64,000 nt of DNA from Adineta ricciae (Eukaryota > Rotifera > Eurotatoria > Adinetida > Adinetidae): the NCBI GenBank assembly GCA_905250025.1, contig CAJNOJ010000008.1:967925-1031924 (forward strand), written 5' to 3'. Under the pieces are notes generated by a model, which did no database searches, was not told the origin of the DNA, and saw only the letters and a list, made by a program, of their open reading frames with translations. Both the position numbers and the translations under genes were made by a program. This document shows positions 1 through 64,000 of this stretch, piece by piece. Numbering within the stretch: position 1 is the first letter of the stretch; each line of letters opens with the position of its first letter.

Positions 1-400
1 ACGCTTGCGGATGTGTTGGATCAAGAAATCCGCCGCAGAATGTTCGGTAGGTTGGATGGTTCATAATAAAATCCGCGATATTCGTGTGACCCAAATAAAT
101 AGCCAAGAGAAGTGCATCACGGAATTTCTCATAAGGGATTTTGTCCAATAGAACTTTGACTACTTCGAAATGCTCATTTTCAATAGCTATTTGCAGCGCA
201 CTTTTCCCCATTTTATTCGAAACATTAGCTTGAACTTCGCCTTCGAGCAAAAGTCGATGCACCAGCATATAATCGCCATGTGCACAAGCAAAAAGGAATA
301 AATCAGTTGCATCTTCGAATGTTTTATTGTAATAAGTACGGCTAGTTGACGATGAGATCGATCCTTTTCGTGTAGCATTTGATGGTTTACGTTGAGCCAT
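1..400 (-). CDS. TRPC-like cation channel, N-terminal part (partial at window edge)
   Basis: The reverse strand from an ATG at 400 stays open to the window edge, giving 133 codons with no intron. It has the ankyrin-type N-terminus of short TRP (TRPC) channels. An N-terminal basic, Ser-rich leader is followed by DATDLFLFACAHGDYMLVHR, then GKSALQIAIENEHFEVVKVL, then the TRPC-typical FRDALLLAIYLGHTNIADFI with NHPTY. In the family this region precedes a six-TM Ca2+-permeable channel gated downstream of phospholipase C; those parts lie outside the window. The channel domain cannot be seen, so another ankyrin-repeat protein is possible, but the SALQIAIENEH / DALLLAI signature is strongly TRPC-like. 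Confidence 0.75.
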   Translation of the reverse strand, partial: MAQRKPSNATRKGSISSSTSRTYYNKTFEDATDLFLFACAHGDYMLVHRLLLEGEVQANVSNKMGKSALQIAIENEHFEVVKVLLDKIPYEKFRDALLLAIYLGHTNIADFIMNHPTYRTFCGGFLDPTHPQA

Positions 401-1353
401 TATCTAATCATTAAATGAACATGAATTTCAATTGCAAGTATAGAAAATATTCTCTCTCTACAGAAAAACCATCTGCTCCTGACTTCTTCTTTCATAGATT
501 TAATGGAATAAATACATTCCTCCACCACTTGTCAAATATTCTCTGATAAAAAACAGACGAATACAGAGATGCAAAGAGCTTTTTCAGCAGATAGATCTTT
601 TTCTCTTTCTCGTTCAATACTAACATAGTTCTTACCTGCTTTGTTTGAACTCGTGCTTTCCGGCTGAAAAAAAAAGAGAGAAAACGACAAAAATGAAGTC
701 AGCACATAACAGAGATCAAATAAATACCCTGACTTTTTGCATACTATCTGCAATGATAGAAAGAAAAATCGACGTCATAACAAAGCATAAATCATTCTTT
801 TATGAATTATATCTAATTTTTAATAATGTCCTCAGATATCACATTTGACAGGTGTTGGTTCGGTACAGTGAACTACAGAAAAGTCAGGAAAACTTGAGGA
901 AAAAGACGTTTGCTTTTCAATCGAAAATCGAAACTCCATCAATGAACCGCCATCGACAAGATTTCATATCGAGTACGAGTAGTTTTGAACAGTGCAAGTT
1001 CATTGACGAGATCAATCAGATAGTAGTGACATCTATTACGAGATTATGAAAATATTACTGCGTATTTTTGAACAGATTTCATACATTCGAAACATCCTTG
1101 ATGAGATCATACATGAGCATCTGATGGAGATCGATGTTGAAACGCACAATACAAGTTACAAACGAGTTGAGTGTACTCATAAAACTGGGCGAATGTGCTG
1201 CTCAAAGGTGTATGGTTGGTTTCTAATATGGCTACACATATTAACGAATTAAATACGTAGCATAACGATCCGTCTCTTTTTCGGTCACTAGTTTTGATTG
1301 TTTTATTCTTTGAAAAAGATCATTATTATTCTTAGAAAACTATTAGACATACA
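401..1353. other. intergenic region between TRPC-like and TIAR-like genes
   Basis: No convincing coding potential on either strand. The short open frames here lack recognisable domains and splice context. It probably holds the divergent promoters of the two flanking genes, which are transcribed away from each other. No specific element was identified. Confidence 0.5.
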
Positions 1354-3323
1354 ATGCTTTCGCAAAACGAGGATAATTCCAACTCTCGAACATTGTATGT
1401 ACTTGAATTTGATCATTTTCTCTCGTCTTAACGTTCATCTCAATGATTAGATACGTGGGAAATCTCGACCCTTCCGTTTCTGAAGAACTCCTCATGGCCC
1501 TATTTACACAAATGGGACAATGTAAAAATTGTAAAATTATTCATGAAGTAAGAAGTTCTTTACCGAAGATCTCCAGTTCACCATCTTGTTCTCATGTAGC
1601 CAACCAGCGATCCATACGCATTTATTGAGTTTACGGAACATCAAGCAGCAGCAAATGCACTACTGGCGATGAATAAGCGTTTAGTAATGGGGAAAGAAAT
1701 CAAAGTCAATTGGGCAACCACTTCAACGTCCGGAATAAACAAAGTGGATACCAGTAGTATGTATTCTTGTATGTTACTCAGTTATTTATTTATGATATTG
1801 ATTCTGTGTAGAGCATTTTCATATATTCGTTGGCGATCTCGCGCCAGAAGTGGATCAAAACACAATACGTGAAGCATTTGCACCTTTCGGAGAAATTTCG
1901 TAAGACATGCACAAGGATTTACTATTTGCATTCAATTTATCATTTTAATAGAGAAATTAAAATTGCAAAATTTACTGATACACAAAAACCTAAAGGTATA
2001 CACTTACTTTCATTCTGCTACGGGATAAATTGCTATTATTTAGGATACTGTTTTGTTTCTTTTACTAACCAAAACGTAAGTACAGGAACACGAGTAATGG
2101 AGAGAATGAGCATCTTGTGGTTTATTTTCAGGATGCTGAAACAGCAATAACTAGTATGAATGGTCAATGGCTGGGTACGCGAAAAATACGTACAAATTGG
2201 GCGACAAGAAAAGCGGCGACGAATGAAGCCCCGACTGGTGCACGAAATCGAGGTATGAAAAAAATTATTTCAAGCTTCTGATCTCATATTTTATGATTTA
2301 GACTCGAATAATTTCCAACAAGGCCATGAATCATCAGCACCGAAACTCGATTTCAACGAAGTGTGGAATCGAACGAGTGATACAAATAATACTGTTTATC
2401 TTGGCAATTGTGGTGATATCAACGAAGATATAATTCGTTCATATTTCGAAACATATGGTCAAATAACAGAAATACGTGTCTTTAGAGAGAAAGGATATGC
2501 TTTCATTCGGTAAATTCGAATAGCTTACCTCCTGTCAACATAACGATTGTTGTATGACATAGATATGCAACCAAAGAGAGCGCGTGCCATGCTATATGTT
2601 ATCTACATGGTAGTGATATTAATGGTTATACCATCAAATGTGGATGGGGACGTGACGAATCCATGAGCAGTGGAAATAATGTACCACATTATGGAAGTGG
2701 AATGAATAATCAAAATTATAACAATAATCAGCATGATTCTGTAAGTAAAACTTATTCCCAATAAGAAATCCAAAGAATTGTCTAATTTATTTCTTGTTCA
2801 AGTATCCACAAAACTCCTACGGTCCACCACTTAATAATAATTATATGGGTGAGCAAAACTGATTCTATCATAGGAATTTCTCAACGAAAATGTTAAATTT
2901 TAGGTGGCGGAGTCGGTAATAATATGGGCTATGGAAAATACAGCGGAAGCTATTCACACCAGGCTCCACATCACCATCAGCAGCAACAACAACAACAACC
3001 ACCATACTTTAATCCTCCGCCTCAATGGAATAATAACGGATCACAACCATGGGATACATATTCTCAGTTAGCATTACCCTCATACTACAATCGCACGAAA
3101 ATCAACTTTTGTATCTTCATTTAGGCCTCCACTTGGTAATTGGAGTAACAATAATAACGATAATTACGGGCCTAACTCCAATCAATACTACGGGCATCAG
3201 CAATCGCATATGTATTCTTCAAATTCAGGCATGTACCAACATTTTGCTTTCTACCAGACTTAAAAATCAATTCGTTTTTTTTCTCTTCTATTGAAAATAG
3301 GTTGGGGTCGATCGCAACGTTAA
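1354..3323 (+). CDS. TIA-1/TIAR-type RNA-binding protein (three RRMs, Gln-rich tail)
   Basis: Spliced gene starting ATG 1354 ([14 protein letters not shown]) in exon 1354-1394, then exon 1451-1547 with RRM1 ([32 protein letters not shown]) and exon from 1600 ([31 protein letters not shown]). RRM2 follows ([51 protein letters not shown]). RRM3 follows ([45 protein letters not shown]). The tail is rich in Asn, Gln, Tyr and Gly, with a His/Gln run near 2965-3000. Domain order and linkers match TIA-1/TIAR, which bind U-rich RNA, influence 5' splice-site choice and repress translation in stress granules. The last intron (about 3230-3300) appears to be GC-AG, ending the protein in GWGRSQR at 3323; reading through it would stop at 3261 instead. 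Confidence 0.88.
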
Positions 3324-3475
3324 TCTGTTCATTGCACTCTATATTTTCTCAGTTGAGGTTGACCTATTTTTGTTTTATGAGAGAATTCCTTATGTTCAGC
3401 AAGTTTACTTTTTTCTCTTTGTAATTTCTTCTGTGCAGATGATGTTGTTGTTTTTATTCTCTTTTTCTCTTTCAT

Positions 3476-3490
3476 ACACACACACACATT
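3476..3490. repeat. short (CA)n microsatellite
   Basis: A run of alternating C and A in the downstream region of the TIAR gene. No function inferred. Confidence 0.7.
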
Positions 3491-3841
3491 CGTTGCGACG
3501 GTTCGACATCGAATCTAAGCTGGTTTTCAAAGACTATCTGACGCGCTTTCGGTTGGTTTGTTTTTCTTTCTATATACAACAAACTTTTTCTGTCTTTTTT
3601 CGCGATCTTTTTGAATTCTATAAGAATCTGCACGCTGATGATCAGAAGATAACTGACGACATAGTAGAAATAGACTGACTTGAATCGATTTTCGATGATT
3701 GATGCTTGGTGTGGGTGTCAGAAGCGCACTTTTCAGTCCTTTTGAGTGTCATTGGAACGAAAGAAAGAAAAATGAAATTGCGTCGTTGGAAAAGATATTG
3801 AAGAATGGAGATGGGCGTGCCGTCGGATATTCTCAAAATGA

Positions 3842-3860
3842 AGAGAGAGAGAGAGAGAAA
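3842..3860. repeat. short (GA)n microsatellite
   Basis: A run of alternating G and A in the intergenic region. No function inferred. Confidence 0.7.
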
Positions 3861-4981
3861 AACGAAATGAGAGAGAAGGGGTGTGTATGTGCACAAATGT
3901 CTGAAATCTGTCGAAAAGGCTTTCACGTACGAATCATGTTTAATGCGATATAACTACCAGAAAAATGATAATCAAGTCATGTAATATTTGTTCAAACTAT
4001 TTGGCATCGGCATGCTATGCTTATCAAGCATCTGTAATATCAGCGGATAACGGAAAAGAATATTTTTCTTCGTGTCATTTGTATACTTCTAAATTCATTG
4101 AGTGCATAATTGATTTACTTCGAATAATTTCTTATTATCGAGAAGAAAAACCTGTTGACCTCCAATAGATAACGTTATTTCGGTCCTATTGACTTTCTAA
4201 TCTTTTTCAAACTAAAACTGCTAATAACAAAGAGCCATTCTAAGCTTCAATTTTCGTTTCTTTCCAAGATTACAAATTCAAACAAAAGAGTACGAGATAC
4301 AAATGTGCTATTTATAGTAAGCTACTAGCTAAAGCTAGTGTAACGGTTCATCGAGCAAGATTGGTTGTTTCTTTCTTCGTTTCTTTAGCAATTCATTCAT
4401 TCGTCCATTCAACCGTGAGGACACACAGATCGAAACGCACATTTGGCGTTTGTCCAAACATTTCATCATTATTACGCTACGCGTTGATTGATTGAAAAAT
4501 CATTTACGCTTCAGACCCACCGTGGCTTTTGTCCAAAAGTTGAAAAGAACTACTCGCAGATTTTTCAGTAGACACTCATCTTGCACTGGCTAACCTAGAA
4601 TGATTAGCGAGATAAACCACGCGATGTTCTTTTCCTTTTTCTTTACAAAATTCAGACGGCAATGATCAGACCGAATCCTTTTTTGTTGTATACATACATT
4701 CGATTTTTTCGTTTTGGCTTCGATCCAGTATGTGCGAAATATGCTGATGAAATGTGAAGGAGAGAGAGAATAAGAGAATGTGTGCACCAATGAAAACATT
4801 TATCAACCGACACACCTCCTATTTCTTTTCTCTCTATTCTCTCATCATTTCATCATTCTATCTCAGTTAACAATGATATTATAAATACAGACGATGCCGA
4901 CCCATTTTTCATCATATTTCGAACAAAAACTAGAAACCGAACCACTACACATACTGATCCAAGTTTTCACACACACTTTCT

Positions 4982-5441
4982 ATGGAGTTTTTTCGTAAGT
5001 TGATACATTTCACTTTCGATCTTTATTCTTCTCTTTTCTCTTTTCTTTAGAAGTCTTCAATAGTCTTCAAAGTAAATTGCTGAATTTAACTTTGGTTCAA
5101 CTACCAAAACGTCAACAATATACATTGAAAGATGTATCAGCACATTGCACGGAAACAGATTGTTGGATGGTTATCCGAGATCGCGTTTACGACCTAACAG
5201 ACTTCATGCAAGAGGTATATTTACATGTCCAACGAAAATATCTTATACTAAATTTGTGTTCTTCTCTCTTTAGCACCCTGCCGGTTCTGATATCATGCTT
5301 GAGTACGCTGGAACAGATGCAACCATGGCGTTTGCTGACAAACCTCACAGTTTGGATGCGTGGCTTGTACTAGAAAAATATATCATAGGCGAATTGGTAC
5401 CTGAAGAACGGATGTTCGACGATAGCGACTATTCATCTTAG
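4982..5441 (+). CDS. cytochrome b5 domain protein
   Basis: Three exons: 4982-4994, 5051-5214 and 5274-5441. The protein is about 114 aa with a short N-terminus (MEFFQVFN...) and one cytochrome b5 heme domain. Motifs are YTLKDVSAHCTETDCWMVI, RVYDLTDFMQEHPAGSDIML and EYAGTDATMAF, then DKPHSLDAW. The two heme-ligating histidines are the His of HPAG (the usual HPGG) and the His of KPHS. The domain carries electrons in ER or mitochondrial redox chains such as fatty-acid desaturation. No C-terminal membrane anchor is visible: the protein ends in an acidic stretch (FDDSDYSS), so it is probably soluble. Partner enzymes cannot be inferred. Confidence 0.85.
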
Positions 5442-6068
5442 TACTTATTAAAATAACTTTCTATTTTAATTGAATCGTACGGTGAATTTTTGTCTCACAT
5501 CCGTGTACATAATGTAAAGATGATTGTATGTTCTATTTTTCCTTTTTTTTCTTCCTTTCTTTTTTTTTGTATTGTCGTTAGAACGATTATCGATATACAA
5601 TATAAAGTATGATTAAGCATAAAAAGAAACGCTTCTACCTGATTGCTTGCTTTCACGACATGTTTCATTAGGATACGAGTAAATATCAACAGCTATTCAT
5701 CGGTATCGAAGTACCGAAACTTGTTCTCAGACAAAAGTGGTTTCACATAAATGGCCAGTATGATGCGTTTTTTTTAACGAAAAAAATAGAAAAATATTAT
5801 CGAGTATGTGAAGGTGAAGATACCACAAAACGAATTTTTCACCTAAAAATCGTTTCTTTCTCACGCCTGTCGGTGATTATACTTTATTCGACTCATGTGT
5901 TTTGTTCTCATAGTTCGAAGAAAACGTCTTTGTAGCGTTCTGTTTTCTATTTTAGGACGGCGTTTACTTTCGATTCACATACTGATAAGCGTTTAGATAA
6001 CATACACTTCTAGTTCAAATACGTGTCAAGTGTATTTTACTGGGCGAGAAAAAAAAACGTGAAAATTC
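5442..6068. other. convergent intergenic region
   Basis: 3' flanks of the cytochrome b5 gene (+) and the chondroitin synthase-like gene (-). AT-rich with T runs near 5540-5570. No gene seen. Confidence 0.5.
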
Positions 6069-8291
6069 CTAGATTAACTCATGCTTGAATATATAGTTGA
6101 CCATGTCTTTCTGAGATCCGAGCAAACTGGCTTCTGCATCGATGCACATTTTTTCTCGTGCTGGATTTTGAATACCTTGACACATTTTCTTGTGATAATA
6201 ATGTCTAAGATCAGGCTCAACTGCGCGAAACACATAACATTCAGCTGAGCGATTGACAAAGCGCTGGAATAAATTGACATCTTCAATTCCCCATTCATGG
6301 TTGTTGAGTTCCCATCCACCAACTCGATCTAAATCACCTTTGCGCACCGCAACATTGCCGAAACCATAGATAGAAAACAAACCGGAATCTTTCTCAATGC
6401 GGCTCAGCTGCTGATAAGTTGGATTGAATGTGTTTGAAAAAGTCGAATAAACGATTGGAAAGTAAACTGCACATGACGAAATCGATAGAAGATGAATGAT
6501 CATTTCACGTGTATTTACTAATGCTTGACCAGTGAACGTCAAATCGACATCAAGGAAAAACAGTAATTGATTAGTTGTAAAATAATTCGATGCTAATTGA
6601 CGGCCGAGTCCACGATTATACGTATGCTGAGTACTATTTACAATCGAAAGATGAATAGCTGATGGATATCTGACGGATAATTGATATATCAAATTAAGAG
6701 CAGATGAGTTGTTTTGAGAAAAGTACAGTATGGTTAAAGTAAACAGTGGTTTACGAGCAGAATAGTGAAGAATTTCGTCGTGAAAGTTACGAATAAATCG
6801 AAGTAAAGCATTATCTTTATTATTGGCAACAACAATAAGATTCAATTGAGATTCATGATTAACATTGATTATTTCTCGATATGTCATCCGATTTTGATTC
6901 ACTAGTCCTTGACGAATATAAAATCTTTTTCGAACAATTAGCGATTGAACAGGTGAGATGTGTGTTGAACGAAGATTTAGCAAAATTTCTGTGATCAATT
7001 CTAAGCCATGTTTAAATCCTGCACGATGATAACCAAAGGTCGCCTTGCCGTTGGCCACTGTCCAATTACTCGAACGGTGATACCAAATTTTTTGTAAACG
7101 TTCGATATAAGATCGAACAGTTGTATCAATATAGACCTTCCATCGTCCGTCAATTAGTTGAAGCTGTATGTCACGGGTGGTGTCGAGTTCTCTGTTATTC
7201 AAAAAAGTCACATGAGTTTCCGAGTTTAGTGGTTTCCACTCGGAAATATTCGTCGGGTGATGGTTTTGTCTAAGGAAGAAGCTGTATAATTGTCGAAAAA
7301 CTGTTCGATTTTTAATTGGATGAAGAATAAATGCGTGAGATATAATTTTTGGCGTAAAGTCATCCCCAAAGGAATAGTAGGGACCATAGTGATGATAAAA
7401 TAAAACTTTGGAATCGTATGCATTCGTACAACCGATTTGGACGTGTGTTAATATACATCGGCCTAGTTCCACATCTTCGTGATTAGTTAAAAGCTCGTTT
7501 CGATAACATTGATCAAGCCAGGGTCCTAGTTGCATTAGAGTCTGTTGAGAAAGAATCACTCCACTTCCACCCATACAAAAATACTAAATACAAACATTGA
7601 TTCATTCGACCTGCTCGATCAATTGTCTTACTTTTTCAGGTGGGAAATGAACGGCAGGACCGTTTCTTCGCCCGGTGCCGCCTTGTCCGATGTACAGAGC
7701 TTGTCGATGATCAATAGATTTCAACCATGGAATTAACTTTTCAATGTGGACATAAGCATTGTCATCTAAGCGTAATACCCATGAAGTTCGATGCTGATAG
7801 AATGTGTAGAGGAATTTCATAGCATAGAAACTTTTCTTTTGTGGTGGGTAGTGGTTTTCTACATGTTTTAATTTTACAATATATAAACATGCTAGAATAT
7901 CTGTGTTTAATGTCGAGAAGATTCGGTCGAGAAAATCGACATTTGTTGAACTAGTTTCTTCGAGAAAAATCACGATTTCAATCTCCATCGTTGTTGTTAA
8001 CGCCCATGTTTCTAGAATCGCTGGCAAATAATCATTCAGCCGTTCATGAGATGACAGAACTGCAATAGTTAAGAAGAGTTTCGCTTGATCATTCTGACAA
8101 GTGTCTCTTGTTCGATATTGAAAGTGAGAGTAAAATAAACTAGATCTATGAACATGTGGCTCCGAGGAAATCGATAAACAATGTTGTCCAATGATAAATT
8201 GCCAATAAGATAATCCAAAGAAAAAACCCAGACAAATAGAATACAATACTAATAGAATAAACCGTCTACGATTGAATAGTGAACGCCTCAT
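6069..8291 (-). CDS. chondroitin sulfate synthase / polymerizing factor-like glycosyltransferase
   Basis: Two exons, 8291-7632 and 7583-6069, joined by a 48-bp intron; about 724 aa. Residues about 10-30 form a type II signal anchor (LLVLYSICLGFFFGLSYW), as expected for a Golgi enzyme. The N-terminal half is a GT31-like fold (FLTIAVLSSHERL, WVLRLDDNAYVHIEKL, YIGQGGTGRRNG; after the junction YFCMGGSGVILS, NHEDVELGRCI). The C-terminal half is GT7-like (LLFFLDVDLTF, YFPIVYSTF, YGFGNVAVRKGDLDRVGGW, WGIEDVNLF). This two-domain order is that of CHSY/CHPF, which build the GlcA-GalNAc backbone of chondroitin. The N-terminal metal motif reads DDN rather than DDD and the C-terminal EDVD reads EDVN, so one activity may be reduced, as in CHPF-type subunits. 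Confidence 0.88.
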
Positions 8292-8927
8292 TCATGATTT
8301 ACTATGAATAGAAAACTAATGACCGTTATTATTCACCTAGAATAGATGTTTAAAGTATACTTATATTGAGAAAAAAAACAGAACTCATATGGTTCCTAAC
8401 GATTATTTTCTTCTTCAATTGAAATTTCTTCATTTGATATGATTCCTTATATTCACCGAAGTCAAAATTTCCGAATCCTTTCCTTACTTTCTGTGTCGCG
8501 TCAGACAAATTCGTTGTTCTTCAATCATCATGTCTAATCGACGAGTAAGATGAAATTATAACATGTATGTCTGTCATGATCACTCGCCTATTGAATTACA
8601 AAGATCAAACGACGATTTTCTTCGTATTCGCGTGAAACAGAACGAACGTCATTTTTGCATATGTAAAAGAGAACACGAAGACATATTATGAGGCATTACG
8701 ATGAAATGAATAGCAAACTTTTTTCTTTCTCTCGCCAGATCAAGGTCTATTGCATGAAAATATATTGAGTTACATGTTTGCTCGAATAGTAGTATCAGCA
8801 CATTGGATGGGCATAGGGAGTTGTTATTTTTATTGTGAAATCAAGTTAAAAAAATAAACTAAAAATAGACTACTCGAAAAAGAAAACGAATTCAGTCTCT
8901 ATGCTTCAGTCGGATGCCCTGATTGAT
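8292..8927. other. intergenic region between two minus-strand genes
   Basis: Upstream of the glycosyltransferase and downstream of the ATPase beta subunit stop. AT-rich; no open frame with recognisable content. Confidence 0.5.
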
Positions 8928-10305
8928 TATGATTTATGTGAACGATATAGGGCAAAATTAACTAAGCCACGCATTGTTCTGCTTTCTTGCTCCAAATGTG
9001 GTGCCCACGCGCGGCAAGTCACACTTACAAGACGATCCAATGGTAACTTTTTAAATTGTACTAGAACAAATGGTTGAACATGATCCGGCGCATTTCTGCA
9101 AAGAAATCAAGTTGAAATTTGCACACCAAATTTTCCTTTTCAAAAGATTTTACCGATATGGAAAGAAATGATTAGGTATAGTGCCATAAGATGGCGAGCC
9201 ATTTGGATTATCCATCGAATAATAGACAAGATCAGTAAGAACATCTTTATCTGCGGGGTGCTATTAGATGAAAACCTGTATTGGCCATAAAATAGGCAAG
9301 ACTAACATACCGCTCCTTCACATGTGATATAAACATCAGGATCTTGAATCGGTCCGCTATTACGTCCGCCTTGAAGCTTAACAATATGCTCAGGTAATCG
9401 ACCTGGTGATGGTGTCCATCCGTAAACCTTTCGAAAACGATGAATTATGCCTGTTCGTATACGGATTCAATGCTTTACTTTGTTTAATTTAACTAAAACA
9501 CATGGTTGTTCCTGCTGGAAACCATAGAGATTTTTTTCTGAGCACGGATGATCATCATTTTTGACAATGTCACTCCAATCGAATTCACAAGCAAAACCTT
9601 GTGGTAATTCAGATGCTGGATTATTGGCTGAGCAGACTTCAGTTTTCGCATCACTTTTTTGTGTTAAATAGACTAGAAAAATCGAGATTCGACTTTGGAC
9701 GGGCACAAAGAAATGTTTCAACCTTGACGAAATAGACTAAGTGACGAAGCAATTTGTTCTTGTTGTTGTTTAGTATTTGTCACTCGAATGAGATTATCGT
9801 CTATTATCGGTTGTGGTCGAAAGCCCAAACCAACTATAAACAAGAAGAGCAATGTAAGGGAAAAGAGATTTTCGTCAACAGACCAACAGTTGCCGTTGTA
9901 CGTACAGCCATAGTACTTTCCGTATTCGTATATCGTGGCTCATTGGAATCCGTAAACAGAGCGAAGAGATACAAGAAGCCAACAAAGAAACTTCCCAAAC
10001 AGAAGAAAAATACCGAGTAGAACAATGCTAATTTAGCTACAAAGAACGACGAATGGATGTACAATTCTAAGCGACATTATCTTTCTCTACGCACCCCAAT
10101 TGAGTGAACTACGGCCAAGAACTGTCTTTTGCTGAGGATTGTAAACAAAATGCAGTACGGCTTGCAAAACACTCTTCTTTTCCTTCGGTGTCACTTTTGC
10201 TTTTGATTGTCCTTGATCGACTAATTTCGTTTCTGCTGGATCAGTAGTTGAAACAACAGGAACATCCTTCGCCGGATCTGCTTGCTCAATTTCACGGCCA
10301 CTCAT
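8928..10305 (-). CDS. Na+/K+-ATPase beta subunit
   Basis: Spliced minus-strand gene starting at MSGREIEQADPAKDVP (ATG 10305). Exon 1 (10305-10095) gives a cytosolic N-terminus ending FVYNPQQKTVLGRSSLNW. The next exon holds one TM segment (LALFYSVFFFCLGSFFVGFL) and an ectodomain start. Later exons give GLGFRPQPIIDDNLIRV, CEFDWSDIVKNDDHPC, QQEQPCVLVKLNKVYGWTPS, YITCEGA, and finally PFVLVQFKKLPLDRLVSVTC with RGLVNFALYRSHKS. Paired ectodomain cysteines and the PCVLVKLNK and VQF motifs are diagnostic. The beta subunit is a type II glycoprotein that folds and delivers the catalytic alpha subunit to the plasma membrane. An upstream in-frame Met at 10368 lies before a possible splice acceptor, so I prefer the 10305 start. 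One internal donor (near 9873) is weak. Confidence 0.88.
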
Positions 10306-11181
10306 TGGCTCTACTCGAATACAAGGAAAAAGACGAAATGTTTTACCACTAAAGGAAAAAACCTCCACACTTACCTTTGCCTATTTCTTAGATATAAATA
10401 CAAATGAAACGCTGACATCGTTCGAACGAACGCAAGTTTTTTCAAGCGGAACTAAAAATCATATATATGTTTACACGCCAAAGTGGCTGAAAAAAAATGA
10501 ACGACAGTAAGAGAAGCTAGTGAGTCATTTTTCTTTTCGCCCAGGTAAAAACTCAAACATTATCGCGTGGCTTTAATGAATACATCATTTTGATTTAAAA
10601 CTGAATATCACTGACGAGAATGATTGGTAAATACGATAAAGCATATCGAGTAGAACTAAACTCTTAATTTTCATTTCAATTCTCTGACAAAGCAATTTCT
10701 ACGATGATCAACTTTTGTAGATAAATACAAATATTCAACTAAATTCGGAGTTATCTTTTAGCTTCTAAAAGTGAACTTTGGAAAGAACTGGGTGTCAGTC
10801 TTTTTTTCTTTGTACTTATACAAATACTATTAATGAGAACTTCGTTGAAACAAAATCTAAAAATATCTGAGTATGTTGAAGTATGGTTTTAGTCGTTGAT
10901 CAAAATCTATTTTCTTCACGAATGACATTGTAATATTAGCAAATAGATATAGGCACTCTATTTCGACGGAGGCGTTACTTTATTTAAGTCTGATGACGTT
11001 TTACTCGGGAGGAAAGTGCTCTGAAGATCTGATTAATACTGAAAATCTAACGCATCGAGAACGACCGATCGATTTTAGACGATCGCCTGAGGTACAAAGT
11101 GGCCTAATATGAATAAAAACCGAAACGAACAAAGAAAATCCATCTCATTTCTACGAACAACAGCACACAGATAAGATCACA
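10306..11181. other. divergent intergenic region
   Basis: Separates the divergently transcribed ATPase beta subunit and CCAP-like precursor. A likely 5' leader acceptor for the beta subunit lies near 10350. Nothing else is supported. Confidence 0.5.
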
Positions 11182-11571
11182 ATGTTTCACCACTGCTTAT
11201 TCTTATCGTTATGTCTTTCGACATTTCTCTTTCAAATCTCAAACATTCATTGTACAAGTAATCGTCTCATCCAAGAAACGGATGATCGTCAACGTACACA
11301 AATGACACTTTTGTACTTAATTAAAAATCTTCTTGACGAGTCCAATCCATCTGAACAAACGAAAGTACTCAATGAACTGCGTGAACATCTCAACCGAATG
11401 TGCACCGCTGGACATCTAGGAACAACACACGCGCATGCCTGTCAACGCATTCTTGACATCGTTCAAAGCTACGAACAATTACCAACTGATGATTCCAATA
11501 CCGAACAACACGATTTACAAAAACGATTCTTTTGCAATGGTTTTATCGGATGTCGGAATGCTGGTCGATGA
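11182..11571 (+). CDS. CCAP-like neuropeptide precursor
   Basis: Intronless 129-aa secreted precursor. Residues 1-25 are a signal peptide (hydrophobic LFLSLCLSTFLFQISNIHC). A helical, acidic spacer follows with two cysteines (MCTAG, HACQR). At the extreme C-terminus a dibasic KR is followed by FFCNGFIGCRNAGR and the stop. Cleavage at KR, removal of the last Arg and amidation through Gly would give FFCNGFIGCRNA-amide with a disulfide between the two cysteines. The seven-residue C-N-x-F-x-G-C ring is that of crustacean cardioactive peptide (PFCNAFTGC-amide), and CCAPs with C-terminal extensions after the second Cys are known in molluscs. A polyadenylation hexamer lies at 11637-11642. Receptor and function in this animal are not known from sequence. 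Confidence 0.7.
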   Translation: MFHHCLFLSLCLSTFLFQISNIHCTSNRLIQETDDRQRTQMTLLYLIKNLLDESNPSEQTKVLNELREHLNRMCTAGHLGTTHAHACQRILDIVQSYEQLPTDDSNTEQHDLQKRFFCNGFIGCRNAGR

Positions 11572-12299
11572 CTAGCCGGAGATGAAAAGCGTCATGATGA
11601 AAATCTCATCGGTCAAAAACGAACAAAACAGTATTTAATAAAACTTTGAATGAAATTTCTTCGAACAGATTCGAAAATAAAATATATCGAATTGTTTTTT
11701 TAGTTCATTCATGATAAGCCACTTTCGTCGAGCGATGGACGTGATAAACTCAATGAATATGGCTGAGGCCAAGCCTATCTTATGTTCAGCAACCCTTAAT
11801 GAACGTTCTTCTATTTCCTCGTCTTCATTTCTATAGATTTTTTATTCATCGAAAAAAATACACAAGAAGAGAGAAAAACCGAACAAACAAACAGAAAAAA
11901 AAGAAAACTGGGCAATGTAGCAGAAATTCAATCACTGCTCAGAATCGAATCGCATTTCGTCAAATGTATATATGTGTAAGAAACGTACGCGTATCCCCTC
12001 TTCTCTGCTTTCGTTTGTAAACATACAACAGTCAACAACAAAAAGAAAATAAGACAAAACAACAGGAAATAGTTATGTGATAATAGTTAATGAACGAGCA
12101 AATATCTTGAATAGGATATAAAAAGAAGAAGAAAACAAATGAACACATAGGTGCTTTACCCAGAGGGCACAAAGAGAGAAAGAAAAAACGAATACCATGA
12201 TGATCTTCTCGAAAGTGTCTGTGTTTCTTTTTCTGCTTTTATTTGAAACCAAAAAATGCATAAAAGAAATATATGTATAAGGAGAATGAATCCGAACAG
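11572..12299. other. convergent intergenic region
   Basis: 3' flanks of the CCAP-like gene (+) and the PP2C gene (-), with purine-rich low-complexity stretches. No gene supported. Confidence 0.5.
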
Positions 12300-14852
12300 C
12301 TATTGGGTTAACGCAGAAACTGTGCTGCTAGATGAAGACGTATCGCCTGATGAAGAATTTGATCGAGCCGATTTATCATCATGTTCATCCTTTTCATCAT
12401 CGTGATTGTTGTTTACTAATGGCTAAAAAGAGAAATGTAAAAATAAGAAAATATTCATAGCAAACTGTGAAGTCAAAACCGAACTAAATGGGAATGCATT
12501 CACTATACACTGTACTTATTTTCGTATAAAATGCTAAAGTTGTTTATTCAGCTACTTGTAGGTGAACAGATTTGCAAAAAAGAAACAAACGCAACAGAAA
12601 AATTTCATGTGTAACACTAATTGTGAAACGATGAAATAGACAGATAATAGCTACGGGAAGAAATTGGCATAGATATACCGCATTGCTGTTGAAAACTTCC
12701 GCTGAAAGAGATAGGATTTCTGCTTCTTCTCTACTTTCAAGTCTTTGATAATTATTCAAAGCAAAATTCTATTCAATTACCCCACTGTTAGAGTTGCTTG
12801 TTGGATTTGTTCCTTTTACTAGAGAATCAAATGTTGTATCGAAAACAGACCGTCTAAACAAGACAGATGCTTCGTAGAAAACATCCGTTTTTCGACACGA
12901 ATGTCTTTTACTTTGAAATAAATCCACCGCAAATCGGAAGTGCTTCGTGAATTGACGATTGTTCGTTAAGAGATGTCACAACTTGTTGCCAAATGGTATT
13001 CCCATCCAAACTTGCTTTATTAGGATATCGACCGCAGATTTCTAGAAAAGAAATGAAACGTCAGTTTTTTAATTTGATCTATATGAATCAAAGATCTATT
13101 TTTAGATTTAATTATAACAGATAAAAAGATATGTAAAAGTCGGCTGACCTCCTGTGAGATCCTAATGAGTGCCTATGTCTTCCTCAAGCTAATTGTTCTT
13201 TTTTAATTTAGAAAAATTCGAAGTGAAATCGAAAGTCTCGGACACTTTCTACGCTGAAAGAATCTTTATCTTACCAGCTGTTTTCTTTCGAATTTCGTGG
13301 TTCAGAGCTTCATCTTTGGCTTTGCAATCAGGATCTGGTTTTGGTGCATTTTTAAATGCGATAATAATCAAACTCATGTTATCTTTGCTGCCCTAAACAT
13401 AAACATCAATGCTCACATACTTCCCATTCGTACAACGCAACCAACTTTGTATAAACACATATCGAGTACTGTATTGGCTATTTCACACAAATCATCTGTA
13501 ACACGCATTCGGCCAAGAATATATTTTGCTAAATCTTCGTTAGTAATTACGTCCCAGACACCATCACATGCAAGCACGGCGATTGCTACTTGTTCCTCGG
13601 GTTTGGTTGAAAACGTATGATAAGTTACTTCAGGCTCCGGAGAAACGAGCTGTTGATCTGGACGACGATTAGGATTGTTTTTATATTCGAAATCTCCAAG
13701 AGCACGGGATACAGCTAAGGAACCATTGACTCGTTGAATAAGTACAGTACCACCGGCTTCCTGAATTCGTTGGCGTTCAGCTTGGTCACCTAAATTTTTT
13801 GTCATATGAAGAAATTTGAGTGATAGAATAAAGTGGCTTACTAGGTTTGTGATCTTTTGTAGCAAGTAATATTCGGCCGTCAGTCGAAGCGAGAATTCCT
13901 CGTGAGTCACCGACATTAAGAAAATAGATTCGTTCTGTATCAATCAAACATGATATTGCTGTTGAACCGCTTTTATCATCTACAAAATCGTTTTCATCTC
14001 CTCTCTCTGTCTTTCGTTGTTCTTACCTGGATTTGCATTACGATTTTCTTCTCTCCATTCGTTATCGAACTTAAAATAAGCATCTTTAATAGCCATTTCG
14101 AGTTTATTGAAATCAAGTTGGGACGATGTTATTTTCGAAAGCGATTTCAAATTTGCATTTTCCTGAACTAAGCCATCCAACGATGAAACAATGCGTAGAT
14201 GAAGCTTGTCTGCTGATTTGACTGCAGTACGAAATCCTGCGTGGCCATCGAATATACCAAAATAGGACCAAAGTGACCATCGATTATCATCTAATTTCAG
14301 AACTGTGGCATGAGCATCTTCCATATCCACACTAGAAAAAAAAAGAGTAGAAAACTCGTCGAATTCAACAAACTAACAAGTGAATTTCTCACCGCCATCC
14401 TTGCATTGATCCGAGACCATATCGCAGATCGTCACTTTTACCACTAATGTTGTGTTTTTCGGTTTTAGGTTTTTCCAGAAACTGACCCATGAATCTAAAC
14501 AACATACAATCAATTTCAGCTTACTAAATATGTAAACGATGAGCAATAGGCCGTAGAATCACTCGTAGTGATAAACCTACCCGTACCGAATTGTAGATGA
14601 CGGAGGTGCGTCACCTGCATTTGTTGGAGTTAAACTGAAAAATTGGCGAAAACGTGTCCAAGTGTCTCCGCTCGAAACGCAATTCGATCGATCTCTTGTT
14701 GTATTATGTGTGTCAGTTTTCCCAAAAAACGATTCAAACCACCATGATGAATTCGTCTTCTCTGTTGAATCCGACATGAACTTTTCTATCTGTTTGTTTG
14801 TATCACGAGTCACCCTCTCTTTTACACTCCCCCTCTCACAATGCTTTAGCAA
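12300..14852 (-). CDS. PP2C family Ser/Thr phosphatase (PPM1A/B-like) with N-terminal extension
   Basis: Multi-exon metal-dependent phosphatase. An N-terminal exon (ATG 14852 or 14777) splices at GG|GTAGG to [15 protein letters not shown] and GLGSMQGWR, then VDMEDAHAT. Downstream motifs are [10 protein letters not shown], a short exon with [20 protein letters not shown] and [11 protein letters not shown], then [35 protein letters not shown] and [20 protein letters not shown]. The metal-binding Asp residues of the DGHAG, CDGVWD and GSKDN motifs are present. PPM1A/B dephosphorylate stress MAP kinases, Smads and IKK. The [13 protein letters not shown] segment is the usual N-myristoylated PPM1A/B start, so the extra 5' exon would bury the acceptor Gly. 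The acidic Ser-rich C-terminal exon (12300-12425, ending TVSALTQ) may be alternative, since the preceding exon also has its own stop. Confidence 0.85.
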
Positions 14853-15905
14853 ATAATTCTATACTGTTTACTATGCTGACATTCTTTCTCGTTTTCGAAC
14901 GACATGATAAAAGAAAAAAAAACAACAGCGAAGAAGAGAAGGATAAAACGAACTAGGTATGAGAAATGAAAGTACATACCTGTTTGTTTATCGTCACAAG
15001 ACACTCACACGCACACACAGTTTGAAAGATATTGAATAGAATTTCTTGTTTTAATCGTGATCGATTGGGATTCTAAACAAGGATTCAATGATGGCCGATG
15101 TCAAGACGAACCACTCGCCTTACTTGTAAGAAGAAAACATCCGATTCCAATGAAACTTGTCAAAGAAAAATTCAATTCTAAAATAATCAATGAGAAGAAA
15201 GAAAACGACTGAATTAATTTCCATTTAATCCTGAATAAAACTCTTGAATTTATCATATACGTTTGTCTATCCTTCCGGAGACGACTTTGTCACTGAAAGA
15301 TGACAGGAGAAAAACAAAGAAGATGAGTTCAGAGGAAGAAAAGTTTTACTTGAATCAGTGAAGTGAAAAACATTTTAACTAATAGATACGAACAGAACGA
15401 GATGGCGAGACGTGTTCAAAAACGATTTCTCTCTTTTTTTTTTGTTTCTTTTCTCTGCATTACATCTTTGACCGTCATCGTTAGTTGTCACCATTGACAA
15501 TGTATGTTTGTTCTCTACTTTGACGGGCTCGATTTCGATTGGCAGTTGAATCGATCAATGCTATTGGCAAATAGATGTCGAAGGAATCTTTGTTATTATC
15601 ATCTGATGATTTTTTTTCAATGTTCTCTTATCGATCGGCTTTCTTTTTCTTTTCGTTTCTTTACTTAAATAACTGATGTAAATTGAGTCAATATTCGAAT
15701 ACGAACAAGAAAAATCCAGGTGATACGAAGAAATTTTTCTATGGAAATCATTGTTTTTGTTGAAATATTTTACATGTCGAGTATTTACTAGAAATCTTCA
15801 GATAGAATTCCATCTGCGTCTAATTGTTATCGAAAAGAATTGAAACATATTGATATATCGGCAACTCTCAATTTCGTTGCTATTGTTTCTTTCAGACGCT
15901 AATCA
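14853..15905. other. divergent intergenic region
   Basis: About 1 kb between PP2C (-) and the MAP3K (+). A 5'-UTR splice acceptor (TTTCTTTCAG, ending about 15896) precedes the MAP3K start. No gene seen. Confidence 0.5.
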
Positions 15906-18900
15906 ATGGGTCCATTGAAAGTCGTTCTTCTGACCGAATCGGATTCATTGAAACCAGATGTCAACCTTCCATACAAATACTATGGACAGAAATTATGGGA
16001 AACAATTCGGACAGTTGTTGAACAACTTCAATATCGATGTGAATCAGTTGAATTGCACAAACTCGATTTTCAAGAACATGAATCGGTAAACAAATATCTT
16101 AGCGCTGACATTGTTATTATGGTAAGAAAATATCAACTACTTGAGACGAACACATGACTAGAATCGCTGTTATCTTATCTTTTCTAGGACGTTACAAACC
16201 AGGATCGCCGTCCAACATTTATGTACCACAAAGGCAATCGAGAAAGTATGGATTGTCTGGATGATATCGTGTTAATTCAAGCTAGTGGTGTTGAAAATGA
16301 CAGTGCGATTCAAGATCTGAAAGTAGATATTTTATAATTGGGATATTTTGTATACTATTCAAGTCTTTTTCATAGACAACATGTAAAATAAAACGATTGA
16401 TTGTCTATCGATATGACGAAAGCAAAAATGTCTTCTATGATACCACTCAACCGGCCAATCCTTTCCCGCTGCTTAGTACTAATCTCAATCTTTTCCTCAA
16501 ACGTGCTGCTGACAATATACAGTATATCTTCAACTTTCCAAATCTATTGCATTCTTCTCTCTCTCTGCAGGAAAGGACTTGCTGATAGATACATATCTCG
16601 AATGAATACAAGCAAAGCTGAATCCCAAGATGACAATACTTATCGTCAAGTATTCACATTCATGTGGAATCTTTCGAGTGAAATGATAACCATTTGTGTT
16701 ATTGTAGTTCTTATGGAACGAAGTATGTGATGAGATCTTGAATGAGAACAACCACGAATCTGCCACGCCGAAATTGATAACTAAATTGATGTACGCTTTT
16801 CGAGACATTCAAGTGAGTATGTTTGATGCTTAGCATAAACCATGTCGTATGGATTTTCATTGAAGGACTATGAATCAATGATAAAATTAAACGAACGTTG
16901 TGAACAACTTAAAGAAATTGGGAAAAGAATTAAGACTAATATGATGATCTCATATTTAACTGCATTTGCCCGTAGTCGGTAATATTCATCGAAAGATAAC
17001 CTTCTCCTACTTGAGTTGATTCAACTGAATTTTATAGACGTAATCAACCCGGTGATCGTGATGAAGCTCTGAACATTCTCGAACGTCTATGCCAAACGAA
17101 GAAAACCGAGAGTGAACTGTCTAATGACATAATTTGTTTATGTGGAAGAATTTATAAAGATAAATATACAGAATCATCATGTACAGATCAAGAATCATTA
17201 GAAAAGGCTATTGAATGGTATAGAAGAGGCTATGCAGCTGATCCAAATATTCAGTAAGACACGCACATGTTTTAAAGGATAATTCTTATGAAGACCAATC
17301 ATTTAGTGCTGGAATTAATCTACTCTTTTTATTGGCAATTAAAATAGAAGATTTGAAGAATAACAATGAAGCATACAGAATCAGTAAGTTCTCTTTCGAA
17401 CATAGCAAATCCTTTCGAAAGTCAAAAGAGAATAATCGATGTTTTCGTGCAAAATACGTTTGTTTGTACTTACGCATAAAAGATGATTATCATATCCTTT
17501 TCTTAGTTATCCAATTGAATGCTCTACTCGGTAAAAAAGGCCGCTCACTACGAGATCTGACGAATTATTGGGATGTTGCTACTTATTTTGAATTACACGC
17601 TGTTCAACGTGATTGGTCCAAAGCTTGTCTAGCTGCTTTACACATGTATTTACTAAATCCTCCTATTTGGTATTTAAAATCGACGATCAATAACTTAAAA
17701 ATTCTTCACCAAGCAACACGTATGCGTGACAAGGAGAAACTTCGCGAGCAATTATCGGAGACAACCGATGATGAAAATGTTTACAGCTTTTGGATAGACT
17801 TTTTTACTGATGCAATCAATTCAAATTCAACATCAAGCGAGGAAAGAGAATTACCAGCTCAAGTACCTGTAAGTATATCAAACAATTGTCAACTATTTGC
17901 ACGAGATATTCTCGTTGTTCAAAGATTCTGGTTTGTGATAATTACGAAAAACACGATGGAACAACGCTGAAAAATGTCTATGTGGAATCTCATTTACAAC
18001 TAAATTTTCATACGGGGAGTGAACCGGAAACCCTTGTGATATATACATTAGCGAAGCCATCACAAGCACAAGTCGATGTATCAGTTAGAACAATTCATAT
18101 GGATTCTATTCGATCGATAATGTATGTTGAAATCGATATGTTGGTTTTTGTGAGTAAATGCATTTTTTTTAGAAATGTAAAACGGGATAATCGTTCAGTC
18201 TTTCTCTACGCATACGAGAATGCTGAAGCATTTCTATCCGTCGAACTACAAATCTTTTTCTCCTCAGTCGAACGTCGTATCGCGTACGTAGATATTTGAT
18301 CGGTAAACATTTCGATTCTTGTTGATTTATTTTTGTACAGATTCAATGAAAAAATGTCAAAATATCGAGTGCAAACAAATATTCCTGAAGTGGAGCCGAA
18401 ATTCGATGTAAGTAAATCTCATGAAAGAACAAGCACATATGTTATTTTTAACCATTTATCGAAATAAAATGACCGAGGCCGTACAATGCAGTTTGTTTCG
18501 TTTGCCTGAAACACGTCAAGTGTTGAAGGAGTTGTATTCTCTACTTCAGGAATAAAAAGATTTTAAAGTGAAGAAAATATTTGTTGTATTTATATCAATT
18601 TTAGCTTGTCTTTGATCGTGACCCGCACGAGCAGCGCACTGCACTGGGTCAAGGAACTTATGGCAAAGTTTATGTTGCCCATGATCGCAATACATGGAAA
18701 AAATTTGCAGTTAAGGAGATTCCAATGCGTAATCCGGTGTACACTGATGTTCTCGAAAACGAAATCAAAATCCTATCAACACTTAGCCATAAGAATAGTT
18801 TGTTGCTTTCTGAAAATATATGATCGATATTGTGTATGTTTTGTCTAGTTGTTACATACTACGGTTCGGTTATTGATCGTTCGAAAAAACAATCGGTGTT

Positions 18901-21780
18901 CCAGATTATTATGGAATATGTTGATGGGTTAGTTCATGACGAATAATGTTGAATGAGTTCAAACGCATTTTTGTGTTCTCAGAGGAAGTCTTTCACAGCA
19001 TCTGTCGAAATTCGGGCAATTTCAAGAGCCCGTTATAAGAAATTATACGCGACAACTTTTGGAAGGTTTACAGTACCTCCATGAAAATCATATTTTACAT
19101 CGAGATATCAAATCAGCAAATATTCTTGTCAATTCAAGAGGGTAAAGGACAAATTCGATTTATTAACTGACCCGAATCAATATCCGACTTTGTAGAGAAA
19201 TCAAAATCGCTGACTTCGGTACATCGAAACGACTTGCTGGGCTCCAACTTTGTACAGAAGACAGTGTTGGTAAGGCACATAAGGTTAAAAATACTATGAA
19301 AATAGACATACATTAGGTACTTTACAATATATGAGTCCGGATGTTGTACTTGTGCCACCGATGGGCTATGGGCCTGAAGTAAGTTTATTTCGGCAGACAG
19401 AACAGCGTTTATGTATGTTTCTGTTCAGGTGGATATTTGGAGTGTCGGATGTACGGTAATAGAAATGGCGACTGGTAAAATGCCGTTTCATAAAGGTAGA
19501 AACGATCTAAAGATGATGGTTTGTAAAACATCTAGAATTTTTACTTAGTGGTTAATGCCGGTGCTTTGCTACTTAAACTTGGTAGTGAAAGACAGCCGCC
19601 AGATATTCCGCCAGAATTATCTGACACAGCAAAGGATTTTCTCTCCAAGTAAGTTCGTTACCAAAGGATTCGCAATACACTTAGTCTTTTTAGATGTTTT
19701 GAACCAACTGATAAACGTCCTTCGGCAAAAGATCTATTGAATCATCCGTTCTTCAAGTATGTTTTATGCTTTTATAGATCAGCATCATAGTCGATATTTT
19801 CCCCATTTAGATTAAAGTTGGCACGAGACAATAATGGAAGTAAATATTACTCTCTAGTTTCAACTCCTATTCGAACTATTTCTTTCTTTTAGAGAACGGC
19901 GGAGAAAAGGGACAGGAGAGGTAGCATCTCAAATGACAGTTGATTTACGACTGAATGAACTGTTTCTGTCTAATTTCAGCAGTATACATGTATCTGACTG
20001 TTCGTTACCATATCATCGAAGTTTCAGCGAAGAAGCGGGCGTGCTTGAGTATGTTCTTTGAAAGCATTTATACAATAATTAGAGATGAGATTTGTGTAGG
20101 CCAGCAAAGAGTCTTGAACCTCAGGTTTCAATTGACGATCGCCGTCGATCGGAACTAATGAACATTATACGTGATAATGACAGTCGAGAAGACGTAAGAG
20201 TGTCGTTTCCAATGGCGAATTTGTCAATAATAATTTCTTTAGCTTCTTGGACAATGGATGGATTTAATTGACGAAAAAAATGAAACAGAAGTTTTGACCA
20301 TTGTAAACGATCTTCTGTGCTCTTTCGCGCATCGTTAACTCGCATCTTTTTGACTTTATCTAGGACAAGCTCCGAATCCTATTGTCTGGTATCTGTGAAT
20401 ATTTAGAAGACTTAAATGAACGCTCATTACAAATTGCGCTTGGTAGGAACAGAGCTAACGTTTGTGTTAATGTTTGAAAATTCATTCATTTTATAGAACA
20501 AATCTGTGATAACTCTACATTGGATAGTGACTCAAGAACTGACCTCGAACGGTCATTTTACCTCTTTATTAAAGCGGTATGTATTTAACATTCAACACAT
20601 ATATCGATAGTAATCAATTTTACTTTTAGACTAATACTGTCCTGTCATCGAAAAACGGTCTACCTCCTCATGTTTTGTTCGCTCTCGATAATGTTATCCG
20701 TCGTGTTGCTGAACACCTTGTTGGTTTCATTCGGCCAGGTGAGAAAGTCTTCCTTTGAAAATCTTCATCTGATTCGTTCACTTTTGAAAAAAAAACAGAT
20801 TTTCTTCCGGCGGTTAGCAACATAACACCGATTACGCCCAGTGATTCGACAACAATGAGTTCTACAAATACGCGATCACCGCTATTTCTAAGTATCAATG
20901 AAGGAAATAACGAAGAAATGGCACGTTTACATCAACTATATCTTAAACTTGTTCATGCAAATCGAGAGTAAAATAGACCAATTTCTTCTGTCCCGTATAT
21001 CATCATATATTGTTTCCTTGTTTAAAGGCAACTCAATAAATTGATCACTATTGAAAGTAACAACAGCATTAAACTAAATGAAATCATGAGCAATCAGAAA
21101 AATGACAATTCACCCAGGTAAATTCTTCTGCTCATGTCTTCGCTAGTTGAAAGTACTTCTCAGAATGTTAAACTTCGTTGATAATATTCTACTTCTGCTC
21201 ATACTTCAGTAACACTTCAATATTTCGACGCGTGTTTGATATGATATTCCGTACAATCAGGTTAGACATTTTGTACCCATACATACATAGAATGATGCAC
21301 GTCTTTGATTGCAATCTTCTTGTTGGACTTCGCTTTAACAGATTTTCAAATGCATATTTTTTTGTTCGACAATTCAAATAATCAAAACTGATTGCTGATT
21401 GGTTTCTTTTAGTAAAACTGTTGGTTTATTCCTGCCCGTAGAACCATCGCCAGAAAACGAGATAACGGTAGTCAATTTTTTTTTTCTGAACATTTGTTTT
21501 CTACTTCGTCTTCGCCTATGCAGAGTGCCGATCCATCGACTATACAGGAGGCAACAGAAGAAAAAAAGCGACCAACTCATCTAACACCTATGGCAGCAAT
21601 CGCAAAACAAGCCACGTAATTTGCTATTTTGAAGCTGGCAATCCTTTGATTTACTTTTCTTTATTCTCTAGACGATCTCGAACACTTGTTACTATGGAAC
21701 AAGAACATGACCAATTGCTCAAATCTCTTCTTGATAATCGAACTCGACTGAACCAGTTACTAAACTCTGCAAACATTTGA
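15906..21780 (+). CDS. ASK1/MAP3K5-15-like stress kinase
   Basis: Long gene with many small introns. The N-terminal regulatory part matches ASK kinases: [21 protein letters not shown] then [20 protein letters not shown], a helical region with [14 protein letters not shown] and [14 protein letters not shown], then [20 protein letters not shown] and [21 protein letters not shown]-like segment follows. The kinase domain (about 18605-19755) has [75 protein letters not shown] and [20 protein letters not shown]. The C-terminus is helical/coiled-coil and ends near [22 protein letters not shown] kinases sit above MKK4/7-JNK and MKK3/6-p38 and respond to oxidative and ER stress. The activation segment has unusual substitutions (see findings). 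Confidence 0.87.
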
Positions 21781-22422
21781 TAAAAATATCTCCCTGGTTT
21801 GTTCCTCTCATCTTCTTTAGTAGAATTAGCATATGCGTAATAACGTAGTGAGTTTTTTATTCGATTCATATGGTTTATTTTGCAAATCGAATAATTCTTT
21901 TCAACTTGTTGTTTGTGTGAGATCAAATTGTGACTTTATTTTTTTTTTTTGTTGTCAATAATCTGGCAATGTCTTTTGTGCTATTATTCACAGTTGTTTC
22001 TTTTTCTACTATATTTTTTCTCTTGTATACATTTTATCAAAGCGTGTCCTTTTTCTCCTAGTTTCTCATCTGTACACGTATGGGTGAACCTCGTTCTCGA
22101 AAGTTAATATCAATCAGTTGAAAAGTTCAATAAAATTTCTGACAACAGTTCAAATTGAATAGAAACTACCAAGTTTGCGATAAATGTTTTATTTTATTTG
22201 AAAATGATCATAAATATGCAAACAGATCAAATAACATAAAACATGATGCGATAAAACAAAAGAGCAAAACAAACCAAGACAAAAATGTTTAATCATCTCT
22301 ATTAACCTAATCGAATAACAAGAAAGAGAGAGAGAGAGAGAGCAACAACAACAAGTAGGAGTGCAAATGAAAAGAAGTAGAAAGAATGTTTCAGCCGGAT
22401 GTTCGAATCATTTTCCTCACAA
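21781..22422. other. convergent intergenic region with GA microsatellite
   Basis: 3' flanks of the MAP3K (+) and ribophorin I (-), T-rich, with a GA repeat at about 22323-22343. No gene seen. Confidence 0.55.
22323..22343. repeat. (GA)n microsatellite
   Basis: A run of GA units in the 3' flank of ribophorin I. No function inferred. Confidence 0.75.
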
Positions 22423-24494
22423 TCAATATTGATTTAGAATCGACGTTATACGTGTAGCGATGTCACGGATTTTGCCTCGTATCTGTTTTTCTTGTTCCAA
22501 GTAAACATTCTTGTCCAGTCTGCCATTGACAAGTTTTTCAGCATAACCACTCAATGATGATTGAATATCGCGTTGTTGAGAGTCAAGTCTGAGAAACTCT
22601 GCAATCTACAAGTCAAATTAGATTCATTCTTCCGTTTGATTCTACGAGCGGGGAAAACAAACCTTTTCAGCGGCATCAGCGCTGTCAGCACGAACTTTTG
22701 TTTGTAAACTTGTTAAATCTTGTTGAAGATTTTTAAATTCACTTTCCAATTTCTTCTTCAGTTCATTGAACGCTTTAAGATCTTTACTGGTCTTGTAGGA
22801 GTTCAAAGCATCTTCTAATTTTTCGTACAAACTTGTTCGTTTGATGTTACTATCCGAAAGTTGTTCCCAAATTGCTTTAATACGAAGACGTGTTTCATTA
22901 CTTTCATTGTGAGTTATGGAGAAGTTCAAACGGACTAACAATATAACCAAACAGAATAAACCGAATAACGGAATGACAATTAACATGGGTTCGTGTAATA
23001 GCATGATTTTGTCGAATGTATAATGAATTTCGAAGTCTTGGATGTGTTGAAATAGCATATTGCGTTTGCTAATAACTACGACTGGACGGCCAACTGTATC
23101 CAAATATGTGTAGTGTTTTTCGTCGGGTAAGCGTTGGACATCGTATGGTGGAGCGTAGAATTCGATGTTACGAGCGTGTTCAGGAAGAATAATTTTAACC
23201 GTTACTTGTTCAAGTAATTGATCATCATAGACATGATCGATAAGACGCATCTTCAAGACGTATTGGTTTCCTCTGAAACAAAATCATATTGGATCTTGTC
23301 GAGTAAGTGAATGACTTACTTATTGTAGAGATATTGATAGGATGGAACGTTATAACCAAGAATGTAGTGAGTTTTCCAACCGCCATATAATGGAAAACGT
23401 GGTCGAATTTCAACTTCAACTTGATCTTGCATTTCACGGACATGACTAGTGGAGACATTACCGATTTCATCGCGATAATAAATATCACGGGCCGAAGCTG
23501 GTAGAGATGTCTAAAATGGAGAGGAAAATAAACAAGATGCATGTTAATATTTCTTCGTTGTTACCTTGAATGTTTTCACGGCGGAGTAACTGTCTTGTCG
23601 TCGTTGAAAGTCAAGTCTTGAAAATGATCCTTTCAATTTAGCTCCGCTATGATATATATCAATGGTTTCTTCGACAGCAATATTTCCCCAATGTGATACT
23701 TCAATCCAACGTTTTAAATTGCTCACAGTTAAGAATGGATTGTTGTTTTCATAGTGTAACGATAATTCGTTGCGTGTAAATGCAGCAATGTTCTCATAAG
23801 GACCGTAGGTAATGGTTTGTTCACTTTTAACGACAGGTTTTGGTGTTGGACTGTAGGATTCAGTGCGATCAGTTGGTAATGTCACAACAGTTTTTTGTGT
23901 AGTAGTGGCATAACGTGAATAGTAGTAAGTGTTGGTTTTGTAGAGAACTAATTGTTTTTCAGCTTGGGTGATTTCTGTTGGATACATACGAAGAGCATTG
24001 GCATGAACAACTTCAATTTCGAGTGTGATAGTTTGACCAGCACGGAGTTCGTTGGGTAGTTCAATGCGGTAAGTTGTTCCTCTATAAATGCGATGAAATT
24101 AACAACTGATGATTTGGATGTTTTATCTTAACTTACTTGGTTTTATCAGCAGCTTGTTGTTTGACTGGTAAAGCAGCTTGATCGTCGGCATTTTTACCTT
24201 TAACCTGAATAAGAAAAGAAATAGTACCGGTAACATCCTTCAATTGAATGCTAATTAACTTACAACAGCTCCAACGAAAGCTACATCATTAGCATGTTGT
24301 GATTCGACCACATAATCGTAATAACGTGCGCCTTTTGTTCCTCGATTTTCAACTGTTACACTTATTGTTTCTTTTGGTAAATGCGAAACAAGATCAAGAG
24401 CTCGCTCAACATTTGTATTGATTAAATTATCTTGTTCTTGTCCGAAAACAAGACCAATCGTCAGACATAGGCAAATTAACGAAAAGCGCCGCAT
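22423..24494 (-). CDS. RPN1: ribophorin I, oligosaccharyltransferase subunit
   Basis: Spliced minus-strand gene. A signal peptide ([18 protein letters not shown]) is followed by the ribophorin I luminal domain: [138 protein letters not shown]. The membrane anchor ([20 protein letters not shown]) precedes a cytosolic helical tail ending [11 protein letters not shown]1 is a non-catalytic subunit of the ER oligosaccharyltransferase that holds substrates next to STT3 for N-glycosylation. Length and topology are normal for the family. Confidence 0.93.
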
Positions 24495-24866
24495 CTGAAA
24501 CGAAAACTTCTTTATTAATATGTTCGAAAAAAGTCAATTTTAAGTAGTAGTAAGCAATGTAAATCCTCTTCGTTGTGCTGTGGTGGCGAGTAAATGGTGA
24601 CAGCGCGTCGTAAGAGGGAAAGCAGAACTGTTGGACCAATCGAAAGCAGTTTCGTAACCTCGTTTTACTCTTTAGTTTAAAAAAATTTGCAAAAGTATTA
24701 ACAGAATATTCAATTCTGATTTTCCTATAATTATACACCGTATTACTCGTCACCTTCCAAGTGCATAGATGCACAAACAGAGTAAATGCATTAGGATGTC
24801 GCTAGATGATCAAGATATCAAATGAACTTTATTTTAGGAAAAGAAAAGTAGACAAAACATTTGTAT
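24495..24866. other. short intergenic region
   Basis: About 370 bp between ribophorin I and the two-TM protein gene, both on the minus strand. It presumably includes the ribophorin I promoter. No gene supported. Confidence 0.5.
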
Positions 24867-25433
24867 TCACGGATGATGACGACTTTCATTTATAAGGAAT
24901 GAAGATGATTCAAAATTCTTATGTATAATCCCACTCGTTTGTCGACATTTTGATAGAGCTGTAAAAGAATTCGGTGCTGTTATCATTTCATCATTGGACA
25001 TATGTAGAGCGTCTTCAAAATTCGATGAAGATGAAACTGATGTTTGCGGATTAATCTGTGATGGTGGTGGTCGCGTGATTGGCACTGTTTGACTACGCGT
25101 CAGATAGATGGTTTTAGGTCTTGTAGGTACTATTGAATTTTCTTCGACAATCTCCTTTGCTTGAGATAGTCGCGGTAGTTTTATAATATCTGGTATTTGA
25201 GTTTCTAATGAATTGAGTAGATTTTGTTCGCGCCGTTCTCGATGTGTTTCGATTATTTGTAGAATAATGATAACTAAAATTGTGCCCATATAAAATATAA
25301 ATATACTTATTGCAATGTAAACTAATGAGAAATGTTCAGGATGATTCTCGGCTTCGGTGACACAGAAAACAGCTATACCAGCTAGAATAAGATTCAATAG
25401 TCCAATAGCGTAAACTAATTGTTGTGCAAGCAT
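24867..25433 (-). CDS. unknown two-pass membrane protein
   Basis: Unspliced 188-aa open frame. Two TM segments lie at residues about 4-27 (LVYAIGLLNLILAGIAVFCV) and 37-62 (LVYIAISIFIFYMGTILVII). A hydrophilic Ser/Thr/Pro-rich tail of about 125 residues contains RHR-type basic residues just after TM2 (ETHRERREQN), which suggests a cytosolic tail. I do not recognise the family. The clean hydrophobicity pattern and the lack of a competing gene support it as real. Confidence 0.6.
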   Translation of the reverse strand: MLAQQLVYAIGLLNLILAGIAVFCVTEAENHPEHFSLVYIAISIFIFYMGTILVIIILQIIETHRERREQNLLNSLETQIPDIIKLPRLSQAKEIVEENSIVPTRPKTIYLTRSQTVPITRPPPSQINPQTSVSSSSNFEDALHMSNDEMITAPNSFTALSKCRQTSGIIHKNFESSSFLINESRHHP

Positions 25434-26425
25434 TGTCTCTTCTTATCTAATAAGATACGCCAAAGAATAAGCTTTTGTCATTTGGACGAGATAGTTTTTA
25501 TATTCATATTAGTTGATATATGAGCTGATGAAAGTTCGTAACAGATGGTCCTCATCACGGTCGGCCGTTTTCTTTTCTGTTCGTTCGATGCGTGAACTTG
25601 TCAACTATTCGTTAAATGAAATTCAACAGAAATATTCTTTCTTGATTTCTTCTCAGGATTCATTTTCTGATTGATATTAACGAGAAGAAAAATTCGACTA
25701 CTATCATTGAATCATTAGTGTTGAAGGCAAAGAAAAGAAAGCAAAACAGATGTAATCGTTCCAGATTGTTAAGACCTATCGATACAGCGACTTGGCCTCG
25801 GAGTTCTATATGTTTATTCCTAGTCGATCGAAATTTGATCTTTTCTTTTTTCTTCATCATTATTGATGGTTCGATTCACATAGACGCATTTATGAAATAC
25901 GTTGAATTACGATATTCTCATGTATTGACTGTAAGTATTCGAACAACGATATGCCATTTAACGAGATCATTTGTGTTACACTTCGTAAAAAAACATCTCT
26001 CTTCTTTGTTATTTCAAGAAAGATTCAATGGGTGAGATCGATGACAGATATCATTCAAGCTTCTTTAATTACACTGTACTTCTTATTATAACTTTTCACG
26101 GAACATCTAAACATTACAAAAACAGAACGGCATGCACATGTGCGTTGTATGCCAATTATCAACTCATCGCATCTTTTGCACAATACATACGTTTTACAAC
26201 AGCGTTTCTAAAAAAAACACTCAATTGCTTAATAGAAGCACAAGGTTTAGTCGTAATTGACACCAATCATTCGGTGTATATATATATATATATATATATA
26301 CAAACACAATTACTTTCGGGACTAAAACAAGAGAATCATAGATCAAATTGGAACGCCTAGTGTGCACACACTACATTTTGATTGTTACGAAGAAAAAGAA
26401 AAGAAAAAAGAAAAGAATCGATGAG
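25434..26425. other. intergenic region with TA microsatellite
   Basis: About 1 kb with no convincing gene. A TA dinucleotide run lies at about 26277-26300. Open frames here lack domains and are likely chance. Confidence 0.5.
26277..26300. repeat. (TA)n microsatellite
   Basis: About 12 uninterrupted TA units. No function inferred. Confidence 0.85.
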
Positions 26426-26993
26426 ATGAAGTTCCGGTATTTAACTTTCATGATCAATCTACTCTTTGGTATTATATGCGAAACAGAACAAACGCCGATT
26501 ATACAGGTAAAATAACATTCAAGTGATCTTCCTAATAAAAATTTCACAAGGACGTCAATATGTTTTTAACTACACTCCACAGAAACCGTCTGTACGAAGT
26601 CAGCTGCTTATCTTTATGTTCCTTTCTCTTTCAAGACAATTAATAAAAGCAAATCAAATAATAAATGATCCTTCAAGGTTAATACTCTATTTAGATTGAA
26701 ACTACCAACAAAACAATCGCAGCAATATCAACTTTTCACGACAAAATGCAGGTATCGATATCGTTTATATCTTTTGACATAAATACTTTCAATTTTCTGA
26801 TTCATCTCCAATCTCAGAAGTACATTCAAGCAGCTAAATTCAAACTCGATGTATGTATATACTCATGCATACATTGCCTTGCTTGTCGTCTATTAGAAGC
26901 ATGTTCCTCGATTATTAAATAAACTTAACTTGTATTTGTTAATTGAGATTGTTGATATGACATTGCTCTACGCGTACTGAAATAACAACGGAA
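26426..26993 (+). CDS. possible small secreted protein (spliced, uncertain)
   Basis: A candidate built from short exons. ATG 26426 opens MKFRYLTFMINLLFGIICET, a good signal peptide, up to a GTAAAA donor near 26506. Further segments bounded by plausible AG and GT sites read IETTNKTIAAISTFHDKMQ and KYIQAAKFKLD, then a last exon near 26899 reading HVPRLLNKLN. An AATAAA overlaps the end. It could instead be an unused upstream exon of the GPCR gene or chance. No family is recognised. Confidence 0.25.
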
Positions 26994-27192
26994 CGAGATA
27001 TCTTTGTATATAGAGTTATCTTTTCCGGATAAGTTATTTGTAAATGACATATGTGGAAACAACAGAAAAGATTGTCGTCAGGACATATACTAATGGTTAA
27101 ACAGCTGCATTACGATTTCTTTTCTGCTTGAGTCTTATTAGGCAGAGAAAACAGTCTGCGTGTCTCTGCTTTCTTCGAGACTAAATCGAGAT

Positions 27193-29906
27193 ATGGAAAT
27201 GATAACATCCTGGTTGATATTTGTTCTTCTTCGTTTCGACGACGTGAGTATCGAATTTGAATAAAGTGAACTTACTAAAATTGAATCATCGAGATGGTCG
27301 ATTCTTTGACTTAGCGGCCTCTTGAATGGATTAGTCTATCATCCAGTTATAATTAATGCTTTGTTTTTCTTCGAAGAAGACACCTCGACTTTTTTCTTAT
27401 GATATATTTTCTTTATTTTTCTAGGTGATGAAGTCGGGAAATATGACTAGTAATAGTACATTTCCAACAAAAGTAAACCCATTAAACAAGATCGATCGAT
27501 GTAGCGCTATCTGTTGTCTTCTAGAATGTCAATACACCACCGAATAAACTTTTTCGTGAATATTTACGTTGTCGTCAATTGAGCTCTCTCAATGGACTAC
27601 CGTGTAAGCCATTTTGCAGTGATTTCTATTGACACTCTGATTGTCTTCATAGCTCCATATGCATGTCCATATGATTACGAAGAAGATATTCGTGTTTGTT
27701 GGAGAGCGACAATGAATGGTACGATAGCAACGAATATTATCGAATATGATCACGGACTAAACAATTTTTATGATGGTGTTCGTTATGGGATTGAAAATTG
27801 TTCGTTGATAATACATTCAGTTGTTCACATGAAGACTTCTTTGCTCTCTATTAGGCACTTTGGAACGACTATGTCTGAGTAATGGTTCGTGGGATATGAC
27901 TGTATTACCAGATATCCAATGTAAATCTTGTATTGGTGATGGTCGACCAGTGAAAGTAAGATTTTATTGAACAAAAAAATCTTTCTCTTCGATGCACGCG
28001 TTTTCATGTTTAGTTTAATTCAATCAGTATTATGATAGAAACAATGAGTTTAAGTTTATCCCTCCTATCATTAACCATTGCTGTCCTCTGCATGATGAAT
28101 GTCAAGTATGTTTCATATTTTTATGTCAAACTCTTTCGTCTGAAATTTTCGGAACTAAGTCGGCATCCTCCGTGTCGATTACTTCATTCACCTAAATATC
28201 ATTTCGTTGTCATACCCCGGCATACTCCGCTTATTTGCAAATATTTCCTCTTATTTAGACGATTGCATTTACCCCGTAACCTGCTTCACATGCATCTTTT
28301 CGTTGCGTTCATTTTCCGTTCGATTGTCAAATTAGTTTTCATTCATCTGATCGTTGGTGGATATACACGCCTAATGATATCCTATACTCGAGATAAATGT
28401 GGCAACATTGAAATACTCTCAAAATCGTCGAATTTATTTCATGTAAGTCCACAGGAAAAAAACACGCACGCGCAAAAGCACTAATTGATACAAACGAGGT
28501 ACGTGAATAACGATCTCCAGACAATCGCGTGATAGAAAAGGACAGAGAAGAATTTGAGGCTTTACCACTGATAATATCTAACCTTGCTCAAAATGATTTC
28601 ATTTAGGTGATTGGCTGTCGTGTCTTATCATCACTATTTTGGTATACGGATGCGGTCTCTCAAACATTTATCTTCTGTGAAGCCATGTTCTTATTTACTG
28701 CTTTGACTAGTCATTTATTTCGTGATCGCGGCTGTTTACCGTTCGTTCTTTGGGGCTGGCTAAGTCCATTACTTTGGTTGGCAATGTGGGTTATTTCACA
28801 CATATTCACCGATAAAATAAAAGAACGCTCTACATGTTGGTTAGAAGCAGATAATACAACGTATTTTTATTATTTTTTCTATGTACCATATGCTTTTTAT
28901 TTACTTGTCAATTTCGGAATATTCGTTTATCTTGTTCGTTTGCTCTACTCGAAATATCAATCAAACAATGTTCAAACAAGTCGAACGGGCAATAGGCATT
29001 TAATCAAATCAATTCTAATCCTAATTCCATTATTTGGCTTACATTCATTATTTGTCATCTGGGTATTCTATCATAAAAATCAAGGACATACAATATGGTA
29101 TTATATGACTGTTATATTCAAAGCTGTTTTCGGTGACTTACAAGTAAGAAATTCTCAAGCTTTTCAAATCTTTTCTAACTTGTTATTGTTCACAGGGCTT
29201 TTTCACCTCGTTGATTTACTTTTATTTCAACACTGAAATTCGTTATGAAGTCCTTCGGCAAGTTCAACGAACTATTCTGAGCAGTGACACAATTCAGCGA
29301 AGTTCAACAGGTGATACGTTATCTACACGTTTGTCAACATTTCGTCGATCAATTAATCGCCATCGTCAATCATCATTACAAGCTCGTCAACAAGAGCGGC
29401 GTCGAACAAATCTTTCTTCTGGACATTCGTCACCAACAAAGCCAACGCCAGATTTTTGGAGAAAGAAATCTCTTGCATTGCTTTGCCCTTGTGTAAATCA
29501 AACTACCACAAGGAAGAAACATCTGCTCGAACAAGCACAACTACATCGACAGCAAACCATTGAACAAAATCATTTCAATGACACTTTACCAGCTATTGTA
29601 CCTGACATAATTGTTGAGGATGATTTAGGAGGCCAATCATCGCCATTAATTAGTCTGAAGGATACAATTGAAAATGATAATATGACATGTGACACAATGC
29701 TGATGAAAAACGAAAACGAAGATCAAGAATTATTGACCGATGAGAACGAAGTGACAATACATCAAACATCCTTTTCCGTTTCGTCAGTGAATATTGCCAA
29801 AGATATTCAAATGAATCGTTTACAACGAACGCGCTCGAACAGCGAAGGAAACCTGCCGAACAGTTCATCATCAAAACATTCGCACGATAATAAATCATTG
29901 AAATGA
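27193..29906 (+). CDS. class B1 (secretin-family) peptide-hormone GPCR
   Basis: Spliced gene with exons 27193-27243 (hydrophobic start MEMITSWLIFVLLRFDD), 27425-27472, 27525 onward and others. The extracellular hormone-receptor domain shows the class B cysteine pattern: LRCRQL, CPYDYEEDIRVCWRAT, CLSNGSWDMTV, CKSC. TM1 is near SLSLLSLTIAVLCMMNVK. TM2 is RRLHLPRNLLHMHLFVAFIF. TM3 is in the exon beginning VIGCRVLSSLFWYTDAVS. TM4 is WGWLSPLLWLAMWVIS. TM5/6 include YFFYVPYAFYLLVNFGIFV and SILILIPLFGLHSLFVIW. TM7 is FGDLQ then GFFTSLIYFYFNTEIRYEVL. The long Ser/Thr-rich cytosolic tail fits arrestin-type regulation. These receptors signal mainly through Gs/cAMP. Subfamily (CRF/DH44, calcitonin/DH31, PDF, PTH) cannot be fixed by eye. 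Confidence 0.88.
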
Positions 29907-30070
29907 ATGCATACAAAACGATAATTTCTTTTTATTATTTCTGTACAGCACACGTTTTTTTTTTACATTCCTCTGTTGTTTTATACTAATGACGAAAACA
30001 CCGAGAAAATAGATAATAAAGTTCTTACTTTTAAATCGAACAAAAAATTTCCGTCATATGAGTTGGACAA

Positions 30071-32927
30071 TTACTTCTCTATCTCACGTTCATAATTACT
30101 GTCATCTTCTCGCATCTGTCGGATTAAACTTTCGCGAACATGTATCTGTGGAGTCTCTTCTGTCTGCTGTTGACCGATGCGTTTATAGAAGAGAACGTAA
30201 GGTGTAGCTGACGTGTACTGAGCACAATTCTCCATCATGGCTTCATACGACGACGATGTAACTAGATCATCGTTCAATAAAAACCATTCATCATTTTGTT
30301 CTTCGGATTCGCTTATTGATGATTTGATGTCTCTCGCATAAACATAATAATGTCCGCCGTGAAGCGTGTAACCAGTGTGAACGATGATGAGAAGAAGATT
30401 GTATTTCGTGAGAAGAGGGATTGCTCCGGGCGGATATACGTGAACGTTGAGAAGTTTTGGATAGTTCATTTTGGTGAAAACTTTACGAAAGATATTTGTT
30501 TGCTTATCGTATTCAAAACGATTCAATGATAGAATTAAGTATTCTGGCGTTGTTTGAAGGACGATGGACCGTTCGGCATTTTGTAATGATCTGATGGGAA
30601 AAGTATGCGATCGTTTCATAGAGTACAATGACTTTACCGGCAATGCTCACAGCGGTATTGATTTTCATTTTCCAATTCTTCTTTTTGAAAATAACAATCA
30701 AAAACAGTTTGTAAATTCAATGAATTCATTGCTGTGTCACACAACGGCAACGTACTACTTGTTAAAGAGTTTCCATTCGATGCCGTATAGAATTTCAATC
30801 CATTCTTCATTACTGATATAGGTGTAGCTGATTGATTGTAGTTGTAATTATCCTGAGAACGATCTGATGATGGAATGGGTAAGAAGAGGTAATTACTCGA
30901 TTCTTCTCGGTAAGATTCAATTGAACAACGTTGACAGCGATTCCTCTGACAGGTCTGAATCGTAAAAAGACGATGAATTTCATTTGACGAGAGAGCTTTT
31001 TCTTCATTTTTCATCGTGTCGAGTAAATAACCTTACTCATTACGAATAGTTTTCGAATAAACAATCAATCGAACAACATACCGAGAAATTCGGCACAATC
31101 CTGTTGTTCATGGACTGTAAACCACGTTGGACGAGCAATTCTCACCTAGATTACTCATTTACTCATTCATTGATAGTATCAAAATGAAATTACGAAATTA
31201 ACTGCGTTGATATATGCTCGTTTGGACAGATTAAGTTCAGCAAAAATGAGTTGCAATTCTCTCAAAACGACCCGTTCATCAAACCGTTGTTCTAGCACGT
31301 ACTTTCGAAATAGGCCACACTGATATAATGCTTGCAAAACTGAATTGACGTAACATGTATTTCCTAGATTACTAATTCCTACACGATTCTTAATCTTCTG
31401 ATCGTTTTCCATGTTCAGCGAGTGTAATCTGCTGTGAAAATTTTTATGATTGAGTAAAATATTCAAATCTGGCTGTGGAACACTATGAATTATTTGTTTT
31501 AAGATACTTTCATTGGATATATCATATTCTGGATGAAGAACGATTCCCATCTGACACAATTCGATTAATTTCGTTTTCAATTCTTCATTTGGAATAGTCT
31601 TGAGTTTTTCGAAAAGATTGGCCAAGTGATCCACAACCGAGCGAAACGTTTGAAGACGTTTATCATAACGTACGAACCAGAAGAGGATCTGGCAAGCATT
31701 ATCAGCTGTTCTCGTCAAAAATAAATAATCAATAAGCAATGAAGTCGTTTCATCAATCACTTTCAGCAAGAGTTCATGATGGTTGAAAGTGATCAAAGTC
31801 ATACAAAAGCCAGCTATCCATGTTTCATAGGATATATGTTGAGAGAATTCTATCGGAGCATCGATTAGATCAATTAGACATTTAATGATTGCTACTAGGC
31901 GGTCACCGGTGAGACGCCCGTCCGTATACATGTTTCTAACGATAGAATCGATTGTATCGAGCTGAATCCGAGGAAAGAGATATAATATAGCGGAACTAAA
32001 TTTTGATTTCGTCGGCGTCGAAAGAGTTTCGAAAAGATATTCGATAGATCGACTTTGTATAAGTGTGTTTTGATCTAAACTACAAGACAAATAAAATAAC
32101 AAATCGGAGAGGATATCAATTGATCGTACGTGTCTTGTATGGAACGATCTACTGATGTATTTTGTTCCCACACAACACTGATTGTCTTTGTAATTGTATC
32201 TGCTAAGATTACATCGTGTTTGCAGTCATTCGACACCATCGAATGATGAATCAATGTGTCAATAACGTAGAATGAATAATCGATTGCATCTTTCTGGTTT
32301 GTGAAAATCAAGTCAGTGGATGAGAGGTATTTTTGGGTATTTTCATAGAATTGGCACATGAATCTTGAGCATACTGCAAGCCATTCAATATCACGTGGTA
32401 TTTTATGCAGATATTGTAAGCAATAAGTATCCAGAACAAAACGGTAGAATTCTAAGCCGGATTTAGCAACTAGGTTCGATGAGCAATGTAAATACAAAAC
32501 TTCGATATATCTAGAGACAGTTTTCATGTGTATCAAACTGACAAAGAGGTATAACGAACCGTATCAGATGAACAGACGTTTGACTAGTCGTATGAAATAA
32601 AGGTTGAAATCGTGTATGATCATTTAAAAGTATTTGATAGAAATGTTCGTTTTTACTTAATGTACTAATAATCAAAATAAAAAACTTCTCGTTGATGGTT
32701 TGATCTGCAAGAAATTGTTCCAGATATTCGATAATGCGATAGCCTTCGTAATCCCTCATGACAGGATTCGATACAAGTTGTGGTCGTAACCACAATTGAT
32801 TGAGTTTCTCACGAAGTATATGTAGCTTGTCTGATGAATTTTCATATTGGGCAAAATCGGTATGAATTCGCTTGATCGTATTCAACAAGGATGAATCATA
32901 TTCGTTACGAGTCGATATTCGAAACAT
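30071..32927 (-). CDS. ubiquitin-specific protease, USP35/USP38 type
   Basis: Spliced minus-strand gene. The N-terminal part is an all-helical, repeat-like region (SSAILYLFPRIQLDTIDSIV, HISYETWIAGFCMTLITF, FWFVRYDKRLQTFRSVVDHL) as in USP35/38. The catalytic domain starts at GISNLGNTCYVNSVLQAL, with the Cys nucleophile in GNTCY, followed by RPTWFTVHEQQDCAEFL. Zinc-ribbon cysteines are visible in CQRNRCQRCS and YRCEHCR. The C-terminal box has LILSLNRFEYD, then GYTLHGGHYYVYARD (catalytic His) and EWFLLNDDLVTSSS (third catalytic residue). It removes ubiquitin from substrates. All catalytic residues are present, so it should be active. USP35/38 regulate mitophagy and immune and mitotic factors in vertebrates; the role here is not inferable. 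Confidence 0.87.
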
Positions 32928-33004
32928 ATTTCAGCTGATTATTATTCATAGTGTGAAGATTAAAAGCGCCAATGAACATCTAAATTGTTGACATAGATTT
33001 ATTT

Positions 33005-33616
33005 TTAAGGAGTAAAAACTGTCGAGAGATCATCTATTAATTGTTCGAGAAATGTTTTCTTTGGCTTAGGCCATACGGCGAGTAAGAATCGATAGAGAAC
33101 AAATGCTAGGATAAGGATGAGTATTAGGTATGTCGTGAGTTGACTGCGATAAGTATTCGTTTGATCGAATGGTAAGTCTTGATCTTGTTGTTCAAAAAAT
33201 CGATGATGTTTTCGACTACGATGATGTTTGGAGATCGCATGATGATCACCCATCGCTTGCTGTTGTAGTTGGTTGGCTGAATTATTGAGTGATGTTCTAG
33301 TTTTCGTCATTCTTGTACAAGCAACAGTCGATTCTTCATCTGCATCCTGTCCGATGCAATCACTCCTGCCTAATCTTGACCGAGGTGATGATGTCTTCGT
33401 ACGTTCATGATGGGATGGAGCGGTGTGAACTTCTTCACTGCCACTCTCTGGTTTCGATGGCGACAGATTCGTATTTCCATTTTTATCTTTTTGGGCTACC
33501 GATCTAGTGATATGATGCGCCTTCGATGGTTGTAAAATAGTCGTTGAGTGATTATCTGAGCATGGTTCAAAATGATTTCGTCTTGACGAGCTGGGAAGGA
33601 ATTTCGATGCTGACAT
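33005..33616 (-). CDS. unknown tail-anchored protein
   Basis: Unspliced 203-aa frame. Most of it is hydrophilic, Ser/His/Arg-rich and probably disordered (NHSTTILQPSKAHHITRS, HHAISKHHRSRKHHRFF). A single C-terminal TM (LTTYLILILILAFVLYRFLL) is followed by a short tail (KPKKTFLEQLIDDLSTVFTP). This topology fits a tail-anchored ER, outer-mitochondrial or nuclear-envelope protein. I do not recognise the family. It lies just downstream of another C-terminally anchored gene on the same strand. Confidence 0.6.
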   Translation of the reverse strand: MSASKFLPSSSRRNHFEPCSDNHSTTILQPSKAHHITRSVAQKDKNGNTNLSPSKPESGSEEVHTAPSHHERTKTSSPRSRLGRSDCIGQDADEESTVACTRMTKTRTSLNNSANQLQQQAMGDHHAISKHHRSRKHHRFFEQQDQDLPFDQTNTYRSQLTTYLILILILAFVLYRFLLAVWPKPKKTFLEQLIDDLSTVFTP

Positions 33617-33870
33617 CGAGAAGTGATTCGATTAGCGAGTTGTACAGAATAGCGCGTAAACTTTGAAAGTTTGTCAAGCGGGAACTTTCCTTCTGAATTG
33701 AGGTGTATTCAATAAAAAGAAAGAAGCTATTGTTTTTCATTCTTTACTTTCCCAATCCCCGCTCGATTTTTCAACAAATAAAAAACAAATCCCTGATAAT
33801 GAAAAACGCTTAGTCAATGAAATAAAACGCATTGTTGATTGTGTACTAATACTGTTGTTGACTAAATATA

Positions 33871-35456
33871 TCACTTATGGATAAGAATAAGAAGAACTGT
33901 AAACGATATACATGCAAGAACGAATAGATATTTGAAGATAAGCAATTTCGGATCGCGTAGAAGTTCGAGAATTTGCAAAACTTTATCGCCAGAAGGAACT
34001 GGTGTAGCCGATGAGACGATCGAGCGTTTTCTCCTTGGCTTGCGAGAACGTAAACCACTTTGACATTCGCTAGAAGAAAACAAATCGAAATCATATATGC
34101 GAAATCAATGTTTAACAAACTCGGTAATCGACGATAAAATTTCCGATAGATTTTGAGTTAATATCGGCTGTTCTTTGGGTAGATCAATGGGAGAATATTC
34201 TTGTTCATCATGCAGTGAATGTTTCATATCCAAATTATCACGTTGCGTTTCATTCTGATATTTGTTTTCGTCAAAAACTAAGTAATCTTCATCTTTATTG
34301 TCAAATTCTATTTGTTCTGCAAATCGAAGAGTGGATTTCCTGGATGTTAACTTCTACAAATCCTACCGATATTCGTTGTTTCTAATACCGACTCGAATAG
34401 TTGTTTGGTATAAGGATTGGTTTTCACCAGTTTTCCAATTTGATTCGATTTTAGAATGAATAAAACATTTTGTTTCAACTCCGAAAAAAATCGGAACAAA
34501 CTTTTTTCTGTTTGATCCCTGTAATCAACAATTGTTGTCGTTTGAAAACAATAATTCGATAGGTTGATGTACAACTCCAGTTTTTCTTCTTCTACTTGTT
34601 CGATTGCTTTCAAATGATCGAAATACTCCAGTGTGCCATATTTTAAACTTATTGGACACAAATACTTCATAATTAATGACATATACGAACAATCGCTCCA
34701 TGTTTTCATGTAGAAATCTTTCACATAACTTGTCGTTGTATTCAAAATTTTGTTTAACAGATTGTTAACCCACTTCAAGATCAAACTTCGGTCTTGTCCA
34801 AACGAGAAAAGAGTATTCTCTGGAAAGAGATGTTTGTTCGTCGTGATGTGAAACGATGGAAAATCGAAGATTTTCATAATTATCCAGAGTAAAGCTAAGA
34901 TCTGTTTTCGATTACCTGACACGATCTCATGCGGAGAGATATTAATATGGTTCATATGAGATTTCAGATAATCCAAAACATACTGAACATTTGTTAACGA
35001 ATGAAAACGTGTTCGGCCATGTTCGCGTTTTAATTTTGTTGATGAGAAGAGTTCGATTAGATCAATAAAAACATGTCCATTGGAGAGATCTTGCGCAAGA
35101 TCTTGAACAAACTTGTGTTCATCTTTGAACGAAAGATGATAATTAATAAATTTAAGAAAACTTGAGATTTGAATGTCTTCCATGCGTTCGTGTAATTGTT
35201 CAATACGTTTTCTTGTATAATATTCGTGCGAATGATCTAAGGAGAACGGCAACGCACGCGCTACCTTATCTACTTGTTTAGTAGAAATGATATCCGAACG
35301 GATGTTAGTGTTAGAAATCAATAAGGTTGAAGAAGGAGTTGATGATGATAGGAGAGGACAAGGTTGTGTCGATGCATCAACATCTGAGAGATATAAAGAA
35401 TGGGCAAATGAGAATTGACTTCTTCGTTCAGAATAGGCCATGATAAATAATTGCAC
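33871..35456 (-). CDS. calmin-like protein: tandem calponin-homology domains plus C-terminal TM
   Basis: Three exons. The first (35456 or MAYSERR at 35438, to about 34370) carries a Ser-rich leader and two CH-type segments: SFLKFINYHLSFKDEHKFVQ, LAQDLSNGHVFIDLIELFSS, RFHSLTNVQYVLDYLKSHMN and GNRKQILALLWIIMKIFDFP, then a second, more diverged copy starting RSLILKWVNNLLNKIL. A middle acidic exon gives EQIEFDNKDEDYLVFDEN and similar. The last exon is basic (RSRKPRRKRSI) and ends in a TM anchor (LLIFKYLFVLACISFTVLLI) followed by LIHK and the stop. Actin-binding CH domains with a C-terminal membrane anchor is the calmin plan. A KASH protein is an alternative, but there is no PPPx terminus. Confidence 0.65.
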
Positions 35457-36006
35457 GGAATTGTTTCATCTACGAGAATGATTAACACAATCGAAACATG
35501 TCAACACTGATTAATTGTGAGAATATCAATTTGATTTGTGGTACTAAATACAGAATGTGATAGATGAACTACTGTCAAAATTTCCGTTTGTTCGTGTAAT
35601 AAATAAACAATTACTTGATCAATCTTTTTCTAAACGCCAAGTTTAGTCAGTTTTCTCGATATACTCGACGATTAATTCGTTTTTGATTGATAGTCTTCAC
35701 ATATGATTCCCGTTCTTTGTGAAGAAAAACACATATTTTCAATGTCGCCATCTGCGGACAATATTCTCTTATTTTACATATAAGAGCAAGAAAAGAGTAC
35801 GAACAATCAGCTACACATACGTATGTGCGATTCTTTTTATCATTATCTCTACATGTATAGCTGTCAATGGTTCAGAGATAAATCGATAGTGAACTCCATC
35901 TAGTTCGTTTGTGTGCGCAGAGAATGATATTCGATCCAAAGTGACACAGATAGTTTATTCGATTTTAGTACATAACAACACACACAGAACAACAGGAGAG
36001 AATGTT
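35457..36006. other. short intergenic region
   Basis: About 550 bp between two minus-strand genes, including the promoter side of the calmin-like gene and the 3' flank of SF3A2. No gene seen. Confidence 0.5.
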
Positions 36007-36987
36007 CTAACCACGTGGTGGACCAGGAGGTGCAGGACCGTACGATCGTGCACTGGATGAATGATCGCTGCTGTATTTATTTGATTCGAGTTTAAAAGCG
36101 AATTGAAGGAAAAACTAAACGAAAATATCTATCAGCAGAAGTTCTCCGACAAAACAAAAAACAAACCTGTTTTGTTTCGATATTGTAGGATGTCCAAAAC
36201 TTTCCTTCGGATTTATCAACCTCGCGGCTTGGAATCTAAAGAAAGCAGAGAAGTTCAACAACAGAGTTGCATATGAAGTATTACTTTAAAAGCGATTGTT
36301 TCGTAGGGCTCAGCAGCAAATAATAAATATTGCCAGCGACGATCCGGCGCTTCGACATGTTGTTCAAAACCTGACATAAAACGATGTTTTGGAACAATAT
36401 TATCCGATATTTCCGGATAATCAATTTGAAAAAGAAGCGATTGTTGTTTTGTGTCTAGAGACAACGAAATTCTCGCACTAGAAATTCTCAATTCAAATCT
36501 TACCTGGATCACGTTGTTTGGTTACTAAACGAAGAAAGTTTCCATATGTATATGATCATATATTCTCGCTAAAGATTTCTTACCTTTATAACCTGGACGA
36601 CCGATTTTGATGAATTTACGAACTTCATAATGAGGCTTGATTGGTTGAACACTATCAGTTAATTGTTGATTTTCACGAGCAGCACGTCGAGCTCTACAAG
36701 ACAGCACTTTTTTCTTATTTATCAAATGTAGTCTTTACTTACAAATTCGACTGATGTTTTTTTCCTTGTGTATGTGCCAAGTAGGAACCTTCGTTATTAT
36801 GTAAAGTCAAACAAAGTTTGCATTCATAAGTTCCCAAATGATTTTTCATAAAATAGGGATCTTTAGAAAGATTGATCGTTTCCAAAGCTAATTGCCGAAG
36901 TCGCTCGCGTCGATCGCGATTCGACTCCGACGCACTAGCTACACCACCACCACCGGTTTTACCTCCAGCTCGATGTTGAAAATCCAT
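36007..36987 (-). CDS. SF3A2: splicing factor 3A subunit 2
   Basis: Spliced minus-strand gene starting MDFQHRAGGKTGGGGVASAS. It has the SF3A2 signature blocks: SNRDRRERLRQLALETINLS, DPYFMKNHLGTYECKLCLTL (start of the C2H2/matrin-type zinc finger), NNEGSYLAHTQGKKHQSNLA, HYEVRKFIKIGRPGYKVTKQ, SLLFQIDYPEISDNI, PDRRWQYLLFAAEPYETIAF, REVDKSEGKFWTSYN and ETKQFFLQFAFKLE. The protein ends SYGPAPPGPPRG, so the long proline-rich heptad repeats of vertebrate SF3A2 are missing. SF3A2 is part of the U2 snRNP SF3a complex that contacts the branch-point region, which fits a genome with many introns. Confidence 0.95.
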
Positions 36988-37323
36988 GTTTAGTGTAAGT
37001 ATTCAGAAACGATTCTTGTTCTTGCAGTTATGGTGTTTCGAAATAATAGCAACGTCTTCTGTCTCACGCTCGATAAAATGGATTAAACCAATCAGAAACA
37101 CTACGTCTACCCTCAGAATAGTTGTGAAGTGGAAATATTCTGATTGGTTGTAGCAATTCACCAATGAAAGAATTAATAAATTATCAATTATTCGATTTTC
37201 TTGTATGCTTGTATGATTATCCAAATACTCTTGTTTTCATCAAAAGAAATAAACCATAATTAACCCTCAGCGATTGAAAAACAACTGTCTAATTATATCC
37301 TTGACTGACGTTTGTTTGTTTCA
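36988..37323. other. divergent promoter region
   Basis: Short divergent spacer between SF3A2 (-) and the ATP12-like gene (+). A TTTGTTTCAG acceptor abuts the ATG at 37324, implying a 5'-UTR intron or trans-spliced leader. No gene seen. Confidence 0.5.
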
Positions 37324-38167
37324 GATGAATACCTTACTTTTTCGCCGTTATAGTCCATGTCTCATTCGTCTGTGTGCTCGTTCGTCAGCAACGAATTTTG
37401 GATTGACAAACCGAGATCGCAAACGCTTCTATAAACAGGCGTCCATTGTTGAATCATCTCAATCGCCGAGCAAATACGAAATCCTTCTCGATCAACGGAA
37501 ATTGAAAACTCCACTAGGAAATCTCGTAACCATTGAGAATGAATTTCTTGCCTTGGCTCTTGCACAAGAATGGAATCAACAAGAGAAGAAGATTGATTTA
37601 TCATCAATGCATATGAATTCATTGATCAACACATTGATCGACAATCCGTTGAAGATAACAAAAGCGCAGCTGATCGATAAAATCATGTACTTTCTCGATT
37701 GGGATACATTACTTTACCGCTCCGATTATCCCGAAGAATTCAAACAACTGCAAATCAAATCGTGGGATCCAATACTTTCGTTCATTAATCAACAGTTTCA
37801 TACTAATTTCGAATCCACTTACTATCTGGATAAGAAAGATTTGGTGAAGAAGTCCGATCGCGATATCATCGAGAAATATTTGGCAAATTTTGACCAACCA
37901 TCATTGACTGTTGTCTTATTCATAGTTGAACAATTGAAATCGATCTTTCTAACGATTTGTTTGCTCAAACAATTTCAATCAGTGGAGAATATTGCATCTC
38001 TATCACGATTGGAAACTGAATTTCAAATATCCCGTTGGAGTAACGTTGAATATCATCATGACTACGAATTAATGGATACATGTTCAAAGATTTCCGCTGC
38101 CTATTTGATTTTTTATTGTTTAAACAACAATATCACGCAAACAGTTCTATCGAAAGATAAAGCCTAA
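37324..38167 (+). CDS. ATPAF2: mitochondrial ATP synthase assembly factor ATP12 / ATPAF2
   Basis: Single exon of about 280 aa. An N-terminal Arg/Ser-rich, acid-poor leader (MNTLLFRRYSPCLIRLCARS) fits a mitochondrial presequence. The ATP12 core follows: DRKRFYKQASIVES, YEILLDQRKLKTPLGNLVTI, ALALAQEWNQQEKKIDLSSM, MNSLINTLIDNPLKITKAQL, YFLDWDTLLYRSDYPEEFKQ, SWDPILSFIN and the terminal EFQISRWSNVEYHHDYELMD. ATP12 is the chaperone that holds the F1 alpha subunit during assembly of ATP synthase in the matrix. The start is placed at the first Met after the splice acceptor; an in-frame codon at 37274 lies upstream of it. Confidence 0.88.
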
Positions 38168-38384
38168 CTGATTAGTGTTTGATCATACTTTCTACATATT
38201 TACATGTTCGTTTGGACTTTGTTTTCAGATGTAAATTTTTATGCCATATACAATCATCGAATTCAATGTTGTGTCAAGGTGCATTCCATCGAGTCTTATC
38301 TCAACCGACATAGTATGGCGTTCTATTTTAGATGCACATGAATCTATGAAGACTATTTCAGGAACGTTATAAATTTCTTCAAAT

Positions 38385-39464
38385 ATGTTGCATTTACCTT
38401 CAATGATAACCTATGGTTTCTTCTCGTTTATCTTAGCATTTTTTAACAAAGCACTTTTTCAATTGGCCAATTTCAATTATTGTCTATTCGTGATCTCGTC
38501 TCAACTTATCTTCATTGTTCTCTCTTTTCAAATTCTAGCTTATTTCCATTTTGTGACAATACCTATTTTGAATAAGAAAGAATTGTACACATTATGCGTT
38601 CCTTCGATATTCTACTGTTTCAGTACTGTGTTTTCTTTGCAAGCATTGATGAAGCTGAATGTGGCCATCTATGTTGTGATTAAAGTGAGTGAATCTGAAT
38701 AAATATAGGCAATAATAGTTTTTCGTGTGTTTTAGCGGTGCACACCCGCCTTAACATTTGTTTTGTCGGTGGTTATTTTGAAAAAGCAAAGATTGGATCT
38801 AAAGATCGGCTTATGCGTACTTATGATGACCATTGGAGCCGTCATTACATCAACTGGGGATGTTTCTTATCATTTTCAGTCGTATCTCGTTGGCAGTCTG
38901 AGTGTGATATTTCATTCGCTGTATTTACTCACTGTTCAACGATTTAGTGAACAAAAAGATTCAAATGACGTGCTTTATATCAACAGTCTATTATCTTTAC
39001 CGATGATTTCCATTTTTATGATAAGTTTATCAAATGAATTATCTGGTATACAGTCTTATAAAGGTTATCGGACAGTGCATTTTTGGTTTTATTTTATCTT
39101 ATCAACAATTGGTGGTGGATTGTTGAACGGTGCAACATTTTGGTGTACAATCAAGAATTCGGCATTGACAACAAGGTAACCCTAAGAAAGAGAGTTTGCT
39201 GAAAAAAAATCTTCTCTTCGTTTCGAAAATAGTGTCGTCGGCGTTTTGAAAAGTATTTTTCAAATATTTTTTGGTATGTTCGTCTTTGATCGGTTAGTAA
39301 TCAATAATAAAACAATCCTCGGCATTATTTTATCATTAATTGGTGGAACCTTGTTCAGTTACTTTGAATACATGAATAAAAGAACAAAATCAGTCTTGGT
39401 AACAAATGAGCCTGTTATCGAGCATGATTCCAAGCCTACGATGATTACTGAAGGAACAAAATAA
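38385..39464 (+). CDS. SLC35-family nucleotide-sugar transporter-like protein
   Basis: Three exons: 38385-38684, about 38736-39175 and about 39233-39464. The protein is polytopic with about ten TM segments: YGFFSFILAFFNKALFQLAN, FVISSQLIFIVLSFQILAYF, CVPSIFYCFSTVFSLQALMK, LTFVLSVVILKKQRLDLKIG, CVLMMTIGAVITSTGDVSYH, LVGSLSVIFHSLYLLTVQRF, FWFYFILSTIGGGLLNGATF, VVGVLKSIFQIFFGMFVFDR and KTILGIILSLIGGTLFSYFE. The AVITSTGD and VVGVLKSI blocks are typical of SLC35D-like Golgi/ER transporters exchanging nucleotide sugars for NMP. The substrate cannot be read from sequence. It may supply the same secretory pathway as the chondroitin synthase-like and ribophorin genes, but nothing shows co-regulation. 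Confidence 0.8.
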
Positions 39465-39629
39465 GACAGCACTGTGTAATGGGAAATGTTTGCATTAGAA
39501 TTTTATGTGCCAAAGAGTGATTTTGTCCAGAACCTTGAATTTTATCTGTATTCCGACTGATAAATTACCCCAGACTGTGGTGAATCTCTCGCGATATCTT
39601 TATTTATATGTTTCAGATGGTATTATCAT

Positions 39630-40938
39630 GAATCTTGTTCATTTATTTATTTCTATTTATTGTTTTCTCTGTTCTTTTGTTGCTTGTGATCGGTCATGTT
39701 CACGGGAACGCAGCCGACTCGTTCGTGATTATTTTACACAGGTAATTTCAGTTGCGTTGATCAACATGGATTCACAGATATGTTTAGGCACTTACTCCAA
39801 TCTTTGAAAGGAATCGTATGACTATTCCATATGAATGCATATTTTCTTCACGACGTGATATATTTTATGAACAAGAATCGAATAAAGTGAAAATCTCTCA
39901 AGATGAATGGTTATGTAAATATTGCAATAAAACATTTTATTCCGAACGTCATCTCGATCTACATTTGTCAACTCGACATAATGATACACTAGTTCAGGTA
40001 TAAAGTCATGACTGTAACCGATCGCTATAGTTATTTGTTCAATGTTAGGACGAACAATCAGTTTGTCTCGCTGATCATTGTCTGATATTTCGGTGTGATG
40101 TGTTAAAACAAGCGAAAATCTCGATACGATCTATTAATCCACTAGCACGTGGACCAGATATTCGTTTTATCAAATCTAATAAGATCAGCAATGAGCAACA
40201 ACTAACTATCCTTAGAAGTCGATGTGCAGTACGTAGACTTGATTAAGAGATATCTCACTTGTATACACAGTTTCTATTTGTAGTCTATCATTAATCAATG
40301 TATTCCACATACAATTCATCATGATACAAGAATTAAGATACAACGTAAGTAAACCAATCGACCAATCAGACGAGATGATGAGTCATATTTCTATTCACCA
40401 ATAGAACAATCGTATGAGTCATTAGGAAAATACGTCGTTTCTTTGTTTGGCTTTGTGTCAAATAAACTTTCTCTTTTGCACTATTTAGATGAAATGTATG
40501 CAGAAGTTTGTGCTTATTTAACTACCAACAAATATTTTGAATTGCCTGACTATTGCGTAAGAATATCTATCGATTCGATTTTCCGGCTGTATATAAAGTG
40601 AACCTTTTTTTTTATAGAAACCTTTGATCAGTTTTACAACTGTGTTGGGCGCAGCATTGCTGATCTTCATATGTTTAGTCGGTATTGGAATCACTCGACG
40701 ATCGGATTGGAAGTATGTTTGCATGTATTGGACATTGTTACGTTGTTTTGTATCTATGTGTACATTTAGATTTGATGAAGATGAAGACGAATCAGATAAA
40801 CATCTCTCTGATGAAACTATATCCTCAGCTACAGCTCTTCTATCGAAAACGCCAGCCAGCGGAATAATTCATTGTTCGAAAAGTCCAGTTAATACCGTAC
40901 GCCATCGTGTCCGCTTTCAAGCTGAAGACCAAGATTAA
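39630..40938 (+). CDS. type I membrane protein with a luminal C2H2 zinc-finger motif
   Basis: Spliced gene. The first exon has a signal peptide (MNLVHLFISIYCFLCSFVAC), then DRSCSRERSRLVRDYFTQ, spliced to ALTPIFERNRMTIPYECIFS. A canonical C2H2 finger follows (WLCKYCNKTFYSERHLDLHL, STRH). Later exons give DEQSVCLADHCLIFRCDVL, a region with INQCIPHTIHHD, LDEMYAEVCAYLTTNKYFEL, then a TM segment (TVLGAALLIFICLVGIGIT) and an acidic, Ser-rich cytosolic tail ending RFQAEDQD. Signal peptide plus TM places the zinc finger on the luminal or outer side, unusual for a C2H2 motif. The cysteine-rich ectodomain looks conserved in style, but I cannot name the family. Confidence 0.7.
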
Positions 40939-41240
40939 CTGTTGCCGGACATTATCTCCTTCTGTGAATTATCTAGTCTTTGCTTTCTCTCATGTAATCT
41001 TCATACTTTTTTTTGTATTTTCGATGTTGTCAATTATTTATTGAATATTTCTTTTTTATCTAAAAGAAAAGAAGCCATTCTATTCGGTTTATAAGTCCTC
41101 ATCAAGGTGAGTATGTTTCTATCCAATCATTGTGCACTGGTCTGTTCAAGAAGTAATTACAACATCGAGGCAAAATTATCTCGATATATAAGGCACGAGC
41201 AACGCTGAATTGCCTTCATTTTTTGTTTTTAGATCCGAGG
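40939..41240. other. short intergenic region
   Basis: About 300 bp between two same-strand genes. TTTTTAG at about 41226-41232 is a probable 5' leader acceptor for the downstream gene. Nothing else seen. Confidence 0.5.
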
Positions 41241-44200
41241 ATGTCGAAGAATCTTTCATATGAATCTGCATCGTCGGATGCTCTTCGTTTAAAAGCATTG
41301 CAATCCGGTTTTGAAAGTCGCGTTGAAGTCAACCAACGAATGTTGATTGATAAAATGCTTGCGCGGTATTCATCAGATTTTGTTGTTTGCCGAGAATTAA
41401 TACAAAATTCAGACGATGCCAAAGCAACATCGTTCCATTTCGAAATTACCTGTGATGGAGGAGTCTCGGCAACATCGGAGGAGCACTTTCACAATCAGAC
41501 TATTACAGAAATTCGCGCAGTCAATAATGGCCTGGTCTTCAATGAAACTGATTGGAAACGTGTTGCAGCTATTGCAGAAGGAAATACGAATGTCGAGTCG
41601 GTTGGGCAATTTGGTGTGGGATTCTTCTCGGTTTTTTCCTTTTCCGAAGAGCCAATTATCGTGTCGGGCGATGAATATATGGCATTCGTATGGCGTGATG
41701 ATAATTCTTTGACAACATTTCGTCATAAATTAGCTGCACAAGAACAATCGAAATCAACATCAATCATTCTTAAAATGCGCACGAAGTACATTTTACATAC
41801 TCAAACCGATTTCGATGTTGATGGGCCAGCAGAGTTGACCGACAAATCACCCACGAAGAAAAAGCCGAAGAAAAGTGTAACAACAACGACAACGAATGAT
41901 ATCATACCAACAATAAATCTTTCGCAATTGAAAGCATATTTTACCAAAGGTGTGTAGCCAATACTAAGTCACTCTAAGTTGATTTCTGTACTCTTCTTTT
42001 CAGTTTTATCTTTTACGAAATATATCAATGATCTAGTCATCAAAATTAATCAAAAGACGATTTTCAAAGTGACTAAAACAAAGAAAGCGATTCGCCCGGC
42101 AAAATCTCAATCGCAATTCAAGAAAAATTCCATACATAACATGCTTCGTCTCGATGCATTTATTCAAACTGAACAAATCTTCTCCATTGATCATGGACCT
42201 TCCATAGCATTGAATCATATATCGGTCGACGCAACTTTGATCATCGATGATAATTATCACAATCAAATTCGACGAATATTGAAGAAAAGTTTACCGCCTA
42301 GTGTTCAAATTCAGCTTTTGTACACGCCGAATGATGTCAGTAGAATGTTCATTGTACATGTTGAGATTTGCAACGAAAAGATTATTTTAGATTATTGTGA
42401 AACGACAACAGCAGTCGTCAATAGCTAAAGATCTCAATGTGAGAATTCTCAATTCCTTGATTCCACTAAAATTTAACAATAACGAAATTAGTCCCTCGGG
42501 TTTGATTTTCATCGGTCTTGGAACACATCAGACAACAGGCATAGGAATGCATGTTTACAGTCATTTGATTCCAACGATTGAAAGAGAAAATCTAGATCTA
42601 CAAGATCCATACATATCGAAATGGAATCGAGAATTGTTACTATCCGTTGGACAAATTGCCAGATTTGTTTATGACCAATCGGTCAACGAAAATAAACAGT
42701 TTTACTCAACATTATCTTCATTTTCTTTTCAACCATCAGTACCTAATACTGAAATCGGTACGTACGAGATTTCTCTTCATTTACATCAATGAGCGTATGT
42801 CTTTTTCTACAGGTTCGATTCTCGTCGATGGATTCTTTTCGTCCAATAAAGATCTACTTGTTCCCGTCAAACGATCGCCTACAGATACGATTCTTTCACT
42901 GATTCCATCAACAGAAGCATATCTCGCTTATTCTCAACACATCCATTCGTTCCTCTCTTTGCCACTTGTACCATATGAATTAAGTCAAAACGGTTTATTC
43001 CAATCTTTAAAAGATCGTGATCTAATCATTGAAGTTAATAGCGAATTAATCGAGTCGACAATAATAACAACCATACTTCTATCGAATCAATTTGTTGAAT
43101 TTCTCCATTGGCTATCTAGTCAACGTTATGAAGATAAACAATACGTCAAACGATTGTTGTCAATTGTACGTTTCCGTGAAACGATCCAAACGTCGATAAT
43201 AACTTTGGAAAAGCTGAGAAATTATGATAATTTCAATACTTCATCGAGTCTGCCTTTGCCATCACATGTCCTACCTGCTAGCGTTGCTGCTCATCTATCG
43301 CGAGAAGAATTGCAAAAGCAGTTATCGTTAACTCCGTTCACATTGAAAGATTTTCTTCATTTTTATCTTCTGAAAAGTCAACAACATCTGTTCACAAGAC
43401 AAAACACTGCAGCTTGCTTGTTGAGCATTATTTCGAAACATTCAGGGCAACTGACTAAGACCGAATGGAATAAATTGAAAACAACATTGTCCACTATGCA
43501 ATGCATACCAACAAATCAAGGAATGAAAATACCAAATGAATCTTATGTTCCATCTAATATTCTATCATCCGATTTGCCAGTTATTACATTAAACGTTCCG
43601 CAAAGTGCCACTGAAGAGGATGAAGATGATGATAATGACGAAAAACAGTCTATCGTGGAAAATCTTGACAATCCTGTGTCAGCAGAATTTCTCAAACGAT
43701 TAGGTTGTCGAACATTAAATGTTCAATCGTTTGTACATGCTCGATCATCTCTAACCAACACTAGTTCATCAGATACACACAGTATGAAAATATTAATTGA
43801 ACATTTGATGGAAGAAAGGGATAACATGAGTGAAGGCGATTTTAATGCATTGAAACACAGCGAGTGTTTGAGAGGTAATTTCACCAATATCCTCTCCAAA
43901 TTTTTTCCCTTAGTGACGTTTATCTTTTAGGCACGACATTAGTACCCAGTAAAGAAACGACACGAAAGTATGCACCTCAAGAGCTTCATTTTCCTTCACT
44001 TGCCATTCAGCTACAATGGTCGACTTTGCCAATTCTTGATTGGCATGACATTGATCCACGCTCACGTGAATATGCATTTCTGAAGGAAATCGGTGTACGA
44101 GAGGTACCAGACTTGCAAAAACTAATCGATCGAATTATCGAAGAACATAATGTTCAAAAACAAAAATCAATTGCTGGATATAAATTACCTATAGCATTGA

Positions 44201-46761
44201 AATTCCTTGCTGAAAATTTCCAACAGCATTATTCAAAACTGTGGAAAACAGCTAAGATCAAACAACCATTTCTTCCATCCTGTTCTCCATCAAAATCACT
44301 TACATTATCACTGCCAGAAGAAGTTTTCAAAGGTTTGTTTTCTTTATTTACATTATGTTGATTTCATTCTTTCAATGAACTAGATGAAAGTCCGCTATGC
44401 GCTACATTATTGTCTGCTGTTGTGCAATTATTCGATGAACATTTTAATATTGGATTACTGGGAGTTAAAGATCGGCCAACTCTCAACACTGCGTTTGATA
44501 TTTTGATGGAGAAGAAGGAAGAGATTTTGAGTGTAAAATCAGCGCCAAAGATTTTCGCATATATGAACGAACTCGATGGACTCAGTCGACCGTTAATTGA
44601 ACGTGTGGCAAAACTTGCCTTTATTCCTCTCGAAGGCACAGATGACTTTATGAAACCGTCGCAGGTTTTCATTCGTCCGAATGTATCAAGTGCGGAGGCT
44701 TCGTCTCGCCTTCGACAAATCAATGTTATTACTTTGTCGTCTTCCTCCGAGATTGATGATGATGATGATGAAATAGTACGAGCAGGTAATACTGGCGGAC
44801 GTCGACGACGAAAACGAAATGCTAAAACAACACCGAAAAATAAGAAGACTAAGACAGTCTCCTCAACTCCATTGATAATGGATGATACAGATAAAAGTGG
44901 TTTAATTGACTATGTTGACTATGGACCCGAAGGCAATTCCTTTCTTCTCGGTGTCGGTGTACTCCACCAACCATCGGCACCTGTTCTAGCTGAGCTACTC
45001 ATTGATCGTCAAGCGGATTACTTCGCTAATTTGAATCCAAGTAATCCTCATGATTTGAAACAAAAATTGCTAGCATATACAAGTTGTCTTCGACAATTGG
45101 CAATGGCTGTCAACGACTTGCAATCAGCTGCGTTAGTCAAACGACTAAAGAATGAAGCGTGGTGTTTAGGTTATCAAACAGTGGAACGCCGTTCGAATAA
45201 CGAAAAACAACGAATGTTCAAAGTTGTAGCGCCAACTGAGATTTACCTTGACGACGATCATCAATGTGCGATTGACCTTCGCCCATTATTACCGCCCGAT
45301 GAACCCGAATTAACGAAATTATACGAGAAGTTCGGTGCACAATGGTTATCGGAATGTGTAAAACGAACTTTAGTGCATAAAGGTAAAAGAGTTCGCCTAT
45401 TGTCATTCAGAACTTCGTCACGTCAATGTTCTTTCTAGGAAAAGTTGCTACATCAGATCGTGGTAATAAATTACGCGATTTAATTCAATATCGTTTGGAT
45501 ATGTTATTTGTTAACAATCGAGTAAATGAACCTACGCGATTGTGTATCTCAAAACTTTCTTTCTTTTCCATTGACAGGGCGAAAAGATGGAGAATCTGGA
45601 TGAGAAACATGTTGATATGCTACGAATGAATCTCTCAGTGTATGAAGTCGATGGTATTCAATGTCAATTAACATTTCAGAAGAAGACGATTACGCTCGAT
45701 GTCAGTTGTACGATTGAGTTTTGTTTTCGATGAATCTATCTTGATTTATTTTAGTCAACAGACAGTAGTTCTTGTGCTCTGGAAAACGACAAAAACAAAG
45801 TTACTCTATATTTTCAAAAACAAATTCGCGAATTCGATTACATCGACATTGCCAGCGAATTAGCGCGATTCGCCTTCAAAAAACCATTGGACACCGTCGT
45901 ACATGCGATAAGTGACAAGCTTGCTTCACCCTTGGAAACACTCAAACGTCGTGGCGTGCCCGTCGATCGTTTACTTCAGCATCAGCAGCAACAAAATCAT
46001 CGTTCGACCGTACAAATGATTGAACCACAAACACAACCAAATCATTATTATCAAGAAAGTCATGTAGAAATGCCTGGTCGAGTAGAAGATTTCAATCGTC
46101 ATCAAATCAAAGATGATGCCAAATTATTCTCAACATTAAGAAAAGGCCGATCCTTTACTCAGACTAAATTCATTCAACAAGAACATGTTAAAGACGAAAT
46201 CGATCATTCATGCGAAGCGGTACCATCAGCGAATATGACACGTTATAAAGAATTGTTTCATACAATACCATTGTACATTGAACGAGATGTTCGAGTCACT
46301 GATCAAATACTTGATCAAGCACAACAACTATCATGGGTACTGATTGGCCTTGCGAATCACGTGTTTCGAATTCCAATTGAAAGTTTACATCTTTATCGAG
46401 ATATAGATGGAGGTAATAAGCTCTATTTTTTTAAGATTGAAGACATGCTGATTCGATTTGTTTTTCAGCTCGTATTGCTTTTAATGATCGTCGTGCACTA
46501 TTCTTCAATCTTCGATACTATGAACAAGTTTTTGCTGACAAAGTTCGTCCCTATTTACAAGCGACTTCGCCATCGATTCCAATTATTCACACAATTCTCA
46601 ATTTTTATTTCATTTTAACATGTCACGAATTAGCACATAACCTGGAAGTTGCACATAATTCGAATTTTATCAATCACCTCGAAACTATTGCAGTTAGATT
46701 CATGACAGACAAAGATTTGTTTCTCCAACAGTTTTCCTTTCAAAATTACTTGCAAAATTGA
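41241..46761 (+). CDS. giant GHKL/HATPase protein resembling the fungal DUF3684 family, with C-terminal HExxH motif
   Basis: Spliced gene of more than 1,600 codons. The N-terminus is a GHKL ATPase fold: EVNQRMLIDKMLARYSSDF, CRELIQNSDDAKATS (N-box Asn and Asp), then VGQFGVGFFSVFSFSEEPII (G-rich lid). The middle has FIGLGTHQTTGIGMHVYSHL, PTIERENLDLQDPYISKWNR, LVPVKRSPTDTILSLIPSTE, AYLAYSQHIHSFLSLPLVPY, LPLPSHVLPASVAAHLSREE and QCIPTNQGMKIPNESYVPSN. The C-terminus has FNLRYYEQVFADKVRP and a zinc-protease-like CHELAHNLEVAHNSNFINHL. These blocks match what I know of the fungal uncharacterised DUF3684 proteins. Function is unknown; the ATPase fold resembles Hsp90/sacsin chaperones. One junction (intron 42354-42390, 37 bp) is unusually short. 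A basic, low-complexity insert (GGRRRRKRNAKTTPKNKKTK) may be a nuclear localisation signal. Confidence 0.75.
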
Positions 46762-47111
46762 GTGAAGTTCATTGTTGGGATTCTCGTTGCTATGATGTAA
46801 TGACTTACTTGAATAAATATATAATAATTTCGCATGATATATTCTGTTTTAAATTTGAAGTTCTTTGTTGATTCTTATGAAGAGGCGTTTTTGCTTTCAT
46901 CTCGATATGATGGCAAGTTTTTTTATTCGAAAAGAAGTAGAATTATTCATCTAGCCGGCGTATTGTGTGTCTGATTGAACTCGATAGCTGAAAATAAACT
47001 CTGATGAATTCATTCCTCTCGCCAGCGTGTTGTCATTCAAATAAATACCAATGCTCCACACTGTTTTCTTTGTCAAAATTTTTTTTTGTGATTCAATTTT
47101 ATCACAACATT
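46762..47111. other. short intergenic region
   Basis: About 350 bp between the GHKL-protein gene and the pyrokinin-like precursor, AT-rich. Presumably the promoter of the peptide gene. Nothing specific seen. Confidence 0.5.
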
Positions 47112-47793
47112 ATGCAGTGTGCGTCTGGTAAGTTCACGGTTGAATAACTTACCATTGTAATGTGACGTTGATGTTTCTTCTTCAGTAGTTTTTGTCCTTG
47201 TCCTCTCTTTGACTCTTATCGGAACGATAATCACATCGGATCCGATCGATGACGTTCAAGATGAAGTGAAGTCGGATGAACCTCGACAAGTTCCAGTCTT
47301 AGTGTCACCATTCCGAAAACAAACGAGCATGCCTGAATGTTTATCGAAAACTCAACTTTTAAATATGTTGAATCGAGATCGACGAGCATCGATTTCTCGA
47401 CCATATTTTCACTATTGGCGATCAGCTCGTGATAATGGTCGTTATTCACTTAAAAGTTCTTTGGCCTTTTCCCCTCGTTTAGGTAAACGGTCCACTAGTG
47501 GTGAACAGGAAGCTGATCATAGTGATAACAAGCTTGCTTATCGTTCTGCTGATCTCGATGCTTTACTTCTAACACTGATTGGCCATCTTCAAGGAAAAAA
47601 TATTGATATTGTCTACGAAGATTCAACCAAAATATGTTTATCTCAATCGATTAGTGATGTACTCATTCAACAAGTCCTTGATAAATTCGATACCCATCGA
47701 CGTGATCAAAACACACAAGATAAAGAAAGCAGTCACAATAGACAATCGTCATCATCAAAACACCCAATCTTATTTCGTTATCGTCTTGGCTAA
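47112..47793 (+). CDS. FxPRLamide (pyrokinin-like) neuropeptide precursor
   Basis: Two exons, 47112-47127 and 47186-47793, joined by a phase-1 intron that splits the signal peptide (MQCASVVFVLVLSLTLIGTI). After a spacer the precursor contains GRYSLKSSLAFSPRLGKRS. Cleavage at the dibasic KR and amidation via Gly would release a peptide ending FSPRL-amide, which matches the FxPRLamide C-terminus of arthropod pyrokinin/PBAN peptides (related to vertebrate neuromedin U). The peptide start is probably after an upstream Arg, or Lys. The remaining C-terminal part has no further PRLG copies. A polyadenylation hexamer lies at 47847-47852. The active C-terminus is unambiguous in sequence; bioactivity is inferred. 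Confidence 0.75.
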
Positions 47794-50077
47794 TTATGAA
47801 CTGTCTTTGTGTAGTAAATGACAAATGATTTGAAAAAAAAAACACAAATAAAACAGAATGTCATAATACACGAGAAATAATCATACAAAGAACAGTTTTT
47901 TTCATTTCTGTACTCTGACATAAAATACCCTCAAATATATTTTAATAAATCATTGAACACTCAAAACGCACTTATAACAATCGCTCTGCAGGATTTCATG
48001 AAATTATACAGAAATCAGTGAAGGGCATATTGTGAAAATATTATTTTATAATGCGAAATATATCACGTGTGACGCGTTTATTTACCGTGTATTATATAAG
48101 AACAATAATCTAATATCTGCTATTATTGTATTTTCATAAGGTATGTCGGTGAGTGGGTTTTGTAAGATAAGTGCATATCAGCGGACAGCCAAGTGCATTC
48201 AGATGAAAACAAATTTGACCACGTAAGCGATGAACATGACAGTAGGGTCTTTAAGTTCCATAACGAGAATCTACTATGAGCTTAGTGACGTTTTCGATTT
48301 ATTCATGTAGAAATGACCGATCACTTTTAAGAGCAACAACAGTTTCACTTCCTATATCTTCACTATGAATCATAGAATTATGTTGAATTATTGTAAGCAA
48401 CTATGATCAACTTTAATCATCCATAAGCCTTTTTCGATTATATATTTCCTTTGGAATATTCAACTAGTCGTATGTTTTATACTTTACAGCGGTTTACACA
48501 GTGTACCAACGAAAACGAGATCTTCTGTTACAAACAATCAGATGCCTTTTTTTACGCTTTTCAGTAGGCAAATGTCGCAAAAGCTGACGGAGAATATTTC
48601 TTCGTTCAAAAAAAGTAAGTCAACTGATTAGAAATTCTTTTCATCACTGAACAATCTATGCTGTTCATATGAACGCTTCAAAAATAGAAAGAGAAGTACC
48701 TACTCCGAAACATTCTTCTTCATGCACAAACAAGGGCCAGTCAAGTTCTATATGTCGCTTCTAGCATAAATCATTAAATAATACTCAAAAGTGAGCATAA
48801 TGGTAAACTGAACTCTTCAGTATCAAAGATCATTATCACTGTAAGAATTGCGGTACTGTATGGCTGATCCCCAATAGAAGTATCGAAGTGTGTTGTATGC
48901 ATGTTACTAGAAGAACTGACAACTCGTTCTAGTTCAGCTACAAACGTCCACGATTCACGATACCTGTCGGAACGTAAAATAGTTCGTTAGCGTTAATAGA
49001 ATTTTCGGACCGAAATGTTCGAAGCGAACAGACAAAAAAATATTGGATACTCCGTACATACATGACGTACGTACGTATGCTTATAACCGTATTTTTATTC
49101 ACTTTTCTATATAGCTTATTATCGAATGAATGCGTAATCAAGCTTATGCACCTTTTTCTCCTTAGTACTATATTTTTCTGCGTCCCTACGTTGTCCTTGT
49201 ATATGAAATGGGTACTATTAGTTGAAAATAATCGATTAGAGGCATAAGAGGAATGACTCTCGTTTTTCATGTGTTTGTATTTAAACCCATTAGTTCGGCA
49301 CAAGTGGCATTATCAATATGAAGCCATGCGGAATAAACGTCTATTAAAAACGTTATGAGTTCAGAAAAATTGATGCTACAAGAAAGATCTTGAGACAAAA
49401 TGAGTTAATTACAAACTGCCTACGAAAAAGGGATAAAATTGTACGCATTATTTTTCGCCGAGAAATCTCATAGAACCATACGGTAATCGCTTGAATTGTT
49501 TACTAGAGACTATTTTCAGGTAGAGTGCGCGCACATTATGTGCGTATTATCTTTTTCTCTCCTATTGTACACATCTATTTACTGTTTTCAACTTCATACC
49601 GTGTATAGAAATCAATCCAGCTTTCTTAATACGAACTCTTGTCTATACATGCTAGTATTTAATCCTACCAAAATCAATTGCTAGAACTATAGACGAGAAT
49701 TTGTGAGACTACTGTTCGATTGATGGCATGACGATGATAATCCCTATTCAACATGATCAAGCACAAGCATTTGTTCTAACGTACGAAAATACAGATATAC
49801 GTATATGCTTTGAATCTTTGAATTCTGGAATGATCGCCCGAAGAACGTACGGAACATTCTCGGAGGAAACTTGTGCACATTAAAGTTAAAGGATACTTAA
49901 AAAAATATACTGCATATATAGATTCGCAAAAGTTTTCTCGATAACATTCTGTAGAAAGAAGAACCTGATGTATAATTTGGATGATTGTTTTAAATAAATA
50001 GTTGCTAGATTATATTTTTAGAGAACATAGTCTTTGTTATTGGTTGTTAATCAATTAGCACACACTCGCGAAAGAGT
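47794..50077. other. 2.3-kb gene-poor spacer before the NRPS
   Basis: No convincing genes on either strand. Short open frames (near 48938-49303 and 49496-49684) lack domains and splice context. A small ACGT-rich palindromic patch lies near 49062-49080. This is the longest gene-poor stretch outside an intron in the window and separates the metazoan gene block from the NRPS. It should contain the NRPS promoter. Confidence 0.5.
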
Positions 50078-53000
50078 ATGAGTTATTGGGACCGAAGAAA
50101 ATCTTACCTTCGATATTTATCGAAGTTAAGTGCAGACTTAAATGAAGCTCATCGTTTTTTCACCTGCATTCACCTTAAATCTTCCGCTCATGAGCGAATT
50201 ACCAATGCTCTAAAGCAACACATATACCATTGCTATGAACTGGCTGTTATATCAATTACAACTCAAGAAAACAGCAAACATACTACATCGCATCGTCAGT
50301 CTAGTTTACTAGGAAAGCTCGATTCATCGGACGAATACCGAATAGTCCTCGCCACTGAATCTCAGCAAGATCGAAGTAATTGCATACTGTCAGTCTCTTC
50401 GAAAGACATCATCTTATTCTCTTTTTAAGCAAAACTACAGCCTGATAATGATACGCACTCAGATTTATTTCCAACGACTTCTCCTATCAACTTTGGCATG
50501 GATTCACTGTCAGCAACGATACTCTTTCAACGCATGGTATCAAAATATAATGTCGATCCTCAAACTGTAAGTATACGAACGTTCTTCACACAAGACACGA
50601 TAGGTGATCAAATAAAACTAATGAAAGAAGCTGGGTCGAAAAATACACAGTCGGTGAAGTGGCAACAACTGCATCTGATTAAAGGTAACTGTTTTCGAAT
50701 ATTGTTTGTATAAAACATACTAAGCGACAATACATTTCTATAGGAATCACATCTTTCGCTCAAGAACGTATATTTCTCGATGAGCAAGTTCGTTTTACTA
50801 AAGAAATTGCCGTGTACAACGAACTAGTTGCTCTACGAATTATTCGTGGTTCAATCTCGATCACCCGTCTAACACGCGCTCTACGCTCTGTTGTGTACAA
50901 GCATAAGATATTACGAACGTCGTTTGCGTTTAATAACAATGATAATACTCTAAATCAGTTGGTCACTGACTATCACAATACATTCACATTAGCATCTGAG
51001 AAGATGTACAAAAATGATGATGAACTCAATGATATTATTAGTCAAGTAATTATGGATCCAAACTTATTCGATTTGTCAATTGGTCGCGTTTTGTTCTGTC
51101 AAATTCTCAAATATCAAAGCTCGAATAATGATGAAAACTCTGATACACCTCTCGCTATATCAGATATTTTTATTGTCGCTTTTCATCATACAGTTTTCGA
51201 TGGCTCAACTTTTCCAATTTTTTTAAATTATCTATCTAGAGCATACAATGATAATACAGAATCTTCAGAAAATGAAGATCTACTACAATATATTGATTAC
51301 AGTGTCCATGAACGACTAACTGATATGAGTCCATCATGTACATTTTGGTCTCATCACTTAAACGGCTACAACACTGATTGTCGATTAGCATTACCCGTCG
51401 ATCGACATAATTCGTTTGATAGACAACGATCTGGATATGCTTACGTTACTGAAGTCTTTTTCGAAAAGGAGACTAGCACAGCATTCATGAATTATGCCAG
51501 CTCACATCAGACCACCGTATTTCAACTGAGTTTAGCTATTTTTTATGCATTCTTATTCAAGTTATCACATCATCAAAATGATCTTTGCGTGTCTTGCTTC
51601 AATGCAAACCGTTACAAACCAGAATTACAGAATATGCTTGGTATGTTTGTCGCAACGTCACCTTGCCGTGTTCAAATGGATTCTAGTTGGTCATTTAATG
51701 AATTAGTCCAACGTGTACGAGAACAATGCTTATCCATCATGGAGCATTCTCATTATCCACTACAGCATATTATCGCTGATCTGCATCTCGAATCATCTAA
51801 AGTGCCTTTTCTTGAACTTTTATTCCATTTCATTAATATATCGTCGAATACCAGCTACTTCAATCTGAACGAAACAAATCTGGAACAAATGTCATTGGCT
51901 CCTTCGTCAGAAGTTGCAAAATTTGATTTTATGCTGAAATTTGTCTACGATTCAACATCCGATGATCGCAAGCTATCATTTCGTTTAATTTGCACGCAAG
52001 ATCTATATAATGAGAATATTGTGAAAATAATGACGCGAAGGTTTAAACAAATTTTCGAACATCTTTTTACACCGTATGCATCGAATGAACAAATTGCTCC
52101 ATCAGATACATTAGTCACCGAACTGAACCTTATCCTACCGGAAGAACAGAATGAAATTCAGAATACCATCTTTTCTCCGAAAATAACAACACTAAACGAA
52201 GGTATGTTGTAAATTTACTAATTGTGGCAATGTTTGCTAGAGTGAGTAACATTTACGATCTATTTTCTGTTCAGGACCACTGTCTTATGCACAAACAAGG
52301 ATTTACCAATGCGAACGAACCTTTTTGCAGTCCGAGAAATCAGCAACGGCAGTTTCTAACATGCCTTTTCTTTGTCGTCTATCCCCAGAATGTATTTTAA
52401 GTGTCCGACAGCTCCAAAAAGCGCTGCATTTGTTAGTTACCAAACACCAATCTCTTCGAACTGCAATCGTTCGTAACGATGAAAACAACATGTGTTTACA
52501 AAAAACCAATGACATTCATGATAATGAAACGCATCTATTTGAGTTTATAGAGACTGCATACAACACAGATGAAGACCTTAATAACATTATGCGCAATGAG
52601 AAGGCCAATCCTCGCCTCTTCGATCTTGCTCTAGGTCTTGTCTTCCGATGCCACCTTGTTTTCCACAAACAGATCTCACCCGACGGTGTTCTTTCTCACA
52701 GCGACCTCATCATCTTCAACTTCCACCATGCTCTCTTCGATTTCCCATCCATGGACATCTTCCTCCATCATCTCAATGAAGCATACACAACTGGTCAACT
52801 GCCATCTGACAACGATGATGCCACTCTTCGGTACATTGACTGTGAGTATTCATTCCTCGTTCGCCACCTTCTCTCATGCAGTCCTTTGTCATTATAGATG
52901 CCATGATCGAACATGAGATGGCGATGAGTGGTGCAAGTATGTTCTGGCTTGATGCTCTTCATGATTGTGACTTAGATCGGCCATTGTCACTGCCATACGA

Positions 53001-56000
53001 TCGACACCGGCTGACGAATGAACACCGAACAGGTCGTGGTACGTCGGTATGTTTTGACTTTGGCTATGATGTGTCGAATGAGCTGATCAGATATGCATCA
53101 TCTCATGATGTGTCAATAAGACAAGTATCACTTGCCATCTACTATGTCTTTCTGTTCAAACTCACTAACGGTGAAAAAGACTTGTGTATTGGCATGCCGA
53201 TCGATAACAGATATAAAAGCGAGCTTAGATCAATAATAGGAATGTTCGTGAATATCATTCCGTTACGCTGTGAGATTGATCCGAGCTGGACTTTGGAGCA
53301 ACTGGTGAAAGGTGTAAATGTAACGGAAATGAGTTGCATCAAATATTCATATTTTCCTCTTGAACGTATTTTTAACCAAAAATGTAATTCTACAATAGCT
53401 GACATACTGAACGTTTGTTTCGATTTTCAATCAAATAAAAATGGGAACATCACAAATGAAACAATAGTCAGTGATGCTCTGCTTCATCCAACTTCTGAAT
53501 CAATCAAGTCAAACAGAAATATACTAAATGACATGTCGGATTTCTCCCTATCAGTTGAACACCAATTGAATAGAGACTTGTTATCATGTACAATCAATGC
53601 ATCACTTGATTTATTCCATGAATCAACAGTAGAAACAATCGCACATAGATTTCACTCGATATTGGAACAACTACCTACGTGTACTGTTCGTAGAATGAAA
53701 ATGCCACTTTTTGAAATACCTTTTCTGTTAACTGATGAAAGAGCAGTGTTGCAATCGATAAACAATACGGAAATACAACACACATCTAACTCATGTATTC
53801 ATCATAAGTTTGTCGATCGAGTATTACAATATCCTCAAAAGTTAGCAGTGGAACTTGATGATCAGTCAATCACATACTCTGAACTACTATATTTTGCTCA
53901 AGTATTATCTATTCAGCTTTTAAAGAAATATCAAGTCGGTTTAGGTGACATTGTATGTCAGTGCGTTGAACGTAGTTTATCGATGGTAAGTTTGCCTACC
54001 AGATAGTTTAGATGATAATAAAACTTTTGGTATTTCTTAGATTATTGGTATTATGGCTACTGAGCTAATTGGTGGAGTTTATTGTCCGCTATCACCTCGA
54101 GACCCCAAACAGCGTTTGCATCTCCTTGTGCAACAGACCCAAAGCCGTATTGTCCTCGCTCATCATCTTACCAAGAATAAATTTCATGATCAATCGAATG
54201 AAATAAGTTTAGTGAATATCGATTGCCAGTTTTACAGCACTGGTGTGAATATGTGCATCGATCATCACTTATTTTCTCATATTAATACCAAACCAAAGAA
54301 TGTTGCTTATGTTATTTTCACAAGTGGCTCCACAGGAGTACCTAAAGCGGTATGTTAAAAAAACCGTAAAGATCTGTGGCAGTCAGTATACTTGATTTTT
54401 TGAGTTGTGGCGGTTTCCACATAAGTCAGTTCTGCCACAATTAGTGCTGAAAACATGAATCACTTTACATACCGTTTCCGCATAGGCTGTACTAAAGCTT
54501 TTCCAGCTTGATAATGAAGTGAAAGTGAAGCTAGCACGACGAAACGTAGGTCTAGCTAAAAACGTTTTTACTAAGTAAGCTCCGTCCACAATAACTAGTG
54601 CACGCGATTAGAACTGAATTCTGCATCGAATGGTAACACTTTTGTGTACGAGACAAGCTTTGGATAGATTCTGTGTGGGTTATAAATGCACGTATATAAG
54701 AAAAATAAGAATGTGGGTAGGTATTTTCCCAAAACTTGTCCCGTGAATAAAGATATCACCATTCGACGCAAAATTGGACTCTGAATTGAGTGCACGAGTT
54801 CATCTGGGCAGGATTTACTTAGTAAGAAGTTTGAAGCTCAATATTTGTTTCGTCGTACTAGCTCCATCATGCTAGCTTTGCATCGAGATAAACAATTAAC
54901 AAAATCTTATATGACAAGTTTAACATGTATTAAGTTAAGAAAACTTGCACATCGTCGAGTAGTTTAGTGTTTATCGTTAGTTTTCGTTTAAGGCGCTCTA
55001 CGTGGTCAATTTCTGACACTTAGTAGATAGCAAAAACAGCTATTAGTATTCCCCAGGTTATTATGGCACGGTCGGTTCCGGTCGGAATTCGGCGGCAAGG
55101 AACCTGCTGGAATCGGCGAAAACTGTGCCGGAATCGAGAAGAGCTGTACCGGATCCGACTCAGATTTCAACGGATTCAGTCGCCGGAATGATCGACCTGG
55201 GTCTATACATATACAGCAAAGTAAGAATACTAACTGAAAAGGTGATATATCAGAAGGATAATGATTACCAGCTAATCTCCATTTCATAAAAATTACTTCT
55301 CTAGTTCCATTCAGATGAATCAACATGTTTAAAGAAAAAACGAAACGGATATTTAGTAAATAAACTATTACAAAACCCATCAACCTGTTCGTGGATTGTT
55401 TTCTCAAAATAAAAGACTATTTGAACTTTCATGTGATCTAATGATACTAAAATTCACTCAATAGGCCAAAGGGAAACGAACTTTGATGGGTGCTCGATGG
55501 AGTAATGTTTTACTTTTGAAGGCTTTCGAACACGTTCTTTTGAGAGTTAGAACTTTGTTTTACTATTTGGCACTTTGGTAACATCTTATCTCATTGGCGG
55601 CGCGCCATAGAGGCGAGAGGAGGCAATTGCCTCCCCTATGGAAAATCTGGGGAGGCAATAAAAGGTTATTGCCTCTCCTAATATTCGCATCTTTTGATAG
55701 TTTTTTAAAGAGTATATCCCACTTGTTACCCAATTTAATTCGAAAAAAGAGGATAGGAAAAAAAGTATTCTGAAAATGAATGAACTATTTATGAATTTCG
55801 AAAATAAATCGATTGTGTGCATTTTTGAAAATCGAAAACCTATACTCACTATTGGTAAAAAAATTTTATTGCCTCCCCTAAAAGATTAAGCATGCGCCGC
55901 CCATGTCTTATCTTATATCTTTTCAACTTTGTTCAGATTTTTTTGTCGGAAATATCATCAGAACACTTAAGTTTCACTTCACATTACTTAAAGGATTGCT

Positions 56001-59000
56001 GACTAAATGTAGTAGTTTTCGTATTAATTAAATAACATAAAGAGCTATGTCAACCAATAACAGATCATGTTTCAATGTAAACTAATGATAGAATATATGT
56101 GCGACAAATTGAGGGTGTGCCAATGTACACTATGGTCTACTGTTTGCTTTATAGGTTCAAATTCAACATGAAAATTTCGCTGAATGTATGTACTCTCTAG
56201 TCAAAACAAACACATTCAACAGCATGGATACAGTTGTGCAGATGGCACGATGTTCATTTGATATTCATGTGCAAGAGATACTTGGTACACTGATGATTGG
56301 AGCAACACTGGTTATGCTTCATCCAGGAGGCACTATTGACTTTTATTATTTAGCTGATGTATTAGCAAGCAAAAATATTTCCTATATTCACACTGTGCCT
56401 AGTTTGCTCCATAATTTCTTCGTTTTTATTGAAAACGACAGTAACCGACATGCGTTGCAGTATCTTCGATCTATCTGTAGTATTGGTGAGTGAAGTCTCG
56501 GCTAATGGCATGCACCTGCTACTTTTTTGTATTATATTTTCTAGGTGAAGTCTTTTCTACTAAGCTGCAAGCTCAGTTATCTAGTGTGAACTCACTAAAC
56601 TGCAAAGTATGGAATATGTATGGTCCAGCAGAGACTACCATTGCATCAACGTTTTATCAGGTGAATGTCACGGATCTCTCTGAATACATTCCGATTGGTG
56701 CCTCACTTCCTAAATATCGGTGTGTAGTCCTAGATGAATATTTACAAAGATCTATTCTTAATCAAGCAGGCGAACTGTGTATTGGAGGTGTAGGAGTCTT
56801 TCCAGGTTATTTAAGGGGCGATGACCTCAATATAAAAGCGCTCATATCCATTGATGATCAACTCCTATACAAAACAGGCGATTTAGCTCGTGTTGATAAC
56901 AATGGTCTACTAGTATATATCGGTCGAAAAGATTTTCAAATTAAATTACACGGTCAGCGTATCGAGCTTACTGAAATAGAGAAATGTCTACTCAGAAAGA
57001 CATCTGTATCTGCTTGCATTGTTATTAAATGGGGAGACAATCATTTGGTTGCCTATATTCAAGCATCAAACATAGATGAAGAGCAGCTACGTGAACACTG
57101 TCAGGCTCATCTTTCTCCGCACATGATTCCATCAATGTTTATCATACTTAACAAATTGCCTTTGAATCCGAATGGAAAAATAGATCGAAAATCTCTGCCA
57201 GCTCCAAAATTTGAACTCCATTCAGCAGACAAGACGAGTGACCTATATGTGAAGCCGAAGGATGAGTCTGAAATTTATATTCATAAATTATGGTCTAAGA
57301 TTCTTAACACGGACAAAATCTCTACCAATGCAAGCTTTTTTGATATCGGCGGCCATTCTCTGTTACTTGTGCAATTATATCAAAGTTATAGATTAAGTCT
57401 GGATATAAATACGACTAAGATTAGTATTGCCGATCTTCGACAGTATCCTACGATCACTGATCATGCTCGTCTTATTGCCCAAGAGATTAGGGGCACACCA
57501 ATGCGCAATAAACTTGGATCCGAAGCATCTCTTTTACAAGGTAAGTTTTGGTATCATATATTTTAGTTATTTTCCTTTATTGCTGTGATTATTAGAAACA
57601 ATGCTCGGTCAGAAATTAGATTCGTCCTCTTCCACGGAGGATAACAGGATCTTAAGTGACGAGCTGGCAAGACACGAACCATTTCCAGTTACAGATATTC
57701 AACAAGCTTATTTGATTGGACGTGAAGGCTTTATTGAGCTTGGTTCAGTTTCTTGTTTTGTTTACCACGAATACGATTTTCCCGCGACATTCGATATTGA
57801 AAAGTTCGAGAAAGCATTGAATTACCTCATTCAGTATCATGAGGCATTGCGTACGATTTTTATCTCTCGGACAGAACAAAAAATCCTCGAAACAGTTCCA
57901 TTGTACACTTTGTCTATAGTGGAATTAGATGATACTTTAACAATGAAAGAAAAACTACTAGAACGACGTCGAGAGCTTTCCCATCGAATCTTACCTGCTG
58001 ATCAATGGCCGCTTTTTAATATTCAGACTACTCATTTCAAACTAGATAACGAGTATCGAACTCGCCTACATATTGGTTTCGATGCACTCATCCTGGATTT
58101 CTGGAGTATGATGTTAATATATCGTCAGCTCGGTCAGTTGTACAGTAGCTCAAATTTCGCTCTACCGAAACTAACGTTCTCGTTCCGAGACTATGTTCTA
58201 AGCGAAGAAAAGTTTAAAAGTACGCCCAATTACACAAACGATAAAGGATACTGGCTCGACCGTCTAAACACTTTTCCATCAGGTCCTAAATTGCCACTAC
58301 AATGTCTACCGAACGAAATTCATGTACAACGTCATTGCAATTCACAGCAGCTACTAGACAGATCATCATGGAGTAGATTAAAAAGACGAATCATCGATTA
58401 TGAGCTGACACCAGCTGGCTTCTTAGTATCCATTTACGCCATCGTCTTGTCTAAGTGGAGTGAGAATAAACATTTTGCATTGAATTTACCAATCTTCAAT
58501 CGGCTTCCGATACATCCGCAAATCAATGAAATAGCAGGAGATTTTACAACAGTTTTACCATTGGAAATACACTTGGATGAACCGATTTCATATTATAAAT
58601 TCGTTCAAACGGTCCAACGACAACTGTGGAACGATCTTGAGCATATGTCCTACAACGGTGTGTCATTTGTTCGCGATCTGATGCAGACACAGAAAACCAA
58701 AGAAATCGTTTTACCATTCGTTTTCACATGTGGCATAGATATAGGTGGTATGAATCAAAAGGATGATAGCAAATATTTATTTTTGGATCAGCGACCTGAA
58801 TACATGATTAGTCAAACGCCACAAGTGTTTCTCGATCATGTCGTATATGAAAGTGATGGTCATCTATCCGATAATTGGATATACGTGAACGAATTGCTTT
58901 CTTCTGAATTGATTGAAAATATGCACATGACATTTATCAACGCACTTCACGAATTCAGCCTATCTGATGATATGTGGCAACAACCCATTTCTATATCGCT

Positions 59001-62000
59001 ACCACCTGATCAATACAATCGACGATTACACTTCAATCAAACACAGTGGAAGCCGAACATTAAACAACATTTGCTTCATTCAGGCATCATAGAAAAGGCC
59101 GAACAAACACCGGATTCATTGGCCATCATCTCGCCGCAAGCTCATTTCACTTACAAGCAACTCATGGATCGCGTCTATTCCTTAGCTAGCCATCTTGAAC
59201 ACGAATATCAAATTCGTTCCAATGAATTAATTGCCATATTAATGAAAAAAGGATGGGAACAAGTTGTTGCCTGTCTAGCAATCCTAGTTTCAGGTGGTGC
59301 TTATTTGCCGTTGGATGTTGATGCACCATATGATCGTCTCAAGTCATTAATTGAAGAAACCAGCGTTCGTATTGTTCTTACACAGTCGCATTGTCAACAC
59401 GTGTTCTCACATTTAACAACGATCGCAGTTGATACATTTACAACTACTGACTGGCAAAAATCTTCGTTTCTAGTTAGACAACAATCACCAACAGATTTAG
59501 CTTATATCATTTATACATCGGGCTCAACCGGAAAACCCAAAGGCGTCATGATCAGCCATCAAGCTGCGTTAAACACTATTCTCGATATGAACTCAAGATT
59601 AGAAATAACATCTCACGATAGAATATTTGCATTATCGCATTTAAATTTCGATTTATCGGTTTACGATATTTTCGGGTCATTAAACGGCGGTGGAACTATC
59701 GTTATTCCAGGTCACGAAGATTATAAGAATCCTAAGCATTGGTGCGACATGATGATAGAGTATCGTGTAACGATATGGAATAGTGTTCCGATGTTAATGC
59801 AAATGTTAGTTGAACATTACAAACACACTAAAAGCAATCATCATCAATTACGTCACGTCTTATTAAGTGGTGACTGGATACCTTTAACATTACCGAAGGC
59901 TATACACACAACATTTGGTACAAAAGTGATGGTAATAAGTTTAGGCGGAGCAACAGAAGCATCTATCTGGTCAATTGCCTATGAAATACCTAGAATGATG
60001 CCTCAAGAATGGAAATCAATTCCTTATGGAGCACCATTACGAAATCAGCATTATTACGTTTATGATTCTCACCTGGATGATTGTCCTGAATGGGTGATGG
60101 GAGAACTATATATCGGTGGTATAGGTCTAGCTGATGGCTATTGGAATGATGCTGTGAAAACACAATCTAGTTTCATGATTCATCCACGAACACGTGAACG
60201 TATTTATCGAACAGGTGATCATGGTCGATTCATGCCTGGTGGCTATATTGAGTTTATGGGACGAAAAGACTATCAGGTGAAAGTACATGGTCACCGTATT
60301 GAACTTGGAGAAATTGAATATCATCTCCAGCAACATTCAGATATTCATCAAGCAGTTGCTAGTGTTGATCTGCGCTCCCAACAATTGATTGCATACATTA
60401 TGCCGGAGCGACATTCACTTCCCTCCGAAAAATACGATCCATCGCAAATTGAAATAACTGGTCATGTTGAACGTAGCAATTTCAAGTTGGCAAGATATGG
60501 TATACAACATCAATTACGAGGAGAGAAGAGCGTCGCCTTAACAAAACCAAAATTAACAGAAACATTAATCAATAAGTATTATGCGAGAAAAAGTTATCGA
60601 CAATTCACAAATGAGCACATTGACCGATCAACTATAGAGACTCTATTGAAACAATGCTACAATATGGGTCATGATAATGAAAAATCATTTTCGTCGCACA
60701 TTAGTTTCGATACATTGAGTACGTTGCTAGCAATATTAACACCAATTAATTTTTCTAACCAACCTTTACCGAAATATTACTATGCATCAGCGGGAAGTCT
60801 TTATCCTGTTCAAGTGTACGTTGAAGTGCATACACCTATAGATGGCATACCGCCAGGTCTTTACTATCACAATCCGGACAAGCACAGCCTAGAACTCGTT
60901 AGTGCTAGTACGAATGAGGAGACGGCGAGTGTATATTTCCATCTAGTCGGTCGATCATCGGCAATTGCACCTTTGTACAGCAAAACATTAGGCACGAATT
61001 TTTGTTCACTAGAGACGGGATATATGATGGGGTTGCTGGAAAAAGAAGCATCTAAGATGGGATTGAAATTTTTCAGAGATTATCAAATCGAGTCCTTAAC
61101 TAAGGGTGCTCTCAATGTGAACGAAGGTGATACTCATTATTGCTTCGAAGTTTTTTCTAATCCAGAACGTATGACGAATGACAAACATTGCCAGCTTCGT
61201 CAATGTCTCGTTTACATAAAATCTAGCACTACGAATGAAAGTCAATGGTTTAAGTATGTTTCAGAAACTGACCATTTTATTCATGTTCTTAGTGGAACTG
61301 GTTCCACAGAGGAAGAAATGCCATTGTTCTTTGACAATGATAACGATGCAAAAGCTATATTTCATGATTGCCAATTTGCATTATTCTTCATTGGAAATCC
61401 AAACGACAATCTGGAGGCAGGTAAAATATCACATTTGTTGATGGAGTACAGTGTAGAGAAGAATATTGGAATATGTCCGATCGGTTCTCGGGCTAGTTTT
61501 CCAGCTGGCTTCAATAATATCTTGGACAGTCTGCTTACCAGTGATTATGAGAACAATAATGAAATTCTGTTACACATTCTACTTGCTGGAAAAATTAGTG
61601 ATGAGCAGAAATATGATCGAACTATTTCGAGAGTCAAAGCAATGCCGAAATGGAATGAAACTCTGAAAGCATTCTTGAGTGCAAAGCTTCCCACTTATAT
61701 GATACCATCACATTTCTTACCCGTTTCTACGTTTCCCTTGAATCCAAATGGTAAAATTGACCGACAAGCTCTGCCGGAAATATCTGTCGAAATCATTCGG
61801 CGGGAAGATGCTTTTTTGGCACCACAAACTGAAACAGAGAGGATAATAGTAAATATCTGGCAGCAAGTACTATATACCGATAAATTTAATTCACAGCATG
61901 GTGACTTACAACTACATCATTCAGATATGAGCTTAATTGAAGAAAAAAAGCAGTCAGCTCCACCCATATCAGTTACGTCTAGTTTCTATGGTCTCGGTGG

Positions 62001-64000
62001 GGATTCTCTATTACTCATTCAAATTTACAGACAGTATCAATTAACCTTTAATTTTGAAAGTGATATTATCAGTATTCGACCATTCTTCGAAAACGATACT
62101 ATTGCTGATCACGCGAAATTGCTTGTGGCTCTTACAGTCGATAACATCAAACTAAATCTATGGCACACGTTACACATCGCAGAAGGTCAGCTTATAATGT
62201 GTTTCATTTTTGGAAAACCGTATTTGTTTAATTTATTTTAAGGTATCGCATCATTCGCTCAAGAACGTATATATCTCGATGAACAAGTTCGCTTTTCCAA
62301 CAAAATTGCTATCTACAACGAAATTGCAGCTCTTCAAGTTGCTAACGGTTCCCTGTCAGTAGATCGCCTTTCAAGAGCTTTACAATCGGTTATGAGTAAA
62401 CATAAAATACTAAGGACTTCTCTCACGGTCGATTATAGTGACCGTACCTTAACCCAACAAGTTAATAATGGCCATGCAGTGTGTAAATTATTACCGGATA
62501 AAACATTTATAAATGCAAATGAACTTCATGACATAATCTGGCAAATCACAATCGATCCTAATCTCTTCAGTTTATCGACTGGCAGTGTTTTTCATTGTCA
62601 GATACTTCGGCAACATAGGTCATCTGAACAAATGACTGATCCAGCATACATAACAGAGGGCGACGTACTTATAATCGGCGCTCATCATGCAGCAGCTGAC
62701 CGATCAACATTTCCTATTATTTACACCGACATATGTAGTGCTTACAACAATCATGCAGGATATATAGACGATAAAGAGCTATTGCAGTACATTGATTATA
62801 GTGTACATGAACGTATCACAGATATGACAACGTCGCGACAGTTTTGGGCTTCCCATCTACAAGGAAGCGATCTGGAACGTCGATTACCACTGCCCATCGA
62901 TCATCATCGCTCACATAGTGCACAACGCTCAGGATATGCCTCGATTTTTCGAATATCTTTCCACGAAACGACCATATCAAACTTTCTTAATTGTGCGTCT
63001 TCATATCAAGTTACCCCATTTCAACTAGGATTGACAACATTCTATGCGTTCTTATACAGGCTAACACGTCAGCAAACAGATCTATGCGTTGCCTGCCTGA
63101 ATGCTAATCGGTATAGATCTGAACTAGAGAATATGGTAGGAATGTTTGTTTCGACATTACCGTACCTGATACACATTGACTCAGACACTTCCTTTGATGA
63201 TCTTTTCAACCGTGTGCGAAACGAATGCTTGTCCATATTTGAACATTCTCAATATCCGTTACAGTACATCATTAAAGATTTTAACCTCAATTCCTCGAAT
63301 CTTTCATTTCTTGAAACATTGTTTGACTACATTACCGTGTCATTTAACGCTGAAAAACTATTTATGGATACAGCTAATATGAAACAGGTCGCATCAGCTC
63401 AATCACTTGAAGTTGGCAAATTTGACTTCAAACTCACGTTCATACAAAATCCAGCATTAGCTGATGATAAACTATCAGTAAAAGTTGTATGTTCTGATGA
63501 TGTTTTTGATGATTCTACCATTTCAAAGATGGCATACAGATTTAAATACTTATTTGAACAATTTTTCTCAATGGATTCAACCATCACTCAAACTAAGTTG
63601 CGAACACTTAAGCTCAACGATTTAATTCTTGTTTTACCAGAAGAAGTTAACGAGATACAAAACGCATTATTCCGACGTCAATCGATTAGCGGCGCACAAG
63701 GTAAGTTGCCATCGAACGCACCAGTCCTCTATAAAGTTATAAATTTTCAAACGATTCTAAACCTCTCATAGAAACAAACGTTGCCTGAGATTGTTCACAT
63801 AATATCTAAAACTATCATATTCTACTTCGCTACATTGAAACAGTTTACCTGCGCTATAGGACCAGCATCTTATGCTCAGGCTCGTATATGGCTCGACGAA
63901 CGAACCCGATTCGATCCTGATAAACCACAACTCGCCATCTATAACATGCCTTTCCTCTATCGCCTCGCAACAGGCTCATCTCTTTCCGTTCAGCAGCTCC
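50078..64000 (+). CDS. multimodular nonribosomal peptide synthetase with thiazole-forming module (partial at window edge)
   Basis: Eleven exons: 50078-50392, 50441-50684, 50744-52201, 52275-52841, 52898-53985, 54041-54349, 56155-56485, 56545-57540, 57596-62185, 62243-63700 and 63860 onward. They keep one frame through 11,497 coding bases (over 3,830 residues). Domain order is an unknown N-terminus of about 105 aa, then T, C1, C2, A1, T1, Cy, A2 with inserted Ox, T2, C3 and the start of C4. An NRPS builds peptides by activating amino acids (A), holding them on phosphopantetheine (T) and joining them (C); Cy plus Ox makes a thiazole from Cys. No termination domain is seen because the gene continues. 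An in-frame TAA at 50426 falls inside a plausible 48-bp intron (50393-50440). NRPSs are bacterial and fungal in origin, so this is a horizontally acquired, intron-bearing gene. Confidence 0.92.
50441..50684 (+). other. NRPS domain: initial thiolation (carrier) domain
   Basis: Exon encoding PINFGMDSLSATILFQRM. The Ser codon at 50504-50506 is the phosphopantetheine attachment site (usual LGGDSL, here FGMDSL). It is followed by an FFTQDTIGDQIKLM helix. No adenylation domain precedes it, only about 105 residues of unrecognised sequence, so the loading amino or acyl group must come from elsewhere. Confidence 0.8.
50744..52201 (+). other. NRPS domain: condensation C1 (single 1,458-bp exon)
   Basis: Opens SFAQERIFLDEQVRF (C1 core). 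It has the intact catalytic HHTVFDG at 51184-51204 (HHxxxDG), then CFNANRYKPELQNMLGMFVA and YPLQHIIADLHLESS. The exon is bounded by phase-1 introns that split a Gly codon at each end, and its 486-codon length equals that of C3. It is followed directly by a second C domain without an A or T domain. Confidence 0.88.
52275..53750 (+). other. NRPS domain: condensation C2 (variant active site)
   Basis: Opens SYAQTRIYQCERTF. The catalytic motif at 52724-52744 reads HHALFDF: both His and the Asp are kept but the final Gly is Phe. Later blocks are GMPIDNRYKSELRSIIGMFV and YFPLERIFNQK. An internal intron lies at 52842-52897. It precedes adenylation domain A1. Confidence 0.83.
54526..54867. repeat. fold-back element with about 110-bp imperfect inverted arms
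   Basis: The left arm (54526-54636) and the reverse complement of the right arm (54754-54867) align over about 110 bases. Shared blocks include GCTAG-ACGACGAAAC, TTACTAAGTAA, TGCACT/G and TCGAATGGT, in the same order with scattered mismatches. The loop is about 117 bp. It looks like an aged MITE or fold-back transposon. No clear target duplication was found. Confidence 0.65.
55584..55591. repeat. left target-site duplication of the MITE
   Basis: TCTTATCT, identical to 55906-55913 on the other side of the element. Confidence 0.85.
55592..55905. mobile_element. hAT-like MITE, 314 bp, with perfect 8-bp target-site duplication
   Basis: Terminal inverted repeats: the left end reads CATTGGCGGCGC and the reverse complement of the right end reads CATGGGCGGCGC (11 of 12 match). 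TCTTATCT is present directly on both sides (55584-55591 and 55906-55913), a perfect 8-bp duplication typical of hAT transposons. Inside are subterminal copies of GAGGCAAT and ATTGCCTCCCC in both orientations. No transposase frame is present, so it is non-autonomous. Both ends and the duplication are nearly intact, so insertion appears recent. Confidence 0.88.
55906..55913. repeat. right target-site duplication of the MITE
   Basis: TCTTATCT, identical to 55584-55591. Confidence 0.85.
57235..57540 (+). other. NRPS domain: thiolation T1
   Basis: DESEIYIHKLWSKILN leads to NASFFDIGGHSLLLVQLYQS. The Ser of GGHSL carries the phosphopantetheine arm. It is followed by the TITDHARLIAQEI helix and a phase-1 intron. 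Confidence 0.88.
57596..59050 (+). other. NRPS domain: heterocyclization (Cy)
   Basis: Starts with the Cy1 motif PFPVTDIQQAYLIGR. The condensation HHxxxDG is replaced by the Cy-type DxxxxD motif: the codons at 58081-58098 read DALILD, in the context HIGFDALILDFWSM. Further Cy blocks are LPIFNRLPIHPQINEIAGDF and PFVFTCGID. Cy domains condense and cyclodehydrate Cys, Ser or Thr to a thiazoline or oxazoline. Confidence 0.92.
59080..61800 (+). other. NRPS domain: cysteine-type adenylation A2 interrupted by an oxidase
   Basis: Core motifs are YIIYTSGSTGKPKGVMISHQ (A3), FDLSVYDIFGSLNGGG (A4, Asp codon 59650-59652), LGGATEASIWS (A5), GELYIGGIGLADGYW (A6), YRTGDHGRF (A7) and GRKDYQVKVHGHRIELGEIE (A8). 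A long insertion follows, then SAKLPTYMIPSHFLPVSTFP and LNPNGKIDRQALP (A10, 61741-61770). The nine pocket positions read D-L-Y-N-L-S-L-I-W, identical to the known Cys code. Confidence 0.92.
60560..61590 (+). other. NRPS domain: McbC/SagB-type flavin oxidase (Ox) inserted between A8 and A10
   Basis: Begins YYARKSYRQFTNEHIDRSTI. It has the nitroreductase-like FMN-site block YYYASAGSLYPVQVYVEV (60775 onward), GLYYHNPDKHSLELV, CSLETGYMMGLLEKEASKMG and IGICPIGSRASF (about 61465-61500). The same placement inside an A domain is known in bacterial thiazole modules of the epothilone type. It should oxidise thiazoline to thiazole. Confidence 0.9.
61830..62140 (+). other. NRPS domain: thiolation T2
   Basis: TETERIIVNIWQQVLY leads to SSFYGLGGDSLLLIQIYRQY, with the phosphopantetheine Ser at codon 62005-62007. 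A linker of about 25 residues containing HSDMSLIEEKKQSAPPISV is inserted before the core and looks disordered. Confidence 0.88.
62243..63700 (+). other. NRPS domain: condensation C3 (variant active site; same exon length as C1)
   Basis: Opens SFAQERIYLDEQVRF and is clearly paralogous to C1 along its length (YIDYSVHERITDM, CLNANRYRSELENMVGMFVS). The catalytic motif at 62683-62703 reads HHAAADR instead of HHxxxDG. The exon is 1,458 bp with phase-1 introns on both sides, exactly like C1. Confidence 0.87.
63860..64000 (+). other. NRPS domain: condensation C4, start only (cut by window edge)
   Basis: Opens PASYAQARIWLDERTRFDPD, the same type as C2 (SYAQTRIYQCER), and is preceded by a phase-1 intron of 159 bp. 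The C3-C4 pair therefore repeats the C1-C2 arrangement. Confidence 0.85.

Follow-up and report, generated by a model that had tools for sequence, protein, structure and literature searches.

The epothilone enzyme EpoB has the domain order heterocyclization, adenylation, oxidase and carrier (Cy-A-Ox-T), which is the same as in the module reported here. Its Ox is placed inside the A domain (PMC8795117). In bacillamide synthesis, the structure of BmdB was determined in the presence of a cysteine adenylate analogue (PMC8795117), its Thr1196 and Asp1226 are important for ring closure (PMC8807600), and the oxidase BmdC, a protein apart from BmdB, is a homodimer and has an RRE-like domain (PMC8795117). 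Indigoidine synthetase IndC (A-Ox-T-TE) carries Ox between A8 and A9 as a predicted pseudodimer, and in the sections of the source drawn on here indigoidine synthetases are the only enzymes credited with a fused Ox pair (PMC8795117).

For bdelloid rotifers, about 50 NRPS copies were reported in Adineta vaga (PMC3846280), and NRPS and NRPS/PKS clusters, the same kind of horizontally acquired megasynthase in the same animals, were described in PMC11258130 and PMC10531068. Acquired NRPS genes were switched on by a fungal pathogen, with eleven A. ricciae NRPS/PKS genes up 24 hours after challenge and the products only predicted (PMC11258130). Rotifer NRPS genes are thus already published, and thiazole is not mentioned in the two main texts searched ("thiazol", 0 occurrences in PMC11258130 and PMC10531068; "heterocyc", one occurrence in PMC10531068). 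A search of open journals for rotifer or bdelloid thiazole, judged by title and start of abstract, gave no paper on such a module.

The window, that is the whole stretch of 64,000 nucleotides of A. ricciae DNA analysed here, contained an NRPS exon which, judged from its sequence, is an acquired, intact thiazole-type module carrying a fused indigoidine-type oxidase. The following features were recognized.

50429..54349, + strand: upstream exons with a weak T domain, two C domains and the first part of A1
54350..56154, + strand: intron in A1 with multi-copy repeats and GT-AG borders
56155..57563, + strand: preceding module, C-terminal A1 and T domain (GGHSL, 57348)
57596..62185, + strand: exon with the whole Cy-A-Ox-T module (open frame, GT-AG borders)
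57673..58980, + strand: Cy (heterocyclization) domain (domain scan, BmdB match)
58081-58098, + strand: DxxxxD motif of Cy
58726-58728, + strand: Thr380 of Cy
58834-58836, + strand: Asp416 of Cy
59068..60429, + strand: A domain core, pocket DLYNLSLIW(K), predicted cysteine
60436..61650, + strand: Ox, fused two-unit nitroreductase-type oxidase between A8 and A9
60586..60600, + strand: RKSYR, predicted FMN phosphate motif (BmdC R145-R149)
60784..60798, + strand: ASAGS, predicted FMN loop of the second unit (BmdC 182-186)
60976..60978, + strand: Tyr1130, predicted Ox base (BmdC Tyr260)
61348..61350, + strand: Ala1254 at the position of BmdC Asn236 (departure)
61483..61485, + strand: Gly1299 (BmdC Gly294)
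61687..61764, + strand: A9-A10 motifs, end of the A domain after Ox
61813..62163, + strand: T (carrier) domain, GGDSL, Ser1473 at 62005-62007 (PP-binding match)
62242..63771, + strand: following C domain (HHAAADR, 62683)

The stop-free frame on the + strand (57589-62241) was 1550 codons long, and the longest frame in simulations of like composition was 176 codons (60 runs, + strand). GT-AG borders stood exactly at the limits where the earlier note had placed the exon, and the Cy-A-Ox-T identity that it proposed was borne out, with all four domains in one open exon.

The best solved relative of Cy and A together was BmdB (E 6.1e-186), whose module 2 is like the window in its Cy-A-T domains, cysteine code and Cy catalytic residues. 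Along the BmdB row, only PIVFT and VYLD among these motifs hold a Thr and an Asp spaced by 30 positions, and they correspond to PFVFT (T380) and VFLD (D416) in the window copy. The Cy domain, credited before with DxxxxD, possessed this motif and also the ring-closing Thr and Asp matching T1196 and D1226. DxxxxD was kept in all of the Cy rows compared (36/36), the cyclization Thr in 30/36 (lost in P0004, P0005, P0006, P0012, P0035 and P0040) and the Asp in 34/36 (lost in P0019 and in C413, another copy in this genome). Met or Leu replaced the Thr in the six former rows, and P0004 and P0012 still had a cysteine-type A code despite the loss; from their sequences, such copies may be natural candidates for condensation without cyclization.

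The A pocket read DLYNLSLIWK, and its first nine residues were identical to BmdB and were found again in 28/33 rows of alignment A1. We assume, following the Stachelhaus code, that this pocket selects cysteine; the Cys code suggested earlier thus equals cysteine-loading BmdB at nine positions. The T domain was intact as expected, with GGDSL and Ser1473, and scored 26.7 bits with Pfam PP-binding when scanned alone (cut-off 20.8). From a structure model of the whole module (pTM 0.49), information was gained on no domain but A.

Ox matched the FMN oxidase BmdC by sequence (E 1.1e-8) and is related to it, but BmdC stands alone, whereas the oxidase of the window is a fused pair built into the A domain. 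It sits after A8 and is followed by A9-A10, in agreement with the claimed flavin oxidase inserted in the A domain, and both this A8-A9 insertion and the fused two-unit form are like IndC. The alignment with P0142, which is IndC-like by domain order, gave two half-units in one chain with RKxYR before the first and the insertion after A8. The same RKxYR-first order was present in the bacterial rows P0125, P0126, P0129, P0130, P0139 and P0143. That Ox might be broken, as RKSYR and the CPIG glycine fall in different halves, was judged unlikely, the order being common to P0142 and these bacterial rows. Unlike the window, P0142 was without a Cy domain (Pfam), and its code was DAWQFGLINK, which we take to be glutamine-type. 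P0196, which its source names epothilone synthetase B, had a single Ox unit without the second half, whereas the window has both, so that the likeness to an "epothilone, bleomycin type" had to be given up in favour of the fused two-unit oxidase of indigoidine synthetases. Two NRPS of the bacterium Pigmentibacter (P0125, P0126) had Cy-A-Ox-T with the same fused Ox and the same pocket as the window. This points to a subclass of thiazole modules, composed of Cy and a fused indigoidine-type oxidase, to which the Pigmentibacter proteins also belong, together with a small number of bacterial proteins that carry no label.

In the residue set compared with BmdC, RKSYR, ASAGS, Tyr1130 and Gly1299 were kept and Asn236 was changed to Ala. 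The statement that every catalytic signature is preserved was therefore slightly too strong: it stood for the Cy and T residues and for the four kept Ox elements, and failed at Asn236. Pfam nitroreductase (PF00881) fell just under the cut-off on Ox. The Ox structure model had a pTM of 0.83, and Foldseek gave TM-scores of 0.30-0.63 against BmdC, with large rmsd and partial matches. Among the 50 fold matches listed, 36 spanned model residues 31-44 to 389-401, by which RKSYR would group with the second half, and 7, including McbC and ThcOx, spanned 15-29 to 243-244, by which it would group with the first; the aligned ranges give ends only, and the rows disagree on the half of RKSYR. Profile searches with A2 (best 60 mainly Cy and A chains) and with P0142 added nothing on Ox. 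The change of Asn236, the PF00881 score and the partial fold matches count against the formation of a thiazole.

The function we consider probable for this bacterial-type exon in an animal genome is that cysteine would be loaded, condensed, cyclized to thiazoline and oxidized to thiazole. If the gene is spliced as predicted and expressed, the A domain would activate L-cysteine with ATP and load it on the phosphopantetheine arm of Ser1473. A host transferase would attach this arm, and the genome has two loci that are candidates for a phosphopantetheinyl-transferase. Cy would then join the residue from the preceding A1-T to Cys and cyclodehydrate it via T380 and D416, the embedded Ox pseudodimer, with one putative composite FMN site, would dehydrogenate the ring using Tyr1130, and the chain would be handed to the next C domain. 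The animal is thus likely, as far as these predictions go, to be able to build a peptide bearing a thiazole.

The module might instead halt at thiazoline, with Cy and A working and Ox inactive or poor from its altered FMN site. The position of BmdC Asn236 was Ala or Thr in 19/26 rotifer rows, the Gly of the FMN loop was Asp or Glu in 9/26, some copies lacked the base Tyr or an intact FMN loop (APLC and SYENL in C413, Cys in A. vaga P0011), and the fold comparison leaves the packing of RKSYR unsettled. We regard this outcome as unlikely, with RKSYR, ASAGS, Tyr1130 and Gly1299 all kept in the window, and with Glu at the Asn236 position in both Pigmentibacter rows of the alignment, so the loss of Asn may predate the rotifer copies or be tolerated.

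Upstream of the module, the intron in A1 was 1.8 kb long, consisted mostly of multi-copy repeats and had 63 matches in the genome including itself, and adjoining introns were about 55 bases. An A1 broken by insertion was set aside, as the stretch had GT-AG borders and both flanking exons were in frame; an intron grown by repeats is the reading preferred from these signals. Two tandem C domains were located at 50689-54006, the first of which kept HHxxxDG (HHTVFDG, 51184) and the second of which read HHALFDF (52724); the Gly was thus Phe in the latter and Arg in HHAAADR of the following C domain. Similar departures occurred on C413 and in Adineta steineri copies. After the following C domain, the database copy P0001 showed the start of the next one. 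The most upstream T domain was weak (19.0 bits, cut-off 20.8). It read GMDSL (window 50051-50713), presumably resembling a polyketide carrier, and a 125-codon frame before it was without Pfam match.

The assembly searched comprised 130.5 Mb in 1033 contigs. It gave at least two matches for Ox, the window and C413, and at least three for Cy, the window, C413 and one at 22% identity.

G000:C413:38256-43934: eroded relative of the module (open frame, 73% to A. vaga P0011)

Further C domains were present along the C413 contig. The frame of C413 was open for 1893 codons, and its motifs were broken, with YTSSSKCHPKG for A3, IPQVFLN in Cy and APLC in Ox, which shows how little can be concluded from an open frame by itself. 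The comparison of copies used columns with a conservation of at least 95% among 90 non-rotifer rows. The window missed 0/99 of them in A and 8/62 in Cy, C413 missed 14/99 and 13/62, and A. vaga P0011 missed 7/99 and 6/60. The 8 Cy misses of the window lay within the 5-9 of the other rotifer copies, C413 aside, and most of these columns were changed there too. By this measure the window copy appears to be under constraint, in line with the argument that its preservation speaks against decay, the window being conserved well beyond the eroded C413. The family as a whole is partly decaying, since key residues are missing from a number of sister copies. These losses, the 8 Cy misses, HHAAADR and a contig end inside the gene were counted as further points against the thiazole reading.

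A silent relic, in which the exon of a decaying assembly line is still open through recency, would fit the open yet broken C413, the repeat-rich intron and the odd C motifs. It is hard to reconcile with an A core that misses nothing, with the intact catalytic residues of Cy and T, and with the in-frame exons around the A1 intron. In the Ox tree the window also joined 12 sequences of A. steineri (support 0.996), which argues that its line was kept elsewhere, and a relic is quite improbable.

The contig ended at position 64000, the end of the window, 1.8 kb past the module. Pfam matches were obtained in 7/8 upstream frames scanned, and exons of the window were sacsin-like or matched chondroitin N-acetylgalactosaminyltransferase, calponin-homology, PP2C, ATP12, ribophorin I and secretin-type GPCR. 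The contig thus belongs to an animal chromosome, and the animal-genome location given before was correct. The domains are of bacterial type, but bacterial contamination or a misjoined contig was rejected as extremely improbable: the NRPS exons are split by introns, their GC (37-39%) lies inside that of the window in 2-kb steps (33.5-39.2%), animal-type exons stand beside them, and the nearest named proteins are from A. steineri, A. vaga and Rotaria, with two relatives named A. vaga on contigs of chromosome scale (18.1 and 16.9 Mb).

For the thiazole-type module, 112 proteins matched Ox at E <= 0.001; many rows were nameless, and the named eukaryotes were all Adineta or Rotaria. The nearest bacterial relatives of Ox over the full length were the two Pigmentibacter proteins (34% over 98%), belonging to the order Silvanigrellales; for Cy or A alone, other bacteria scored equally or higher. 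Papers on Pigmentibacter with "nonribosomal" were not found in the literature search. Trees were built by FastTree with midpoint root from up to 90 non-rotifer rows, taken by BLAST rank (A and Cy reached this number), omitting P0001, the window's own database copy, and rows below 370 (A), 380 (Cy) or 320 (Ox) aligned residues. As rotifer were taken 39 names, 24 named Adineta or Rotaria, 13 unlabelled by identity and 2 from this genome. Single rotifer clades were formed in A (38/38 rotifer rows, support 1.0), Cy (26/26, 1.0) and Ox (31/31, 0.998), so the phylogeny of Cy and Ox called for earlier gave clades spanning both genera. The window grouped with named rotifer copies and the nearest outsiders were bacterial, as expected for horizontal acquisition. 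The trees did not fix a donor, because the node joining the next bacteria had weak support in A (0.0) and Cy (0.293); it was 0.894 in Ox.

Within the rotifers, the window grouped in the A tree with a similar A. steineri set (0.893) and in the Cy tree, weakly, with C413, P0009 and P0011 (0.496); most of the A. steineri sequences are incomplete, and some of them may be alleles. Since the Cy placement differs from those of Ox and A, domains were possibly shuffled among rotifer copies. One old acquisition before the split of Adineta and Rotaria would fit best, and transfer between bdelloids may be an alternative to inheritance from it. A fuller picture, doubtful as a whole, would be a thiazole-peptide line that came into bdelloids before that split, in a single transfer from a Silvanigrellales-like bacterium, with its fused indigoidine-type oxidase, which multiplied in A. 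steineri and served as a home-made antifungal or antibacterial. The readable substrate code and the ring chemistry give a defined chemical feature to seek in extracts of the animals. Whether bdelloids produce antibiotics of their own thereby becomes a question open to direct test.

Elsewhere in the genome, long intron-free NRPS frames were observed on G000:C114:194972-219494 and on C768 (3571, 2001, 1634 and 4163 codons), and C114 apparently contained two similar NRPS clusters. These intron-free NRPS are possibly a more recent acquisition.
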